64,000 nt of DNA from Sphingobacterium deserti (GTDB taxonomy: Bacteria; Bacteroidota; Bacteroidia; Sphingobacteriales; Sphingobacteriaceae): assembly GCF_000757725.1 (NCBI RefSeq), contig NZ_JJMU01000010.1, positions 1 to 64,000 on the forward strand. Direction: 5' to 3'. Positions 1 through 64,000 of this stretch are shown in pieces (the stretch's first letter is position 1; every line of letters starts with the position of its first letter). Under the pieces are notes generated by a model, which saw only the letters and a list, made by a program, of their open reading frames with translations, was not told the origin of the DNA and did not search any database. The position numbers were made by a program, and so were the translations under genes.

Positions 1-1139
1 CCCTCCGGGCTAGCTAAATACGTTGTAACTGTTGGCCAAACATTATCTCGGACGAAAAGCCCTGGTGTTACACCCATTGTGCGCTCAGCAGCCAATGAAT
101 ATATATTAACCGTAACTTCGCCCAGCACGTCCCATGTCCATACCTGCTGATGCGTGTGCCCCAGTTCATGAAAGAAACCCCACGATTCTTTTAATAATGA
201 TGGCGTCAAAATATTTTTCATAAAATATTGGGGAAAGCCTATAGCATATGTCCCCGAGAATGGATTTCCATCAGGGAAGTCTGTCATTAAAATTCGATTG
301 GTGCGTGGCTGGTGTTCGGGTGATGAATTATCTAAACCGCTAATTGCTTCCTCACTTTGAATAACCTTATCACAGATAAGCAGCAAACTGTCGATATCGG
401 AGTTTCGGTACTGCAACGCATTTTGCATGGTAAAGGTTAATATCGCTCTATCGGACACAAGCGTGGCATTGCCGCTATCTTCAAAAACATCCAACATCCT
501 TTGATAATCGGCAGGATTCGTAACTCCTTTCACATAATAAGGAACTTTCCTAAAGCCAACTTCAAAAGTGATTTCAACTTCACCCATCATCCCTGGTGAC
601 TCCGAATTATAATCAATATAAGCGTTCCCTCCCCATTTTTCTTTTTCTGGGGTGTTCAGGTAGTGACTTGTTAGATCTGTGTCCGTATTAATGACGTTTG
701 TGCCTTCTTTCAATTGGTACAAAGTAACATAGTCCCGCCTGCCGTTGTGGGGCGTGCCAATCATCAATATTGGCAAACCATTCCCCGAAATTGTCCGCAC
801 ATGCACCGTAACGACAGAACCGCTGTCTACATATAACCCTGTGGGTTGCAGGCTATTTTGCCGTTGCCGCAATTGCAACCGACTACTAGCTTCCGAGTCA
901 GGCAAAACCTTCTGCTGAAAGACTTGCGTTTTTGGAGCGCCAAGCAAGCTATCAGGGGTATTCGATACGTTTGCCATTGCCGATTCTTGGGTAAGCTGTA
1001 GCTGTTCTTTACACGATTGCAGGCTTATAGCCGACAATAATAGAAAAGAAACTGCAAGTATCCCTACCCATAAGGGATGTAGTCCTCTCATACTATTTAT
1101 TGAGGATTCCATCGGTTGCTTCTTAATTACATTTTTCAT
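1..1139 (-). CDS. M60-like (enhancin family) metallopeptidase lipoprotein, copy 1, truncated by window edge
   Basis: This is the N-terminal 379 codons of a secreted zinc peptidase; the C-terminus lies outside the window. The reading frame is open from the ATG at 1137-1139 to position 1. A signal peptide with a hydrophobic stretch (LAVSFLLLSAIS) ends in LQSC, so the protein is probably a lipoprotein. The gluzincin motif HELGHTHQ is followed by a conserved EVT, the pattern of the M60/enhancin family, which in other bacteria cleaves mucin-type glycoproteins. The gene is a tandem duplicate of the one at 1369-2820, with an almost identical mature N-terminus (CKEQLQLTQES). Substrate is inferred from the family only. 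Start chosen because it gives a full signal peptide the same length as that of copy 2. Confidence 0.85.
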   Translation of the reverse strand, partial: MKNVIKKQPMESSINSMRGLHPLWVGILAVSFLLLSAISLQSCKEQLQLTQESAMANVSNTPDSLLGAPKTQVFQQKVLPDSEASSRLQLRQRQNSLQPTGLYVDSGSVVTVHVRTISGNGLPILMIGTPHNGRRDYVTLYQLKEGTNVINTDTDLTSHYLNTPEKEKWGGNAYIDYNSESPGMMGEVEITFEVGFRKVPYYVKGVTNPADYQRMLDVFEDSGNATLVSDRAILTFTMQNALQYRNSDIDSLLLICDKVIQSEEAISGLDNSSPEHQPRTNRILMTDFPDGNPFSGTYAIGFPQYFMKNILTPSLLKESWGFFHELGHTHQQVWTWDVLGEVTVNIYSLAAERTMGVTPGLFVRDNVWPTVTTYLASPE

Positions 1140-1368
1140 AGTACTACGAATTAGTTGTCAAAAATTTTGCTGTATTTTATATGGAAATGTCCGCTTAAAT
1201 CATGTCTAACCAAACCCTAATCACTAATTCTTTCTTTTAAATCCCTTTCGATATAGAATTGAAATTAAACACGTTAGCTCTGCTATTGTATGAGATCAAA
1301 TAATTACCGAACTATATAAACTTCGCATACAAATATGAGTCGTAACTGCCCTGCGCGCACGCCGACCA

Positions 1369-2820
1369 TCAATCCCGAAGTGTGGTTATATCTATTGCGG
1401 GCGCGGGCAGATTTTTATTAGCAATAGCGGTATACGTTTCCGCAGATGCTCGAAGCCCCCATTTTTCGAAAAACTCCGTTAAATCCTCGCCTGACACATC
1501 ACAAGCGCTAGTCATAAAATAACCCATCTTTTGATCGTCACTCGATAACGTAGGTCTTTCTATACGGCATTTTTTATGCAATTCTTGGTAAAAGCTGTCT
1601 CCATAGGCTAACCAAAGTTGATGGAACATACCTAATCTGCCATAATGCCCCAATAAACTATCTGTATTAAAATTCCGATCTGCCTCCGGGCTAGCTAAAT
1701 AAGTTGTAACTGTTGGCCAAACATTATCTCGGACGAAAAGCCCAGGTGTTACACCCATTGTACGCTCAGCAGCCAGCGAATATATATTAGCTGTGACTTC
1801 TCGAACAACGTCCCAAGTCCATATCTGCTGATGAGCATGACCCATTTCGTGAAAAAACAACCATGATCCTTTTAATACAGAGGGGATTAAAAGCTCCTTA
1901 ATAGAGCCTTTAGGAATGCCTATTGTGAGTGAGCCCGAAAATGGATTTCCGGCGGGGAAGTCTGTAATCAGAATTCGACTGGTGCGTGGATGGTGTTCGG
2001 GTGACGAATTATCTAAACCGCTAATCGCTTCCTCACTTTCAATAACTTGATCACAGATAAGCAGCAAACTGTCTATATCAGAGTTTCGGTATTGCAGCGC
2101 ATTTTGCATCGTAAATGTTAATATCGCTCTATCGGACACAAGCGTGGCATTGTCACTATCTTCAAAAACATCCAACATCCTTTGGTAATCGGCAGGACTC
2201 GTAACTCCTTTCACGTAATACGGAACTTTCTTAAAACCAACTTCAAAAGTGATTTCAACTTCACCCATCATCCCTGGCGAATCGGAATTATATTCGATAT
2301 AAGCATTCCCTCCCCATTTTTCTTTCTCCGGTTTGTTAATATAAAAACTCGTTAAATCTGTATCCGTATTAATGACATTTGTACCTTCTTTCAATTGACA
2401 CCAAGTACTGTAGTCGCGCCGGCCGTTGCTTGGTGTTCCAATCATCAATTTCGGCAAATCATCTCCAGAAATTTTCCTTACATGCACTGTAATGATGGAA
2501 CTACTATCTATATATAAACCTGTTGGCTGCCAACTATTTTGCCCATACCTAAGTTGTAGCCTCCCGATAGCCTCCGAATAACGACCAATTTTTTGCTGGA
2601 AGACTTGCGTTTTTGGAGCGCCAAGCAAGCTATCGGGGGTATTCGATACGTTCGCCATTGCCGATTCTTGGGTAAGCTGTAACTGTTCTTTACACGATTG
2701 CGCACTAAGGGTGGCTAAAAGAACTATTGAAAGCGCAATTACTCGTAACTGCCTGCCGTGTCGAGCTCCGACAGGGTTTGTTGATGCGTCCTTAAAACTT
2801 TGGTTTATACTATTTCCCAT
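1369..2820 (-). CDS. M60-like (enhancin family) metallopeptidase lipoprotein, copy 2
   Basis: A complete 483-residue secreted protein. Residues 1-43 form a signal peptide ending in LSAQSC, a relaxed Bacteroidota lipobox, so the mature protein is probably anchored by a lipid on the outer membrane. The active-site motif FFHEMGHAHQQ lies near residue 325 and is followed by WTWDVVREVTANIY, matching the HExxH and downstream Glu of M60 peptidases (Peptidase_M60 domain), a family known to attack O-glycosylated glycoproteins. The upstream part is likely the usual beta-rich accessory region. It sits 229 bases downstream of a close paralogue, pointing to a tandem duplication. No glycosidase adjoins it directly; the nearest is the GH29 fucosidase about 6 kb away. 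Function from family; natural substrate unknown. Confidence 0.88.
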   Translation of the reverse strand: MGNSINQSFKDASTNPVGARHGRQLRVIALSIVLLATLSAQSCKEQLQLTQESAMANVSNTPDSLLGAPKTQVFQQKIGRYSEAIGRLQLRYGQNSWQPTGLYIDSSSIITVHVRKISGDDLPKLMIGTPSNGRRDYSTWCQLKEGTNVINTDTDLTSFYINKPEKEKWGGNAYIEYNSDSPGMMGEVEITFEVGFKKVPYYVKGVTSPADYQRMLDVFEDSDNATLVSDRAILTFTMQNALQYRNSDIDSLLLICDQVIESEEAISGLDNSSPEHHPRTSRILITDFPAGNPFSGSLTIGIPKGSIKELLIPSVLKGSWLFFHEMGHAHQQIWTWDVVREVTANIYSLAAERTMGVTPGLFVRDNVWPTVTTYLASPEADRNFNTDSLLGHYGRLGMFHQLWLAYGDSFYQELHKKCRIERPTLSSDDQKMGYFMTSACDVSGEDLTEFFEKWGLRASAETYTAIANKNLPAPAIDITTLRD

Positions 2821-3545
2821 GATATTGTAATTTGGTGTTACATCTATTATTTTTCACGGTAGCCCTTCTACTGAAAGCTATTGCGTATAGTATCTGCAAG
2901 TGATCTGATCGAATGAAACGACACATTTAATAATTGGAATGCCTATTAAATATCTATCGTTGCTATTTAACCTGATTTCGTTGATGCCAGTTGCTTAAAG
3001 ACCCTCGAATAAGTGTAAGAGCATCGTACGCCTTGCAGTTTATTTAGTTAGTAGTTCGTAGTGGTTGAAATTCAGATCGCACTTTATTATATATTTCTTA
3101 GAGGAGTTGCATCATCGAAGTTCTTATCGATTCAGGGCAATCATTAGAAAAAAACAACTTGCAAATACTAATTTTTTAACAACCAACACTGTATTCCCCT
3201 TTTTTAGTTTATAATCGTTATACATTCTTAACGCACACAATTATAAGTAATAAATATTGAAAATATTTAACTAAAAAAGCACAAATAGTTCAGCAAAACG
3301 TTTTATCCAAAAAAAACAATCGTTTGTCTAATTTTTTTTAACGCCTTGAAAATTGAATAATTTGTGTTTTTGTAACAATTTCAAAAGAAGAAATACGACT
3401 TTACATAGGATTTGTGAAACTAATTAGGACGAACACATTATTAGCAACAAGGATGGGATACCACGGAACGGTTAGCTCGTGGAGAAATGACAATTGCTAA
3501 CGGAAACGAAAAAACTATAATGCTTTAAATATCAACTATTCAGAT
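2821..3545. other. 725-base gene-free region between mtaB and the M60 pair
   Basis: No convincing open reading frame or tRNA was found here. The sequence is AT-rich, especially 3160-3420. It should hold the promoter of the second M60 gene at its left end, but no clear TAnnTTTG element was seen. A nested inverted repeat at 3441-3500 lies about 45 bases beyond the mtaB stop codon and is listed separately. Confidence 0.5.
3441..3500. repeat. Nested inverted repeat, candidate structured RNA or 3' UTR fold
   Basis: An outer stem TTAGCAA (3441-3447) pairs with TTGCTAA (3494-3500), enclosing an inner stem CCACG (3461-3465) with CGTGG (3478-3482). There is no T-tract on either strand next to the stem, so it does not look like an intrinsic terminator. 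It may be a fold in the mtaB 3' UTR or a small RNA. No known RNA family was recognised. Confidence 0.35.
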
Positions 3546-4865
3546 TTAATGTACGAGCGATTCCTGCACCTCTTCCACCTCGACTTCGCATTGATCGGTT
3601 ATAGCGGTAAATCGTACAGGGACAACCTCATTAACCAATAGTGGATCATAGAGCGCGCGAACTTTGACATAGTTCTTGGAAAAACCGTGCATATAGCCAT
3701 CTTTTACATCGCCTTCGAATAAAACCTCACCGATTTTTCCGATTTGTTGATCGAAGAATGCCCGCCGCTTTTTCTCGGAAAGGATATGCAGCATTTTACT
3801 ACGATCGCTACGTTGAGCGCCGGGAACGGCCCCTTCCATTTGCGCGGCAATGGTATTTTCTCGTTCTGAATACGTGAATACGTGGAGGTATGATATATCA
3901 AGATCGTTAAGAAAATTGTAGGTATCAATGAAGTCTTCGCGAGTCTCCCCAGGAAAACCAACAATAACGTCAACGCCTATACAGCAATCGGGCATAAGTG
4001 ATTTGATTTTGGCGACGCGCTCTGCATACAATTCGCGTTTGTATCGTCTCCGCATCATACCCAATACTTTATTGTTTCCGGATTGAAGGGGCATATGGAA
4101 ATGAGGAACAAAACGCTTTGATTGCGCTACAAATTCTATTATCTCATTGGACAACAAGTTAGGTTCTATCGAAGAGATTCGTATGCGGTCTATGCCTTCC
4201 ACATCGTCCAAAGCAGTTACTAAATCCAAGAATCGATCTTGCCTTTTGCCGTCACGAATGCCGTAGTCGCCTATATTCACACCCGTTAGCACGATCTCTT
4301 TAACACCGGATGCAGCAATCTCTGTCGCCTGCTGAACAATATCGTCAATTTTACCAGATCGGCTCGCGCCTCGAGCCAATGGGATGGTGCAAAACGTGCA
4401 GGAATAATCACATCCATCCTGCACCTTAAGAAAGGTACGGGTACGATCTCCAATAGAAAAGGCAGAAACGAATTGGTTTGTTTCATCTATCGGCGCATTG
4501 TGGATGATCGCTTTCTCGGTCTTGGTGAGGTCGTTAATATGTTCGATAATGTTGAACTTCTCTGCAGCACCCAAGACCATATCAACACCGGGGATTTCAG
4601 CGATTTCTTTTGGTTTGAGCTGCGCGTAGCAACCGACGATTGTCACATATGCATTTGGTGAATGCTTTAACGCTTCTTTTACAACCTTGCGGCATTTTCT
4701 GTCGGCATGATCTGTTACGGAACAGGTGTTGATGACATACACATCAGCAGGGCTATTAAAAGGCGTGGTTTCGTAACCCGCATCTTTAAAGATCCGGCCA
4801 ATAGAAGAGGTTTCCGAAAAATTCAGCTTGCAACCCAGGGTATAAAATGCGACTTTCTTGCTCAT
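3546..4865 (-). CDS. mtaB: tRNA (N6-threonylcarbamoyladenosine(37)-C2)-methylthiotransferase MtaB
   Basis: A radical SAM methylthiotransferase of 439 residues that adds the 2-methylthio group to t6A37 of ANN-decoding tRNAs in the cytoplasm. The N-terminal domain (UPF0004) holds three cysteines for the auxiliary iron-sulfur cluster in LGCKLN (C12), NTCSVT (C48) and VGCYAQ (C79). The radical SAM motif CDYSCTFC gives C152, C156 and C159. The C-terminus corresponds to a TRAM-like domain. LGCKLN rather than the MiaB-type motif, together with the length, favours MtaB over MiaB or RimO. The ATG at 4865 (MSKKVAFYTLG) is preferred over one 12 bases upstream because it matches the family's start. Divergent from thyA. 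TsaB, needed for the t6A substrate, is encoded at 32455-33150. Confidence 0.92.
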   Translation of the reverse strand: MSKKVAFYTLGCKLNFSETSSIGRIFKDAGYETTPFNSPADVYVINTCSVTDHADRKCRKVVKEALKHSPNAYVTIVGCYAQLKPKEIAEIPGVDMVLGAAEKFNIIEHINDLTKTEKAIIHNAPIDETNQFVSAFSIGDRTRTFLKVQDGCDYSCTFCTIPLARGASRSGKIDDIVQQATEIAASGVKEIVLTGVNIGDYGIRDGKRQDRFLDLVTALDDVEGIDRIRISSIEPNLLSNEIIEFVAQSKRFVPHFHMPLQSGNNKVLGMMRRRYKRELYAERVAKIKSLMPDCCIGVDVIVGFPGETREDFIDTYNFLNDLDISYLHVFTYSERENTIAAQMEGAVPGAQRSDRSKMLHILSEKKRRAFFDQQIGKIGEVLFEGDVKDGYMHGFSKNYVKVRALYDPLLVNEVVPVRFTAITDQCEVEVEEVQESLVH

Positions 4866-4906
4866 GATAGTCCGCAAAAATACATAAAATGTCGCAAAAT
4901 GTGTGA

Positions 4907-4915
4907 TGTGGAAAA
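4907..4915 (-). promoter_or_regulatory. DnaA-box-like 9-mer TTTTCCACA between mtaB and thyA
   Basis: The plus strand reads TGTGGAAAA, so the minus strand carries TTTTCCACA, which fits the relaxed DnaA-box consensus TTWTNCACA. It sits in the 113-base gap between the divergent mtaB and thyA genes. The same 9-mer occurs between ftsA and ftsZ and upstream of mraZ in this window. Single boxes can arise by chance, so function here is unproven. Confidence 0.35.
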
Positions 4916-4924
4916 ATTGTGATA

Positions 4925-4953
4925 TTGTAATGATGTAAAAAAAAGTATCTTCG
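4925..4953 (+). promoter_or_regulatory. Probable thyA-folA promoter
   Basis: TTG at 4925-4927 is followed after 18 bases by TATCTTCG (4946-4953), one mismatch from the Bacteroidota -7 element TAnnTTTG. This would place the transcript start about 20 bases upstream of the thyA ATG. Confidence 0.45.
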
Positions 4954-4978
4954 TGATCACACTTTTGGGCATTTCGCT

Positions 4979-5800
4979 ATGAAACAATATCTGGATTTAC
5001 TATCACATGTTTATGAGCAAGGCGTTGATAAGGCGGATCGGACTGGAACCGGAACGCGCAGCGTATTTGGGTATCAGATGCGTTTTGACCTGCAGGCCGG
5101 ATTTCCATTGGTGACCACAAAAAAGCTACATCTGCGTTCGATCATCCATGAATTAATTTGGTTTTTACGAGGTGATACGAACATTCAGTATTTAAAAGAA
5201 AATGGCGTCAGCATCTGGGATGAATGGGCCGATGAAAGCGGAAATCTTGGGCCAGTTTACGGCTCACAATGGCGCTCATGGCCTACGCCGGATGGCCGAC
5301 ATATCGACCAGATTGCACAGGTTATTAAGCAGCTGAAGACCTCGCCAGATTCCAGAAGGATTATCGTATCTGCTTGGAATGTCGCCGAAATAGAAAATAT
5401 GGCACTTCCACCCTGCCACGCTTTTTTTCAATTTTATGTCGCCCCTGCGCAACCGGATAAAGGAATTTTAAAACCGCGCCTATCCTGCCAGCTGTATCAG
5501 CGAAGTGCCGATATCTTTCTTGGCGTACCTTTCAATATTGCGTCGTATGCACTATTGACTATGATGGTTGCCCAAGTGTGCGACATGGAGGCTGGTGACT
5601 TCGTGCACACCCTTGGCGATGCACACATTTACAGTAACCATTTTGAACAAACGGAGCGCCAGTTGGCACGAGATCCTAAACCGTTACCCAGCATGAAAAT
5701 AAATCCTGAGGTGAAAAATATCTTTGATTTCAAATTCGAAGATTTCGAACTGTTGGATTATGATTTTCATCCGCACATCAAAGCACCCGTCGCCGTTTAA
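4979..5800 (+). CDS. thyA: Thymidylate synthase
   Basis: Converts dUMP to dTMP using methylenetetrahydrofolate, giving dihydrofolate, in the cytoplasm. The 273-residue protein is close to the usual 264 of bacterial ThyA. The catalytic cysteine is C146 in [10 protein letters not shown]. Other signatures are [11 protein letters not shown] near the N-terminus, [12 protein letters not shown], and the substrate-binding [19 protein letters not shown]. It is the first gene of a two-gene unit with folA, 51 bases upstream; the partner enzyme recycles the dihydrofolate it makes. Start codon matches the family's N-terminus (MKQYLDLL). Nothing unusual. Confidence 0.97.
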
Positions 5801-5851
5801 AAAAGGAAGGATGTTTTCCACCAATAAATTTCAGTATAATCTTTATATAGT

Positions 5852-6346
5852 ATGAGTAATCTTAAAATAACGTTAATAGTAGCAGCCGCTGAGAACAACG
5901 CCATCGGCAAAGACAATAAAATGCTTTGGCACCTGCCTGATGACTTCCGATATTTTAAGAATCAAACGACTGATCATTCTATCGTGATGGGCAGGAAAAC
6001 TTACGACTCTATGGGCGAAGCGCTACCCAATAGAAGAAACATTGTCTTGACGCGAGATGAGGAGTGGACTGCTGAAGAAGTTGATGTTGCCAATTCGATA
6101 AACGAGGTTCTAACCTATTGCCGAGATGAACGGGAAGTATTTATTATCGGTGGTGGAAATATCTATAAACAGTGGTTGCCGCACGCTAATAAAATATTAT
6201 TAACTCGTGTACACGCATCATTCGAGGCAGATGCTTTCTTCCCCGAATTCCCGCAAGACGAATGGAAGAGGGTAAATAGTGAAGAACATCCCGTAGACGA
6301 CCGGCATGCATATCCCTTCACGTATGAAGTTTGGGAACGAAACTAG
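5852..6346 (+). CDS. folA: Dihydrofolate reductase
   Basis: Reduces dihydrofolate to tetrahydrofolate with NADPH. The 164-residue protein is the normal length. Seen motifs are the N-terminal ITLIVAAAENNAIGKDNKML, the catalytic region LWHLPDDFRYF with D31 matching D27 of the E. coli enzyme, the cofactor segment VMGRKTYDSMG, and FIIGGGNIYKQ. It directly follows thyA, completing the thymidylate cycle, and is followed by a strong hairpin terminator shared with the convergent gene. Confidence 0.96.
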   Translation: MSNLKITLIVAAAENNAIGKDNKMLWHLPDDFRYFKNQTTDHSIVMGRKTYDSMGEALPNRRNIVLTRDEEWTAEEVDVANSINEVLTYCRDEREVFIIGGGNIYKQWLPHANKILLTRVHASFEADAFFPEFPQDEWKRVNSEEHPVDDRHAYPFTYEVWERN

Positions 6347-6367
6347 CCTTCGTCTGCTAGCAAATAA

Positions 6368-6415
6368 GAGCAAAAAAAACCAGACCTGCATTCCTGCAGG
6401 TCTGGTTTTTTGCTC
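6368..6415. terminator. Bidirectional intrinsic terminator between folA and the M23-like gene
   Basis: A long stem pairs accagacctgca with tgcaggtctggt around a TTCC loop and extends through an A-run on the left and a T-run on the right, closing with GAGC/GCTC. The A and T runs let it work for folA on the plus strand and for the convergent gene on the minus strand, whose stop codon (6414-6416) touches the right arm. Confidence 0.9.
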
Positions 6416-7352
6416 AATTAGATTTATTGTATCGCTTTAATTCTTTTTTTGACATTTCCTGCGTAATAACTTCATTAGGAATCTCTGCGTCATATTGACT
6501 TTTGTCACTGAGCGTTTCCGGTTGATTATTGACCCAAAATTTTGGGGTTAGAAAGCCATAGAAACTTTTTGTTGTCGCCATATTCTTACCCTTGTTCATA
6601 TTAAAATCGGCACTCTTTAGGTACATCACCATAAAATAGATCCCAAATCTATCGGTATCTCGTTTCACGTTCTTCCCTAGGACAGTTCCGGGCAGCACCT
6701 CTGTACCTACTTTTACTGCTATACTATTTTTAGCAAAACCTGCATAGCTAGCGATGGATCCGTCTTCATGTTCAACGGTAACGTCATTACGCTCGCTTGT
6801 ATAAGAGGACCCTTCTTGGCCGGCATCTTCAAATTTATTGTTGACCTCCACAACAATGCCTTTGCGGCTGGCAACGACTGTTTGCTGTGATGTCGTTGTC
6901 ATCACGTAACTTTTCCAATCGTCGGGTGTACTGTTGCCGAAATAACTGGCTTTCAAAAAAGAGGCTTCCCGGATAGACATAAGCGTTCCCGCTTCATAGG
7001 GAAGCGCGTAGGTGATCTCTTCGTTTACACGCGGATTAAGCTTGCCTCTTATAAAACGGTAGGTATAGGAATAGGATATGGACTGATCTTTATTCGAGGG
7101 TGTCAATGTGGTCAATTGGCCCGAATAACCACGCAATGTATATTCGGTTTTAGCAGCTTCCGCATTCTGCAACTCTTTGAAGGTAAGTGCCACGGTGAAG
7201 GTGCCGGGATCTAGTTTTTGGTAGGTAATTTCGACGGACTTATCCGAGTTTCGTTTGGACGCTAAGGCAACAGCACCTTCTTGCGCCATGCCACTTTCTA
7301 CACGTGCAATAAGTAAGAAAGTAACCAAACTTAAAAACAATTTTGCATTCAT
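6414..7352 (-). CDS. Exported protein with a degenerate M23 (LytM-like) fold
   Basis: A 312-residue exported protein with a signal peptide (residues 1-23, ending SGMAQ). The C-terminal half resembles the LytM/M23 peptidoglycan endopeptidase core: RKGIVVEV, NDVTVEHEDGSIASYAG, then GTEVLPGTVLGK. The metal ligands of active M23 enzymes are missing: where HLHFEV is expected the protein has FGIYFMVMY, and no HxxxD is seen. It is therefore probably a catalytically inactive relative, perhaps a regulator or binding protein, as in EnvC/NlpD-type proteins. That role is an inference. It stands alone, with a likely promoter TTG-N17-TATTTTTG at 7369-7396. Confidence 0.7.
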   Translation of the reverse strand: MNAKLFLSLVTFLLIARVESGMAQEGAVALASKRNSDKSVEITYQKLDPGTFTVALTFKELQNAEAAKTEYTLRGYSGQLTTLTPSNKDQSISYSYTYRFIRGKLNPRVNEEITYALPYEAGTLMSIREASFLKASYFGNSTPDDWKSYVMTTTSQQTVVASRKGIVVEVNNKFEDAGQEGSSYTSERNDVTVEHEDGSIASYAGFAKNSIAVKVGTEVLPGTVLGKNVKRDTDRFGIYFMVMYLKSADFNMNKGKNMATTKSFYGFLTPKFWVNNQPETLSDKSQYDAEIPNEVITQEMSKKELKRYNKSN

Positions 7353-7368
7353 TTGAATAGATATTTCT

Positions 7369-7396
7369 CAAAAATAAAAAATATTTAACAATTCAA
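7369..7396 (-). promoter_or_regulatory. Probable promoter of the M23-like gene
   Basis: On the minus strand TTG (7396-7394) is followed after 17 bases by TATTTTTG (7376-7369), an exact match to TAnnTTTG. The start codon lies 17 bases downstream. Confidence 0.5.
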
Positions 7397-7648
7397 GATT
7401 AAGAGGAAATAAACAAAATGTAAATTCTACATGACTAACAACGAATGAGCACGTAAAAGTCAAGGACATCATAAGTGCAGATCATAAAGAAAATAATTGA
7501 TGTCAAAAACAGCCGTTTTTAAATTATTATTGACGAATAGCGACAGCCAGCCTATTCTCCTTATTTTTTATTCTAATGCGTATAACTAAGCCATGGCATT
7601 TGGAGCATACCTATCCATTTCGCGTTAAAAATCAGCGTACATTACATG

Positions 7649-8659
7649 TTATAAGCTTTTTTGCAGGGCGGCGTCAATTAATTGTCCATAGAAATCCGAT
7701 TCTTTCATACCATAAGCCCTCACCTGCTGCGGAATAAAACTTTGCGCTGTCTGCCCTGGAATAGTATTGATCTCTATAAAATAGAAATGATCTGTCTCTT
7801 GCTCTAAAAAGAAATCTACACGCACCATGCCCTTGCAATTTAGACGAACGTAAATCTCCTTTATGATTTGTGCGGCACGCTGTTGCTGCTCCGATGAAAG
7901 ATCTGCCGGGGTTATTTCCTCTGTTAATCCTGGAATATATTTCGCTTCGAAATCAAAAAACTCACGCGTAGTCCGTACTTCGGTAGCTGGCAAAACGATC
8001 AGTTCGCCCCCTGCATTACGAAAAATCCCTTGGGAGAATTCACGTCCGGTCACAAATTCTTCGACCAAGACTTGTTTGCCAGTATTTTCAGCATCGAAGG
8101 CTTTATCTAATGCCAACGGTAGTTCTTCCAAAGTCTTTACTTTTGTCATACCAATACTACTCCCTCCAGCATTGGGCTTCACGAAGTAAGGCAAATGAAG
8201 CTGCTTTTCGACCAATGTAGCGCCATCCTTACGCCCGGACTCAAAAAGTAAAACAGAATTCGCAACAAATAGGTTGGGGATATCTTTTAAGATGGCTTTG
8301 GTATATCCTTTATTCATCGTTAAAGCCGAAGTAAGCGCGCTGCAAGAGGTATACGGTAAATTAATCATATCAAAATACCCCTGAAGACGACCATCTTCAC
8401 CAGGAGTTCCATGGATTACGATAAAAGCGACATCAAATTTTACAATATGTTCGTTCACCGTCAGTGAAAAATCTTCCCGATTTACAGGATGTTTAACACC
8501 AGCATCATCTACATGAAACCATGAAGCTAAACTTATGGTAATGGGGTATACATCGTATTTCTCTGTATCTAACTGGCTTTGTACAAAAGACGCGCTTTTA
8601 TAAGACACTTCGGCCTCTCCTGTGTATCCTCCTGTAATTAATGCTACTTTTATTTTCAT
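7649..8659 (-). CDS. ddl: D-alanine--D-alanine ligase
   Basis: ATP-dependent ligase that makes the D-Ala-D-Ala dipeptide for the peptidoglycan stem peptide in the cytoplasm. The 336-residue protein shows the ATP-grasp features VALITGGYTGEAEVSYKS at the N-terminus, PYFVKPNAGGSSIGM (ATP-binding loop), EEFVTGREFSQGI, and the metal/active-site segment VRVDFFLEQ and FIEINTIPGQT. In many bacteria this gene belongs to the dcw cluster, but here it is alone, about 28 kb from ftsZ. Upstream lies a hairpin with a perfect TGTGA-N6-TCACA core (8684-8715). Confidence 0.96.
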   Translation of the reverse strand: MKIKVALITGGYTGEAEVSYKSASFVQSQLDTEKYDVYPITISLASWFHVDDAGVKHPVNREDFSLTVNEHIVKFDVAFIVIHGTPGEDGRLQGYFDMINLPYTSCSALTSALTMNKGYTKAILKDIPNLFVANSVLLFESGRKDGATLVEKQLHLPYFVKPNAGGSSIGMTKVKTLEELPLALDKAFDAENTGKQVLVEEFVTGREFSQGIFRNAGGELIVLPATEVRTTREFFDFEAKYIPGLTEEITPADLSSEQQQRAAQIIKEIYVRLNCKGMVRVDFFLEQETDHFYFIEINTIPGQTAQSFIPQQVRAYGMKESDFYGQLIDAALQKSL

Positions 8660-8683
8660 CTAATAATTTCTTCCATGTTTGGC

Positions 8684-8715
8684 GAACGAGGTGTGACTAT
8701 AATCACAGCTCGTTC
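8684..8715. promoter_or_regulatory. Inverted repeat with a perfect TGTGA-N6-TCACA core upstream of ddl
   Basis: The arms GAACGAG and CTCGTTC flank TGTGA-CTATAA-TCACA, with one G.G mismatch separating inner and outer arms. The core (8692-8707) is identical to the CRP-type operator consensus. It lies 33 bases upstream of the ddl ATG and 68 bases past the fucosidase stop. It could be an operator for a CRP/FNR-family protein or an RNA hairpin at the end of the glycan locus; no T-tract follows on the minus strand. Confidence 0.45.
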
Positions 8716-8782
8716 ACGATTACGTCAATTGGTAAACAAATATAATCTGCGCTGCACGGAAAAACGAATTTTTTTCAACACA

Positions 8783-10129
8783 TTACTGTGTTAGCGGTAG
8801 CCAGCTTTTAAAGATAAACTCTTTATCCAACTCTATTTTAATTACCGGGATCGCTTCCTTTGTGAAAGTATTCGGTATTTGAATTGATAGGCGCTGCTCT
8901 TTTTGCTGGAAACGTAATTTGGTCTTAGTCTGTAGATCCGTGACATTTTTTACTCGATAAAAAGATGGCAAAACAATTTCATTTGGAAATTTCGACACGT
9001 CGCGCAGATGAATGTAGATGTTTTTTCCCTGATAAGTGCTTCCGCCCCAATCGCCTTGTGTGTAGGGTCCTCCGCGCGTGTTATACACTGCTTCCGGATA
9101 CTTTTCGATCCATTGCGTCAATTCCATATATTTTTCTACCAATTTGGGAGGCAATATCCCCTGTTCATCAGGACCTATATTCAGCAAAAAATTACCATTT
9201 CCACAAAGTGTTTTGCTGAAATCTGTCAGTAATTTTTCTTTAGCGATCAGCGGCGCACTGGGTTCATAAGCATAAACCGGATAGCTAACGCTGGTGCAGG
9301 CTTCCCAAGGAAAAGGCGGGGCGTCTGCCGTTTTTGCCTCCATCGAAAAAAAGTCCCCGGAATGTCCATATGGAAAAAATGTTTCCGCATTATCATAGTC
9401 TTTTGTGATGGAAAGACGGGTGACCAAGATGTCTGGTTTTAATGTTTTAAGATAGTCGTAAAGGAGCTTCCCCTCTTTAGGCCCCCAAAGCGGGTCTAAC
9501 CAATGTCCATCATACCATAAAATATCTGGAGAATAGTTCTTAATTAATTCCGCGCTTTGGTTTTTAACAAATTCAATAAAGGCCTGCTTTCCATGCCTAG
9601 GTTCAGGGATCCCGGATTCAGTTGTTGGCATTCTTTCCCAACCAAGGTAATCAATATCTGCTATGGAATAATATATTCCAAACAGTAAGCCCTGCTGTCT
9701 ACATTCTTTTCCTAACTCAGCCAAAATGTCCCGTTTAAAGAGACTTTTCTCAAGGTCAAAACTGGTGAATTTGCTATCCCAAATAGCAAACCCGTCGTGA
9801 TGTTTGGATATGACGACCATATATTTTGCGCCTGCTTTGCGGGCGGTCTCTACCATCTTTTTGGCATCAAAATGTATGGGATTCCATAGCATGGTGATGG
9901 AATCGGACTGCGCTTTAGATTTGATCTTTGAACCGATGGCCCAGGAGTCTCCCATTCCTTCTCGATGACATACCATCCAGTGGATGAACATTCCTAACTT
10001 GGCATTTTGAAAATTATCGAGCAACTGTTTGTCTGTTTTTGGATTAGTGACCGTCACTTGCGCGTTCGTTTGTCGACATGCTAATGACGTCGCAAAAAAT
10101 AGGGCTGAAAAAATAATAATTTTATACAT
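8783..10129 (-). CDS. Alpha-L-fucosidase, glycoside hydrolase family 29
   Basis: Releases terminal alpha-L-fucose from glycans, probably in the periplasm or on the cell surface. The N-terminus is a signal peptide; TSLAC near residue 18 could be a weak lipobox or the protein could be cut after TNAQ. GH29 signatures are LGMFIHWMVCH, YMVVISKHHDGFAIWDS (HHDGF at 110-114) and ILWYDGHW, whose D207 corresponds to the catalytic nucleophile. The C-terminal 100 residues form the usual beta-sandwich. At 448 residues it is typical. It is the last gene of the susCD unit, 45 bases after susD, so the transported glycan is likely fucosylated. The exact linkage cannot be read from sequence. Confidence 0.93.
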   Translation of the reverse strand: MYKIIIFSALFFATSLACRQTNAQVTVTNPKTDKQLLDNFQNAKLGMFIHWMVCHREGMGDSWAIGSKIKSKAQSDSITMLWNPIHFDAKKMVETARKAGAKYMVVISKHHDGFAIWDSKFTSFDLEKSLFKRDILAELGKECRQQGLLFGIYYSIADIDYLGWERMPTTESGIPEPRHGKQAFIEFVKNQSAELIKNYSPDILWYDGHWLDPLWGPKEGKLLYDYLKTLKPDILVTRLSITKDYDNAETFFPYGHSGDFFSMEAKTADAPPFPWEACTSVSYPVYAYEPSAPLIAKEKLLTDFSKTLCGNGNFLLNIGPDEQGILPPKLVEKYMELTQWIEKYPEAVYNTRGGPYTQGDWGGSTYQGKNIYIHLRDVSKFPNEIVLPSFYRVKNVTDLQTKTKLRFQQKEQRLSIQIPNTFTKEAIPVIKIELDKEFIFKSWLPLTQ

Positions 10130-10174
10130 ATCGTTTCTGATTATTGTTAAATAACATATTCAAATTGGGCCATT

Positions 10175-11866
10175 CTACCAATTTGGATTTTGTACCAAAT
10201 TGGGATTGAGATCTATCTCTTTTTGCGGAATGGGTTGCAAATAATGCTTAGCAGGATTAAAGAAGCGCTCTTCTATCCATCTCCTTTCCTGCCCCTGTAC
10301 AGCAACGGTACGGTCGGATCTGCCTACGCCATCTTTACGCATCCTGGCACCATATAGATCCCCACGCAAACCATACCCTTCCGTTATGGGCGACTTTTCA
10401 GCAATACGCCAACGAATAAGATCGAAATAGCGCAACCCTTCATTTGCTAGTTCAATCCGCCTTTCATTACGAACTAGGTCTAACAGCTCTCCTTGCGTAT
10501 TATAATTTTCGCGATGAACAAGACCTCCCTTTGCTCTATTACGTAATTGGTCGATGATATCGATCACCTCAGATTTGGAACCTGAACCGTTAAGCTCAAC
10601 AAGCGCTTCGGCGCGCATCAACAAAATATCAGCGTAGCGCATGATGATGATATCATTTGTGCAGTCGGTAATCTGAACCATAGCATGTGGAGACCAGTCG
10701 ACATACTTATTCCACATGTAACCGCTAGATGATGGTTCCGGCGCATCGTATTGTTGAAGTTTTATCTGTGTAGAACTGTCCTCCGGGTCATACAACGTCG
10801 ATTGTATCGACGAACCGTCCCAGTATTTAATATTCCCTGTTGGATAAATCACCGTTTGATAGAGTCGAGGATCACGATTCAAATAAGGTGTAGCAGGATA
10901 ATAACTTGAGCCATTTTCACGTATCAGTCTTCCATCTGCCATAGGATATGCATCAACCAATGACCCCGTCGGAGTGCATGCTCGCAAGGCATCTCCACCC
11001 GACATACCTTTCAAGAAAAAGATCTGATTTGCAAAATGTCCTTCAGCAACTCCCCCGCTGGATGCCCTTCTTATTATAGAAAAAATGATTTCATTCGAAT
11101 TTTCTGCCATACCCGAAAAAAGATCTTCGTATGGCCTATCGCCTGCCATGTTCAGGCTATACTTTGCGGAAAGTTCCTGCGTGATCGGCAGCAATTCTTC
11201 AAATCGATTTTCGAGTAGCAAAACCCGAGCTTTTAGCGCTAAGGCACTTCCCCAGTCGGCTCTTCCCTTAGGCTGTGTCTTATCTGAAAGGCGTTCGATC
11301 GATAAGTTTAGTCGATCAAGGATATGGTTTAGAACTGTTTCCCGGTCAGATTGTGTCACCGTCTTGCTTTCCTGGTCGGTTAATGTTTTGGTGATCAGCG
11401 GTACTTTATCAAAAAAGAAAACCAATCTATGATAGTTATATGCCTCTAGAAATTCTACCTCTGCAAGCAAAGTTTCCTTATCTATAGCAGAAATACCTTC
11501 TACCTTGTCTATATTTTCATACACGCTATAACACTTCCGAATATTAGCATAATGCCGGGTCCAGATGTTATAGGGCGCGGTTCCACTTGCATCCTGCGTA
11601 CCATTAGCTAAAAGACGGATATTCGTATACCAACCTGACCAAACCAAAAATGCATTATCAGACATCATTTCATCAAAAAAGATCGACCCTTCGTAGACGA
11701 CCGGAAAGGTTGTCGCATAGATATCTGTTACAAAATTAGACACATCACTTTGTGTTCTCCAATAATTATCTTGCGTGACCGATGTTGTCGGCTCAGCATC
11801 TAAAAACTTTTCACAGGATGAAAGCAGAACGCCTGTGAATACATACAAATAGATTACGATTTTCAT
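10175..11866 (-). CDS. RagB/SusD family nutrient uptake outer membrane lipoprotein
   Basis: Surface glycan-binding lipoprotein that caps the SusC transporter. From the chosen start (MKIVIYLYVF) a short signal peptide ends in LLSSC with the lipidated cysteine at C18, followed by EKFLDAEPTT, the classic SusD N-terminus. A longer start at 11893 would overlap susC and push the signal peptide inward, so it was rejected. The C-terminal SusD domain shows LANEGLRYFDLIRW and ends HYLQPIPQKEIDLNPNLVQN. It follows susC by 16 bases and precedes the GH29 gene, making a transporter-plus-enzyme operon. Ligand inferred from the fucosidase. Confidence 0.95.
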   Translation of the reverse strand: MKIVIYLYVFTGVLLSSCEKFLDAEPTTSVTQDNYWRTQSDVSNFVTDIYATTFPVVYEGSIFFDEMMSDNAFLVWSGWYTNIRLLANGTQDASGTAPYNIWTRHYANIRKCYSVYENIDKVEGISAIDKETLLAEVEFLEAYNYHRLVFFFDKVPLITKTLTDQESKTVTQSDRETVLNHILDRLNLSIERLSDKTQPKGRADWGSALALKARVLLLENRFEELLPITQELSAKYSLNMAGDRPYEDLFSGMAENSNEIIFSIIRRASSGGVAEGHFANQIFFLKGMSGGDALRACTPTGSLVDAYPMADGRLIRENGSSYYPATPYLNRDPRLYQTVIYPTGNIKYWDGSSIQSTLYDPEDSSTQIKLQQYDAPEPSSSGYMWNKYVDWSPHAMVQITDCTNDIIIMRYADILLMRAEALVELNGSGSKSEVIDIIDQLRNRAKGGLVHRENYNTQGELLDLVRNERRIELANEGLRYFDLIRWRIAEKSPITEGYGLRGDLYGARMRKDGVGRSDRTVAVQGQERRWIEERFFNPAKHYLQPIPQKEIDLNPNLVQNPNW

Positions 11867-11882
11867 GTTTTTAAGCTTAAAA

Positions 11883-14800
11883 TTAGAAATCAACGTTTAT
11901 CCCTAGTGTATAAATAGCAACGTTCGGAAAGGATATGGAATTCAGACCATTTTCGGGATCAAAAACTCGATATTTCGTAAAGGTCAAAAGATTCTGTCCA
12001 CTAACATAGGCTCTGACACTTCTTATACTTGCCTTTGGAAAAATAAACGAATATCCTATAGCGACGTTTTTTAGTCTTAAATAAGCTGCATTCTGTATCC
12101 AATGTGAATAGTTCTGCCAATTGTGCCTTTGTTCAGCACCTAATAAACGCGGATAGTACGCATCAGCATTTGGTCTTTTGGGATCAAACGACTCTAAATA
12201 ATGTTCTTCCAACGCCGAGAATATCCCCATCGGCTCTATAACATCCCCACCCAAATAGCCGTCCCTTTTGCCAACTCCCTGGAATAAAAGGTTAAAATCA
12301 AGCTTCTTATATTGACCACCCAACGTTAGCCCGTATGTGTATCGGGGAATAGTATTGCCAATAACTGTCTTATCCAAAGCGGTTATTTGGCCATCACCAT
12401 CACGATCTCTTACGATAATATCCCCTATCGACCAATTAGGTATGAAGGCCTTCATGACCGTGGCATGTTGATCATAGAGCTCTTGACTTGTGGCAATTCC
12501 TAACGTCTCCCACCCAAATAACGCGTTGAGCGGTTGGCCTTCGATACGGGTCGTTAACGATGTTGTTGCGGATCTATAGCCTTTCAGATCGAGCACTTTA
12601 TTCCGAACATCTGATAGGTTTGCCGTGACATTGTATTTAAAATTTTCTCCGATCTGATCTTTCCAGCCCATTGATATTTCCCAACCACGATTTTGTACCG
12701 ATCCTGCGTTTTGTATAGGAGCTGTGATGCCCAACAAGGAAGGCGCTTCTAGATTTAGCAAGATATTATCGGTTACCCTATCATACCAATCGAACGAGAT
12801 GTCTAGTTTGCCTTTCAATGTGGATAGATCAAAACCCAGGTTCTTATGTGTAGTCGTTTCCCAAGTGATCAAATTATTTCCCATAATGGCCTCGCGAAAG
12901 GATGACTGGAGACCAGTCTCGAAGATATACGAGTTGCCAGCCGCATACGTACTGAGGAATAAAAAATTGTCGATCTGATTATTGCCTAGCCTTCCCCAAG
13001 AGGCCTTTAATTTAAATTCTGGGATTGCAGATTTAAAGGATTCAAAAAATTTCTCTTCGGATATGCGCCATCCTAATGAGAATGCCGGAAAGGTCCCCCA
13101 TTTGCTGCCGCGAGCAAACTTCGAGGATCCATCTCGTCTGACACTTGTCTCAAATATGTATTTATTATCATAACTGTAGTTGATCCTTCCGAATATAGAG
13201 GCAAGAGATTGCTCGTAAGATGTGCCATAAGCTTGAGAAGTATTGATATCTCCGAGCGAGATTTCAGAAAAATCATTACTTGGAAAATCCTTTCTACTTC
13301 CCTGCAAAGAATTATACCGCATTGATTCGGCGGACAACCCTACCATAGCGGAAAAACTATGCGCTAAAATCGTTTTGCTGTAGTTTGCAGTTAGGAATCC
13401 GGTAAAATTACGTTCTTGCGTATAATCGTCGGATTGTTCGTTGCGGGCAATGATGATATTTTCTGCCTGACCAGCTGGCGCAAAAGCGTCGTATTTCACT
13501 ATGTTTGTCGATCTTTTTTGCAGGAATGATTTGCTTTCATAACCAAATGTCCCTTTTATCACCAGACCAGCAATCGGCGAAATTTCTGGACTTACGAGTA
13601 CGGAAAGCTTGTCTCCCCGTACGGATTGCAGGCCGTAATCGTAAGTAGAACGGCGGACTGCATTTTGAGGCGCTGAGAGAAAAGACCAAGTGCCGTCAGA
13701 ATACTGTACTGGATAATAAGGCATCGACCGTGGCACATAATAATACGAGGCGGCAGCTCCACTGGGCGACTCTTTTCTTTCGTCGTTTATGTAGGACATA
13801 TTTGCGCCTACTTTAAGCCAATCGTTAAATTTAGTGGTTGTATTCAGACGCATATTATACCTATCATAAGTTGAATTTATGACCCCGTCCTGTTTAGTGT
13901 AACCTAAGGAACCTAGGTAGGTGGTCTTATCGTTCCCATTTTGCATCGTGAGATTATGCATGGTTTGGAGGGCTGGCTTTATCAACTCTTTGTACCAATT
14001 TGTATTTCCTTCGAGGACATCTGGATCGCCTCCATTCTTCATTCTATCAATTTTCTCTGGAGAAAATGTAGATCCGGGAACGCCCGTAATGTTTTCGGCA
14101 ACTTTATTGTACATCTCGGCATATTGCCAGGACGAAGCCGGTTTTGGTAGCCTTGTAGCATACTGCTGTCCTACGCTTCCATTATACGTTATCGCTAGTT
14201 TCCCGGCTTTTCCGCTTTTGGTCGTGACCAAGATGACACCGTTGGCCGCTCTTGATCCATAGATTGCTGCTGCAGATGCATCTTTAAGCACGGTTACGCT
14301 TTCAACATCAGATGGCATTACATCAAACATGTTCATGGCAACACCATCTACCAAAACAAGCGGCGCAGAATTTCCCCAGGTCCCCTCCCCCCTTATTCTA
14401 AGACTGGTATTTACTGTTCCGGGCTGGCCAGAAGATTGGGTAATGGTAAGGCCAGGCGCCTCACCAGTTAGCGCCTCCGCTAAGTTTGTTACGGGCTTAT
14501 TTACGATCTGTTCTGCTTTAACCGTAGATACTGAGCCTACTACATTTAATTTCTTTTGCGTGCCATATCCAACAACAACTACTTCATCCAAGCTATCCGT
14601 TATTGGCGATAATGTTACGCTAAGGAATGTTTCGTCCCTAACAGAAATCTTCTTTTCTGCATAGCCCATTAAACGGAAGACAAATTCCGACTGTTCTTTT
14701 GAATAGGTGATTTCAAATAATCCTTTTTCATCGCTGGCAGTAATTGGTGTTCCTTGGGCGAGACTTATATTCACTCCTGGCAGTGGAGAATTATTCATAT

Positions 14801-15245
14801 CATGTACAACACCTTTAATCGATTGTTGAGCAGGGTACTCTGTTTTCGCTGTCTTATTATCTCGGTTTTTTAAAATAATCATTTTACCCTGTATGCTATA
14901 GGAAAATGGTTGATCTCGGAATGCTATGGATAATACGGTGCGGACATCGGCATGTCGCACGTCCAATGTAACAGGGTTTGCTGTTTTTAAGTAAGCTTTT
15001 TCATAAAGAAAGTCGTACCCGGATTGCTTACTTAATTCTTCCATAAAGTCTTTTAGTTGACCATTTTTCATTTTAATGGTTACCTTCTGTGAAAAGGTCG
15101 CAGACTGAGCTTGCACGCTACTCCCCATTAGTAAAAGAAGATTTAAATTAATAATAAGATAGCCTAGAAAACATAATTTCGAGTAGGCTTGATGCCTCCC
15201 TCTGTCAATCGACAAAAGGTAGCCTAAACGTAACAGTAGTTTCAT
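11883..15245 (-). CDS. SusC/RagA family TonB-dependent outer membrane transporter with STN domain
   Basis: A 1120-residue outer membrane transporter for glycan fragments, energised by TonB. In order: signal peptide (about 1-47, ending VQAQ), STN domain (about 50-110, FSQKVTIKMKNGQLKDFMEE), carboxypeptidase-regulatory-like domain (about 122-205), the SusC linker DEVVVVGYGTQKK, plug domain (about 230-350, LRIRGEGTWG, LVLVDGVAMN) and a beta barrel ending in Phe. The STN domain is the module that signals to FecR-type anti-sigma factors, which fits the FecR/sigma pair just upstream. Pairs with SusD downstream. Substrate unknown, probably a fucose-containing glycan. Confidence 0.96.
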   Translation of the reverse strand: MKLLLRLGYLLSIDRGRHQAYSKLCFLGYLIINLNLLLLMGSSVQAQSATFSQKVTIKMKNGQLKDFMEELSKQSGYDFLYEKAYLKTANPVTLDVRHADVRTVLSIAFRDQPFSYSIQGKMIILKNRDNKTAKTEYPAQQSIKGVVHDMNNSPLPGVNISLAQGTPITASDEKGLFEITYSKEQSEFVFRLMGYAEKKISVRDETFLSVTLSPITDSLDEVVVVGYGTQKKLNVVGSVSTVKAEQIVNKPVTNLAEALTGEAPGLTITQSSGQPGTVNTSLRIRGEGTWGNSAPLVLVDGVAMNMFDVMPSDVESVTVLKDASAAAIYGSRAANGVILVTTKSGKAGKLAITYNGSVGQQYATRLPKPASSWQYAEMYNKVAENITGVPGSTFSPEKIDRMKNGGDPDVLEGNTNWYKELIKPALQTMHNLTMQNGNDKTTYLGSLGYTKQDGVINSTYDRYNMRLNTTTKFNDWLKVGANMSYINDERKESPSGAAASYYYVPRSMPYYPVQYSDGTWSFLSAPQNAVRRSTYDYGLQSVRGDKLSVLVSPEISPIAGLVIKGTFGYESKSFLQKRSTNIVKYDAFAPAGQAENIIIARNEQSDDYTQERNFTGFLTANYSKTILAHSFSAMVGLSAESMRYNSLQGSRKDFPSNDFSEISLGDINTSQAYGTSYEQSLASIFGRINYSYDNKYIFETSVRRDGSSKFARGSKWGTFPAFSLGWRISEEKFFESFKSAIPEFKLKASWGRLGNNQIDNFLFLSTYAAGNSYIFETGLQSSFREAIMGNNLITWETTTHKNLGFDLSTLKGKLDISFDWYDRVTDNILLNLEAPSLLGITAPIQNAGSVQNRGWEISMGWKDQIGENFKYNVTANLSDVRNKVLDLKGYRSATTSLTTRIEGQPLNALFGWETLGIATSQELYDQHATVMKAFIPNWSIGDIIVRDRDGDGQITALDKTVIGNTIPRYTYGLTLGGQYKKLDFNLLFQGVGKRDGYLGGDVIEPMGIFSALEEHYLESFDPKRPNADAYYPRLLGAEQRHNWQNYSHWIQNAAYLRLKNVAIGYSFIFPKASIRSVRAYVSGQNLLTFTKYRVFDPENGLNSISFPNVAIYTLGINVDF

Positions 15246-15301
15246 ATATTTGTGTATTAAGTTTATAGTATATTGATTAATTATCCGTCAATCAACTATT
15301 G

Positions 15302-15330
15302 AATCGGTGATGTTGGTAGCATCGCCGATT
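15302..15330. repeat. 11-bp stem-loop between fecR and susC
   Basis: AATCGGTGATG (15302-15312) pairs with CATCGCCGATT (15320-15330) with one G.T pair around a 7-base loop. It lies in the 112-base gap between the fecR stop and the susC start. There is no T-tract on the minus strand, so it is more likely an attenuator, mRNA processing or stability element than a full terminator. Confidence 0.5.
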
Positions 15331-15357
15331 TTAGTCTTCATAATTTTAAGCTGTTAT

Positions 15358-16551
15358 TTAGCTCGAACCCATAACTCTCCTTCCTTTCATAGTTAGTTTT
15401 ACATTACTCGTCCGCTCAATTGCCAATAGAATATCTTCTATATTTGACGATCTTCGAATCTTGCCGTAGAATTTTTTGCTCTTGGGGAGTGATTTATAAT
15501 CCACGTCAATGTCGTACCAGCGTGACAATTCCCTCATAACTTTATCAAGTGAGATGTCATCAAAAAGGAAATCTCCATTCAACCAAGAAACAACCAGATC
15601 AATATCCGCTTCACCGATCGAAATTTCAGCACCATCGAATGTTAATTGCTGTCCCGGTGACAATACTTCCTTTCGGTGAGTTTGTTTCGATAAGCATTCT
15701 ATAGCCACTTTACCTTTCAATAGCGTTGACGTCTCTGCTTCTTCAGGATACGATCGGATGTTGAAAACAGTTCCTAGGACGGTTAATGTTTGCTTTCCTG
15801 TTTCTACAGAAAATGGAATTGGTGTATTTTGAATCCCCTCTCTGTGCCTAACATCGAAATAGCCCTCGCCAGCTAGCAACACAACTCGATCCGATCCAAA
15901 GGCATTTGTAAATGAGATGTAACTTTCTGCATTCAAATGCACTCGTGTATCATCGGAAAGACCAACCTGAAATATCCTTTTTCTTGGAACAATTATTTTA
16001 TGCTTTATCACTCTTGAGACGCTATTCTCAGATTTTGATTTATATTCAATCCCCCCCTCCTTAGTTTTAATAACTATATAGTCGTCATCTTCATAAATAT
16101 TCCCCAGTGGCACGTCATCCAATTTTATTTCTGTATTTTCATCAATACACAGCACGGGTTGGTCAAATGCTGAATAATCTATCTGTTCTACCACAAGTTT
16201 TTCCAGTCCTTTTATTGAATACTGTTTTGATATTGTTAATGTAGAGATACTAATGACCCCGAATATCAAAACGCAGGCAGCAGCAAGGATGAACTTTATA
16301 TAAGCGACTTTTGAACGACCCCTATACTGCTTATGCAATATGACACGTTGATAGATAAATTGAACTTGTTCTGAAGCTAAGGGTGCAATGTTTACATCTT
16401 TATTGCTCCAAAAATCTTCCATAAGCTCTTCTAGAATAGGCTCAGAAAAGGGATCTTCCAAAAGCATCTTCCATTCAGAGAATTCGGATTCCGATAACTG
16501 AGATTTCTGCTGTTGTGAAAAAAGATAATATATTCTTGCCCTGTTTTCCAT
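15358..16551 (-). CDS. FecR family anti-sigma factor with DUF4974 C-terminal domain
   Basis: Inner membrane regulator of 397 residues that holds the adjacent ECF sigma factor until the SusC STN domain signals. The first 80 residues are cytoplasmic and bind sigma; a single membrane helix is at about 84-106 (IKFILAAACVLIFGVISIS). The periplasmic FecR domain covers about 190-290 (KIIVPRKRIFQVGLSDDTRV, GEGYFDVRH). The last 80 residues (FLFDDISLDKVMRELSRWYD) are the DUF4974 domain, an STN-like fold that contacts the receptor. Order sigma-fecR-susC-susD-GH29 is the standard cell-surface-signalling arrangement of Bacteroidota. Confidence 0.94.
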   Translation of the reverse strand: MENRARIYYLFSQQQKSQLSESEFSEWKMLLEDPFSEPILEELMEDFWSNKDVNIAPLASEQVQFIYQRVILHKQYRGRSKVAYIKFILAAACVLIFGVISISTLTISKQYSIKGLEKLVVEQIDYSAFDQPVLCIDENTEIKLDDVPLGNIYEDDDYIVIKTKEGGIEYKSKSENSVSRVIKHKIIVPRKRIFQVGLSDDTRVHLNAESYISFTNAFGSDRVVLLAGEGYFDVRHREGIQNTPIPFSVETGKQTLTVLGTVFNIRSYPEEAETSTLLKGKVAIECLSKQTHRKEVLSPGQQLTFDGAEISIGEADIDLVVSWLNGDFLFDDISLDKVMRELSRWYDIDVDYKSLPKSKKFYGKIRRSSNIEDILLAIERTSNVKLTMKGRRVMGSS

Positions 16552-16639
16552 AAAACCACTGCTAGCTAATGTGCTATTGCGTATTTAATAGTAAGTCGTA
16601 AGACAGAAGCATTAGGGGTAATTAAAATTTACTTTTTTT

Positions 16640-17215
16640 TTAAAGATTCCAGATTACATCCATTATCATAGATAGAATGACATATTTTCTTAGATAATCT
16701 CTTAAAAACTTCAGCGCCAATTTCATATGCTTATGTACGGTACCTTTGGAAATCCCGAGTTTAGCAGCGACTTCTTCATATTTCAGATACTGCTGGTGAC
16801 ACATACGATAAACGAGTTGCTGTTGCTTCGGAAGCAATGCTATCCCGTTGTTTAAATGTTCGTTTGTTTCTTTTAAGTATATCGTCGCTATCAAGGCTTC
16901 ACTCAACTCCACCTCAGCACAACTACGGTGCTGTTCATATTTTTTAAACCGAATATCCCGTCTGATCAAGTCAATCACCTTACGCTTTGCAATAGATTTT
17001 ATATAGCTTTCGATATTCTCAACCCTGTGGAGTTCCCTCCCCTTTTCCCAAACAACAATCATCACATCCTGAACAACATCTTGCGCCATACTCTTGGAAG
17101 GAACTAATTGGCTTGCGAAACGATGTACAATTGGATAATAATGATCATATAAGATTTTAAAGGCACTAGTATCCCCTTTGGCAATGGCCGATAACAAATA
17201 TTTTTCATCGATCAT
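16640..17215 (-). CDS. ECF-type RNA polymerase sigma-70 factor
   Basis: An extracytoplasmic function sigma factor of about 191 residues that should activate the downstream susC-susD-fucosidase genes. Region 2 is seen as FKILYDHYYPIVHRFASQL followed by AQDVVQDVMIVVWEK; region 4 as LLPKQQQLVYRMCHQQYL and YEEVAAKLGISKGTVHKHM, a helix-turn-helix. The start at 17215 (MIDEKYLLSAI) is preferred to the longer one at 17236, although both are possible. It lies 88 bases upstream of its partner fecR. It probably belongs to the large Bacteroidota-specific ECF expansion; recognition sequence unknown. Confidence 0.93.
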   Translation of the reverse strand: MIDEKYLLSAIAKGDTSAFKILYDHYYPIVHRFASQLVPSKSMAQDVVQDVMIVVWEKGRELHRVENIESYIKSIAKRKVIDLIRRDIRFKKYEQHRSCAEVELSEALIATIYLKETNEHLNNGIALLPKQQQLVYRMCHQQYLKYEEVAAKLGISKGTVHKHMKLALKFLRDYLRKYVILSMIMDVIWNL

Positions 17216-17774
17216 ATATCTCAAATCTATTGACATATTAACCTAAAGAGATCAAAGTGGTCACCGTGTTTATAATTGCAAGCTATTTTTAATCTGCTGC
17301 AAAAAAATCCTTATCAACAGCTAAGTTATTAGTATTTTTATTAAACCCGGAATAAAATAAATTTAAAACACACAGAATACGTAGCGAATGTCCTGTAAAC
17401 TGCTTGCTCTCGCGGCTTGAGTGGCGCGCACCGAAGGCTACATTTTGTACAATTTTTTGACGTTGTCAACTAGCTTGTTTTGATGTAAAGGCATAAGATT
17501 TCGATAGGTGGCTTTACTTAAGCTTGAGGAGCTATACGGCAGAATTGATTCCATAATCCGTTGCAGTTTTTTTCCATTGTTTAATTATATTTGTAACTGA
17601 TTTAAAATACTACGCACGTGGCCTATGATAGCTCGTTTATATCATATGTTCTTTTTGCGGTCTGATGTTAAAACCAAGTGAAAAGAATATTTTTGCTTAT
17701 TATATTTAATGTAATGTGTTAGGACGGGCAATGCAAAATGGCTTGACTATTGCTCGTATTATATCAAAGAATCC
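17216..17774. other. Gene-free region between the divergent sigma-factor and PASTA genes
   Basis: About 560 bases containing the promoters of two divergent operons. No open reading frame or RNA gene was recognised, and no clean TAnnTTTG element was seen for either gene. A small inverted repeat TTGAC-GTT-GTCAA lies at 17457-17469; its role is unknown. The region separates the fucose locus from the cell wall genes on its right. Confidence 0.4.
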
Positions 17775-18530
17775 ATGTCAAAACTGTTGTTGTATCTGAA
17801 GACAGATGCTTTTCGAAAAAATCTCATAGCAGCTTTAGTTGTTATCCTTATTCTATTTTTAGGCATATACTTTGGGCTTAAGGCCTACACAAAGCATGGC
17901 GTAGCAATAGAAGTCCCTCAGGTAAAGGGCATGCAGATCGACCAGGCTATACAGGCATTGGAAAACGCTGACTTGGAGTATTTCGTAGATTCCATCTACC
18001 AGATGGATATGAAGCCTGGACTTGTTATTGAGCAAGATCCTGAGCCCAAATCGCATGTTAAAACCGGAAGAACCATTTACCTTACTATTATAACGCAAAC
18101 CCCGCCGGATGTGGCTTTTCCAAGCATCGTAGATAAGACCTTGATTGAGGCCACCGCGATACTACGCAATCAATCCTTGAAAGTAGGCGACACGGTTTAC
18201 GTTTCGGATATCGCACGGGATGTGGTATTGGATGTAAAGTTTGCTGGGCAGCCGCTACAGGCTGGCAGAATGGTACCTAAAGGCTCAAAAGTTACACTTG
18301 TTTTGGGGAACGGCCGCGGATCGAGTGAAGTTGAGCTGCCAAATCTGATTGGCCTATCTTTAGATGAAGCTCGTTTCGCCCTGACTGGCGTTGGATTAAA
18401 TTTAGGCAGCATCAGCTACAATGGTGCAGTCGTGGACTCACTTAGCGCGAAGGTCGTTAGTCAGCTTCCAGATACTACGGCTGGCTTCGTGGGAATTGGT
18501 TCAACCGTGGATTTAACGTTATCCAATTAA
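17775..18530 (+). CDS. Membrane-anchored PASTA domain protein
   Basis: A 251-residue protein with a short cytoplasmic N-terminus, one membrane helix (about 16-36, LIAALVVILILFLGIYFGL) and three PASTA domains outside (about 43-107, 110-178 and 186-251; each starts like VPQVKGM, FPSIVDK or LPNLIGL). PASTA domains bind peptidoglycan or muropeptides in the best-known cases, but no kinase or transpeptidase domain is attached here. It starts a three-gene unit with mltG 10 bases downstream and a glutaminase, suggesting a role in wall growth. In many Bacteroidota a PASTA gene neighbours ddl; here ddl is about 9 kb to the left beyond the fucose locus. Confidence 0.88.
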   Translation: MSKLLLYLKTDAFRKNLIAALVVILILFLGIYFGLKAYTKHGVAIEVPQVKGMQIDQAIQALENADLEYFVDSIYQMDMKPGLVIEQDPEPKSHVKTGRTIYLTIITQTPPDVAFPSIVDKTLIEATAILRNQSLKVGDTVYVSDIARDVVLDVKFAGQPLQAGRMVPKGSKVTLVLGNGRGSSEVELPNLIGLSLDEARFALTGVGLNLGSISYNGAVVDSLSAKVVSQLPDTTAGFVGIGSTVDLTLSN

Positions 18531-18540
18531 GCAAACTGAT

Positions 18541-19584
18541 ATGAGCGACAAAAAAAGAGGGTTCCCAAAATTTGTGAAGATTATTTTACTTGTAGTCTTC
18601 GTCATAGGTATTACTGTAGGGTATATTGGATATTCGGCATTTTTGGGACCGAGTGTAACGAGTAAAGAATCTTATCTTTATGTGCACAGCGAAGACAACT
18701 ACCATGACGTATTAGAAGAACTTGAGGAAAAAGGCATCGTAAAAAACATTCGATTCTTTGACTATGTTGCCAGAGTGATGGACTACCCTACCGCTGTAAA
18801 ACCTGGCCGATACAAATTGAGTGAAGGCTTATCTAATAGAAGGTTGATTGGGAATCTGCGCGGCGGCTATCAGGAGGCCGTTAAGTTTAGATTTGAAAAC
18901 ATCCGTTTAAAAGAAAATTTTGCCGGTCTGTTGGGTAAAAACTTCGAGGCGGATTCGCTTACTTTCTTAGAGATACTGGATAATGAAGATGTCTCGGAGA
19001 AGTATGGGTTTACGGAAGACAATTTCTTTAGCATGTTTATTCCAAATACCTACGAAATTTATTGGAACACCTCTCCTGACAAAATCGTAGCCCGCTTTCA
19101 TGATGAATACATTAAATTTTGGAACGCAGAACGAAAAGAAAAGGCGGCAGCACTCAATCTAACACCGCAAGAGGTGAGCGTGCTAGCCTCTATTGTGAAG
19201 GGCGAAGCGCTACACAAAGATGAGATGCCGAAAATTGCCGGTCTCTACCTCAACCGGTTAAAGCGGGGCATTTTGTTACAGGCAGACCCAACAGTGATCT
19301 TTGCCCAAAATGATTTCACTATCCGCCGTGTCCTGAACAGGCATTTGACAATCGACAACCCTTACAATACATACCGTTTTAAAGGCTTGCCCCCCGGACC
19401 AATTATGCTACCAAGTATCGCAGCTATTGATGCTGTTTTAAATTACGCGAAGCACGATTACATCTATATGTGTGCAAAAGATGATTTTTCTGGCTATCAC
19501 AACTTTGCGGTAACCCAGGCGGAACACCTCGTCAATGCCCGTAAATTTCAACGCGCGCTAGATGCTCGTAATATTAAAAAATAA
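18541..19584 (+). CDS. mltG: Endolytic murein transglycosylase MltG
   Basis: Cleaves nascent glycan strands at the inner membrane and so is proposed to end peptidoglycan polymerisation. The 347-residue protein has an N-terminal membrane anchor (about 11-31) and a YceG-like domain. The catalytic segment reads LASIVKGEALHKDEM; E222 aligns with the catalytic glutamate of the usual SIVEKE motif, although the first Glu of that motif is Lys here. It is followed by the signature LYLNRLKRGILLQADPTVIF and GLPPGPIMLPS. It lies between the PASTA protein and glutaminase genes, with gaps of 10 and 6 bases, so the three are likely co-transcribed. Confidence 0.94.
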   Translation: MSDKKRGFPKFVKIILLVVFVIGITVGYIGYSAFLGPSVTSKESYLYVHSEDNYHDVLEELEEKGIVKNIRFFDYVARVMDYPTAVKPGRYKLSEGLSNRRLIGNLRGGYQEAVKFRFENIRLKENFAGLLGKNFEADSLTFLEILDNEDVSEKYGFTEDNFFSMFIPNTYEIYWNTSPDKIVARFHDEYIKFWNAERKEKAAALNLTPQEVSVLASIVKGEALHKDEMPKIAGLYLNRLKRGILLQADPTVIFAQNDFTIRRVLNRHLTIDNPYNTYRFKGLPPGPIMLPSIAAIDAVLNYAKHDYIYMCAKDDFSGYHNFAVTQAEHLVNARKFQRALDARNIKK

Positions 19585-19590
19585 AGCACT

Positions 19591-20733
19591 ATGTACAAAT
19601 ACATGCTTATCTTATTTGTTGCTCTAGCTATACGGAATGATTCGCAGGCGCAGACCGTTACGGACAAATCGGAATCGAAAATAAGAGAAGCTGAATTTGA
19701 AGGTCCAAAAGATACAATTCTGGAAACGGAAGATACGTATCGTAGGGGGAGTATGCAGATAAGCCTGCTACGAAGCAATGATAGCATACCCAATTATTCT
19801 CAAAATACCAGTCCTATTAGCGAAGTCTCTAAAGCATCGTTAACCACTATTCTGAACAAAAACAGACATTATTATCTCGACGGGAAAGTAGCGGACTATA
19901 TCCCCGAATTGGGCAAGATGGATCCAAAAGCTGTTGCCATTGCGGTAGTAAATGAGAAAGGCTTACTAATCGGAGCAGGTGATATGCATAAAAAGTTCAC
20001 TATGCAAAGTATCTCCAAACCGATTGCCCTGATGGTAGCGGTCATGGAAAATGGAGAAGAAGCTGTCTTTAAAAAAATGGGGTACTTCGGTACGGATAAA
20101 CCGTTCAATCACTTTTCCAACCTGGAAACAATGGGCAAGCCGCTGAATCCTATGATGAATGCCGGAGCAATCTTGACCACATCGCTCATTTCAGGCGATG
20201 GACAAGTGCCCTTTGACAAAATATTAAAATTGCTACGTTATATCACAGACAATCCGACACTGGATTATAACGAAACAGTATATGCTTCCGAAAAAGAAAC
20301 TGGACATCGTAATCGTGGAATGTTCTATATCATGAAAAATGCAGGATTGATTTCAGGCTCCGAAGAACAGCTGGACAACTATTTTCGACAATGCTCTATT
20401 GAACTGACGACCGAAGATTTGGCGAAAATAGGCTATTTCTTCGCACAGCAGTGCGTTCGTTTTGATGGTGACCAACGCTATAAAAATCCTGAGATATCAA
20501 AATTAATCCAATCGCAAATGCTAATTGCAGGAATGTACGAATTTAGCGGTGAATATGCCCGCACAGTAGGCTTACCCAGCAAATCAGGTGTGGGTGGCGG
20601 CATTATGATAAGCGTTCCTAATGAAGCAGGCATAGCCGTTTTCAGCGCTCCCTTGGATGCCCATGGTAATTCTGTCGTTGGTTACCATATGATCCTCGAT
20701 TTAGTGAGACACTATAACTTGGGCATATTTTAG
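19591..20733 (+). CDS. glsA: Glutaminase, exported form
   Basis: Hydrolyses glutamine to glutamate and ammonia; the fold is the serine beta-lactamase-like glutaminase family. The S-x-x-K motif is in FTMQSISKP (S140, K143), and NPMMNAGAI is the family signature. The C-terminus GVGGGIMISVPNEAGIAVFSAPLD is also typical. At 380 residues it is about 70 longer than cytoplasmic GlsA enzymes: residues 1-22 form a signal peptide (ending DSQAQ) and about 60 further residues precede the catalytic domain. It is therefore probably periplasmic. Its position 6 bases after mltG is unusual and suggests co-expression with wall-remodelling genes. The link is an inference. Confidence 0.9.
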   Translation: MYKYMLILFVALAIRNDSQAQTVTDKSESKIREAEFEGPKDTILETEDTYRRGSMQISLLRSNDSIPNYSQNTSPISEVSKASLTTILNKNRHYYLDGKVADYIPELGKMDPKAVAIAVVNEKGLLIGAGDMHKKFTMQSISKPIALMVAVMENGEEAVFKKMGYFGTDKPFNHFSNLETMGKPLNPMMNAGAILTTSLISGDGQVPFDKILKLLRYITDNPTLDYNETVYASEKETGHRNRGMFYIMKNAGLISGSEEQLDNYFRQCSIELTTEDLAKIGYFFAQQCVRFDGDQRYKNPEISKLIQSQMLIAGMYEFSGEYARTVGLPSKSGVGGGIMISVPNEAGIAVFSAPLDAHGNSVVGYHMILDLVRHYNLGIF

Positions 20734-21232
20734 AATAAGCTCCAGGCTCTCTCATCTCATTATCCACTTGTTCTTCTGTACTCCGAAAATTGTTCAGGAA
20801 TAAAGTCAATGAGTTGAAATAATTTATGAACCGCCCTAAAGGTTGCTGACACCCTTTCTAATTCCCAAAGAACAAATTATATGCTGATTTAGTAGGATAT
20901 CGAACCTACCTTAAGTACAATTCACGATATGCGACAAGCGTTAATCATCCGATATAATCCTTCATACAACTCCTTGGTACCTCACGCTCATTTTTAGTAA
21001 TTAATATTGCGAAAAAGCATCCCCACAAAAAGACTGTTGTGTTAACAGGAATCCTGCATTGCAATCACTTGTTAAGCGAATTGGCCAGACCAAAAGACAT
21101 CAACTTTTCAATTAGGATGTTTAACAAAAAGTAACAATTACCTTGAAATGCTTTATCAAGAAAGCATTTATTAAATAAAGTGCTTTTTTCATTTAACAAT
21201 ATTTGATATATTTGCTCTGTATAGGAAGCAAT
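20734..21232. other. Gene-free region upstream of the AAA ATPase
   Basis: About 500 bases with no supported gene. A short stem GTAGG/CCTAC with a TTCGA-containing loop (minus strand, around 20891-20912) looks superficially like a tRNA T-arm, but no full tRNA can be folded. The right end holds the ATPase promoter. No clear terminator for the glutaminase operon was seen. Confidence 0.4.
21183..21214 (+). promoter_or_regulatory. Probable promoter of the AAA ATPase gene
   Basis: TATATTTG at 21207-21214 matches the -7 consensus TAnnTTTG exactly; a T-rich CTTT lies 20 bases upstream in place of TTTG. The ATG at 21233 follows closely, giving a very short leader. This element also rules out the in-frame TTG at 21203 as the start codon. 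Confidence 0.5.
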
Positions 21233-22423
21233 ATGGAGACATTATTATTAGAATTCCAAACTAAAATAGCACGGATATCCCTTGATATACAGCGTTATCT
21301 TGTTCATCAAATGGATTTGAGTAATCGTCTTATTGTAGTAAAAGGAGCTAGAGGTGCCGGAAAAACGACCTTGCTTCTGCAATTGGCAAAGCTATATTTG
21401 CCGGTACAATCTACACTGTATGTAAGTTTAGATCACATTTATTTTTTTGAAAACAAGTTATACGATCTCGCAAAACAGTTTGCGCAATTTGGAGGAACAC
21501 ATTTACTTCTTGACGAAGTTCACAAATACCCCAGCTGGTCCAGAGAGATAAAACTTGTTTACGACAACTTCCCTGACCTTAACGTTATTTTCACCTCGTC
21601 TTCACTACTGGAAATTTATAAATCCGAATCAGATTTGAGTCGCAGAGCCGTAAGTTATTATCTAAAGGAGCTATCCTTCAGAGAGTTTATAACATTTGAA
21701 ACAAAAAAAACGCTTATCGTTCGTTCGTTCCCAGAAATTTTACAAAACCACCATGCTCTTGCTACGGAAGTTTTAAATGAGCTAAAACCCTTACCCCTAT
21801 TTGAGAAATATTTAAAAACGGGAGCTTATCCTTATTACAAAGAGAATGAAGATCTATACATTCAGAAATTACAAAACACGATAAATCTAATTATTGAAAT
21901 AGATATCAATGCAGTAGAAAATTTACAATATGATACCTTGGTGAAGCTAAAGAAATTACTTATCACCGTTGCTTCGAGTGCGCCATTTACCCCTAATATT
22001 ACCAAATTGAGTGAAAAGGTAGGTGTTTCCCGTAATATGCTGGTGCAAAGCATAAAAATTCTAGAACGTGCCGGACTGGTCAACGAATTGTATAAAGATA
22101 ACTCCGGAATTGGAGTATTGACAAAACCTGAGAAACTATATCTGAATAATAGCAATCTAATGTTTGCACTGGCAAAAGATAACACCAATATAGGAAATGT
22201 CAGAGAAACGTTTTTCTTAAACCAATTCAAAGGTTTGCATGAGATCAACCTTTCAGAAACAACAGATTTTCTGATTGATAAAAAGTTTAGGTTTGAAATC
22301 GGAGGTAAAAACAAGACCAAGAAACAAATAGCAAATATGGAAAATGCTTACGTTGCCAAAGACGGTATTGAAATAGGTTTTGGAAATATCATTCCGGTAT
22401 GGCTTTTTGGTTTTATGTATTAG
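21233..22423 (+). CDS. AAA family ATPase (AAA_14/DUF4143-like)
   Basis: A 396-residue ATP-binding protein of unknown role. Walker A is VVKGARGAGKTTLL (about 36-49) and Walker B LLLDEVHKY (about 91-99), followed by a sensor-like VIFTSSSLLEI. The middle and C-terminal parts (LKELSFREFITFE, then KVGVSRNMLVQSIKILERAGLV, a winged-helix-like segment) match the layout of AAA_14/DUF4143 proteins common in Bacteroidota. The end (FEIGGKNKTKKQI...IGFGNIIPVWLF) resembles a nuclease-like tail seen in some relatives. Start chosen at the ATG because the upstream TTG overlaps the promoter. It is a stand-alone gene; such ATPases are patchily distributed, so horizontal spread is possible but not shown. Confidence 0.8.
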   Translation: METLLLEFQTKIARISLDIQRYLVHQMDLSNRLIVVKGARGAGKTTLLLQLAKLYLPVQSTLYVSLDHIYFFENKLYDLAKQFAQFGGTHLLLDEVHKYPSWSREIKLVYDNFPDLNVIFTSSSLLEIYKSESDLSRRAVSYYLKELSFREFITFETKKTLIVRSFPEILQNHHALATEVLNELKPLPLFEKYLKTGAYPYYKENEDLYIQKLQNTINLIIEIDINAVENLQYDTLVKLKKLLITVASSAPFTPNITKLSEKVGVSRNMLVQSIKILERAGLVNELYKDNSGIGVLTKPEKLYLNNSNLMFALAKDNTNIGNVRETFFLNQFKGLHEINLSETTDFLIDKKFRFEIGGKNKTKKQIANMENAYVAKDGIEIGFGNIIPVWLFGFMY

Positions 22424-22439
22424 TATCGCTTTCCTACCA

Positions 22440-22537
22440 TTTTCAACTTGCATTTTTGACTTATCACTTTTGACTTATCACTTTTGACTTATCACTTTTG
22501 ACTTTTTAATTTTTAATTTTGACTTTTCAATTTTCAC
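22440..22537 (+). repeat. Heptameric repeat array filling the leader of the thioesterase gene
   Basis: Fourteen consecutive 7-bp units can be read in one phase from 22440 to 22537, ending one base before the ATG at 22539. The consensus is TTTTGAC, with TTATCAC, TTTTTAA, TTTTCAA and TTTTCAC variants; TTTTGAC-TTATCAC is repeated three times in a row, and the second unit (CTTGCAT) is the most decayed. The array takes up almost the whole 115-base intergenic gap. Similar T-rich strings occur in other Bacteroidota, but their function is not known to me. Confidence 0.85.
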
Positions 22538-22538
22538 C

Positions 22539-22949
22539 ATGTTTATACACGAGACTACTATACGAACGAGATATGCGGAGACCGACCAAATGGGGTATGT
22601 GTATTATGGAAACTATGCGTCTTATTACGAAGTGGCGCGCACGGAGATGCTTCGCAGTACAGGAATATCATACCGTGAATTAGAAGAGATGGGGGTTATG
22701 TTGCCCGTCACAGATCTTACGTGTAAATATATACAGGCGGCTCGATACGATGATCTCATAACCGTCAGGACATATATCAAAGAGAAGCCGAACGTAAGAA
22801 TTAAATTTGAGTATGAGGTATTTAACGAAAATGGTGTACTTTTGAACACAGGGTCCACGCAGTTAGTCTTTGTTGATATGGCAAAAAAGAGACCTTGCAA
22901 GGCGCCACAAATATTTCAAGATAAAATGGCCGTCTATTTCAGTCCATAA
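22539..22949 (+). CDS. Acyl-CoA thioesterase, 4-hydroxybenzoyl-CoA thioesterase (hotdog) family
   Basis: A 136-residue single-domain hotdog-fold thioesterase of the YbgC/FadM type that hydrolyses acyl-CoA esters. The signature RYAETDQMGYVYYGNYASYYEVARTE contains the catalytic aspartate in the D-x-x-G-x-V-Y-(Y)-G-N-Y pattern. The rest (TVRTYIKEKPNVRIKFEYEV, LVFVDMAKKRPC) follows the family. Its stop codon overlaps the start of the YihY/BrkB gene by one base, so the two are translationally coupled. Its leader is the heptad repeat array. Substrate length cannot be predicted. Confidence 0.92.
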   Translation: MFIHETTIRTRYAETDQMGYVYYGNYASYYEVARTEMLRSTGISYRELEEMGVMLPVTDLTCKYIQAARYDDLITVRTYIKEKPNVRIKFEYEVFNENGVLLNTGSTQLVFVDMAKKRPCKAPQIFQDKMAVYFSP

Positions 22950-23920
22950 TGCAAAAAAAGATACATAGCTCCCTTTTACGCCTGAAAGTCTACGATCAAT
23001 TCATTGAATGGACGAAGGTAGCCATTATCCCGGGCTTCGGGTCGCTACCTTTGTACACCGTGTTTACCTTCTTTTTTCAGGAAATAGCTCGTGAATCCAT
23101 CCTTAACAAGGCTTCATCCCTAGCCTACAATTTTATGCTAGCTATCTTTCCCGGCATACTTTTTTTATTCACGTTGATACCATATATACCGGTAGACAAC
23201 TTCCAACAAAAGCTTTTGGATCTCATTCAAGTAGCGCTCCCGCACAATGCCTACGAGTTTTTGCAAGCAACACTGGTGGACATCGTAAAAAACCAAAATT
23301 CCGGCTTATTGTCGGTCGGTTTTTTATTGGCTACTTTCTTCGCAACAAACGGTATGACCACCTTGATGATGGCATTCAACAAAGCGTCGCTGGCTAAGGA
23401 AAAGCGTTCGTGGTTACGCCGAAGGATAGCAGCTATCGGGCTGTCTTTTGCCATTATCTTGGCCCTTGCTACAGGAATAGGTATCTTCACTGGAGCCGGT
23501 TTTGTCATTAACTACTTAAAAAAGCAGATTGATTATGACATCTCCTGGTTTTGGACATTTATTGTGACGCTATCGCGCTGGATTGTCTTATTCGGAATTT
23601 ATTTTTTTACAGTCAGCATACTCTACAAGTTTGGCCCGAGTGATGCGAAGAAATGGAAGTTCCTAAATGCTGGTGCTAGCCTCGCTACAATTTTGGCAGT
23701 GTTAACTTTCTCTGGCTTTACTTATTACATCGATAACTTTGGTGCCTATAACAAGCTATATGGTTCTATCGGGACATTGATCGTCGTTATGATTTGGATG
23801 TACCTAAACTCCCTCATCTTGTTAATTGGTTTTGAATTAAACGCCGCTATTGCTCTTTCCAAACAAAGCATAAAAATTGTGAAACCACGTATTTACAATT
23901 CGTTTAAGAATCAAGATTAG
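22949..23920 (+). CDS. YihY/virulence factor BrkB family inner membrane protein
   Basis: A 323-residue integral membrane protein with about six hydrophobic helices. Family features are SILNKASSLAYNFMLAIFPGILFLFTLIPYIP near the N-terminus, FLLATFFATNGMTTLMMAFNKA, and YNKLYGSIGTLIVVMIWMYLNSLILLIG near the C-terminus. The family was once annotated as ribonuclease BN, which is wrong; its function is unclear. It overlaps the thioesterase stop by one base (TAATG). Confidence 0.9.
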   Translation: MQKKIHSSLLRLKVYDQFIEWTKVAIIPGFGSLPLYTVFTFFFQEIARESILNKASSLAYNFMLAIFPGILFLFTLIPYIPVDNFQQKLLDLIQVALPHNAYEFLQATLVDIVKNQNSGLLSVGFLLATFFATNGMTTLMMAFNKASLAKEKRSWLRRRIAAIGLSFAIILALATGIGIFTGAGFVINYLKKQIDYDISWFWTFIVTLSRWIVLFGIYFFTVSILYKFGPSDAKKWKFLNAGASLATILAVLTFSGFTYYIDNFGAYNKLYGSIGTLIVVMIWMYLNSLILLIGFELNAAIALSKQSIKIVKPRIYNSFKNQD

Positions 23921-24092
23921 ACTCCACAGTGATCAATACCGTCACGGCACAGTCTGAACAAAAGAGATCTATTTACTTTTTGATAGCAGGGCTTGTACAG
24001 CCTTCGTAGAGGATATCGCACATGCAAAGGCGTAGTCTTTTAGGAGACTCACCACGTAAATAAAAGCAAAAACATTTTTTTCACTTAATCTC

Positions 24093-24120
24093 TTGTATAT
24101 AAAAGTTTTTCGTATTTTTG
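24093..24120 (+). promoter_or_regulatory. rpsA promoter
   Basis: TTG at 24093-24095 and TATTTTTG at 24113-24120 (exact TAnnTTTG) are 17 bases apart. The predicted transcript begins close to the hairpin at 24125-24139. Confidence 0.6.
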
Positions 24121-24124
24121 CAGT

Positions 24125-24147
24125 CCCTACAATGTAGGGAAAAGGAG
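24125..24147 (+). promoter_or_regulatory. rpsA leader hairpin followed by a Shine-Dalgarno-like AAGGAG
   Basis: CCCTAC-AAT-GTAGGG (24125-24139) forms a 6-bp hairpin at the start of the rpsA leader, directly followed by AAAAGGAG. The AAGGAG ends 12 bases before the ATG at 24160. Bacteroidota genes rarely use Shine-Dalgarno sites, so this one, next to a hairpin in front of a ribosomal protein gene, could be regulatory. No direct evidence of control is present. Confidence 0.5.
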
Positions 24148-24159
24148 AAAAAATAATTA

Positions 24160-26094
24160 ATGGCAAAAAAACAAGAAGCAGAAAAAGAATTAGCGGCGAA
24201 AAACGCAGAGCTACAGGGTGCTGACACTAAAGTAGTGAAAGACACTGAAACAATCGAGTCTGAAGCAGATTCAAAATTAATCGACGAAATCAAATCTAAC
24301 GCTTGGAGTACACCACAAGGTGATTTCGATTGGGATTTGGATGAAAAAGCTTTCGGTAACTACAGCGACGCAGAGCGTAACAAGCTTGAGGAGCAGTATG
24401 CAGGCACATTCAACCAAATCAACCAAGGTGAGATTATTGAAGGTATTGTAGTATCTATCAATAACAAAGACGTTGTTTTAAACGTTGGTTTCAAATCAGA
24501 CGGTCTTGTAGCATTATCTGAGTTCCGTGACTTACCTGACTTGAAAGTTGGTGATACGGTTGACGTATTCGTAGAGTCTCAAGAGGACGCAAACGGTCAA
24601 TTGGTATTATCACGCAAACGTGCTAAAACACAAAAATCTTGGGAAGCGATCAACGATGCGTTGGAGAACGATGCAATCATTGATGGTTTCGTAAAATCTC
24701 GTACTAAAGGTGGTTTGATCGTAGACATCAAAGGTGTAGAAGCTTTCTTACCTGGATCTCAGATCGACATCAAACCTATCCGTGATTACGATGTATATGT
24801 TGGTAAAACAATGGAGTTCAAAGTGGTAAAAATCAACCACGAATTCAAAAACGTTGTTGTATCGCATAAAGTATTGATCGAAGACGATTTAGAAAACCAA
24901 AAATCAGAAATCGTTGCGAAACTAGAAAAAGGTCAAGTATTGGAAGGTACTGTTAAAAACATTACAGATTTCGGTGTGTTCATCGACTTAGGTGGTGTTG
25001 ATGGTTTACTGCACATTACAGACATTTCTTGGGGCCGTATCGAGCATCCGAAAGAGGTTTTAGCCTTAGATCAAACAATCAACGTTGTTGTTCTTGACTT
25101 CGACGATGAGAAAAAACGTATTGCTTTAGGTTTGAAACAATTGTCAGAGCATCCTTGGGAGTCTTTGAGCACAGACTTAGCAGTAGGTTCTAAAGTAAAA
25201 GGTAAAATTGTTACTGTTGCAGATTACGGCGCATTCCTTGAAATCATCCCTGGTGTAGAAGGTTTGATCCACGTTTCTGAAATGTCTTGGTCTCAAAACC
25301 TACGTTCACCACAAGAATTCTTGAAAGTAAGCGACGAAATTGAAGCTGAAATCTTGACTTTAGATCGTGAAGAACGTAAAATGAGCTTAGGTATCAAACA
25401 ATTGACTCCTGATCCTTGGAAAAACATCACAGAGCGTTACCCAGTTGGGTCTAAACAATCTGCTGTCGTTAAAAACATGACTAACTTCGGCGTATTCGTT
25501 GAATTAGAAGATGGTATCGACGGTTTGATTCACATCTCTGACCTATCTTGGTCTAAGAAAATCAACCACCCTAATGAATTCACTAAAGTTGGTGAGAAAT
25601 TAGAGGTTGTCGTTCTTGAGCTTGATGAGGAAAATCGTAAGTTATCTTTAGGTCACAAACAACTTGAAGAAAACCCTTGGGATACTTTCGAAACAATCTT
25701 CACTGAAGGTTCTGTTCACGAAGGTACAGTAATCAAAGTTGGTGACAAAGGTGATATCGTTGCTTTACAATATGGTGTTGAAGGATTCTGTCCGAACAAA
25801 CACTCGGTAAAAGAAGACGGTTCTGCTTTGAAAGTTGACGAAGTTGCTGAGTTCAAAATCATCGAATTCAACAAGGAAAACAAACGTTTGGTTATCTCTC
25901 ACTCACGTATTTGGGAAGACCAAAAAGCAGAAGCGCGTATTGAAGATTTCAATAACCGCAAGAAAGAAGCGAAAGCAGCTAACTCTGCTGTGAAAAAAGT
26001 GAAAGAGTCTGTTGAAAAATCTACTTTAGGTGATTTAGACGTTCTTGCACAATTGAAAGAGCAGATGGAAGGTGATGAGAAGAAATCTAAGTAA
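24160..26094 (+). CDS. rpsA: 30S ribosomal protein S1
   Basis: Binds mRNA on the small ribosomal subunit and helps initiation, which matters most where Shine-Dalgarno pairing is weak. The 644-residue protein has an acidic N-terminus and six S1 (OB-fold) repeats at roughly 89-155, 173-240, 258-327, 343-413, 428-500 and 517-587; the middle ones carry the repeated pattern GVFIDLGGVDGLLHITDISW. A charged tail follows. Codon use is strongly biased (for example GGT, GTT, AAA), consistent with high expression. It stands alone with its own promoter and terminator. Confidence 0.97.
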   Translation: MAKKQEAEKELAAKNAELQGADTKVVKDTETIESEADSKLIDEIKSNAWSTPQGDFDWDLDEKAFGNYSDAERNKLEEQYAGTFNQINQGEIIEGIVVSINNKDVVLNVGFKSDGLVALSEFRDLPDLKVGDTVDVFVESQEDANGQLVLSRKRAKTQKSWEAINDALENDAIIDGFVKSRTKGGLIVDIKGVEAFLPGSQIDIKPIRDYDVYVGKTMEFKVVKINHEFKNVVVSHKVLIEDDLENQKSEIVAKLEKGQVLEGTVKNITDFGVFIDLGGVDGLLHITDISWGRIEHPKEVLALDQTINVVVLDFDDEKKRIALGLKQLSEHPWESLSTDLAVGSKVKGKIVTVADYGAFLEIIPGVEGLIHVSEMSWSQNLRSPQEFLKVSDEIEAEILTLDREERKMSLGIKQLTPDPWKNITERYPVGSKQSAVVKNMTNFGVFVELEDGIDGLIHISDLSWSKKINHPNEFTKVGEKLEVVVLELDEENRKLSLGHKQLEENPWDTFETIFTEGSVHEGTVIKVGDKGDIVALQYGVEGFCPNKHSVKEDGSALKVDEVAEFKIIEFNKENKRLVISHSRIWEDQKAEARIEDFNNRKKEAKAANSAVKKVKESVEKSTLGDLDVLAQLKEQMEGDEKKSK

Positions 26095-26119
26095 TTAGAT
26101 TTAGCACCTATAATTCTTA

Positions 26120-26150
26120 AATCCCGAGCGTATCGCTCGGGATTTTTTAT
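26120..26150 (+). terminator. rpsA intrinsic terminator
   Basis: The stem TCCCGAGCG (26122-26130) with CGCTCGGGA (26134-26142) around TAT is followed by TTTTTTAT. It ends rpsA transcription. Confidence 0.92.
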
Positions 26151-26230
26151 TGACCAAAAACTGACTTTTTTAATTCAAAAGTTGATAATTAAAATCTTAT
26201 CATTGTAGCTATCGAACTACACGCCCTTAG

Positions 26231-27046
26231 ATGAGACATCTTAATAAATTACTTTACTTTTTACTATTCCTTGTGTTTTCTCTATTTAGCGCATGTAAAC
26301 GAAATTTTCAATATTCCGTATTAGAAGTGAAACCGTTGGCTAGTGATTTGAATCAACAAGCTATTGACAGGCTGGGCTTAATGGCCGAGAAAGATACCTT
26401 TTCCTTCCTTATCATTTCAGACACCCAAATTGCCTACGATGAGCTAGAGGCTTTCGTTAAGTATGCAAACCATATTCCGCAAGACAGCATTGCTTTCGTG
26501 CTTCATGGGGGCGATTTTACAGACTATGGAGCCAATTTCGAGTATAATCTTTATTACGATGATATAAAGAAGTTAAAGTTTCCGGTTATTGGTACGATAG
26601 GCAATCACGATATGCTGGGAAATGGACGCGGGATCTTCAACCGGTACTTTGGCGCAGAGGATTTCTCCTTCAGCTACGGAAATACGACCTTTATTGTATT
26701 TAACTCCAACTCCAGAGAGGTTGCATTTGATGGAAACATTCCAAACCTCAACTGGCTTCAAGCTGAAATACAAAAATCAGCGAACAAAAAGAATATCATT
26801 TACTTATCACACATAGCGCCAATCTCGCTCGATTTCGACCAAACAAAAACAGAGATGATGGCGAAATTACTATCCACGACAGCGAATTCGCGACTATCCA
26901 TACATGGGCACTCCCATTCGTTTGACTATCGGGAACTTTTTAACGACGGCTTTCCGTATCTGGTGGCGCCCACCTTATTAAAACGCTCCTATGTCAAAGT
27001 CAATGTTGCTGATACCATACTAACTGTGGAAGAATTATTCTATTAA
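26231..27046 (+). CDS. Metallophosphoesterase lipoprotein
   Basis: A 271-residue calcineurin-like phosphoesterase exported as a lipoprotein (signal ending VFSLFSAC, C22). The metal-binding motifs are in order: ISDTQ (D-x-H variant with Gln in place of His), HGGDFTDYG (GDxxD-like), TIGNHDML (GNHD), LSHIAP and SIHGHSHSF (GHxH). The first motif lacks the usual histidine. Substrate unknown. Its stop codon is one base from the next ATG, so it is co-transcribed with the outer membrane protein at 27048. Confidence 0.88.
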   Translation: MRHLNKLLYFLLFLVFSLFSACKRNFQYSVLEVKPLASDLNQQAIDRLGLMAEKDTFSFLIISDTQIAYDELEAFVKYANHIPQDSIAFVLHGGDFTDYGANFEYNLYYDDIKKLKFPVIGTIGNHDMLGNGRGIFNRYFGAEDFSFSYGNTTFIVFNSNSREVAFDGNIPNLNWLQAEIQKSANKKNIIYLSHIAPISLDFDQTKTEMMAKLLSTTANSRLSIHGHSHSFDYRELFNDGFPYLVAPTLLKRSYVKVNVADTILTVEELFY

Positions 27047-27047
27047 C

Positions 27048-27626
27048 ATGTACAAAAGCTACATCGCTGCGCTTAGCTTATGGCTTACTGCGCTCGCAAG
27101 CAATGGTCAGATCTTGCAAACAGACAGTCTTCTTAAAAAGATTATGCCGAATAACGTTAAGCTGCAATATGCCGGAAACATCGGAATGATTTCTACAGGA
27201 ATTGGCTATGTCTCACCTAATAAAAGATGGATGGGAGATCTTATGTATGGCTTGGTCCCTAGTAGCTATGCGGAGGATCCGATACATTCCCTAACACTGA
27301 AGGGAAAGTATGTCTCATTAAATAGGGATTATATGCAGTCTCTGAAAGTTAACTGGTTACAGCTTGGGCTATGGTTTAATTATTCCTTCGGCGATCAGTA
27401 TTTCCTAGGTTTACCACATTATTACGATCCTGGTTACTACTACTTCCCAACAGCTTTGAACATAGGGTTGACGTTGGGCTCAGAAGTACGTTACCAGAAA
27501 TGGGGACTATACTACGAGGTGGGCACGACGGAAAAGCGGATGATCAACTATGTAAAAAATAGTGGGTCTATTAATTTCAGTGAGATATGGAATATCGGTT
27601 TCGGACTCGTTTATCATCTCAAATAA
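27048..27626 (+). CDS. Uncharacterised exported protein, probably a small outer membrane barrel
   Basis: A 192-residue protein not recognised as a named family. It has a signal peptide (about 1-20, ending ALASNGQ). The remainder has alternating aromatic/hydrophobic strands with short turns (WMGDLMYGLVP, WLQLGLWFNYSFG, ALNIGLTLGSEVRYQ, IGFGLVYHLK), as in small beta-barrels. It follows the phosphoesterase with a one-base gap. Its last codons form one arm of a 15-bp inverted repeat spanning its stop codon. Confidence 0.65.
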   Translation: MYKSYIAALSLWLTALASNGQILQTDSLLKKIMPNNVKLQYAGNIGMISTGIGYVSPNKRWMGDLMYGLVPSSYAEDPIHSLTLKGKYVSLNRDYMQSLKVNWLQLGLWFNYSFGDQYFLGLPHYYDPGYYYFPTALNIGLTLGSEVRYQKWGLYYEVGTTEKRMINYVKNSGSINFSEIWNIGFGLVYHLK

Positions 27627-27639
27627 CCGATATTCCATA
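27586..27639. repeat. 15-bp perfect inverted repeat across a stop codon
   Basis: TATGGAATATCGGTT (27586-27600) pairs exactly with AACCGATATTCCATA (27625-27639) around a 24-base loop. The first arm is coding (end of the outer membrane protein gene) and the stop codon TAA (27624-27626) sits at the loop's end. The pirin gene converges from the right, its stop at 27655. Probably a bidirectional terminator or mRNA 3' end element without a strong T-tract. Confidence 0.7.
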
Positions 27640-27654
27640 AGGTCAATTTTCGCG

Positions 27655-28545
27655 CTATTTTATTTTTAGTTCCGGAAGCGGAACGTAGCCATCGTCATTA
27701 ATCACTTTGGGAAAGCGGTGATTCTTCCAATCTTCTTTTGCCTGCTCAATGATGTCCTTACTGCTGGCAACAAAATTCCAAAATATAAACCTTTCTTCCG
27801 GGAAGGGATCACCACCGAAGATGTATACCGTAGTGCCAGGCTTCATCACGAAGGAGCAGAGATGCGCATCCTTGGTTATTAAAATTTGCTTAGGCCCATA
27901 TGTATGCCCTTGGTTTTCTATTTCGCCCTCTAATATATAGAGTCCGCTCTCGCCAAAAAGATGTTCACCGATGTTGATATTCTTCTCTTCGGTTGATTTG
28001 ATTTCAATCATATACAATGGCGAATAGACTGGCACGGGAGATTTACGTCCAAAAATTTCACCTGCTATTAGTTTATACCGTACATCTTGGTCTTGCCAAA
28101 CTGGAATGTCTTTGGCTTCAATATGAAAAAACTCAGGTTCCATAAATTCCAAATCTTTGGGTAAGGCTACCCAAATTTGAAGACCATGGAGATACTTATC
28201 TTGGGATCTTAGGCGCTCGGGGGTACGTTCAGAATGCGTTACGCCTTTTCCGGCCGTCATCCAATTTACAGCACCAGGTCGAATTTCAATTTCCGTCCCG
28301 ATACTATCGCGATGCATAATCCCTCCATCAAACTCGTCGAAAAGATAGGTTAAGGTGGAAAGCCCGATATGCGGATGCGGCGGAACATCTAGATTTTCGT
28401 AGTCTGCCAGGCAGGCAGGCCCCATGTGATCAATAAATACGAAAGGGCCGATGGATCTTTTCTGACGAAAAGGTAATAAACGCCCAACAAGAAAATTGCC
28501 AATATCGGCCGCTTTCTCCTCCTGTATAAAATCAATATTTGACAT
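27655..28545 (-). CDS. Pirin family protein
   Basis: A 296-residue bicupin protein. The N-terminal cupin carries the metal-binding set PPHPHIGLSTLTYLF, an HRDS and TAGKGVTHSERTP, matching the His-x-His, His and Glu ligands of pirins. The C-terminal pirin domain is FIFWNFVASSKDIIEQA. Some bacterial pirins have quercetinase activity; others are regulators; the sequence does not decide. It lies 91 bases downstream of gyrB on the same strand but beyond a terminator, so it is probably transcribed separately. Confidence 0.93.
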   Translation of the reverse strand: MSNIDFIQEEKAADIGNFLVGRLLPFRQKRSIGPFVFIDHMGPACLADYENLDVPPHPHIGLSTLTYLFDEFDGGIMHRDSIGTEIEIRPGAVNWMTAGKGVTHSERTPERLRSQDKYLHGLQIWVALPKDLEFMEPEFFHIEAKDIPVWQDQDVRYKLIAGEIFGRKSPVPVYSPLYMIEIKSTEEKNINIGEHLFGESGLYILEGEIENQGHTYGPKQILITKDAHLCSFVMKPGTTVYIFGGDPFPEERFIFWNFVASSKDIIEQAKEDWKNHRFPKVINDDGYVPLPELKIK

Positions 28546-28578
28546 TTGCTAATCCGTTAATTCGACTACAAGTTACAA

Positions 28579-28610
28579 ATAAAAATCCCAACCTTAGATG
28601 GGTTGGGATT
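28579..28610 (-). terminator. gyrB intrinsic terminator
   Basis: AATCCCAACC (28584-28593) pairs with GGTTGGGATT (28601-28610). On the minus strand the stem is followed by a T-run, placing it just after the gyrB stop codon. Confidence 0.85.
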
Positions 28611-28636
28611 GATATTAGATGGGTAGGAAGGCGATG

Positions 28637-30595
28637 TTACACATCGATCTTCGCATAACGCGCATTTTTTTCAATAAATTCACGGCGTGGAGCAACCTCA
28701 TCTCCCATCAACATGGAAAAGATATGATCACATTCGGCCGCATTTTGTATCGTTACTTGCCGCAGGGTACGGTGCTCTGGATCCATTGTTGTTTGCCATA
28801 GTTGTTCGGCGTTCATCTCTCCAAGACCTTTGTAACGCTGTACATTGACCGATTCCTCTTTCCCAGACCCTTTAAGACGTTGAATAGCCGCTAAACGCTG
28901 ATCTTCATTCCATGCATATTCGAATTCTTTACCTTTCTTTACCATGTAAAGGGGCGGCGTCGCAATATACACGTAACCTTTTTCGATAAGCTCCTTCATG
29001 TATCGGAAATAGAACGTCAAGATCAAGGTTGCAATGTGCGAACCATCGACATCAGCATCCGTCATGATAACTATTTTATGGTAGCGTAACTTTTCTAAAT
29101 TAAGGGCCTTTGAATCTTCTGCGGTTCCCACACTTACGCCTAAGGCTGTAAACATGTTTTTGATCTCCTCATTTTCGTAGATCTTATGCTCCATCGCTTT
29201 CTCTACGTTGAGGATTTTACCGCGCAACGGCATAATAGCTTGAAAGCGGCGATTACGCCCCTGCTTTGCGGTTCCCCCTGCGGAGTCACCCTCGACAAAG
29301 AAAATCTCACATTTATCTGGATCGCTGTCTGAACAGTCTGCAAGCTTACCTGGTAGGCCAGAACCGCCCATTACCGTCTTCCGCTGCACAAGTTCTCTAG
29401 CTTTACGCGCTGCTGCACGCGCCTGCGCAGCAATCACCACTTTCTGTACAATGGCTTTCGCTTCGCGGGGGTTTTCTTCAAGATACACACCCAATATTTC
29501 ACCGACGGCAACATCCACGGCGCCCATCACCTCGTTGTTTCCCAGCTTGGTTTTTGTCTGTCCTTCAAACTGAGGCTCGGCTACTTTCACGGAAACGACA
29601 GCTGTCAACCCCTCGCGAAAGTCATCTCCTGTAATGTCAACCTTTAAATTCTTTAAAAGTCCGGATTTATCGGCATAGGCTTTCAGGGTACGCGTTAGAC
29701 CGCGTCTAAAACCAGCAACGTGGGTACCACCTTCAATGGTATTTATATTATTTACGTACGAATGTACATTCTCTGAATAGGTATCATTATACTGCAAGGC
29801 GAGCTCTACAGGAATACCCTGCTTAATTCCCTCCACATAGATCGGATCAGGAATTAAAGGTTGACGGGTGCCATCCAAGAACTTCACAAATTCTTGCAAA
29901 CCGCCTTCAGAATAGTACACATCCGTTTTAAAAGATCCATCTTCTATAATCTCACGCTCATCCGTCAATGTCAAACGCACACCTTTATTCAAAAAAGCAA
30001 GTTCCCGTAGACGGTTGGCCAACGTATCATAGTTATAGATCGTTGTCATGGTGAAGATCTCGGCATCGGGACGAAAAGTTACGATAGTACCTGTATTCTC
30101 ACTTTCGCCAATTTCCTTCACATCGTATAATGGTTTACCTTTTTCATACTCTTGTTGAAAGATTTTTCCATCGCGATGTACAACGGCAGAGAGGTGAGTA
30201 GAAAGAGCGTTCACACAGGATACCCCTACCCCATGTAATCCACCGGAAACCTTATACGTATCCTTATCAAATTTACCCCCGGCATGAAGAATTGTCATAA
30301 CAAGCTCCAATGCAGACTTATTCTCTTTCTTGTTTATTCCTGTAGGGATTCCGCGGCCGTTATCACGAACCGAAATAGAATTATCCTCGTGAATACTTAC
30401 AAAAATATCTGTACAATAGCCTGCTACAGCTTCATCAATAGAGTTATCAACAACCTCATAAACCAAGTGATGTAATCCCTTTATACCGGTGTCACCGATA
30501 TACATGGAGGGTCTCTTACGTACAGCTTCTAAACCTTCTAAAACCTGAATATTATCCGCTGAATACGTTGATGTATTTTTCTTTTCTTCGCTCAT
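28637..30595 (-). CDS. gyrB: DNA gyrase subunit B
   Basis: ATPase subunit of the type II topoisomerase that introduces negative supercoils. The 652-residue length is normal for the short form lacking large insertions. Motifs: ATP-binding LVYEVVDNSIDEAVAG and DNGRGIPTGI, SGGLHGVGVSCVNALS, the TOPRIM residues EGDSAGGTAKQGR and MTDADVDGSHI, and the C-terminal QRYKGLGEMNAEQLW. It is a single gene with its own promoter (30629-30660) and terminator. gyrA is not in the window. ParE was considered but the motif set and length favour GyrB. Confidence 0.95.
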   Translation of the reverse strand: MSEEKKNTSTYSADNIQVLEGLEAVRKRPSMYIGDTGIKGLHHLVYEVVDNSIDEAVAGYCTDIFVSIHEDNSISVRDNGRGIPTGINKKENKSALELVMTILHAGGKFDKDTYKVSGGLHGVGVSCVNALSTHLSAVVHRDGKIFQQEYEKGKPLYDVKEIGESENTGTIVTFRPDAEIFTMTTIYNYDTLANRLRELAFLNKGVRLTLTDEREIIEDGSFKTDVYYSEGGLQEFVKFLDGTRQPLIPDPIYVEGIKQGIPVELALQYNDTYSENVHSYVNNINTIEGGTHVAGFRRGLTRTLKAYADKSGLLKNLKVDITGDDFREGLTAVVSVKVAEPQFEGQTKTKLGNNEVMGAVDVAVGEILGVYLEENPREAKAIVQKVVIAAQARAAARKARELVQRKTVMGGSGLPGKLADCSDSDPDKCEIFFVEGDSAGGTAKQGRNRRFQAIMPLRGKILNVEKAMEHKIYENEEIKNMFTALGVSVGTAEDSKALNLEKLRYHKIVIMTDADVDGSHIATLILTFYFRYMKELIEKGYVYIATPPLYMVKKGKEFEYAWNEDQRLAAIQRLKGSGKEESVNVQRYKGLGEMNAEQLWQTTMDPEHRTLRQVTIQNAAECDHIFSMLMGDEVAPRREFIEKNARYAKIDV

Positions 30596-30628
30596 GAAAT
30601 TAATTTAAAATGAGTACCGTTTAACATT

Positions 30629-30660
30629 CAAAAATACGAATTTTCCCCCTTAAAATCAAA
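30629..30660 (-). promoter_or_regulatory. gyrB promoter
   Basis: On the minus strand TTTG (30660-30657) is followed after exactly 20 bases by TATTTTTG (30636-30629). This is a full match to the Bacteroidota -33/-7 consensus and lies 33 bases upstream of the gyrB ATG. Confidence 0.75.
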
Positions 30661-30767
30661 TGAAAAATGGTTATCGTCACCTTACGAGAGACGTGTTTCT
30701 GACGACGGACTACGACGATAATTGATAAGATTCCCACATGTGATAGGGAATTTTAATTTTTTTATAT

Positions 30768-30775
30768 TAGGTTTG
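30768..30775 (+). promoter_or_regulatory. -7 element of the OmpH-like lipoprotein gene
   Basis: TAGGTTTG matches TAnnTTTG exactly and lies 36 bases upstream of the ATG at 30812. No clear TTTG is seen at -33. Confidence 0.5.
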
Positions 30776-30811
30776 CTTGTTGAAAGATTAAAACTTGAAA
30801 ATTAGATTAGA

Positions 30812-31438
30812 ATGAATAAACTATTCACAACAGTAACTAAAGTATCCTTAGGCGTGGCACTAGCCTTTGCTGCAGTTTCATGTAACCAAAATGCTAAAAC
30901 CGGAAACGCTACGACAGGCGACTCTATCGCGTCTGCTAGCTCTTCGACCGCTGCAAAAGAGGAAAAAATTGTGTACATCAACTCTGATACCCTTTCCGAG
31001 AAATACGAGTATTTTAAAGATATCAGAGCTAAACTAGAGGCGAAAGTAAAAAAAGCGCAATCAGATCTTCAATCGAAAGGCCAGGCTTTTCAGCGTGAAG
31101 TTGCAGAATACCAACAGAAGGCCTCTACCATGAGTGCTTCTGACCGTCAAGCTACAGAAGAAAAGCTGGCTCGCAAGCAAGAAGAACTTGGAAGACTGGA
31201 TCAGAATGCGTCGGCATCTATCCAACAAGATGAATCAACAGAATTTAATAACGTATACAATACGATCACGGAATATCTTAAGAAACATGCGGAAGACAAC
31301 GGTTATACATTGGTATTGACCTACTCGAAGTCTAATCCGACTGTTTTATACGCCGATTCAAAATTGGATATTACGGCAAATGTAATTGATGTATTGAACA
31401 AAGAATACAAAGACAAAAAAGCAAAAGAAAAGAAATAA
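30812..31438 (+). CDS. OmpH/Skp family lipoprotein
   Basis: A 208-residue periplasmic chaperone-like protein. The signal peptide ends in FAAVSC with the lipidated cysteine at about residue 24, followed by a Ser/Thr/Ala-rich linker. The OmpH domain begins at KIVYINSDTLSEKYEYFKDI and contains a long coiled coil rich in Lys, Glu and Gln (about 75-140), the tentacle region of Skp. Skp-type proteins hold unfolded outer membrane proteins. Lipidation is an addition compared with soluble Skp. It is a single gene with a terminator behind it. Confidence 0.88.
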   Translation: MNKLFTTVTKVSLGVALAFAAVSCNQNAKTGNATTGDSIASASSSTAAKEEKIVYINSDTLSEKYEYFKDIRAKLEAKVKKAQSDLQSKGQAFQREVAEYQQKASTMSASDRQATEEKLARKQEELGRLDQNASASIQQDESTEFNNVYNTITEYLKKHAEDNGYTLVLTYSKSNPTVLYADSKLDITANVIDVLNKEYKDKKAKEKK

Positions 31439-31459
31439 GCTGAATTCATTGTCAGCAAG

Positions 31460-31493
31460 AGGCTTCTTCCCTATCGGTAGAAGCCTTTTTTAT
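31460..31493 (+). terminator. Intrinsic terminator after the OmpH-like gene
   Basis: AGGCTTCT (31460-31467) pairs with AGAAGCCT (31479-31486) and is followed by a T-run. Confidence 0.88.
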
Positions 31494-31546
31494 TTGTTTT
31501 TCCGCTATTTGATTTATACATTGCTCTAGGGTTTAAGTTGTCCACG

Positions 31547-32449
31547 ATGGTAAGAAATATACTGCTAAAGACTAATACAAATTTTGAATGGATTGATATC
31601 TCCGAACCAACCATAGAAGATTTCTCCGAACTTAAAGAGAAGTTCAAACTACATGAAGCATCGATAAAAGATTGCTTACAGATAGGTCAATTACCTAAGA
31701 TCGAAGAATTTGAGGATTACCATTTTCTTATCATTAGGTCTATCCCCAGCAAATTTGACAATTTCTCGGATACGCTTACGGAGATAACAGAGCGTGTATC
31801 GGTATTTTTCGGAGAAAAATTCGTGATAACCGTACATCGCGGGAGGATCGATTATCTAGAAAAACTCGCCGAGAACTTTCCATCCCAAAAGTTACATTCC
31901 AGCAAACTCTTTATTAACCACCTAACTTCCGAAGCACTTAAAACGTTTGAGAACCTAGTCATCAACAAACTTAATAAACAACTGGACAGCTATGAGGAAA
32001 TGGTATTTTTGCACAGAAGACGTAAAGATTTCTTGCGGCAGCTGTATTATATCAAACGTCAGATTGATCTGATCCGGATCATTCTTACACTTTATAAAGA
32101 TATCGTTGATTTCTTTCATTTAAGTGCTTTTAAAAACATCTATACGCAAGATTTGAAAGACATTTATGCGCGCTCTTCAACGCTGTATCGCAACATCGCT
32201 GAAAACACAGCACAATTACTTTCGGTATATTTCAACATCGAATCTAACCATACGAATGATATTATGCGCACACTGACGATAATATCCGTATTCTTTATGC
32301 CGCTGACTTTTATCGTTGGCGTGTACGGGATGAACTTCGAAAATATGCCGGAGCTTGATTGGCGTTACGGCTATCCAGCCGTTATGCTGGGTATGGCTTT
32401 CTTAGCGTTGCTGATTTATTACTGGTTCAAGAAACGCAAATGGCTATAG
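31547..32449 (+). CDS. CorA family divalent cation transporter
   Basis: A 300-residue inner membrane Mg/Co channel-type transporter. The large N-terminal cytoplasmic domain is followed by two membrane helices at the C-terminus; the first ends in the ion-selectivity signature YGMNFENMPELDW (the G-M-N motif). The last helix runs to MLGMAFLALLIYYWFKKRKWL. The ATG at 31547 (MVRNILLKTN) is taken as start rather than the in-frame TTG three codons earlier. It converges on tsaB with only five bases between stop codons. Metal specificity cannot be read from sequence. Confidence 0.92.
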   Translation: MVRNILLKTNTNFEWIDISEPTIEDFSELKEKFKLHEASIKDCLQIGQLPKIEEFEDYHFLIIRSIPSKFDNFSDTLTEITERVSVFFGEKFVITVHRGRIDYLEKLAENFPSQKLHSSKLFINHLTSEALKTFENLVINKLNKQLDSYEEMVFLHRRRKDFLRQLYYIKRQIDLIRIILTLYKDIVDFFHLSAFKNIYTQDLKDIYARSSTLYRNIAENTAQLLSVYFNIESNHTNDIMRTLTIISVFFMPLTFIVGVYGMNFENMPELDWRYGYPAVMLGMAFLALLIYYWFKKRKWL

Positions 32450-32454
32450 CTGGC

Positions 32455-33150
32455 TTAACGTTTTTTTGGCGTAGTGGCGATAAAGTCTTTCAAGTAGAAC
32501 GGCTCAAAATAAACAAGATCTTCCCAAGCACTTTGTTGATACTTTTCAAAAGCCAAGTGAGAAAGATTTGCGGCCGTGTTAGCAAAAGCAGGGATTACTT
32601 CTACAGTAGAATCATCTTTAAATAAAGGAACAAATTTATCAGCGCCGCTGCCGAATAACACATATTTGGCGACCTCAGCATCCTGTTGAAAAAAATCAGC
32701 TTCTATAATCTCTGCAGATGTCCCTTGCAATAACTTACCTTTCGCCGTGTAGGTAGCCATATAAACTTCCATACGACGTGCGTCAATCATGGGCACCAAT
32801 ACATTTCCATCCGCAGGGTCATTGTCCTCAATAAAGCCTGCAACCATAGCGTCTAAGGTATTTATTGCTATTAAAGGCAAGTCCAATCCGTAGCACATTC
32901 CTTTTGCAGTAGAGACACCTATCCGCAAACCTGTATAGGAACCTGGCCCCATACTTACGGCCACGGCTGCCAAATCCTCGAGCGCTATTTCTGCTATGTT
33001 AAGCACTTCCGATATGAAAATAGTTAATTGACTTGCATGCTGATTAGGAATATCGGCATCCTGGAAGACAATAGTCTTTCCATTTTTACTTAGGGCAACG
33101 GAACAAACGGGCGTTGCCGTTTCAATCTGTAGTATATAAATATCTTTCAT
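32455..33150 (-). CDS. tsaB: tRNA threonylcarbamoyladenosine biosynthesis protein TsaB
   Basis: Non-catalytic partner of TsaD in making t6A37 on tRNAs. The ASKHA-fold N-terminus ILQIETATPVCSVALSKNG and the signature VSMGPGSYTGLRIGVSTAKG are diagnostic. The start at 33150 (MKDIYILQ) is preferred over one 27 bases upstream, which would overlap yidD. It is the last gene of the rpmH-rnpA-yidD-tsaB row. Functionally linked to mtaB at 3546, which modifies the same base further. Confidence 0.93.
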   Translation of the reverse strand: MKDIYILQIETATPVCSVALSKNGKTIVFQDADIPNQHASQLTIFISEVLNIAEIALEDLAAVAVSMGPGSYTGLRIGVSTAKGMCYGLDLPLIAINTLDAMVAGFIEDNDPADGNVLVPMIDARRMEVYMATYTAKGKLLQGTSAEIIEADFFQQDAEVAKYVLFGSGADKFVPLFKDDSTVEVIPAFANTAANLSHLAFEKYQQSAWEDLVYFEPFYLKDFIATTPKKR

Positions 33151-33154
33151 AAAC

Positions 33155-33409
33155 TCACGGAACTGGATCATGGCCATGCCCTCCCCAAGGATGACACCTT
33201 AAGATGCGACGCACCGCGAGCGCACCGCCCTTGAACGGACCATACTTGAGTATCGCTTCTTTGCCGTATTGGGAGCATGTAGGTGTATATCGGCAATTCG
33301 CGCCTAACAACGGCGAAATGAAAATCTGGTAAATACGGATAATTAATACAAACAGCCTTTCCAAAGGCCATTTAATCATCTTCTCCCAAATAAATCTTAG
33401 TACATTCAT
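33155..33409 (-). CDS. yidD: Membrane protein insertion efficiency factor YidD
   Basis: A small protein of 84 residues (74 if the internal Met at 33379 is used) that assists YidC-dependent membrane insertion. The family signature is [26 protein letters not shown], with conserved cysteines, followed by [19 protein letters not shown]. Its first 38 bases overlap the end of rnpA, the usual arrangement with rpmH and rnpA upstream. Confidence 0.94.
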
Positions 33410-33779
33410 CTTTCAGTTTACCAAGTACTAATTCCATGCGTTGATGGAGCTGTGCATAAGCAGTCTTTTCTTTACCGACATACTGAAACGCTACCGTTAA
33501 AGATAACATATGTTGTTGGAGAAAGCTATATAGCGTGTGCTTTTGCAATCGATAGGACTCCCTCATACGGCGCTTGAGCATATTACGATCTACCGCTCTT
33601 TTGAATCGCCTTTTTGGAACAGAAATAATGCATTGGACCGGAACGCTCGACGAAGGCTCTTCTGCTTTTATAAAAACAACGCGATAGGGGTATAAAACAA
33701 AAGAAGAACCATTATGGAAAAGACTATCAATAAGTCTTTTGCTACATAATCGTTCTTCCTTCGTAAATGTATAGCTCAT
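33372..33779 (-). CDS. rnpA: Ribonuclease P protein component
   Basis: Protein subunit of RNase P, which trims the 5' leader of pre-tRNAs. The 135-residue protein shows [20 protein letters not shown] at the N-terminus and the RNR motif [15 protein letters not shown]. It follows rpmH and overlaps yidD. The RNA subunit gene (rnpB) is not in the window. Confidence 0.95.
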
Positions 33780-33831
33780 CGTGACAAGACTACCGGCTCA
33801 GAGGCTCGGAAGAGTCACACCGGCAAGGTTA

Positions 33832-33990
33832 TTAGCCTTTATGACGATACTCGTCAGATACGGTAAGACGTTTTCTACCTTTAGCTCTACGAGATGCCAA
33901 TACTCTTCTTCCGTTAGCACTGCTCATACGCTCTTTGAATCCGTGCTTATTTCTTCTTTTTCTTTGCGAAGGCTGAAATGTTCTTTTCAT
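33832..33990 (-). CDS. rpmH: 50S ribosomal protein L34
   Basis: A 52-residue basic ribosomal protein. The translation starts [18 protein letters not shown], contains [19 protein letters not shown] and ends DEYRHKG followed by tandem stop codons. It heads the rpmH-rnpA-yidD-tsaB operon with a perfect promoter upstream. Confidence 0.97.
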
Positions 33991-34047
33991 GACGCTATTA
34001 TGCTTGTTTTAATATTTTAATCAATTCGTCTCCTATAAAGGGGAATG

Positions 34048-34079
34048 CAAAAGTACAGTTAATTTGTATAAGAAGCAAA
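34048..34079 (-). promoter_or_regulatory. rpmH operon promoter
   Basis: On the minus strand TTTG (34079-34076) and TACTTTTG (34055-34048) are separated by exactly 20 bases, a perfect match to the Bacteroidota consensus and the same spacing as at gyrB. Confidence 0.75.
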
Positions 34080-34172
34080 CAATCTTTCAAAATTTTGCAA
34101 GACAAGATGCGTTTGTGAATACACACTATATTCATTCTTCCAGCCACATAAGCCGAACATTCAGTAATCAGC

Positions 34173-34580
34173 TTATTTATTCCGTAATATATCTCGGATT
34201 TCCGTTAACAGAACTTCTTCTTTGGATGGAGCAGCCGGAGCAGCAGGCGCTGCTTCTTCTTTTTTCTTCAAAGAATTTAGCCCCTTAATAACTAAAAATA
34301 TACAGAATGCAACGATGATAAACTGAATGACGACGTTAACGAAGGTTCCGTAATTAATAGCCACTTCTTCTACACCGGCTTGTTCATTTGCCGCTGTCAA
34401 TACATACTTCAAATTACTGAAATCTACACCACCAGTGACAACGCCAATTGGAGGCATAATAATATCATTGACCAATGAGGTTACAATTTTACCGAAGGCC
34501 CCACCGATGACCACGCCGACAGCCAAATCAACAACGCTACCGCGCATTGCAAACTCTTTAAATTCTTTAAAAAATCCCAT
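34173..34580 (-). CDS. mscL: Large-conductance mechanosensitive channel
   Basis: A 135-residue pore protein that opens on membrane stretch to release solutes after hypo-osmotic shock. The N-terminus [33 protein letters not shown] holds the amphipathic helix and pore-lining TM1 with its Gly/Ala pattern. TM2 is around [23 protein letters not shown], then a Pro/Ala-rich linker and the cytoplasmic helix bundle. Single gene between the rpmH operon and the divergent response regulator. Confidence 0.96.
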
Positions 34581-34712
34581 AAAGTATTATTTATAAATAA
34601 TCAATAAACAAAGATGAAAATTAAATTTACAAAATTAAATACATATGTAGATTTTCTATGGAAATAAGCAATATCTTGTCCACTTAGATAATGGCAAGTT
34701 TCCATTTTTTTA

Positions 34713-34720
34713 TATCTTTG
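34713..34720 (+). promoter_or_regulatory. -7 element of the response regulator gene
   Basis: TATCTTTG matches TAnnTTTG. If used, the transcript has a leader of roughly 135 bases before the ATG at 34864, longer than for other genes here. No -33 TTTG is clear. Confidence 0.4.
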
Positions 34721-34863
34721 TTAAAAGACTGAATTCATTTCGGTTAATGCGCTTTGAAAATTAAACTGTGTCGAGTATAATGAAACCGTCATGATTTATT
34801 ACGTGTGTGTGGCATCTAAATAAATCTGACGACTTAATCACCTTTAAAGAACAATTTATTAAG

Positions 34864-35511
34864 ATGAAAAAAATATTGATCGCGGATGACCATAGCATTG
34901 TCAGACTTGGAGCTTCTTTCATTATCAAAGAATTGATCGCCGAGGCAACCATACTACAGGCGGAGACTTACGACGAAGTTTATGCAGAACTAAAGAAAGA
35001 CAACATAGATTTACTTCTGCTAGATATCAACATGCCCGGGGGGAATAACATTAAAATGATAAAGGAAATTTTGGAGATTCGACCACTGGTCAAAATACTA
35101 ATCTTCTCTTCCTATGAGGAAAACCTTTATGCCCTTCGTTACATCAGCGCGGGAGCTAGCGGCTATCTTCATAAAAATACGGCGATGTCCGAACTTAAAA
35201 ATGCGATTCAAAACATTATTACACGTGGTCGTTACATGTCTGAAGCAGTAAAAGAGCTTTACATCCAAAAATTGACAACCAGCAAATCTTCCTTTGATGG
35301 AAACGATCAACTACGTAAGCTTTCTAACCGTGAGATGGATGTTGCGAAGCATCTTATAAAGGGCTTAGGTATATTGGATGTAGCAAACCTCATGGAGCTC
35401 AGCTCCTCCACGGTAAGCACCTACAAGAGCCGTATATTTGAAAAGCTCAACGTGAATAACCTGCCGGAACTCATTGAGCTATTTAAATTACATGATGAAG
35501 AGCAACATTAA
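34864..35511 (+). CDS. LuxR/NarL-type response regulator, orphan
   Basis: A 215-residue two-component response regulator. The receiver domain has the acidic pocket ILIADDHSIVRLG, the phospho-acceptor Asp in LLLLDINMPGG (about residue 56), and the conserved Lys in LHKNTAMSEL. The LuxR-type helix-turn-helix covers about 150-210: LSNREMDVAKHLIKGLGILDVANL and SSSTVSTYKSRIFEKLNV. The ATG at 34864 (MKKILIADDH) is the family start; an upstream in-frame start would add 19 unrelated residues. No histidine kinase gene is near, so its partner is unknown. The gene ends inside a 16-bp inverted repeat. Confidence 0.93.
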   Translation: MKKILIADDHSIVRLGASFIIKELIAEATILQAETYDEVYAELKKDNIDLLLLDINMPGGNNIKMIKEILEIRPLVKILIFSSYEENLYALRYISAGASGYLHKNTAMSELKNAIQNIITRGRYMSEAVKELYIQKLTTSKSSFDGNDQLRKLSNREMDVAKHLIKGLGILDVANLMELSSSTVSTYKSRIFEKLNVNNLPELIELFKLHDEEQH

Positions 35512-35528
35512 CTGTTGCTCTTCATCAT
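35492..35528. terminator. 16-bp perfect inverted repeat with the stop codon in its loop
   Basis: ATGATGAAGAGCAACA (35492-35507) pairs exactly with TGTTGCTCTTCATCAT (35513-35528). The response regulator stop codon TAA (35509-35511) lies in the 5-base loop TTAAC. A converging gene stops at 35542. The element probably ends transcription from both sides but lacks a T-tract. Confidence 0.65.
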
Positions 35529-35541
35529 ACGGCGTTAAGTA

Positions 35542-36684
35542 CTACAATAATTCGTCTATTGTCACCTCAGGAATATTTTCCGTATTGGGCGTAATTAACG
35601 CCCTTTCTTGTTTGTAAGCATAGCCCTTTTCGCTATCCAGGTTCCACAATAGTGGCGATAAAAAGCGTATACAATTTTCAAAACCTTGATTTGTCGCCAG
35701 TAAGTTGCCGGTATCTTTTGAATTTTTCGCTTCATTTTCTATTTCAAAAGGCCCTCGGAATCCACGCTCGTGAAGCAAAGCTATAAAATCATTCCAGTCC
35801 ATGTGATCTGAACCGCCAAAACCGGGAAGCATGGCCTCGTAGTGATGTCGGTCCCAGTCGTGCCCAGGGATACTAACGCCAGCTTTGGCTGCCAATTCGC
35901 TGTCCACATGTTGCATCGCATACATGCCACCCCAATCTATACGTGCTTTCGTTTTCAGATTTCGTGTTGTTTTCACGTGAATCCTCTTTAAACGACTTAT
36001 ATCCATTTGCTCGATAACATCAATTGGATTTGTCTGCTGCCATATATCGTGAGAAGGATCGTAGATTTCTCCATGTGCTTTACTCGGAATCATAGCATAC
36101 ATTAACTTGCGTGCTGCTAATACAGCAGGCAAGTTATTATAGGTGCTTGTATAGCGTGATGATCGCCAGCCTTCCATGGGGCAGTTTTCATAAACAATAG
36201 TCACACCTAATTCCTCAGCGTATTTTACGATTGGACCAAATACCCGCTTATACTCATCTAGGTTCTTCTGAAAGCCGTCTATTTCGTTGCCCAATGCATG
36301 ATTGTAACCGACAAATGTGCCCACTTTTACGTCATTTTTGTCACCTCCCAGCAAATGCGCAATGCGGATGAGGCGTAGCAGGTGATTTTGGTTTTTAACG
36401 CGTTCGGCCTCGTCTCCACCTATCATATTTTCAAATGCACCAAGAGATAACTTCAAATCTGCCTGATTAAACTGATCTATCAGTTGATGGGCATCCGAAG
36501 GCGTAAAATTTTCATAAGCCAAATGAGTGGCTGTATGATCCTCCCGCGTTCCATCTTTTCTAAAAACACACAAGTCTATCCCTTGCGCACCAACATTTTT
36601 CGACGTCTCAATCAACTCACTTAAAGACAATTTATCATAAGCTGAGCTCATCACCCAAATAGGATTATTCAATTTTTCCGCCAT
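35542..36684 (-). CDS. Sugar phosphate isomerase/epimerase-like TIM barrel protein
   Basis: A 380-residue protein of the xylose isomerase-like TIM barrel superfamily. Supporting segments are NVGAQGIDLCVFRKDG (first strand), KLSLGAFENMIGG, VTIVYENCPMEGW with a likely metal-binding Glu, YDPSHDIWQQ (metal-binding Asp/His), RIHVKTTRN and FRGPFEIENEAKN with the last metal-ligand Glu. Superfamily members include isomerases, epimerases and endonuclease IV, so the substrate cannot be assigned. It is a single gene. No signal peptide. Confidence 0.85.
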   Translation of the reverse strand: MAEKLNNPIWVMSSAYDKLSLSELIETSKNVGAQGIDLCVFRKDGTREDHTATHLAYENFTPSDAHQLIDQFNQADLKLSLGAFENMIGGDEAERVKNQNHLLRLIRIAHLLGGDKNDVKVGTFVGYNHALGNEIDGFQKNLDEYKRVFGPIVKYAEELGVTIVYENCPMEGWRSSRYTSTYNNLPAVLAARKLMYAMIPSKAHGEIYDPSHDIWQQTNPIDVIEQMDISRLKRIHVKTTRNLKTKARIDWGGMYAMQHVDSELAAKAGVSIPGHDWDRHHYEAMLPGFGGSDHMDWNDFIALLHERGFRGPFEIENEAKNSKDTGNLLATNQGFENCIRFLSPLLWNLDSEKGYAYKQERALITPNTENIPEVTIDELL

Positions 36685-36718
36685 ATTTATCGCTTTATTT
36701 CTTTCCGTAAATATACGA

Positions 36719-36743
36719 AAAAAGCCCTTTAGAAGGGCTTTTG
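36719..36743 (-). terminator. Terminator of the histone-like gene
   Basis: AAAGCCCTT (36721-36729) pairs with AAGGGCTTT (36733-36741) around TAG; on the minus strand the stem runs into a T-rich stretch. It lies between the histone-like gene stop and the start of the isomerase-like gene. Confidence 0.85.
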
Positions 36744-36764
36744 CAATCGTTTTGACGGATATCG

Positions 36765-36950
36765 CTATTTCTTATTCTTTAACTCCTGTATTCCTGCACG
36801 CAAATCTTGGGATAGATTTTTTATGTCTTGCAAACCTTTTCTCACGCGTGTTCCTGCTGCGCTATTCCCTTTTAAGAAGAATTTATCCGCATCGGCATCT
36901 AAGCCATCAACTAACTTTTTCAGCTCTTTGAATTTATCAAAACTGGCCAT
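36765..36950 (-). CDS. Histone H1-like protein (Hc1 type)
   Basis: A 61-residue, lysine-rich protein (MASFDKFKELKKLVDGLDAD...) typical of the small Bacteroidota relatives of chlamydial Hc1, likely nucleoid-associated. Most of it is predicted helix. The C-terminal Lys/Ala/Pro repeats of longer histones are absent. It is a single gene ending in a hairpin terminator. Confidence 0.85.
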   Translation of the reverse strand: MASFDKFKELKKLVDGLDADADKFFLKGNSAAGTRVRKGLQDIKNLSQDLRAGIQELKNKK

Positions 36951-37034
36951 AATGAAATGATTTAAGTTTTATAATGTATTAATAACTAACTGTTTTATAA
37001 AAATAGCACGTTTTGTTTAATAAAAAAATTTTTG

Positions 37035-37064
37035 CAAAAAAAAGACAGCAAATTGCTGTCTTTC
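37035..37064 (-). terminator. Terminator at the end of the dcw cluster (after ftsZ)
   Basis: AAAGACAGCA (37041-37050) pairs with TGCTGTCTTT (37054-37063) around AAT; the flanking A-run gives a T-tract on the minus strand. It lies just after the ftsZ stop codon. Confidence 0.88.
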
Positions 37065-37082
37065 ATATGAATAGGGTAGTAT

Positions 37083-38792
37083 TTAATCTACATTGTCATG
37101 CAAGAAAGAGTTGTTTGGGCGGATTTCCGTTTCACCTTCATCAAAGGATAACGTAAACCTCGATACCTGCGATTGTGAAGAATGCGGAACATCTTCCAAC
37201 GATTTCTGACGTCTTTTATATGCAGGTTCGTTTTCAAGCTCTTGCAAACCATTGCTTGATTTCAACTTCATACTAAGCTCTTTCAGACGCAAGATACGCT
37301 CTTTCGTTTTCATAAGCTGATCTTCAAAATCAATCTCTTTGGGCTCTGATGCCGCAGTACTTGGCTCACTAAACGTATTACGCGCGACTGGAGCTTCCGT
37401 CTCAGCTGCCTCTTCATCTTTGCTATTATACACGTCAAAAACGGAAGGCAATTTAAACTCGAACATTGATGACGATGTTTTCAATTCGAAGCCTCCATTT
37501 GCTTGCGCTGGTGTCTCCTCTTCGCTTTCAGGCTCATCAAAACTTAATGTATGGCGTATCACCTGTGGCTCTTCGTTCTTCAATACAGAAGAATGGATAG
37601 GTTTAGGCGACGTAAAAAGATCTGTTTGCGAAGGAGCTGACAAATCATTAGCCGGCGCTGCTGTAACACTATTCTGTACAGGTTTGATATACGTTTGTTG
37701 GTTCGCTGCTGGCTCTTGCTTCGCTACGAATTGATTCTGAACCACTGGCTTAACAAACTGGTTCGCTACAGGTTCAGGTGTTAAGGGTAACGCGATTTTT
37801 TCTTTTTCTTTCTCTTTTACGCGCTCTTCCGCTGTCTGAAAACCTGTGGCAATGATGGTTACAGACAATTCATCTTCGAAGTTTTCGTCGATACAGTTAC
37901 CCCAGATCAAATCTGCTGATAGCCCTGCTTTTTCTTGGATATAATCCGTAACAATAGCAACTTCGTCCATCGTCACTTCTTTTCTACCAGATGTGATGTT
38001 TAACAGAATATAGCGCGCGCCTTCTATCTCATTATCTTTCAATAGAGGCGAGGCTAAGGCACCTGTTACTGCTTCAATAGCGCGATTCTCACCTGTAGAG
38101 ATTGCATTACCCATGATTGCAACACCGCTATCGTTCATTACGGTGCGCACATCTTTAAAATCGACGTTTACATACCCCGGAATCGTGATAATTTCAGCTA
38201 TACCTTTTGCTGCCGTTGTTAAAATATCATCGGCTTTTGCAAACGCTGCAGTCATTGTTAAATTGCCAAATATCTCGCGTAGACGATCGTTGGAAATTAC
38301 TAAATAGGAATCTACATACTTCCGAAGTTCTTCCAAGCCTTCTTCAGCCTGTGAACGACGTCTTTTACCTTCAAATGTAAAGGGCGTTGTGATGATCGCC
38401 ACAGTAAGGATACCAAGTTCTTTGGCAGCTTTGGCCAATACCGGACTCGCTCCAGTACCTGTACCACCGCCCATACCAGCTGTTATAAACAACATCTTGG
38501 TATTTGTACCCAACATACGCTTGATATCTTCAATACTTTCTATTGCAGAATTCTCGCCTACATCAGGATCAGCACCAGCGCCCATTCCCTCTGTTAAACT
38601 CGCTCCCAATTGTACCTTATTCGGGATAGGACTTAACTCCAGCGCCTGCGCATCTGTATTACAAACGATGAAATCTACACCACTTATCCCTTGCTTGTAC
38701 ATGTGATTGACGGCATTGCCCCCGCCACCACCAACACCGATAACCTTAATTATCGATGATTGTTCCTTTAACATTTCAAATTGTATCGACAT
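37083..38792 (-). CDS. ftsZ: Cell division protein FtsZ
   Basis: Tubulin-like GTPase that polymerises into the Z-ring. The 569-residue protein has the N-terminal nucleotide-binding VIGVGGGGGNAVNHM, the tubulin signature GGGTGTGASPVLAK near residue 105, and NDRLREIFGN plus FADVDFKDV-type T7 region (NVDFKDVRTVMNDSG). The core ends near residue 325; an unusually long, Pro/Gln/Ala/Glu-rich linker of about 230 residues follows, ending FLHDNVD as in other Sphingobacteriales. It is the last gene of the dcw row. The 139 bases before it contain three DnaA-box-like sites. Confidence 0.97.
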   Translation of the reverse strand: MSIQFEMLKEQSSIIKVIGVGGGGGNAVNHMYKQGISGVDFIVCNTDAQALELSPIPNKVQLGASLTEGMGAGADPDVGENSAIESIEDIKRMLGTNTKMLFITAGMGGGTGTGASPVLAKAAKELGILTVAIITTPFTFEGKRRRSQAEEGLEELRKYVDSYLVISNDRLREIFGNLTMTAAFAKADDILTTAAKGIAEIITIPGYVNVDFKDVRTVMNDSGVAIMGNAISTGENRAIEAVTGALASPLLKDNEIEGARYILLNITSGRKEVTMDEVAIVTDYIQEKAGLSADLIWGNCIDENFEDELSVTIIATGFQTAEERVKEKEKEKIALPLTPEPVANQFVKPVVQNQFVAKQEPAANQQTYIKPVQNSVTAAPANDLSAPSQTDLFTSPKPIHSSVLKNEEPQVIRHTLSFDEPESEEETPAQANGGFELKTSSSMFEFKLPSVFDVYNSKDEEAAETEAPVARNTFSEPSTAASEPKEIDFEDQLMKTKERILRLKELSMKLKSSNGLQELENEPAYKRRQKSLEDVPHSSQSQVSRFTLSFDEGETEIRPNNSFLHDNVD

Positions 38793-38884
38793 ATATAACC
38801 CTATTTAACTCTTGCTAAACCACTTAGAAATCCCCCTACAGGTTCAACAATTCAAATGTAATAATACCAATTTATTCACCATAG

Positions 38885-38930
38885 TTTTCCACATTTGTTA
38901 AAATGTGGAAAAAACATGCATTGTGGAAAA
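38885..38930. promoter_or_regulatory. Three DnaA-box-like 9-mers, two forming a 12-bp hairpin, between ftsA and ftsZ
   Basis: TTTTCCACA is at 38885-38893 on the plus strand, and its complement TGTGGAAAA at 38904-38912 and 38922-38930. The first two lie in a perfect inverted repeat TTTTCCACATTT/AAATGTGGAAAA with a GTTA loop. TTTTCCACA fits the DnaA-box consensus TTWTNCACA. The third box ends one base before the ftsA stop codon. The element could link ftsZ expression to DnaA, or act as an RNA hairpin; the T-tract expected of a terminator is missing. Confidence 0.5.
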
Positions 38931-38931
38931 C

Positions 38932-40344
38932 TTACTTTTTTCCTATAAATGTATCGTCATCAATTCCCGCATCGTCCTTGATAAAATCAGATAGAATTTT
39001 GGTGAACCAACTCTCCTTTTTACGCTTCTCTTCAGCGATTTCAGTCACTTTTTCTTTTGTTACTTTCTTGGTAACCATCTCTTGTTGCGTTGCTTCATCT
39101 TCTTCCATCGTCTGAACGCCTTTTATCAATAACCCAATAGACGTTGCATACATAGGGCTTTTGAGCTCTTCCAATGCTTGCTTGTTTAGCATCTCCGTCT
39201 TAGCTAGGTACTCATTAGGATAACCTATCCTGCAGCCAATACCTGTAATGTACTCAACGAGTTGTACCAAATGTTTCAGCTGCGCACCACCGCCAGTGAT
39301 TACAATACCAGCGATCAATTTATCTTCATAACCAGAGGACTTAATTTCATAGTAAACATGTTCAATGATTTCCTCCATCCGTGCTTGAATAATATAGGCC
39401 AAGTTTTTTACGGAGATCTCCTTAGACTCACGCCCACGGATTCCTGGTACACAGATCACTTCGTTATCTTTATTCTCGTCTGCCAATGCCGAACCATAAC
39501 GCACTTTAAGCTGCTCAGCCTGATTACGCAGTACGGAACACCCTTGTTTAATATCCTCCGTTACAATATTTCCACCTAAAGGAATCACGGCAGTATGACG
39601 AATGATACCCTCATGGAAGATAGCCACATCTGTAGTACCGCCGCCAATATCTACCAACACAACACCAGCAGTTTTTTCCTCTTCATCCAACACAGCCTCA
39701 GATGATGCAAGAGGTTCCAAAACCAAAGAAGACACTTCAAGATCCGCATTATCCACACAGCGTTTAATATTACGAATATCTGTTACACGCCCTGAAATGA
39801 TGTGGAAATTAGCTTCTACCCGACGTCCGGCCATCCCGATAGGCTCTTTAATCCCAGGTTCATTATCGATAGTGAATTCCTGTGGCAACACATGGATTAT
39901 CTCCTCACCAGGAGGAAGAACCAGCTTATACATATCCGAAATCAATTGTTCAACATCCAAACGCCCCACCTCATCGTAATCGCGCTTAGTCAAGATACCA
40001 CGGTGCTGGATACTTTTGATGTGCTGTCCGGCAATACCTACGTTGACAACCTTTATATCTACGTTGGATTGGGATTCAGCGATGGTCACGGCCTCGCGTA
40101 TGCTACTTACCGTTTTTTGGATGTTGGCAACCACCCCACGATTCACACCTGAAGATTCGGCTTTCCCCACCCCCAAAAGTTCAATCTTGTTCGTTCCGCT
40201 ACGACGACCGACTGTTACACAAATCTTCGTTGTGCCGATATCCAATCCAACGATGATCGGATTCTCCTTTTCGTTTTCTGCTAATCTTGGTTTCATATGC
40301 TGTGTATTTCTTGCTGTGTATATTTTATTTACTGTGTTCTTCAA
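38932..40344 (-). CDS. ftsA: Cell division protein FtsA
   Basis: Actin-like ATPase that tethers FtsZ to the membrane. The 470-residue protein shows VGLDIGTTKICVTVGRR (phosphate 1), VLVDIGGGTTDVAIF (phosphate 2) and GIVITGGGAQLKHLVQLVE (adenosine). The C-terminus SWFTKILSDFIKDD is a likely amphipathic membrane-targeting helix. Its ATG overlaps the ftsQ stop by four bases (ATGA), which supports this start over the internal Met at codon 17 (MKPRLAENEK). Confidence 0.96.
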   Translation of the reverse strand: MKNTVNKIYTARNTQHMKPRLAENEKENPIIVGLDIGTTKICVTVGRRSGTNKIELLGVGKAESSGVNRGVVANIQKTVSSIREAVTIAESQSNVDIKVVNVGIAGQHIKSIQHRGILTKRDYDEVGRLDVEQLISDMYKLVLPPGEEIIHVLPQEFTIDNEPGIKEPIGMAGRRVEANFHIISGRVTDIRNIKRCVDNADLEVSSLVLEPLASSEAVLDEEEKTAGVVLVDIGGGTTDVAIFHEGIIRHTAVIPLGGNIVTEDIKQGCSVLRNQAEQLKVRYGSALADENKDNEVICVPGIRGRESKEISVKNLAYIIQARMEEIIEHVYYEIKSSGYEDKLIAGIVITGGGAQLKHLVQLVEYITGIGCRIGYPNEYLAKTEMLNKQALEELKSPMYATSIGLLIKGVQTMEEDEATQQEMVTKKVTKEKVTEIAEEKRKKESWFTKILSDFIKDDAGIDDDTFIGKK

Positions 40345-41168
40345 TTCATTTTCATTTTTAATTGTAAGCTATCTAGCATCCAACCGCTTCTCCGCTCACA
40401 AATAATTTGGTCGTCATACTTCACATTTACCTTCTCGTAAGCATCTGATCCTACGCGTGGCAAAATATTTTTATAAAAGACAACCAATCTATCCAATTTC
40501 TCTTCCAGCTTCGATGCGTTTCCAAGCACCAATTGCTGTGTTCCTACCCTCGGCACAATTTCTATATCCCCATAATCATTCACATAGAGCTGTACGATTT
40601 GGTTACTCCACAACGGATCGCCCTTTACATGCTGCACAATTGACACCAAGTCTTTGACTAATTTGGTTTCAACAGTATCTAACGCCTTCTGATATCCTTC
40701 CTTGATATTTCCGTTAGCGACAAGAACGTGCGGCACATAGCGTAACGTCACGGGCACCTTTGCTCCCTTCGTGTCGATGTAATACTCCCGTCCAACTTTA
40801 TTCACCACCCGCAGTAGCACTTCACGCTGTTGCACCGCTACCTGCAAGACGCCATCCATATCGACAAATATTTCGGCGGATGATACATAGGGTAATTCCA
40901 TCAGGGCTTTTTCAATTTGCTCTACTGGGATTTGACGCAATGTTTTGCCTACAACCCTTCCAAACTTAGATTTTACCAAATCTGAAATATCATGCTGATC
41001 GATAAAAGCCTCTTTCCCGCCTACCATAACCCGCATGGAAGTACAGACCTGTGCTTGGTCTTTTTTCTTCACCAAACCCATCAACATACCAATACCAACG
41101 AGTGCAAGTAAAGCAAGGAAGCCATAGCCTACTAATCTCCAGGATATGTGACTAAGTTTCTTAAGCAT
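40341..41168 (-). CDS. ftsQ: Cell division protein FtsQ
   Basis: Bitopic division protein of 275 residues linking early and late divisome parts. One membrane helix (about 12-33, LVGYGFLALLALVGIGMLMGLV), then a POTRA-like region (about 45-115) and a beta domain. Sequence conservation of FtsQ in Bacteroidota is low; the assignment rests on the topology, the DIEIVPRVGTQQLVLG segment and the position between murC and ftsA, overlapping both by 8 and 4 bases. Confidence 0.9.
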   Translation of the reverse strand: MLKKLSHISWRLVGYGFLALLALVGIGMLMGLVKKKDQAQVCTSMRVMVGGKEAFIDQHDISDLVKSKFGRVVGKTLRQIPVEQIEKALMELPYVSSAEIFVDMDGVLQVAVQQREVLLRVVNKVGREYYIDTKGAKVPVTLRYVPHVLVANGNIKEGYQKALDTVETKLVKDLVSIVQHVKGDPLWSNQIVQLYVNDYGDIEIVPRVGTQQLVLGNASKLEEKLDRLVVFYKNILPRVGSDAYEKVNVKYDDQIICERRSGWMLDSLQLKMKMN

Positions 41169-42522
41169 GCTCCAACAACTCTTTTATTGGTTTCACCAAA
41201 CGATCTATGTCTCCCGCACCTACCGTTGCGACCAGTTCGGGCCTTTCCGCTTTTATAATTTCTAATACAGATTCCGGCGTAACTAATCGTTTATTATTCA
41301 ATTTAATTTTATCTAACAACCAGGCTGACGTTACACCTTCAATAGGCATCTCGCGCGCTGGATAAATATCCAATAACAAAAGTTCATCTACCAAAGCAAG
41401 AACCTCTGCAAATCCATCTACAAAATCCCTAGTGCGGCTAAATAAATGTGGTTGAAATACAATCGTCAACTTTTTGGCCGGATAGAGCTTACGCATAGAT
41501 GCGATGAATGCGCGCAATTCTTCGGGATGATGTGCGTAATCATCCACATAGATCGCTGTTTCGGTCTTTGCTATATATTCAAAACGTCGCTTGGCGCCTC
41601 GAAAAGTGGACAGCGCCTTGCGTATTGCATCTGTACTGATTTCCAACTGCAGCGCAACCGTCACCGCAGCGATCGCATTTTCAACATTATGAATGCCCGC
41701 GATACCCAAATGAAGATCAGAAAGCACTGTTCCATCTACACCCACGTAGTCAAAGTAAAATTCGCCAGCTTCAACGCGAATGTTTTTGGCGTAAGTATCA
41801 CTGCTTCCCTCTTTTGCATAGCTAATTGTTCCGGAAAAAGGCAGCCCTTCCTTCACGATGGAAACGCCATTTGATACGAGACGCGCTAGAAACAGCTCAA
41901 AAGATTCGATAAGATGACGCTCGTCGCCGTATATATCGAGATGATCTGGATCTGCAGACGTCACGACTGCGATATTGGGATGCAATGTCAGAAACGATCG
42001 ATCATACTCATCAGCTTCAACAACAACCACATTGTTGTCTCCATAAAGCACATTTGTGTGATAGTTCGAACTGATTCCGCCAAGAAAAGCAGAGCAATCG
42101 TAGCCTGAATCCTTCAATATATGGGCGATCATTGTCGAGGTTGTCGTTTTTCCGTGAGTACCAGCCACAGCAATCGTAAATCTACTTGCACTAATGATGC
42201 CCAACACTTCTGATCGCTTGTACAATATAAATCCTTGTTCTTGGAAAAAGTTTTTCAAAACCAAATCTTTTGGAACAGCTGGCGTAAAAATCAGCAATGT
42301 CTCGTCAGACGGTGCTCTGAATGCTTCCGGAAGCAGCGATAAATCATCCTGATAAACGATAGTAATACCTTCCTCAACCAGTGCTTTAGTGAGATCGGTC
42401 TCCGTCTTATCATAACCCATCACATCACACCCCAAATGGCTAAAATAACGAGCCAAACCGCTCATTCCTATTCCACCAATACCGAGGAGATAAACACGTT
42501 TTATATGATTGAGATTCATCAT
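41161..42522 (-). CDS. murC: UDP-N-acetylmuramate--L-alanine ligase
   Basis: Adds L-alanine to UDP-MurNAc, the first stem-peptide step. The 453-residue Mur ligase has the N-terminal Rossmann motif VYLLGIGGIGMSGLARYF, the ATP-binding loop VAGTHGKTTTSTMIAH and the C-terminal domain with YVDDYAHHPEE. Its start is immediately adjacent to the murG stop. Confidence 0.97.
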   Translation of the reverse strand: MMNLNHIKRVYLLGIGGIGMSGLARYFSHLGCDVMGYDKTETDLTKALVEEGITIVYQDDLSLLPEAFRAPSDETLLIFTPAVPKDLVLKNFFQEQGFILYKRSEVLGIISASRFTIAVAGTHGKTTTSTMIAHILKDSGYDCSAFLGGISSNYHTNVLYGDNNVVVVEADEYDRSFLTLHPNIAVVTSADPDHLDIYGDERHLIESFELFLARLVSNGVSIVKEGLPFSGTISYAKEGSSDTYAKNIRVEAGEFYFDYVGVDGTVLSDLHLGIAGIHNVENAIAAVTVALQLEISTDAIRKALSTFRGAKRRFEYIAKTETAIYVDDYAHHPEELRAFIASMRKLYPAKKLTIVFQPHLFSRTRDFVDGFAEVLALVDELLLLDIYPAREMPIEGVTSAWLLDKIKLNNKRLVTPESVLEIIKAERPELVATVGAGDIDRLVKPIKELLEHA

Positions 42523-43620
42523 CTATTTTATTAATTTTAAAACTTCCTTTGCAATCACCTCGTCTGCATCTAGCATAGCCAGCTTACTGATTTCGGACTG
42601 CAGTTCAAAACATTTTCCTTCATCTGCAATGAGTGAAAGCATATTATCCACCAGCGTACTCCGCGCACTAAGATCTGATACGAAAACCGCTGCATGTTTT
42701 TCCAATAACGCTTTGGCATTTTTCGTTTGATGATCCTCTGCAACATTAGGTGATGGCACCAATATCACAGGTTTGCCTACCGCGCAGAGTTCCGATATGG
42801 TGCCTGCGCCTGCGCGTGAGACAATTACATCCGCTGCGGCATAGGCGTAATCCATACGTTGTAGAAAAGGCAGCAAAACGACATTAGCGGGTAAGCGGTC
42901 CTGCACTGTATTTTGCAATGCTTCGTAATAGTAACTTCCACATTGCCAAATTACTTGCACATCGTGCTCAGCGAAACGATCAAGCCCACCGAGCACACAG
43001 TCGTTTAATGTTTTTGCACCCAAACTACCACCTGTTACCAGAATCGTCTTTTTTCCTTCCGCTAACCCAAATGATGCTAAGCCTTCACGTGTTCTTCCAT
43101 CGATAGTTACCGATGAACGCCGAATCGGATTTCCTGTCAACAAAAGCTTGTTGGGTGGAAAAAATTTATCCATACCCTCATAGGCCACACAAATCAGCTT
43201 TGCCTTCCTGCCCAAGCGTTTGTTCGTAATGCCGGCATATGAGTTTTGCTCTTGAATCAATGTAGGGACGCCCAAAACATTTGCCATCATCAACAGTGGA
43301 CCAGAGGCGTAGCCGCCTACTCCAACGGCCACGTCAGCTTTAAATTCCCGAATTACCCGTCTTGCCTTCAGCAAGCTATTAAGCATCTTAAATGGCAAAC
43401 CCAAGTTTTTCGTTATGGACTTCCGGTTGATGCCCTGAATATCTAGCCCTACAATTTCATAACCAGCTGCCGGCACACGCTCCATTTCCATTCGGCCATT
43501 GGCGCCCACAAACAAAATCTCTACGTCCGGCTGTAACCGTCGCAAAGCGTTTGCTATCGCAATCGCCGGAAAGATATGTCCTCCCGTGCCTCCTCCGCTG
43601 ATAATCACTTTGTGCGCCAT
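42523..43620 (-). CDS. murG: Undecaprenyl-PP-MurNAc-pentapeptide N-acetylglucosaminyltransferase MurG
   Basis: Makes lipid II from lipid I at the inner face of the membrane. The 365-residue GT28 enzyme begins with IISGGGTGGHIFPAIAIANAL, and the UDP-GlcNAc site includes ILVTGGSLGAKTLND and VIVSRAGAGTISELCAVGKP. Six bases separate it from ftsW. Confidence 0.96.
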   Translation of the reverse strand: MAHKVIISGGGTGGHIFPAIAIANALRRLQPDVEILFVGANGRMEMERVPAAGYEIVGLDIQGINRKSITKNLGLPFKMLNSLLKARRVIREFKADVAVGVGGYASGPLLMMANVLGVPTLIQEQNSYAGITNKRLGRKAKLICVAYEGMDKFFPPNKLLLTGNPIRRSSVTIDGRTREGLASFGLAEGKKTILVTGGSLGAKTLNDCVLGGLDRFAEHDVQVIWQCGSYYYEALQNTVQDRLPANVVLLPFLQRMDYAYAAADVIVSRAGAGTISELCAVGKPVILVPSPNVAEDHQTKNAKALLEKHAAVFVSDLSARSTLVDNMLSLIADEGKCFELQSEISKLAMLDADEVIAKEVLKLIK

Positions 43621-43626
43621 CTTTAT

Positions 43627-44823
43627 TTATATCGTCCCAACAACCACTTTCTGCGGTTTTGGAATTTCGTTTAATTCTTCTTTACCTTTTAATTCTTCGA
43701 TATTTCGGCTTACGCTGAGAATAATTCCCAACGCAACACTTGTAAACAAAATTGATGTACCCCCCATACTAACCAGCGGCAGCGGCACACCCGTTACCGG
43801 GCCCAGCCCCACAGCAACTGCCATATTCGCCAGTGCTTGGATGGTTAAGCTGAATCCCAGCCCCGCTGCCAGGAAAGCGCCGAACGCCCGTGGACTCAAT
43901 GTTACGATGCGTATACAGCGATACATCAATGCCATATAGAGCATCAGCAAGATCGCTCCGCCCAGTGTACCGTATTCCTCGATGATAATAGCGAAAATAA
44001 AATCGGAATAAGGATGGGGCAACAGGTTTCTGCCCATGCTGTTTCCAGCTCCTTTACCGAAAAATTCGCCAGAAGCGATCGTCATCTTCGCGAGGTTCGC
44101 CTGGTAATTTTTATCCTCTTGGAATGGGACATCTCCACTGGCCACTTCTTCTGTCCGGAAAAACCCCTCTATCCTACTTAGATAGGTAGCTCGCCGCGGA
44201 CCTATTAAAATGACTAATGCCAGCAAAAAGCCTCCCCCAACGCACACTATTGCTATTTGTTTAAAACTGATCCGACCAATCAAAAGCAACAAAACACAAG
44301 TTCCGAAAAGCATCAACGCTGTTGATAAGTTGGCCCAAGCTATCAGAACAAAGACTGCACAGACGGCACCCATGATTGGGGCAAATGACTTTTTAACATC
44401 TTTAATATCCTCCTGTTTACGAGACAACATCCGCGCTAAAAAGGTGATCAATGCGAGCTTAGCCAAATCAGATGTTTGAAACGTTTGGTTGATGACGGGA
44501 ATTGTCACCCAGCGGCTGGCATCGTTGACTTTATTTCCACCAATCAACGTAAATAGCAATAAGGGGATCGTGATGATCATCAACATCTTCGATATACCTG
44601 CATAATATCGGTAATCCAACTTATGGGATAGATACATCAAAACCAATCCGATTGCGATGATTGAAAAATGTTTGAAAAGATAAAGCTCTGTACCCTTGCC
44701 TTCTTTATAGGCGAGAGTCCCTACTGAGCTGTACACAGCCAGCAACGACCAACCGGATAATACGATCACAATGATCCATATCCACTTGTCGCCCTTTAGC
44801 TTACTAAAAATCTGATCAATCAT
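43627..44823 (-). CDS. ftsW: FtsW, septal peptidoglycan glycosyltransferase (SEDS family)
   Basis: Polytopic SEDS protein of 398 residues with about ten membrane helices that polymerises septal glycan with FtsI. Seen features are SVGTLAYKEG in the N-terminal part, GAGNSMGRNLLPHPYSDFIFAIIIEEYG, the SEDS signature region, and the C-terminal GLGPVTGVPLPLVSMGGTS. Neighbour of murD and murG in the dcw row. RodA was considered, but the location favours FtsW. Confidence 0.93.
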   Translation of the reverse strand: MIDQIFSKLKGDKWIWIIVIVLSGWSLLAVYSSVGTLAYKEGKGTELYLFKHFSIIAIGLVLMYLSHKLDYRYYAGISKMLMIITIPLLLFTLIGGNKVNDASRWVTIPVINQTFQTSDLAKLALITFLARMLSRKQEDIKDVKKSFAPIMGAVCAVFVLIAWANLSTALMLFGTCVLLLLIGRISFKQIAIVCVGGGFLLALVILIGPRRATYLSRIEGFFRTEEVASGDVPFQEDKNYQANLAKMTIASGEFFGKGAGNSMGRNLLPHPYSDFIFAIIIEEYGTLGGAILLMLYMALMYRCIRIVTLSPRAFGAFLAAGLGFSLTIQALANMAVAVGLGPVTGVPLPLVSMGGTSILFTSVALGIILSVSRNIEELKGKEELNEIPKPQKVVVGTI

Positions 44824-44842
44824 CTGTCTTAATTTTTTAAGA

Positions 44843-46216
44843 TTATAGAGCCATCACTGCTTCCTTAAATTTATCACCACGCTCTTCGTAGTTTCTAAAC
44901 CAGTCGAAACTGGCACAAGCCGGAGACAACAACACCGTATCGCCTTTTTTCGATAAATGCGAAGCCATTTCAACAGCTTCCTGCATAGAAGAGCTGTTCA
45001 CGATAACATCGGCATCATCTTCAAATGATTCATGAATGCGCACCGTATCTTTACCGATGCATACAATAGCTTTCACTTTTGCTTTCACTAAATCGCGCAG
45101 CATTTCATAATCATTTCCCTTGTCTACACCGCCCATTATCAAAATGATGTCCGGCGAAAAACTCTCTAATGCATACCAAACCGAATTTACATTCGTCGCT
45201 TTCGAATCATTGATGTAGTTCACGCCGCCGATGCAGGCCACATGCTCTAAGCGATGCTCAATATTAACATACGAGCTCATGCTCTCCTTCATCGTCTGAT
45301 TGCGCAACTCCATAGCTTTACCGATCAAGCCGGAAGCCATATTGTTGTACACATTGTGTTTCCCTTGTAATGATAGCTCTTCAATATTCATTTCGAAAGT
45401 TTCTTTGTTAGGTATGTTAATTACAATATTTTTATTCTCATCTAAAAAAGCGCCTTGTACCAGCACTTGCTGTTGCGTAAAAGGTAGACGCATCGCTTTT
45501 GTTGTATATGCTGGCAGTGCCTTCATTGTTTCTTCATCATCCATACAATAGATGAAATAATCCTCTTCGCGCTGATTCTGTAAAATTCTGAACTTCGATG
45601 CTACATAGTTTTCCAACTGGTACTCGTAACGATCTAAATGATCAGGCGTGATATTCAAAATCACGGCTACGTCCGCCCGAAACCGATACATATCATCCAG
45701 CATAAAGCTTGATATTTCTAATACATAGAAGTCAAAGTCTGAACGCGCCACCTGCAGGGCAAAGCTCTTTCCAATATTTCCTGCTAAACCTACATTCACT
45801 CCAGCTTTCTGTAGCATGTAATACGTGAGCATGGTCGTGGTTGACTTCCCATTGGAACCCGTAATGCAATACAGCTTTGCATCTGTATATTGGGCAGCGA
45901 ACTCTATCTCCGAGATAACAGGTATTCCCGAGGCCTTCAACGCTTGCACCAATGGTGCTTTTTCGGGTATCCCTGGACTTTTCACGACGAGGTCTGCTTG
46001 TAGAATACGTGCTTCGCTGTGCTGTAGTTGCTCGAAATCAATCCCCTCAGCTATCAACGTTGATTTGTATTGTTCTGCAATGCCCCCCTTATCTGAGACA
46101 AAAACATCAAAGCCTTTATCTTTTGCCAAGATAGCTGCTCCAACGCCGCTCTCCCCGGCGCCTAGCACGGCTAGGAAGCCAGATTGTGGGTAATATGTCG
46201 CTTCGATGTTAGCCAT
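44843..46216 (-). CDS. murD: UDP-N-acetylmuramoylalanine--D-glutamate ligase
   Basis: Adds D-glutamate, the second stem-peptide step. The 457-residue Mur ligase has AVLGAGESGVGAAILAK at the N-terminus, the ATP loop CITGSNGKSTTTMLTYY, and NDSKATNVNSVWYALE with the conserved Lys region. Its start is one base from the mraY stop. Confidence 0.97.
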   Translation of the reverse strand: MANIEATYYPQSGFLAVLGAGESGVGAAILAKDKGFDVFVSDKGGIAEQYKSTLIAEGIDFEQLQHSEARILQADLVVKSPGIPEKAPLVQALKASGIPVISEIEFAAQYTDAKLYCITGSNGKSTTTMLTYYMLQKAGVNVGLAGNIGKSFALQVARSDFDFYVLEISSFMLDDMYRFRADVAVILNITPDHLDRYEYQLENYVASKFRILQNQREEDYFIYCMDDEETMKALPAYTTKAMRLPFTQQQVLVQGAFLDENKNIVINIPNKETFEMNIEELSLQGKHNVYNNMASGLIGKAMELRNQTMKESMSSYVNIEHRLEHVACIGGVNYINDSKATNVNSVWYALESFSPDIILIMGGVDKGNDYEMLRDLVKAKVKAIVCIGKDTVRIHESFEDDADVIVNSSSMQEAVEMASHLSKKGDTVLLSPACASFDWFRNYEERGDKFKEAVMAL

Positions 46217-46217
46217 G

Positions 46218-47462
46218 TTACCTCGTTTTTAATGTTACTATGGTGATAATTGCCAAAATGATCGATACGATAAAAAAGCGCATGACAATTTTAGATTCGT
46301 GGTATCCTTTTTTCTGATAATGATGGTGCAGTGGCGACATTAAAAAGATGCGTCGACCCTCGCCATATTTTTTCTTGGTGTATTTGAAATAGGAAACCTG
46401 CATGATGACAGACATATTTTCCAACAAGAAAACCCCACATAGTACAGGAATCAAAAGCTCTTTACGAATAAGGATGGCAAATGCTGCAATAATACCTCCG
46501 ATGGCTAGACTTCCCGTGTCGCCCATAAACACTTGCGCTGGAAATGCATTGTACCAAAGAAAACCTGTACACGCACCTACAAATGCCCCTGCGAAAATCA
46601 CAAGCTCACCCGACTCTGGGATGTACATGATGTTTAAGTAATCTGAAAAGATGACGTTACCAGACACGTAGGCGAGAATAGCCAAGGTAATGCCAATAAT
46701 CGCTGAGGTTCCCGTAGCCAAACCATCAATGCCATCGGTTATGTTCGCACCATTAGACACCGCGGTTACAATAAATACCACCACGACGAGGAACACAATG
46801 AATGTCACCAGATTGCCGTTTAATCCAAACACGCTTAACACACGCGCATAATCAAACTCATTATTTTTATAGAATGGAATATTGGTCTTGGTAGACTTTA
46901 CGTTTTCCGCGTAATAACGTTCTCCAGTCTGTGTATCTGTCATGATTTGTACCGCCTTGGTAGAGGTTGGATTCGTTACTTCCTGACGAGAAACAATATC
47001 CGGATGAAAATACATCACGATAGCGATAAGCGTTCCTAAACCAACTTGACCAATGACCTTGAACCGGCCTGCTAGCCCTTCTTTGTTCTTCTTAAATACC
47101 TTTATGTAGTCATCCAGGAAACCGATAGATCCCATCCAAATCGTGGTTACAATCATAATAACTATATAAATATTTTCAAGCTTAGCGAATAACAGGGTAG
47201 GAATTAGGATGCCCGCGATAATAATTAGCCCACCCATAGTCGGCGTACCCGCTTTTTGCTTTTCTCCTTCCAGCCCCAAATCGCGAACAGTTTCACCAAC
47301 CTGACGATTGTGCAGGGCGCGAATAAGGCGCCCGCCATACACGGTGGTGATGATCAACGAAACAATAACAGCCATGGCTGTACGGAACGATATATACTGG
47401 AACAAACCCGCTCCGGGAATGTGCACATGTTCTTGTAGCCAGGTAAATAAATAATATAACAT
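46218..47462 (-). CDS. mraY: Phospho-N-acetylmuramoyl-pentapeptide transferase
   Basis: Transfers phospho-MurNAc-pentapeptide to undecaprenyl phosphate, making lipid I. The 414-residue polytopic protein has the catalytic aspartate motifs [16 protein letters not shown] and [11 protein letters not shown], and [13 protein letters not shown]. It is longer than the E. coli enzyme (360) because of an extra periplasmic stretch (about 145-205: [10 protein letters not shown] to [11 protein letters not shown]), a feature of Bacteroidota MraY. Confidence 0.97.
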
Positions 47463-47471
47463 TGCTCTCTA

Positions 47472-48926
47472 TTATTGCTCGTTAAACGTTTGTTCTAATA
47501 TTTCTTTATCATCAAAATGATGGCGCACACCATTTATTTCTTGGTATTTCTCATGTCCCTTTCCTGCAACAAGAACGATATCACCAGCCTGCGCTAAGTG
47601 GCATGCTGCACGTATCGCTTCTTGCCGCTCGGCGATCGTAAATACATTCTTTTTGTCTTTCGCATCTACCCCTGCTTCCATCTCCCGAATGATCTGCAGC
47701 GGATCTTCCGTACGCGGGTTATCAGATGTGATAATAACGCGATCGCTCATCCGTACCGCAACCGCCGCCATTTCTGGACGCTTGGTCTTATCCCGATCAC
47801 CTCCACAACCCAATACTGTAATGATCTGTTGATTGCCGGCGCGCAACTCGCGGATAGTGCTCAATACATTTTCCACCGCGTCCGGTGTATGCGCATAATC
47901 CACGATCCCTGTAATTTCATTTCGTGAGCGCACCACTTCAAAACGTCCCTCTGCACCTTGTATCTCGCTCATCGCCGTCAACACTTTTACCGTTTCCTGC
48001 TCAAGCAGAATCGCCGCACCATACACGGCGAGCAGATTGTATGCATTGAAGCCTCCTACCAATTTTACCCACACATCATGCCCATCAATAGTCAACAGCA
48101 TGCCGTCGAAATGACTTTCCACTACTTTCGCTTTGAAATCACACATACTTTTTAAACCATAAGTCTTCTTATGTGCGAAGGTATTTTGCAACATTACTGC
48201 ACCATTCCTGTCATCAGCGTTCGTTAAAGCGAAAGCATATCGATCCAAATCATCGAAGAATTTCTTTTTTGCTTTAATGTAATTGTCAAAGGTTCCGTGG
48301 AAATCGAGGTGATCATGACTGATATTTGTAAATATCCCGCCCGCAAAACGAAGACCTGCAATACGCTGCTGAACCACCGCGTGGGAACTCACCTCCATAA
48401 AACAATAATCACAACCATCGTCCACCATATCACGCAAAAGCGCATTCAATGCGATAGGGTCAGGCGTTGTATGCGTTGATGGAATAATGCGTTCGCCAAT
48501 TTTATTTTCCACCGTAGAAATTAAACCTACGTGGTATCCTAAGTTCTCAAAAAGATTAAAAAGCAAGGTTGCAATCGTAGTCTTCCCATTCGTACCTGTA
48601 ACACCGACTAATTTTAGCTCTTTGGACGGATCGCCATAGAAGTTAGTCGCCAACAGACCAAGCACGTAAGAGGTATCATCAACCAAAATGTAGGTAACTT
48701 CACTGCTTAGTTCATCTGGTAGCTCCTCCAACACGATAACGGACGCACCGTGCTCGGCAGCCGTTGCTACAAACAAATGCCCGTCCGTATGTACACCGCG
48801 AACAGCAACGAATAACGTGCTTTCTTCGACCCTCCTAGAGTCAAAACATATCGATAGCACATCAACATCAAGCGATCCTTCGAGCTGCTTTACGGGAATA
48901 GCATGTAACAATTCTTTCAGCTTCAT
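47472..48926 (-). CDS. murE: UDP-N-acetylmuramoyl-tripeptide synthetase, meso-diaminopimelate-adding
   Basis: Adds the third stem-peptide residue. The 484-residue Mur ligase has the ATP loop GVTGTNGKTTIATLLFNL and the amino acid specificity motif ITSDNPRTEDPL. DNPR is the motif of meso-diaminopimelate-adding enzymes, so the peptidoglycan is probably of that type. Nine and five bases separate it from mraY and ftsI. Confidence 0.96.
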   Translation of the reverse strand: MKLKELLHAIPVKQLEGSLDVDVLSICFDSRRVEESTLFVAVRGVHTDGHLFVATAAEHGASVIVLEELPDELSSEVTYILVDDTSYVLGLLATNFYGDPSKELKLVGVTGTNGKTTIATLLFNLFENLGYHVGLISTVENKIGERIIPSTHTTPDPIALNALLRDMVDDGCDYCFMEVSSHAVVQQRIAGLRFAGGIFTNISHDHLDFHGTFDNYIKAKKKFFDDLDRYAFALTNADDRNGAVMLQNTFAHKKTYGLKSMCDFKAKVVESHFDGMLLTIDGHDVWVKLVGGFNAYNLLAVYGAAILLEQETVKVLTAMSEIQGAEGRFEVVRSRNEITGIVDYAHTPDAVENVLSTIRELRAGNQQIITVLGCGGDRDKTKRPEMAAVAVRMSDRVIITSDNPRTEDPLQIIREMEAGVDAKDKKNVFTIAERQEAIRAACHLAQAGDIVLVAGKGHEKYQEINGVRHHFDDKEILEQTFNEQ

Positions 48927-48931
48927 AGTTA

Positions 48932-51052
48932 TTAATTCAGTGCCAATATAATTGGCGTACCTACCTTTAATTTTAACCCTGCAGTCAACGACTGCGTTAT
49001 CACCTTGCCCCTGCCCGATACTTTCGTTTTGAAACCCGCATTTTCCATAGTAAACACGGCATCAGAAAGCCCCATTCCCAATACATTGGGCACTATACCT
49101 TCTTTTATCTGAACCTCGACAAATGGCACACCCTTCGACGAGGTGTCCGTAGGTTGCGCAAGTGCTGTCCAGCTTGACGGATGAAAACCTAACGCTTCGT
49201 AAACCGTATTGGAAGCTTCTTTGGAACCTGCCAATGTTAATGGTGTTTTACCACCAGAAGTGTTAACTTTCCGAGAAGCAAACGTCCCGTGTAGCGTCAA
49301 GTCATTCGCGTAAACCATATCCGCCAATTCCTTAAATACAGGACCTGCAATGGCACCGCCATAATAGCCTTTACGCGGATTGCGGATGACCACAATCATG
49401 GAATATTTCGGATTATCTGCCGGAAAATATCCGGCAAAAGATGACTGATATCGTCTTGCTCCGTAGCCACGTGCACCATCATTCATTTGCGCTGTACCTG
49501 TTTTCCCAGCAGAACTGTAGAGGGGCGAACTTATTTTCTTACCCGTTCCCTCCGTCATCACTCCTTCCAACATCGCTTGTACTTTTTCTATCGCCGCCTT
49601 GGAAGCGATTTGCTTGCTAACTACGCGTGCTTGAAAGCGCTCTACTGTATTTCCAAGATGACGAATTTCTTTCACAAAAAGCGGGGCTACCATTTGCCCG
49701 TCATTGGCTACAGCATTGTAAAAAGCCAACATCTGCAAAGGTGTCAGCCGCAACTCATAACCGTAAGCCATCTGCACTAATGATAGTTTACTCCATGTAC
49801 GACTATCGGGGGTTTTAACCCAAGGCTTAACTTCTCCCGGAATCTGCAAGCCTAATGGCTGACCTAAACCGAAATGGTGTAATTTCGCTGTATAACGCGC
49901 AGGATGTTCGCCATAATGGGTGTTTACCAGCTTAGCAACCCCAACGTTCGAAGATTCTTCGAATGCTTCCTTCACCGTTAACACCGATTTTTTCGGCGCA
50001 TGTGAATCTTTGATCGTGTGGGATGGTACTTTATAACTACCATTGCCTATATCCACGCGTGTCGATGTATCTACCAAGCCATCATCTAATAAAGCAAGGT
50101 AGCTAGCCAATTTGAATGTAGAGCCAGGATCCGCACCCTGTGCAATTGCGTAATTATATTTTTCTCTAAAGACACCCTCACTATCCCGTGTAAAATTGGC
50201 GATAGCACGAACCTCACCGGTTTGCACTTCCATCAATATCACACAACCATTGTCTGCATCACTCGCAATAAGCTGCTTTTCCAACGCCCGCTGTGCCATA
50301 TCTTGCATATTTACATCCAGTGTAGAGATAATATCAGACCCGTCTACGGGCGCAACTTCCACCTGCCTGTTGACTGGCACCCACACACCGCCAGCAATGC
50401 GCTGCATAAGCTGCGAGCCACTTTTTCCGTCGATATACCGGCCATATGCACCTTCTAATCCGACTAGCACGGTATCACCTTTCGTATTTTTGTACCCTAT
50501 TGTTCTTGCTGCAAGATTGGTAAATGGCAAAATCCTTTTGTTCTCCCTCACCGTAACCAAACTTGTTGAGTAACGCTTTTTCCCCTCTTTGAAAGTATGA
50601 AACAACGGAAACGTCTTTACAACTTTCAAATCCTGATGAGAGACATTGCGCTTTAGCAAAACATAACGTGCTTTTTTTGCACGGGCATTCTTTAACATCG
50701 CCAAATATTGACGGGCAGACTTATCGGCAAAATGAGTAGCCAAACGTGTTGCTAAAGAATCTACCTTCGAATTAAACACATCATTCGCTTCCGCCGGGAT
50801 AGACATCGCATCAAAACGTAGCTCGTACTCAGGAACAGAGGTTGCTAATAAGTTCCCATCATTCGAATAAATATTTCCTCGAGCCGCTTCTATTGATCGC
50901 TCTCTAATTGTCAAGCTATCCGCCATTGCGCGCCAATCTCCACCGTCCACATACTGCAAATGCAATAGCTTCCCAAAAACCAATAACGCACCAAACACCA
51001 TCAGCCCGAACGCCAGGTATACCCGAATAAGTATCGATTTCCTAATATTCAT
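48932..51052 (-). CDS. ftsI: Penicillin-binding protein FtsI with C-terminal PASTA domain
   Basis: Septal transpeptidase (PBP3 class) of 706 residues. An N-terminal membrane helix (about 11-28, VYLAFGLMVFGALLVFG) is followed by the pedestal domain and the transpeptidase: SxxK in ADPGSTFKLASY, SxN in EESSNVGVAKL, and KTG in SAGKTGTAQMN. A PASTA domain (about 650-706, VPNVLGMGLSDAV to VGTPIILALN) ends the protein, which is unlike E. coli FtsI but seen in Bacteroidota and SpoVD-type enzymes. Confidence 0.96.
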   Translation of the reverse strand: MNIRKSILIRVYLAFGLMVFGALLVFGKLLHLQYVDGGDWRAMADSLTIRERSIEAARGNIYSNDGNLLATSVPEYELRFDAMSIPAEANDVFNSKVDSLATRLATHFADKSARQYLAMLKNARAKKARYVLLKRNVSHQDLKVVKTFPLFHTFKEGKKRYSTSLVTVRENKRILPFTNLAARTIGYKNTKGDTVLVGLEGAYGRYIDGKSGSQLMQRIAGGVWVPVNRQVEVAPVDGSDIISTLDVNMQDMAQRALEKQLIASDADNGCVILMEVQTGEVRAIANFTRDSEGVFREKYNYAIAQGADPGSTFKLASYLALLDDGLVDTSTRVDIGNGSYKVPSHTIKDSHAPKKSVLTVKEAFEESSNVGVAKLVNTHYGEHPARYTAKLHHFGLGQPLGLQIPGEVKPWVKTPDSRTWSKLSLVQMAYGYELRLTPLQMLAFYNAVANDGQMVAPLFVKEIRHLGNTVERFQARVVSKQIASKAAIEKVQAMLEGVMTEGTGKKISSPLYSSAGKTGTAQMNDGARGYGARRYQSSFAGYFPADNPKYSMIVVIRNPRKGYYGGAIAGPVFKELADMVYANDLTLHGTFASRKVNTSGGKTPLTLAGSKEASNTVYEALGFHPSSWTALAQPTDTSSKGVPFVEVQIKEGIVPNVLGMGLSDAVFTMENAGFKTKVSGRGKVITQSLTAGLKLKVGTPIILALN

Positions 51053-51074
51053 ATGACTACGTGTTAACGTGTTA

Positions 51075-51479
51075 TTACTGTTCTTTTACCACCTCTAATT
51101 TTATAGGCGGCTCTGTGCGCTCCCTTAAACCCAGGGTGTCTGCACGTTTTGCAATTTCGGTCTGCGTTGTTAACTTCATTAATTCCGCAGATAAGGACTT
51201 ATAATCCCAGCTCAGCTCTTTCACGTCACGTCCTAATCGGTCAATAGATCTCACCGTTCGTTCTGCCAAATGCCGATTGGATATATACACTAAACCCAGT
51301 AAGGCTATAAAAGCAGCGAATGGCAAGTTTTTAGCAACCAGATAACTGGAAAGCTTGTTTGTTGAAAAAATGGATCGAAGAAAATTTTGCGTTTCCTCTA
51401 CTTTTTTCTCAACGGATTCGTTCATTTTCTCCTGAACTTCCTCGCTTAATTCATTGTCTTTTATCGTGTTTCTCGACAT
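51075..51479 (-). CDS. ftsL: FtsL-like division protein
   Basis: A 134-residue bitopic protein in the ftsL position between rsmH and ftsI. A charged cytoplasmic N-terminus (MSRNTIKDNELSEEVQEK) is followed by one membrane helix (about 45-65, NLPFAAFIALLGLVYISNRH) and a coiled-coil outer segment (LGRDVKELSWDYKSLSAELMKL). The longer start at 51524 overlaps rsmH by over 40 bases; the ATG at 51479 is one base from the rsmH stop and is preferred. Sequence alone is weakly conserved, so position is the main support. Confidence 0.85.
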   Translation of the reverse strand: MSRNTIKDNELSEEVQEKMNESVEKKVEETQNFLRSIFSTNKLSSYLVAKNLPFAAFIALLGLVYISNRHLAERTVRSIDRLGRDVKELSWDYKSLSAELMKLTTQTEIAKRADTLGLRERTEPPIKLEVVKEQ

Positions 51480-51480
51480 A

Positions 51481-52404
51481 CTACCCTGAATTAAGATTCC
51501 GCTCTGCAACGCGCAGTTTCGCACTGCGCGACCTATTATTTATGGCCAACTCATCGGCGCTTGCCGTAATCGCTTTCCGGCTAACCGCCTTAAATGGCTT
51601 TATTTCATTTCCAAAAAAATCCTTTTCCACCTCACCACGAAACTTCCCCTTCTGCATAAAGTTTTTGACTAATCGATCCTCCAACGAATGGTAAGACATA
51701 ATCACCAAGCGTCCCGTCGGCTTCAGCACAGAAACTGTTTGCTCTAAAAATGACTGCAACGCTTCCAACTCTTGATTGACCTCTATCCGCAAAGCCTGAA
51801 AAACCTGCGCATGATACTTATGCTCTTTACCTTTCGGCACCAATCGCTTTATCACGTCTTTCAGGCCACCAACTGTGGCAATTTCCCCCGTCAAGCGAGC
51901 CGTTACAATTGTTTTAGCCAATGATCGGGCGTTTTGAATCTCACCGTACATCCCGAATATGCGATGTAAATCTTCTTCAGCGTATGTATTCAGCACACGC
52001 TTCGCATCTAAATCAGCAACCTGATCCATTCGCATATCAAGATCAGCTTCAAAGCGAATCGAAAAGCCCCGATCGGCAGAATCAAACTGATGCGACGAAA
52101 CGCCCAAATCACCTAAAATGCCATCAGCCTCCTTTAATCCTAAAAGGCGCAAATTATTTTTTAAGAACTTGAAATTCTGGTGAACCAACGTGAAACGAGG
52201 GTCATCTATTGCATTCTTAACAGCATCGGGATCTTGATCAAAAGCGATCAAACGACCATTCGGCCCCAAGTGTTTCAATATCTCACGGGAGTGCCCTCCG
52301 CCACCAAACGTAACATCGACATACACACCATCAGGCTGAATAGCCAACGCATCGATACATTCCTGCAACATCACTGGCACGTGGTAAACCGAAGGATTAG
52401 TCAT
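51481..52404 (-). CDS. rsmH: 16S rRNA (cytosine(1402)-N(4))-methyltransferase RsmH
   Basis: Methylates C1402 of 16S rRNA. The 307-residue protein (from MTNPSVYHVPVML) has the SAM-binding YVDVTFGGGGHSREIL, DGILGDLGVSSHQFD, and GRLVIMSYHSLEDRLVKNF. The chosen start matches the family N-terminus HVPVML and overlaps the mraZ stop by eight bases; a start at 52425 is possible. Confidence 0.95.
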   Translation of the reverse strand: MTNPSVYHVPVMLQECIDALAIQPDGVYVDVTFGGGGHSREILKHLGPNGRLIAFDQDPDAVKNAIDDPRFTLVHQNFKFLKNNLRLLGLKEADGILGDLGVSSHQFDSADRGFSIRFEADLDMRMDQVADLDAKRVLNTYAEEDLHRIFGMYGEIQNARSLAKTIVTARLTGEIATVGGLKDVIKRLVPKGKEHKYHAQVFQALRIEVNQELEALQSFLEQTVSVLKPTGRLVIMSYHSLEDRLVKNFMQKGKFRGEVEKDFFGNEIKPFKAVSRKAITASADELAINNRSRSAKLRVAERNLNSG

Positions 52405-52870
52405 CCAAACCTCCTTCCAAATCAAAACCGCCCATCACTTGTTCAGCCAAACCGGAGAAATCCTCCTCAGACAATGCACCCATTTGCTCTTCGTATTTCG
52501 CTTTAGACCACACTTCTATCTTTTCCAAGTTACAAGCCAAGACTAAATCAGCTCCCACCTCCGCATATTCCAACAAACTTTTGGGCAATAAAACCCGACC
52601 CGCCGAATCTAACGTCAACTCAGTCGCACCGCTCATAAACTTGCGGACAAACTCACGATTCTTCGTTTGAAACTGGTTTAAACGAGACAGTTGCTTCAAT
52701 ATTTTATTCCATTCTGTGCGGGTATAGATGACCAAATTTTTTTCGAAGCCACGATTCACAACAAGCCCCTCTCGCTCAACATCAGGCAGTTGCCTTTTGA
52801 GCGCGGCAGGCACCACCATTCTTCCTTTGGTGTCCAGCTTGCATTCGTATTCTCCAATTAAATAGTTCAT
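52397..52870 (-). CDS. mraZ: Transcriptional regulator MraZ
   Basis: DNA-binding regulator of the dcw operon, 157 residues. Two SpoVT-AbrB-like repeats: the first with YECKLDTKGRMVVPAALK and the second with SAGRVLLPKSLLEYAEVG. MraZ binds repeats of GTGG-type 10-bp boxes in front of its own gene, and matching repeats are present at 52911-52932. First gene of the dcw row. Confidence 0.96.
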   Translation of the reverse strand: MNYLIGEYECKLDTKGRMVVPAALKRQLPDVEREGLVVNRGFEKNLVIYTRTEWNKILKQLSRLNQFQTKNREFVRKFMSGATELTLDSAGRVLLPKSLLEYAEVGADLVLACNLEKIEVWSKAKYEEQMGALSEEDFSGLAEQVMGGFDLEGGLDD

Positions 52871-52910
52871 TGTCTATGACCCTAATCAAATTTTAAATGT
52901 AAAAGTATAC

Positions 52911-52932
52911 ACTTTCTCCCACTTTCCCCCAC
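52911..52932 (-). promoter_or_regulatory. MraZ operator (10-bp repeats) upstream of mraZ
   Basis: On the minus strand the sequence reads GTGGGGGAAA-GTGGGAGAAA-GTG, that is two full and one partial 10-bp repeats. These match the AAAGTGGGAG / TGGGA-N5 type boxes bound by MraZ. It lies about 40-60 bases upstream of the mraZ ATG, a position suited to self-control of the dcw operon. Confidence 0.8.
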
Positions 52933-52949
52933 TATACCACACAAAAAAG

Positions 52950-52958
52950 TTTTCCACA
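52950..52958 (+). promoter_or_regulatory. DnaA-box-like TTTTCCACA upstream of mraZ
   Basis: The same 9-mer found between ftsA and ftsZ lies about 20 bases beyond the MraZ boxes, so both ends of the dcw cluster carry it. Confidence 0.4.
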
Positions 52959-53152
52959 TAGAAAATCTAGGTATCCCAAATATTGAAAAGCAATAAATTT
53001 AAAACATCAAACGCTAGTTTTCAGTACCTTACACAACGGTAACTTTGGAAAATATTTTTCAATAAGTAGCGCTTTAGCGATAACACCCCTACCCACTCTC
53101 TAGCTGAATTATGGCGACCATCAATTAGAATTTGCTATAAAAATATTTGCTG

Positions 53153-53212
53153 GTGGGAGAAAGTGGAAGAAGAAACAATAAGCGGGCCCATTGTGGGAAA
53201 AAGTGGAGGTCT
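53153..53212 (+). promoter_or_regulatory. Two additional MraZ-like repeat pairs in opposite orientation
   Basis: GTGGGAGAAA-GTGGAAGAAG is at 53153-53172 and GTGGGAAAAA-GTGGAGGTCT at 53193-53212. Both are direct repeats of the MraZ box type, 40 bases apart, but on the plus strand. They may be distal operators of the dcw operon or control a plus-strand transcript leading to aspS. Confidence 0.5.
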
Positions 53213-53400
53213 GTCCGACAATCTGCAGTATATCACGGATAGCGTTCACGAATTGGGCGAAATGCTTTAGACGGACAAATGTTCGTTATTGTCGGCAAAA
53301 TCCAATATTTTTGCTAAAATCTGATGGAGCGTCACACGTTATAAAATAAAAGGTATGTCGAATCATCAACTTCAATTAATATTAAAATTATCAGTAAGTA

Positions 53401-55152
53401 ATGTATAGAAGTCACAGCTGCGGCGAGTTACGCATAGCCGATACAAACAAGGATGTCATACTAGCAGGTTGGGTTCAAAAATCCCGCGACAAAGGTTTTA
53501 TGGTATGGGTTGACTTACGAGATCGTTACGGCATCACACAATTGATATTTGACGAGTCACGCACTGATGCTGCCGTTATGCAACAGGCAAGGGCATTGGG
53601 TCGGGAATTTGTTATCCAGGTATCGGGCACCGTTATCGAACGGGAATCAAAAAACAACAATATGCCTACTGGCGACATAGAAGTACTTGTGAAGGAGCTC
53701 AAGGTGTTGAACAGTTCGGAAGTTCCTCCATTCACCATTGAAGATGATACCGATGGCGGTGAGGATATCCGTATGAAATACCGCTACCTTGATATACGCC
53801 GTAATCCAGTAAAGAATAGTTTGCTGTTTCGTCACAAAGTGACACAAGAGGTTCGCAATTACTTATCAAACTTAGATTTTTGTGAAGTAGAGACTCCTTA
53901 TCTCATCAAATCTACGCCAGAAGGAGCCCGTGATTTTATTGTTCCATCTCGGATGAATCCTGGTCAGTTTTATGCTCTACCACAGTCGCCACAAACATTT
54001 AAGCAGTTGCTGATGGTAGCTGGTATGGATCGTTATTTCCAGATCGTGAAATGCTTCCGCGATGAAGATCTACGAGCTGATCGCCAACCTGAATTCACCC
54101 AAATCGACTGTGAGATGTCCTTTATCGAGCAAGAAGACATTTTGGATGTGTTCGAAGGTTTAACGCGGCATTTGCTAAAAACTATACATCAGCTTGAGGT
54201 GGAGAAATTTCCAAGGATGACTTTTGATGAGGCTATGCGACGCTATGGAAATGACAAGCCAGACATACGCTTTGGAATGGAGTTTGGCGAACTAAACGCT
54301 GTCGCGCAACACAAGGATTTCGGGGTCTTTAATAGCGCCGAACTGGTAGTAGGAATTGCTGTTCCACAAGCGGCAGGGTATACCCGAAAACAAATCGATG
54401 AATTGATCGATTGGGTGAAGCGTCCGCAGATCGGAGCGAGTGGCATGGTTTATTGCAAATGTGAGCCTGATGGCACCTTTAAGTCGTCTGTCGATAAATT
54501 TTATGATCAGGAAGATTTGGCAAACTGGGCTAAAGCAACTGGCGCACAGCCTGGGAATCTTATCCTTATTCTTTCTGGTCCAGCTTACAAAACGCGCACA
54601 CAGCTTAGTGCTTTGCGCATGGAGCTTGGTAACCGCTTAGGTCTGCGTAAACCGCATGAGTTCGCACCATTATGGGTTATTGATTTCCCATTACTAGAGT
54701 GGGATGAGGACGCAGCGCGATACCATGCGATGCACCACCCATTTACTTCTCCAAAGCAAGAAGATATTCATTTGTTGGACAGCGAGCCTGGAAAGGTTCG
54801 AGCCAATGCTTATGACTTGGTTTTGAATGGAAATGAAATTGGCGGAGGTTCCATCCGTATCCATGACAAAGAAACGCAAGCACTTATGTTTAAGCATTTA
54901 GGTTTCACTGCTGAAGAAGCGCAGGAACAATTTGGCTTTTTGATGAATGCCTTTCAATATGGGGCACCACCGCACGGTGGCTTAGCTTTTGGTTTAGATC
55001 GGTTAACAGCTATACTTGGTGGGCAAGAAACCATCCGTGACTATATCGCCTTTCCTAAGAACAACTCGGGCCGTGATGTGATGATTGATGCACCATCAGC
55101 AATCGCGAAAAGCCAGTTAGACGAGCTCAGCATAGGCGTACAGCTATCCTAA
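53401..55152 (+). CDS. aspS: Aspartate--tRNA ligase
   Basis: Charges tRNA-Asp with aspartate. The 583-residue class II synthetase has an OB-fold anticodon-binding N-terminus ([21 protein letters not shown]), motif 2 in [21 protein letters not shown], the bacterial insertion domain (about 275-420) and motif 3 [14 protein letters not shown]. Length and insertion show the bacterial type. It diverges from mraZ and is followed by a large inverted repeat. Confidence 0.97.
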
Positions 55153-55455
55153 GCATTGCATACTAGCCATTGAAACTAAAGGTCAAATTCAACTTCACGA
55201 AAAGGTAAACAACCAACATCGTGCGGTTGAATTTGACTCTTCGCAATGGAAAGCTAAATCGAAAAAAACCTTCAAATTCAAGAAGACGACGTCCTACACG
55301 GTTGCTTATTTTTATTATTGGCACTTTGTTTGTGCGACACGCACAAGCGGACCATCATCGACGTTGACATCATTTTTTATTTTCAATAGAAGGAAGCGGT
55401 GTAATTAAGTTATATCCACTCCGTGACGATTGTTTCTACACTAGTTTTTTATCCT
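55153..55455. other. Gene-free region between aspS and the LUD-domain gene
   Basis: It holds the extended stem-loop at 55182-55237 and a second short hairpin TTGTGCG-ACA-CGCACAA at 55330-55346. No gene or clear promoter element was recognised. Confidence 0.5.
55182..55237. repeat. Extended stem-loop downstream of aspS
   Basis: GTCAAATTCAAC (55182-55193) pairs perfectly with GTTGAATTTGAC (55226-55237); after a 2x2 internal loop, CACGA (55196-55200) pairs with TCGTG (55219-55223) around an 18-base loop. It starts 30 bases past the aspS stop. No T-tract follows, so it is not a standard terminator; a protein-binding site, small RNA or mRNA-stabilising element are options. Confidence 0.7.
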
Positions 55456-56844
55456 ATGGCGCAAGAATTTGCAGAGAAATTCAAACAAGAGAGTGCAGTT
55501 AAATCATTTGATCAGAGCCATCATGCGCTCATGCGCGCCAGCACGGAAAAATATCTTGCTACACTGAAGAAAGGCACAACCAAGTTTGTAGACCTTCAAA
55601 ATTCTAAGAAAAAGACACATCTGATTAAATGGAAGACGCTTGAAAATCTCGATCGGTATTTGCTAGATTTTGAGGCTAATTTTACGCGTCGCGGAGGAAA
55701 GATCGTCTGGGCCAATGATGCCGAAGAAGCACGTCAAGAGATTCTGCGCATCACCCAACAGCATGAAGCTAAATCGGTGTTAAAGGCAACCTCCCTGGTA
55801 TGCGAAGAAATCGGACTGTTTGACTATCTTCAAAAAAACGATATCGATGTCACGGAGACCGATTTTGGGGCATTCGTTTTGGAATTGCTTCAAGAAAAGC
55901 CGTACCATACCGTGAAGCGCACACTGCATTTAGAGTTTGAGGTGATCAGTAAATTGTTTCACGAGAAATTTGGCACGCCTATAGACGCTCCGGCCGAACA
56001 GTTAGCGACAACCGTGCGTGACCTTATGCGTTCGAAATACCTGCATGCCGAGGTCGGCGTTACCGGGGCCGACTTTTTATTGGCAGACACGGGGAGCATC
56101 GCGATCACGGAGAATGAAGGAAATACAAGATTAATAACTTCTTTCTCTAAAGTTCACATTGCGGTAGCGGGTATTGACGCGGTTATACCCAGTATACTTG
56201 ACCTTGGGCTATTTTGGCCACTCCTATCGTCCCATGCCTTCGGCCGGCCATCAGCTGTGTACAACAGCATTCTCAGTGGGCCTCGCCAGGCCCACGAAAC
56301 AGATGGTCCAGAAGAGATGTATGTCATCCTATTAGACAATGGGCGAACAGATTTATTGGCAGAAAAAGAACAGAGGCAAGGACTTTATTGCATTCAATGT
56401 GGTGCGTGCTCACATGTGTGCCCCGTTTACCAACAAATAGGTGGACATACCTATAAAAGCGTTTACCAAGGTCCAATTGGCGCCCTTGTAGCTCCATATA
56501 TATACAATAAAAAAGATTTTAACCACCTCAGCTTCGCATCGCCGCTGTCTGGCAAACCCGACCAGGTATGCCCTGTCAATATAAAACTTGATAAGATGTT
56601 ATTATTAAACCGTAAAGACGCTATAGAACGGCATCTTGTTCCACAAACAGAAAGTAGACTCTGGAAGGGATTCGCTTACCTGATGGAACGCAGGCGTCTT
56701 CTGGACTTCTTTGGTGGTAAGACCAAAAACTTTTTCTTGCGAAGCTTCTTCAAAAAGTTCTGGGGCAAACATCGTGAACTTCCAAGTTTACCACAAAAGT
56801 CTTTTTCCCAGCAATGGCGGGAACAGCAGAAAAAAAAGAATTAA
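55456..56844 (+). CDS. LutB-like LUD domain iron-sulfur protein with a degenerate second cluster motif
   Basis: A 462-residue protein resembling LutB/LldF, part of the LutABC lactate oxidation complex. The LUD domain (about 60-290) includes GVTGADFLLADTGSIAITENEGN and the conserved PSILDLGLFWPLL. The first ferredoxin-like motif CIQCGACSHVCPVY is intact. In the second, where relatives have CGxCxxxCPV, this protein has SGKPDQVCPV, so two of the cysteines are gone. It may bind only one cluster. lutA and lutC are not adjacent. The start is the ATG at 55456 (MAQEFAEKF); an in-frame GTG 33 bases upstream is unlikely. Its stop overlaps that of priA. Whether it still oxidises lactate is unknown. Confidence 0.82.
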   Translation: MAQEFAEKFKQESAVKSFDQSHHALMRASTEKYLATLKKGTTKFVDLQNSKKKTHLIKWKTLENLDRYLLDFEANFTRRGGKIVWANDAEEARQEILRITQQHEAKSVLKATSLVCEEIGLFDYLQKNDIDVTETDFGAFVLELLQEKPYHTVKRTLHLEFEVISKLFHEKFGTPIDAPAEQLATTVRDLMRSKYLHAEVGVTGADFLLADTGSIAITENEGNTRLITSFSKVHIAVAGIDAVIPSILDLGLFWPLLSSHAFGRPSAVYNSILSGPRQAHETDGPEEMYVILLDNGRTDLLAEKEQRQGLYCIQCGACSHVCPVYQQIGGHTYKSVYQGPIGALVAPYIYNKKDFNHLSFASPLSGKPDQVCPVNIKLDKMLLLNRKDAIERHLVPQTESRLWKGFAYLMERRRLLDFFGGKTKNFFLRSFFKKFWGKHRELPSLPQKSFSQQWREQQKKKN

Positions 56845-59321
56845 TACGGATCTACATCAATGGAAAGCCGTACACCTTTATTTGTTTTATCAATCTCAAA
56901 TTGCAGGATAGCCTGCTGTACAAGCTCTTTTACCTTGACTATACTTACGTTATTTCTCTCAATTTTTAGCGTGATAGTCTGGATAAAATGATTGCGTACC
57001 CGCGATATTAATGGAGGCTCGGGACCGAGCACTCTCGCTCCCAAATTCACACGCAACAAACCACCTAAGCGCACCGCCGCATCATGAGCTTGTTGCATAT
57101 CGGTATGCCGCACATCTATCTTTATCAACCTGAAGAATGGCGGATATTGATAATTTTTGCGCTCTTTAGCTTCCGTTAAAAACATGCCTTCATAATCGTG
57201 TTGGATTACTTGCTCTATTACCCGATGATTTGGCGTGTAGGTTTGCACAATTACTTTGCCTTCATTTTCGCGGCGTCCAGCACGCCCTGCAACTTGCGAG
57301 AATAGTGAAAAGGCGCGCTCATAAGCTCTGAAATCGGGAAAGTTAATCATGGCATCGGCATTGACAATACCAATAAGGCTTACGCGCCCGAAGTCGAGCC
57401 CTTTAGCCACCATTTGTGTCCCGATCAGGATATCGAACTCATGCTCATCAAAAGAGGTGATAATTTTATCAAATCCATATTTGCCTTTTGTGGAGTCTAG
57501 ATCCAAGCGGCCTATTCGTGCTTGAGGGACCAACAATTCCAGCTCTTCCTCTACCCGTTCCGTACCGAAACCCTTGCTTTCAATATGCGCCATTCCGCAA
57601 GCCGGACAAACCTGAACCGGGGGCTCCATGTGACCACAATAATGACAGTGCAAATGATTGCTTGACTTGTGGTACGTAAGACTCACATCACAATTTACAC
57701 ACTTAGCTACCCATCCGCAGGTATTACACTGGACAAATGGCGTATGTCCCCGCCTATTTTGAAATAGAATAACTTGTTCTTTCCGCTCTAGCGCATCGGT
57801 GATACCCTGCAACAAGACCCCGCTGAAATAGGAAAACATCTGTCCTTTACGGCCTTCTTCCGTAACATTTACAACCTCTATTTGTGGTAATTTTGATTCC
57901 CCAAAACGTTCTTTTAGCTCAACCAAACCATATTTACCCGCTTTCGCATTGTAATAACTTTCAATAGAAGGCGTGGCCGAGCCCAGCAATACCTTTGCCC
58001 CATGCAGATGACCGAGATAAATAGCGGTATCTCGGGCGTGATAGCGAGGAGCTGGCTCATATTGCTTGTACGAGCTTTCATGCTCCTCATCGATTACGAT
58101 CAAGCCTAGATCCTGAAATGGTAAAAAAACAGATGACCGCGCGCCAACTACAACTTTATATTCACCTTTTAATACCTTATGCCACACCTCTGCACGCTCG
58201 TTGTCATTGAACTTCGAATGATAAACACCGAGTTTATCGCCGAAATGCAGTTTTAGACGCGCGGTAATCTGGGCAGTTAAGGCTATTTCGGGAAGCAGAT
58301 ATAGTGCATTTTTACCTGCCTCGATGGCGGCTTCGATCAACCTGATGTAGAGCTGCGTTTTACCCGACGCTGTAACTCCATGGAGCAGGACAACGTCTTT
58401 TTCTTGGAAAAATGTATTGATTTGGGCGAGCGCTTCCTGCTGCTTGACATTAAGTTCAAAATACTTCGTTATTTCTACATCTTCTCCTGCTAACCTAGAA
58501 ACGACCTTTTGCTTCACCTCGAAAACACCCTTTTCAATGAGGGCTGTGACAATGCCTGCACTAACCCCCGTTGCTTCCATAATATCCTTCCGTGTAATTT
58601 CTGGATTAGTTTTTCGAAGCTGCATGAAAGCAAGTACCGCGTCTTGCTGTTTTGGCGCTTTGTTCAGCGAATCCAACAGGGCACGCAGTTCTTCACCTCC
58701 GGAAAACTCGGCGCCTAGCTGTAGAATGGCTTTCAGCTTAGGTTTAAATCGGTCTTTTATTTCTTCTGAAATCAGAATAAAACCTTGATCAAATAGCGTC
58801 TTCAAAAGTGGGAATACCGTCTTTTGCCCTAAGAGTTTTACAATATCATTTACGGTCAATTCGCCAGCTACATCAAGCGCTTCCATCACCATATACCCCT
58901 TATCTGATAGCAATGTGCGATCGAGGCCATCATTTTCTGCCGCAATAATTTTAGTCTCGCTCGCCATTTTCAATGCCGCAGGCAACGCCGCTTGCAACAC
59001 CTCGCCAAGGAAGCACATATAGTATGCCGACATCCACTCCCATAATGCCAACTGCTGGTTATCCACAACAGGTTGCTCATCGATCACATTAATAATGTAC
59101 TTGGCTTCGTAGTTTAGAGGCGCTTCGTTACCGATACGGTACACTACGGCAGCATAAATCTTATTTCGGCCAAACTGGACAATAACACGCTTTCCAATGG
59201 CAATTTGCTCATTCCATTCCGCGGGCACCCGATAGGTATAAGTTTTGGCGATATACAACGGCAAAATAACTTCTACAAATAGCGTTTCCCGCTCGCGATG
59301 AAATAACGATGCATCAGACAT
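56841..59321 (-). CDS. priA: Primosomal replication protein PriA (3'-5' helicase)
   Basis: Restarts stalled replication forks by loading the replicative helicase. The 826-residue protein has an N-terminal DNA-binding domain, the Walker A motif HGVTASGKTQLYIR, DEAH-type Walker B VIDEEHESSYKQ, a zinc-binding block with paired cysteines (CNTCGW, CVNCDV, CHYCGH, CPACGM), and helicase motifs GTQMVAKGLDF and SQVAGRAGRRE. Longer than E. coli PriA (732) mainly through an insert in the first 300 residues. Its stop codon overlaps the convergent LUD gene by four bases. Confidence 0.96.
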   Translation of the reverse strand: MSDASLFHRERETLFVEVILPLYIAKTYTYRVPAEWNEQIAIGKRVIVQFGRNKIYAAVVYRIGNEAPLNYEAKYIINVIDEQPVVDNQQLALWEWMSAYYMCFLGEVLQAALPAALKMASETKIIAAENDGLDRTLLSDKGYMVMEALDVAGELTVNDIVKLLGQKTVFPLLKTLFDQGFILISEEIKDRFKPKLKAILQLGAEFSGGEELRALLDSLNKAPKQQDAVLAFMQLRKTNPEITRKDIMEATGVSAGIVTALIEKGVFEVKQKVVSRLAGEDVEITKYFELNVKQQEALAQINTFFQEKDVVLLHGVTASGKTQLYIRLIEAAIEAGKNALYLLPEIALTAQITARLKLHFGDKLGVYHSKFNDNERAEVWHKVLKGEYKVVVGARSSVFLPFQDLGLIVIDEEHESSYKQYEPAPRYHARDTAIYLGHLHGAKVLLGSATPSIESYYNAKAGKYGLVELKERFGESKLPQIEVVNVTEEGRKGQMFSYFSGVLLQGITDALERKEQVILFQNRRGHTPFVQCNTCGWVAKCVNCDVSLTYHKSSNHLHCHYCGHMEPPVQVCPACGMAHIESKGFGTERVEEELELLVPQARIGRLDLDSTKGKYGFDKIITSFDEHEFDILIGTQMVAKGLDFGRVSLIGIVNADAMINFPDFRAYERAFSLFSQVAGRAGRRENEGKVIVQTYTPNHRVIEQVIQHDYEGMFLTEAKERKNYQYPPFFRLIKIDVRHTDMQQAHDAAVRLGGLLRVNLGARVLGPEPPLISRVRNHFIQTITLKIERNNVSIVKVKELVQQAILQFEIDKTNKGVRLSIDVDPY

Positions 59322-59332
59322 AAGACAAATGT

Positions 59333-59371
59333 AAAAAAAGAAGCCTTCACTTTTTAATCGATGAAGGCTTC
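59333..59371 (-). terminator. Terminator of the DUF423 gene
   Basis: GAAGCCTTCA (59340-59349) pairs with TGAAGGCTTC (59362-59371); on the minus strand the stem is followed by a T-run (59333-59339). It separates the DUF423 gene from priA. Confidence 0.9.
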
Positions 59372-59392
59372 CTGTATATGAATACTGTAAAT

Positions 59393-59782
59393 TTAGTGTC
59401 TATTTCGCAATGCTGCGACAAAAAGGCCTATCCAGCCCACCATAAAGCAAAGCCCTCCAATTGGCGTAATTGGACCTAACATAGAAAGGCCTTCCACTCC
59501 AATCAAAGACCGAATGCTCATCAGGTACAAGGATCCTGAAAACAAAAAAACACCTAAAACAAATGCTATAAAGGATATCCGGATAGACGCATTTTTAGCT
59601 CTTGAAAACGTAGATAAAAAGAGCAAAGCCAGGGTATGATAAAAGTGATATTGGTTTGCCGTCTTCCAAGTCTCCAAATGATAATCACTAATTTTACCAT
59701 CCAATCCATGTGCTCCAAAAGCTCCTAATATAACAGCTATAAGCCCAAAAAAAGAGGCCACTAATATAATTTGTTTATTCAT
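59393..59782 (-). CDS. DUF423 family membrane protein
   Basis: A 129-residue inner membrane protein with four hydrophobic helices. The family signature is GLIAVILGAFGAHGL near the N-terminus, followed by WKTANQYHFYHTLALL, SGSLYLMS and GPITPIGGLCFMVGWIGLF. The family (E. coli YgdD, animal TMEM256) has no settled function. Single gene with its own terminator. Confidence 0.93.
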   Translation of the reverse strand: MNKQIILVASFFGLIAVILGAFGAHGLDGKISDYHLETWKTANQYHFYHTLALLFLSTFSRAKNASIRISFIAFVLGVFLFSGSLYLMSIRSLIGVEGLSMLGPITPIGGLCFMVGWIGLFVAALRNRH

Positions 59783-59939
59783 AAAGGAGATAAAGTTCTG
59801 TTATGTATGTTTTGTTGCGCGTATAAATGTATAAAATTAAATGCACATTGCCTTTCAATTTTTTCGGTTTTGTTCTGCGTTGGGATTTGCGCAGCGCAGG
59901 TATTCGCCTATTTTATATCTCCTTTATTTTTTATTTTTT

Positions 59940-59947
59940 TATTTTTG
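59940..59947 (+). promoter_or_regulatory. -7 element of the large exported protein gene
   Basis: TATTTTTG fits TAnnTTTG, 24 bases upstream of the ATG at 59972. No convincing -33 element. Confidence 0.4.
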
Positions 59948-59971
59948 AGCCTGTTATAGATTTTGTGCGCA

Positions 59972-62593
59972 ATGAGAAATACCATCATCCTTACAATTGT
60001 TTTATTCGTCGCCGTTATTGGCGCTTCTATATATTATTTTTCAGATTTAAACGGTGAAAAGAAGGAAGTGCTTAGACCCCTAACTTTTCTTCCTAAGGAA
60101 ACATTTCTCATCACTACGTTTCACAACGATGCAACGACAGACAACATCTTTAAAGATTTCGAAATCTTTGAAGCATTGGTAGGAAAAGCCGAACTGGGTC
60201 AATGGAAAGTTTGGAAAGACAAACTGTTGCGTAATACGGTGCTTCAACCTTATGTCAATGATGCTGATGTATATGTCTCATTCCATCCAGAAAAAGAAAA
60301 GATTGTTTCACTGTTCACCGTCCCTACGGCAGAAACAATTGCGCCCGAGAGTCTAGCAGCATTGATTAAGGAAACGGCCAAAACCTTTAAAATTTCGGAG
60401 AAAGACAGTTTGGGTGCACGCATTTATCATTTCGACAAGGGTGTGAAGGATAGTATTTTCCATGTGGTGTACCATAAAAACATTTTTTTCGCAAGCTATT
60501 CTGATAGCCTTATTTATAAAGTCATCGATAACAAACAGCCCAAACTAAATAAAAGAGAGATCGACTATTTCGTGGAAAACAATAGTCGAAACTCACCTTT
60601 AAGCGTGTATTTTGTTCATGAGCAAATCGATGGTCTTTCCAACAAGCTTTTACGCAAGAAACCCGGAAGCTTTTTAGAACTATTTGGCAACCTTGGTGGA
60701 CAATCGGCCTGGAATCTTAATTTTAAAAATGACGCCTTAATCTTAAGCGGTGAAAGCGAGACGAACAAAGACTTAACGAATTACCTAGAGACATTTAGTC
60801 ATCAAAACAAAACCACGCAGCGTCTTTTCAACTATTTCCCAGAAAACACGGCCTCGTACCTTTCTTTTGCTATTAGCCATCCGACTCGATTCAACACAGA
60901 TTTACAAACTATGTTTCAGAAACGCGGAGAGTGGGAGAAACTGTCGGCATCTTTCAATGAGCTAGCGCGCAGTAAGGGGATCTCTTTGGATGAGGACATC
61001 CGCCCGATCTTTGGAAATGAGTTTGCTCTTTTAGAGCAGAGCAATCAAACGATGATCGGATTTATTGCCTTGAGCGATTCCAGTGAATTAAGCAAAAACA
61101 TACGTAAAATTGCTTCAGAGACGGGCGACTCCATCTTTCGATTTGATCAATCTAATATACCCTACGCTCTATTCGGCGATCCGTTAAAATCTTTCATCCG
61201 CCCCTACTTTGTACGTATCGGCAATACTATTGCCTTAGCGAACAGTCAAAGCCTGCTCCAAAATCTGAGACAGGATTGGCGCAGGGAAAACCTCTTAATA
61301 AATACGATCGGATTCAAAAATTTCGAAAAAATACAAGGAAACGAGGCGAATATTACCTATTTCCAACGTACACGAACATCAGCTGCAATACTTAACAACA
61401 TCCTTAAACCTGCCTTTAATACTAATTACAAGAACGAGGATGATTTTGGCTATCAAGATTTCTATTCTTGGTCCGCCCAAATATCGGGTAACAATGGAGA
61501 CTTTTTGTCTAGCATTTACGCCATTTATAAGAGTAAAAATGCGCTTGGAGCAACGCCAGATTGGACTTATGCCTTTGAGAACAGGCCGATAACAGCTCCT
61601 TGGGTCTTTGAGCATTCCGATACAAGCCAATTTATCCTTATACAAGAGCAAGATCATACCATTCATGGAATACATCCGACAGGAAAAAAACTTTGGTCGG
61701 CAGTCTTTCACGGCAGGGTGGTTGGCGAGGCTCAGCAGCTGGCAGATCGGTCGATCGTGTTGGTAACGGATAGAAATCAGCTTTATCGCTTCGATACCAA
61801 TGGTGATGGGCTGCCGGGATTTTCGTTGCAGTTATCAGCAGAACCGACCTACACCCCGACCGTAGCGGAATTGGACGGTCAAAAACTTATTTTGATACCC
61901 GCTGGGAAAAAACTGCTGGTGCATGCACTGGATGGGAAAAAAGTAGGTAACTGGGACGAACTAACGCTAGGAGGAAAAATTTTGTTTGATGTGAAGGTGC
62001 GGAACAATTTTGTTTACATAGGCACGGATAATGGGAACTTCTATCGGGTGGATGCAAAAGGCAATGTAGTTGCTGAAGAAACGATCAGTGGCAGCTTATT
62101 CCGAAGCCCGATTGCAGTTGTTGAAGCAGAAAATAAATCAGGCGCTATTGTTGCACTAGACACGACAGCGACATTGGTTACTGTTAATTTCAATCAGAAT
62201 CCTATCAAACAGCAAATAGGCACGTGGGGAGATCGTGCATTGATTAGCTTTGATGGTGAACGATCGCAAGCGGTTAACAGATTAATCGCGATTGATGAAA
62301 AGAAACTCTTTGTAACGCAATTGCGTGATGGCAATCCGATCTTCGAGTATACATTTACGCAATCGGTGAACGATAGGCCGCAGATTTTCAAGAACACGAC
62401 CTATGGCGATCTGATCGGCATCTCGTCACGAGAAAACACATTGCTTTATCTTTTTGATGAAAAAGGTAACGTTGTGGATGGTTTTCCGATAGAAGCTGTT
62501 CCACAATTTTACTTTGGAAAAATCGATTATAATAGTGGAACCTACCTTTTATGCGTGCGACGGGACAAAAAACTATATGCATTTAAAAATTAA
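59972..62593 (+). CDS. Large exported protein, DUF3352-like with C-terminal beta-propeller-like region
   Basis: An 873-residue protein of unknown function. The N-terminus (NTIILTIVLFVAVIGASIYYF) is a signal peptide or membrane anchor. The middle part (about 35-530) resembles DUF3352-type proteins with mixed alpha/beta content. From about 545 to the end there are WD/PQQ-like repeats (HTIHGIHPTGKKLWSAVF, NQLYRFDTNGDGLPGF, KLLVHALDGKKVGNWD, GNFYRVDAKGNVV, LLYLFDEKGNVVDGF), suggesting a beta-propeller. Start set at the ATG; an in-frame TTG three codons earlier is ignored. It may sit in the periplasm. It is followed by nrnA after 118 bases. No partner is evident. Confidence 0.75.
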   Translation: MRNTIILTIVLFVAVIGASIYYFSDLNGEKKEVLRPLTFLPKETFLITTFHNDATTDNIFKDFEIFEALVGKAELGQWKVWKDKLLRNTVLQPYVNDADVYVSFHPEKEKIVSLFTVPTAETIAPESLAALIKETAKTFKISEKDSLGARIYHFDKGVKDSIFHVVYHKNIFFASYSDSLIYKVIDNKQPKLNKREIDYFVENNSRNSPLSVYFVHEQIDGLSNKLLRKKPGSFLELFGNLGGQSAWNLNFKNDALILSGESETNKDLTNYLETFSHQNKTTQRLFNYFPENTASYLSFAISHPTRFNTDLQTMFQKRGEWEKLSASFNELARSKGISLDEDIRPIFGNEFALLEQSNQTMIGFIALSDSSELSKNIRKIASETGDSIFRFDQSNIPYALFGDPLKSFIRPYFVRIGNTIALANSQSLLQNLRQDWRRENLLINTIGFKNFEKIQGNEANITYFQRTRTSAAILNNILKPAFNTNYKNEDDFGYQDFYSWSAQISGNNGDFLSSIYAIYKSKNALGATPDWTYAFENRPITAPWVFEHSDTSQFILIQEQDHTIHGIHPTGKKLWSAVFHGRVVGEAQQLADRSIVLVTDRNQLYRFDTNGDGLPGFSLQLSAEPTYTPTVAELDGQKLILIPAGKKLLVHALDGKKVGNWDELTLGGKILFDVKVRNNFVYIGTDNGNFYRVDAKGNVVAEETISGSLFRSPIAVVEAENKSGAIVALDTTATLVTVNFNQNPIKQQIGTWGDRALISFDGERSQAVNRLIAIDEKKLFVTQLRDGNPIFEYTFTQSVNDRPQIFKNTTYGDLIGISSRENTLLYLFDEKGNVVDGFPIEAVPQFYFGKIDYNSGTYLLCVRRDKKLYAFKN

Positions 62594-62663
62594 ACAGTAG
62601 ATCGACATATGGATTATATTTCCTTACATCCCATCGTTGCCAGGAAGACTTGTTTTCAAAAAA

Positions 62664-62695
62664 TTTCCTGAACCAACAAAATTATAGTAGGTTTG
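62664..62695 (+). promoter_or_regulatory. Probable nrnA promoter
   Basis: TAGGTTTG at 62688-62695 matches TAnnTTTG exactly; TTTC (62664-62667) lies 20 bases upstream, one mismatch from TTTG. The ATG at 62712 follows closely. Confidence 0.55.
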
Positions 62696-62711
62696 CAATC
62701 TTAGAATATTT

Positions 62712-63722
62712 ATGCTGAAAGGACAAAGACATTTACAATTACTTGCTGAACCTAAGAAAATTGTTATAACTACGCACCACAAACCAGATGGTGATGCATT
62801 AGGCTCATCCTTAGGTCTATATCATTGGTTAAAAAGCAAAGGGCACAGCGTTGAAGTCGTTTTGTCTTCTGATTTCCCTACTTTTCTTGACTGGTTGCCG
62901 GGGCGCGAAGATGTTATCATATATCCTAATGCGCCTGAACAGGCGGCTCGTTTACTTGCAGAAGCGGCTATCATATTCTGTTTAGATTACAGCGCTTTAA
63001 GCCGAACGAATATCTTGGAACCGCTGATTGTAAATGCACCGGGTGAAAAATGGATGATCGATCATCATTTAGATCCGGAAGATTTTTCCACATTAAGTTA
63101 CTGGGATTCAAATGCGGCGGCTACAGCGCAACTTATTTACACGTTCATTAATGAGGTTTACGATGACAAGGAAGCAATAACAGCAGAAATTGCGACCTGC
63201 CTTTATGCGGGCATCATGACCGACACCGGTTCCTTCCGCTTTCGCTCCACGACGTCTTCGGTGCATCATATTATCGCTTCCCTTATCGATGCTGGTGCTA
63301 GAAACTGGGAAATACATGAACAAATCTATAATAGCTCTACCGAAAATCGGCTGAAATTTTTAGGGTATTGCCTTTTAAATTGTTTAGAGGTGATTCCAGC
63401 ATACAACACGGCTATTTTTTCTGTGAGCAAAGAAGATCTTCAGAAGTTTGAAGTGACAACAGGTGATACAGAGGGTTTGGTAAATTATGCACTTTCTGTA
63501 AAGGGAATTCGACTAGCCGCGTTATTTATTGACAGAACCGAATTAATTAAATTATCTTTGCGTTCAATTGGAGATATTCCATGTAATGAAATTTGTAAAA
63601 AGTATTTTAATGGCGGCGGACACCTGAATGCTTCCGGGGGCAGTTCCAGTGAGGAATTGAGTCAGGTAGTAAACAAGTTCAAGTCCATTTTACCAGAGTA
63701 TAAAGAAATATTAACAAAATAA
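62712..63722 (+). CDS. nrnA: DHH/DHHA1 family phosphoesterase, NrnA-like
   Basis: Degrades short RNA oligonucleotides and possibly phosphoadenosine phosphate. The 336-residue protein has the DHH-domain motifs THHKPDGDALGSS, CLDYSA, MIDHHLDPED (the DHH motif), MTDTGSFRFRSTTSSVH and the DHHA1 RNA-binding NGGGHLNASGG. It precedes an FKBP-type isomerase lipoprotein, a pairing seen in related genomes. Confidence 0.93.
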   Translation: MLKGQRHLQLLAEPKKIVITTHHKPDGDALGSSLGLYHWLKSKGHSVEVVLSSDFPTFLDWLPGREDVIIYPNAPEQAARLLAEAAIIFCLDYSALSRTNILEPLIVNAPGEKWMIDHHLDPEDFSTLSYWDSNAAATAQLIYTFINEVYDDKEAITAEIATCLYAGIMTDTGSFRFRSTTSSVHHIIASLIDAGARNWEIHEQIYNSSTENRLKFLGYCLLNCLEVIPAYNTAIFSVSKEDLQKFEVTTGDTEGLVNYALSVKGIRLAALFIDRTELIKLSLRSIGDIPCNEICKKYFNGGGHLNASGGSSSEELSQVVNKFKSILPEYKEILTK

Positions 63723-63744
63723 ATTTAGTGATTAGATCAGAAAA

Positions 63745-64000
63745 ATGAAGAAATCAATTTTATTCCTTTCGGCAGCTGTCACCCTGTTGGCGACCGCAGC
63801 TTGCCAAAACTTCAAAAAAGGTGATGGTGGTCTTGAATATAACATCGTGAAGGATGAGGGCGCAGAAAAAGCAAAAGCTGGCGATTTGTTGTCTGTAGAT
63901 TTGATTGTGAAATCCGACCGGAACGATTCCTTGTTACAAAGTACATACGACATTGGTTTACCTCAAATAGTCAATATCGCACCAGACTCTATTCCTGGCT
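63745..64000 (+). CDS. FKBP-type peptidyl-prolyl isomerase lipoprotein, truncated by window edge
   Basis: The first 85 codons of a lipoprotein: MKKSILFLSAAVTLLATAAC gives a signal peptide with C20 as the lipid site, followed by QNFKKGDGGLEYNIVKDEG and AGDLLSVDLIVKSDRND. This N-terminal segment matches Bacteroidota FKBP-type isomerases of the GldI-like group; the catalytic domain itself is mostly outside the window. Starts 22 bases after the nrnA stop and is likely co-transcribed. Confidence 0.8.
   Translation, partial: MKKSILFLSAAVTLLATAACQNFKKGDGGLEYNIVKDEGAEKAKAGDLLSVDLIVKSDRNDSLLQSTYDIGLPQIVNIAPDSIPG

Follow-up and report, generated by a model that had tools for sequence, protein, structure and literature searches.

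Conserved DnaA-type boxes upstream of ftsZ in the Sphingobacteriaceae and their possible part in ftsZ transcription

The ftsA–ftsZ gap and its boxes

The window—the whole stretch of Sphingobacterium deserti DNA analysed here, 64,000 nucleotides long—carries ftsA and ftsZ side by side within the dcw cluster, with mraZ at the head of that cluster (Table 1). ftsA and ftsZ are separated by 139 bp, and this gap holds three copies of the 9-mer TTTTCCACA, spanning 46 bp overall. An initial annotation of this DNA had reported a trio of such sites in 46 bases between the two genes, and they lie exactly where it placed them; a fourth site, box D, was absent from its account and is a complete box in many relatives. 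Read along the coding strand, the order is the ftsA stop codon, a single G, box A (TTTTCCACA), nine bases, box B (TTTTCCACA), ten bases, box C (TGTGGAAAA), four bases, the degenerate box D (GGTGAATAA), the element TACATTTG, about 60 bp, and the ftsZ ATG. Boxes A, B, and C fit the DnaA box consensus TTWTNCACA, with D degenerate in the window, and boxes B and C form a perfect 12-bp inverted repeat with a loop of 4 nt. The mechanically called open reading frame of ftsA begins with TTG; the ATG at 40296 was chosen instead.

Table 1. Features of the window and of the likely replication origin. Coordinates are window positions unless a locus or contig is named.
Feature	Coordinates	Strand	Remarks
Box A	38922..38930	-	TTTTCCACA; 1 base past the ftsA stop codon
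Box B	38904..38912	-	TTTTCCACA; 9 bp from A, orientation as A
Box C	38885..38893	+	TTTTCCACA on +; faces box B over 10 bp
Box D	38872..38880	+	TTATTCACC, degenerate; 4 bp from C toward ftsZ, near the expected -33 region
Inferred -7 element	38853..38860	-	TACATTTG; fits consensus TAnnTTTG
ftsZ CDS	37083..38792	-	ATG 38790-38792; FtsZ match in all genomes searched
ftsA CDS	38932..40296	-	stop 38932-38934; start ATG at 40296
MraZ-box array	52910..52942	-	GTG repeats, 10-bp period; adjoins the 52950..52958 box
DnaA-type box at mraZ promoter	52950..52958	+	coding strand TGTGGAAAACTTTTTT
Likely oriC	L062 1078-1571 (G000:C24 about 114577-115070)		nadB-nadA intergenic, four conserved DnaA-type boxes

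The window contains six copies of TTTTCCACA against 1.02 in shuffled sequences (0 of 100 shuffles get to six), while the whole genome contains 103, against 108 for a reversed control pattern. As the 9-mer is enriched in the window and not in the genome, the signal is the cluster rather than the word; simple arithmetic from the genome-wide density gives about 4e-5 expected three-box clusters of 46 bp or less per genome.

Conservation in the genus, the family, and the class

Within the genus, the facing pair TTTTCCACA-N8..12-TGTGGAAAA occurs in 90 of 94 genomes, once per genome, and the listed loci adjoin ftsZ. Three exceptions differ by a single T-to-A swap at position 3, which turns box C (G029 and G086) or box B (G084) into TTATCCACA—a swap that oriC likewise tolerates—and the fourth, G076, was left out of the readable set as its contig stops short of the site. 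Counting the swap variants, the facing pair is kept in 93 of 93 readable genus genomes. At least two matches to TTWTCMACA stand upstream of ftsZ in all genus genomes (59 distinct) and in 35 of 40 family genomes, a state reached by a fraction of about 0.0003 of shuffles.

The wider family was sampled with 40 genomes from ten further Sphingobacteriaceae genera (L111-L150). These genera carry the same ordered array, A-B-C-D, and its spacing to a promoter-like motif, TTAC, is fixed. In the family gaps, box A is mostly TTTTCAACA or TTTTCCACA, boxes B and C are separated by 10 or 11 bp, and box D follows 4 bp further on, often as a complete box (TGTGGAAAA or TGTTGAAAA). The inner boxes are the most uniform: B is TTTTCCACA in 88 of 91 family-wide sequences and C in 83 of 91, the remainder of C being TTATCCACA, TTATTAACA, or TTACCAACA; across relatives box A may be TTTTCAACA, TTTTCCACA, TTATCAACA, TTATCCACA, TTATTAACA, or TTATTCACA. 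All 40 family genomes hold at least one TTWTCMACA, with the full facing pair missing in nine. The initial annotation had named conservation upstream of ftsZ as a check, and the sites are indeed kept in the genus and in the other genera of the family. Chance as the origin of the cluster is ruled out by the genus, family, and all-genome data taken together.

The array stops at the family boundary. Of 40 genomes that each represent a different one of the other families of the class, none has TTWTCCACA within 300 bp upstream of ftsZ, and three have one TTWTCMACA there; hence the ftsZ array is either an invention of the Sphingobacteriaceae or has survived in this family only. The proposal that the sites might serve Bacteroidota at large is ruled out by this count and gives way to a trait limited to the Sphingobacteriaceae. 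A scan of all genomes for the facing pair returned at least 118 loci, with FtsZ just downstream in 83 of those listed; the matches came from Sphingobacterium, Pedobacter, Mucilaginibacter, Olivibacter, Parapedobacter, and others. The facing pair was also seen, with differing spacers, in related cyanobacteria of the genus Nodosilinea (L252, L285, L307) and in two Pseudomonas genomes (L237, L294).

Unexpectedly, the mraZ promoter also carries a box of this type, one per locus, in all 16 genus dcw loci and all 20 family loci. It is mostly TGTKGAAAACTTTTT and is followed a few bases on by MraZ-type GTG repeats with a 10-bp period. MraZ boxes are described as direct repeats of AAAGTG[T/G] (PMC8475190). 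In the rest of the class (L349-L408), 32 of 40 regions upstream of mraZ contain TTWTYMACA, where shuffled sequences give a mean of 3.3 and a maximum of 8, and 23 of 40 contain the stricter TTWTCMACA (shuffle mean 1.2). Most of these boxes have the opposite orientation, and typically 2-3 bp lie between the end of the box and the first GTG repeat after it. The widespread box in the class is the one at the mraZ promoter, and the ftsZ array is restricted to the family. An element this near the MraZ boxes could belong to the MraZ operator; what speaks against this is that it shows the T/A, C/T, and C/A swaps seen in oriC and flips its orientation between lineages. Since the pattern of a box beside MraZ repeats spans the class, a composite operator for DnaA plus MraZ is plausible at the mraZ promoter. 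One mraZ match (G022:C31:49791-50249) contains an in-frame TAA, and may be a pseudogene or a sequencing error.

Relation to oriC, the dnaA promoter, and the ftsZ promoter motif

The origin of replication was located without the use of ftsZ, from the nadB-nadA box cluster and the GC-skew minimum. In a 180-kb scan of a complete genome (G008), the skew minimum falls about 50 bp or less from the nearest nadB-nadA box; in G055 it is 2.8 kb away from nadA, its distance to the box cluster being about 0.3-0.6 kb, and in G018 it is flat and 4.7 kb from nadA. The source genome has an equivalent nadB-nadA box cluster with a local skew turn. The distance from oriC to dnaA is about 118 kb in the source genome and mostly about 5-50 kb in relatives. 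Alignment of oriC from 30 genomes yields four homologous boxes that alternate by species—TTTTCCACA/TTATCCACA, TTATCCACA/TTATCAACA, TTATTAACA, and TTATTCACA—and the 118 box instances from these genomes were used to build an oriC profile, which the ftsZ boxes match position by position. Upstream of dnaA (L061 1213-1221, L031-L060) a conserved pair of boxes stands face to face, about 72 bp apart, and shows the same oriC-like alternation; in the genus this pair is probably an autoregulatory site.

The likeness extends to which letters vary. At oriC, the dnaA promoter, ftsZ box A, and mraZ, the boxes are near-invariant at positions 1, 2, 4, 7, 8, and 9, and vary at positions 3 (T/A), 5 (mainly C/T), and 6 (C/A). 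When a matrix trained solely on oriC was run over the dcw cluster (14 kb) in 16 genomes, the only recurrent matches were at ftsZ (16/16) and mraZ (16/16), with zero to two other matches per genome. Because the oriC and dnaA-promoter boxes share both letters and tolerated swaps with the ftsZ boxes, we assign the latter to the DnaA type of the genus. The description of the sites as DnaA-box-like in the initial annotation thus stands as regards letters and swaps, with binding itself a prediction. The DnaA of the source genome has an intact domain IV signature, GGRDHSTV, in an open reading frame containing ...SIGSFFGGRDHSTV....

The facing pair is also found beside dnaA itself in Lactiplantibacillus (L281, L282, L287, L290), with TTATGCACA nested in the spacer. 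These four matches sit amid further DnaA boxes, which lends independent support to the facing pair as a DnaA arrangement. At four more pair loci away from ftsZ, a dnaA-like gene lies no more than 8 kb away.

The array is also phased with a candidate promoter. The consensus of the Bacteroidota -7 promoter element is TAnnTTTG (PMC7366714). We turned to this consensus as a sigma-70 consensus scan was uninformative: it returned one promoter-like site only, which lay on the wrong strand and was no better than chance. The motif [AT][AT]TTAC starts 21 nt past box C in 84 of 88 genus and family sequences, and over 11 genera box C and the TTAC/-7 motif keep a rigid spacing. On the strength of the consensus, the TTAC motif is the presumed ftsZ promoter; its rigid phasing with box C is the strongest hint that the boxes have a role in ftsZ transcription.

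Proposed DnaA control of ftsZ and competing explanations

The sequences show where the sites are, that they are conserved, that they match the boxes at oriC and the dnaA promoter, and that they stand at a rigid distance from the motif; from this we infer that DnaA is the binder, the motif a promoter, and the outcome a transcriptional response. In the proposed mechanism, an internal ftsZ promoter has the array immediately upstream of it, with A and B pointing one way and C and D turned toward them, and box D would lie close to, or overlap, the -33 region of that promoter. DnaA—most likely in its ATP form—would bind cooperatively, occupying the strong inner pair B-C first and the weaker A and D next, such that ftsZ transcription would be tuned by the level or activity of DnaA and FtsZ supply would track the initiation cycle. 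The single mraZ box by the MraZ operator would place the first dcw promoter under DnaA too, and DnaA most likely binds both dcw promoters. Since box D crowds the -33 region, repression at excess DnaA is marginally favoured over activation. We put the probability that the four boxes are bound by DnaA and tune transcription from the internal ftsZ promoter at roughly two-thirds; the figure is held there because E. coli has DnaA boxes upstream of ftsZ that are irrelevant to ftsZ transcription, and the functional step should not be assumed here.

Two features count against DnaA: the inner pair is almost always TTTTCCACA, which is stricter than the boxes of oriC, and the near-fixed B-C spacing of 10 or 11 bp would equally suit a dimeric regulator. 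The main rival follows from this invariance—another dimeric transcription factor, distinct from DnaA, may read TTTTCCACA-N10-TGTGGAAAA as a single operator—and it gains from the exact pair occurring about once per genome. We nevertheless think it unlikely. Boxes A and D and the mraZ box are solitary or otherwise spaced and oriented, and vary as oriC boxes do; identical 9-mers stand at oriC and the dnaA promoter; and the inner-pair variants are mostly the very swaps found at oriC. MraZ, the known repressor of the dcw cluster, is a far less probable binder of the ftsZ sites, even though a DnaA-type box adjoins its array at mraZ and its own boxes likewise contain GTG(G). Its GTG repeats keep a 10-bp period, whereas the ftsZ boxes are spaced 13-20 bp apart in two orientations; about 40% of the boxes next to mraZ are TGTTGAAAA and have lost GTGG; and boxes of this type occur at oriC and dnaA too. 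With both period and letters wrong, an MraZ operator at ftsZ was ruled out.

The inverted pair had also been described as a hairpin, and the inversion is real; it is best read as two facing DNA sites. The alternative is an RNA hairpin—an attenuator, terminator, or processing site—within the mRNA of ftsA and ftsZ. The window sequence does fold, at -11.8 kcal/mol, yet among 57 distinct sequences nearly all box changes are uncompensated, the lone paired double change (position 6) is equally explained by box variation, the three inner pairs of the spacer are present in just 17, 30, and 24 of the 57 (about 30-53%), and boxes A and D fall outside the stem. A terminator scan found no terminator-like site and no U-run after the stem at the B-C pair, and the best Rfam match there scored 18.1 bits, the cut-off being 80. 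An RNA structure, the least credible of the explanations, is ruled out by covariation, the terminator scan, and Rfam. The boxes might instead bind DnaA for titration or nucleotide exchange and leave ftsZ uncontrolled. This is improbable, though datA and DARS are small DnaA box clusters too; clustering by itself is indecisive for membership in either, which also calls for an IHF/Fis context and an effect on the nucleotide state of DnaA. Such a role leaves unexplained why the array keeps a rigid distance from the ftsZ promoter motif across 11 genera; this phasing, together with the second conserved box at the other dcw promoter, speaks for promoter control.

The involvement of DnaA at division genes is already known. 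In Caulobacter crescentus, the ftsZ promoter is bound by DnaA in vitro and is DnaA-dependent, and activation of ftsZ by DnaA has been proposed (PMC8203912). The Sphingobacteriaceae case resembles this in having DnaA-type boxes at the ftsZ promoter proper and in a possible link between the initiator and FtsZ synthesis; it differs in belonging to an unrelated lineage, in its ordered four-box array with an inverted core, in the mraZ box, and in that binding is predicted. E. coli also has several DnaA boxes upstream of ftsZ within its dcw cluster—three within ftsQA, without control of ftsZ transcription according to the part of PMC8203912 that cites Masters 1989 and Smith 1996—but these are intragenic, whereas the boxes described here form a cluster between genes, keep phase with a promoter motif, and persist across a family. 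The same source, in its passage citing Goranov 2005, has DnaA binding the Bacillus subtilis ftsL promoter (PMC8203912), likewise a division-cluster promoter, though in another gene and phylum; here, binding is a prediction. The MraZ boxes at the dcw head of E. coli and Mollicutes (PMC8475190) have their counterpart in the neighbouring element at the mraZ promoter here; being GTG repeats with a 10-bp period, they differ from the ftsZ array in sequence and geometry. A search covering part of the literature returned no earlier report on DnaA boxes with mraZ or dcw, or on Bacteroidetes ftsZ promoters; as far as that search shows, the lineage, the promoter-phased four-box array with its conservation throughout the family, and the mraZ box paired with it are new.

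A broader circuit can be sketched for the class Bacteroidia, in which DnaA and MraZ would act on a composite operator at the dcw head in most families, the Sphingobacteriaceae would have added the ftsZ array, and initiation would set the supply of the division machinery; this we regard as tentative, with the odds somewhat against it. DnaA-type boxes are kept at both dcw promoters examined, in fixed geometry, throughout the family, and one of them across most of the class. The question they bear on is how bacteria couple the start of replication to synthesis of the division ring, and the array offers a concrete, mutable site for testing such coupling in culturable Sphingobacterium and Pedobacter. 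A conserved row of DnaA-type boxes before ftsZ suggests that, in this family, the start of replication may be wired to synthesis of the division machinery.
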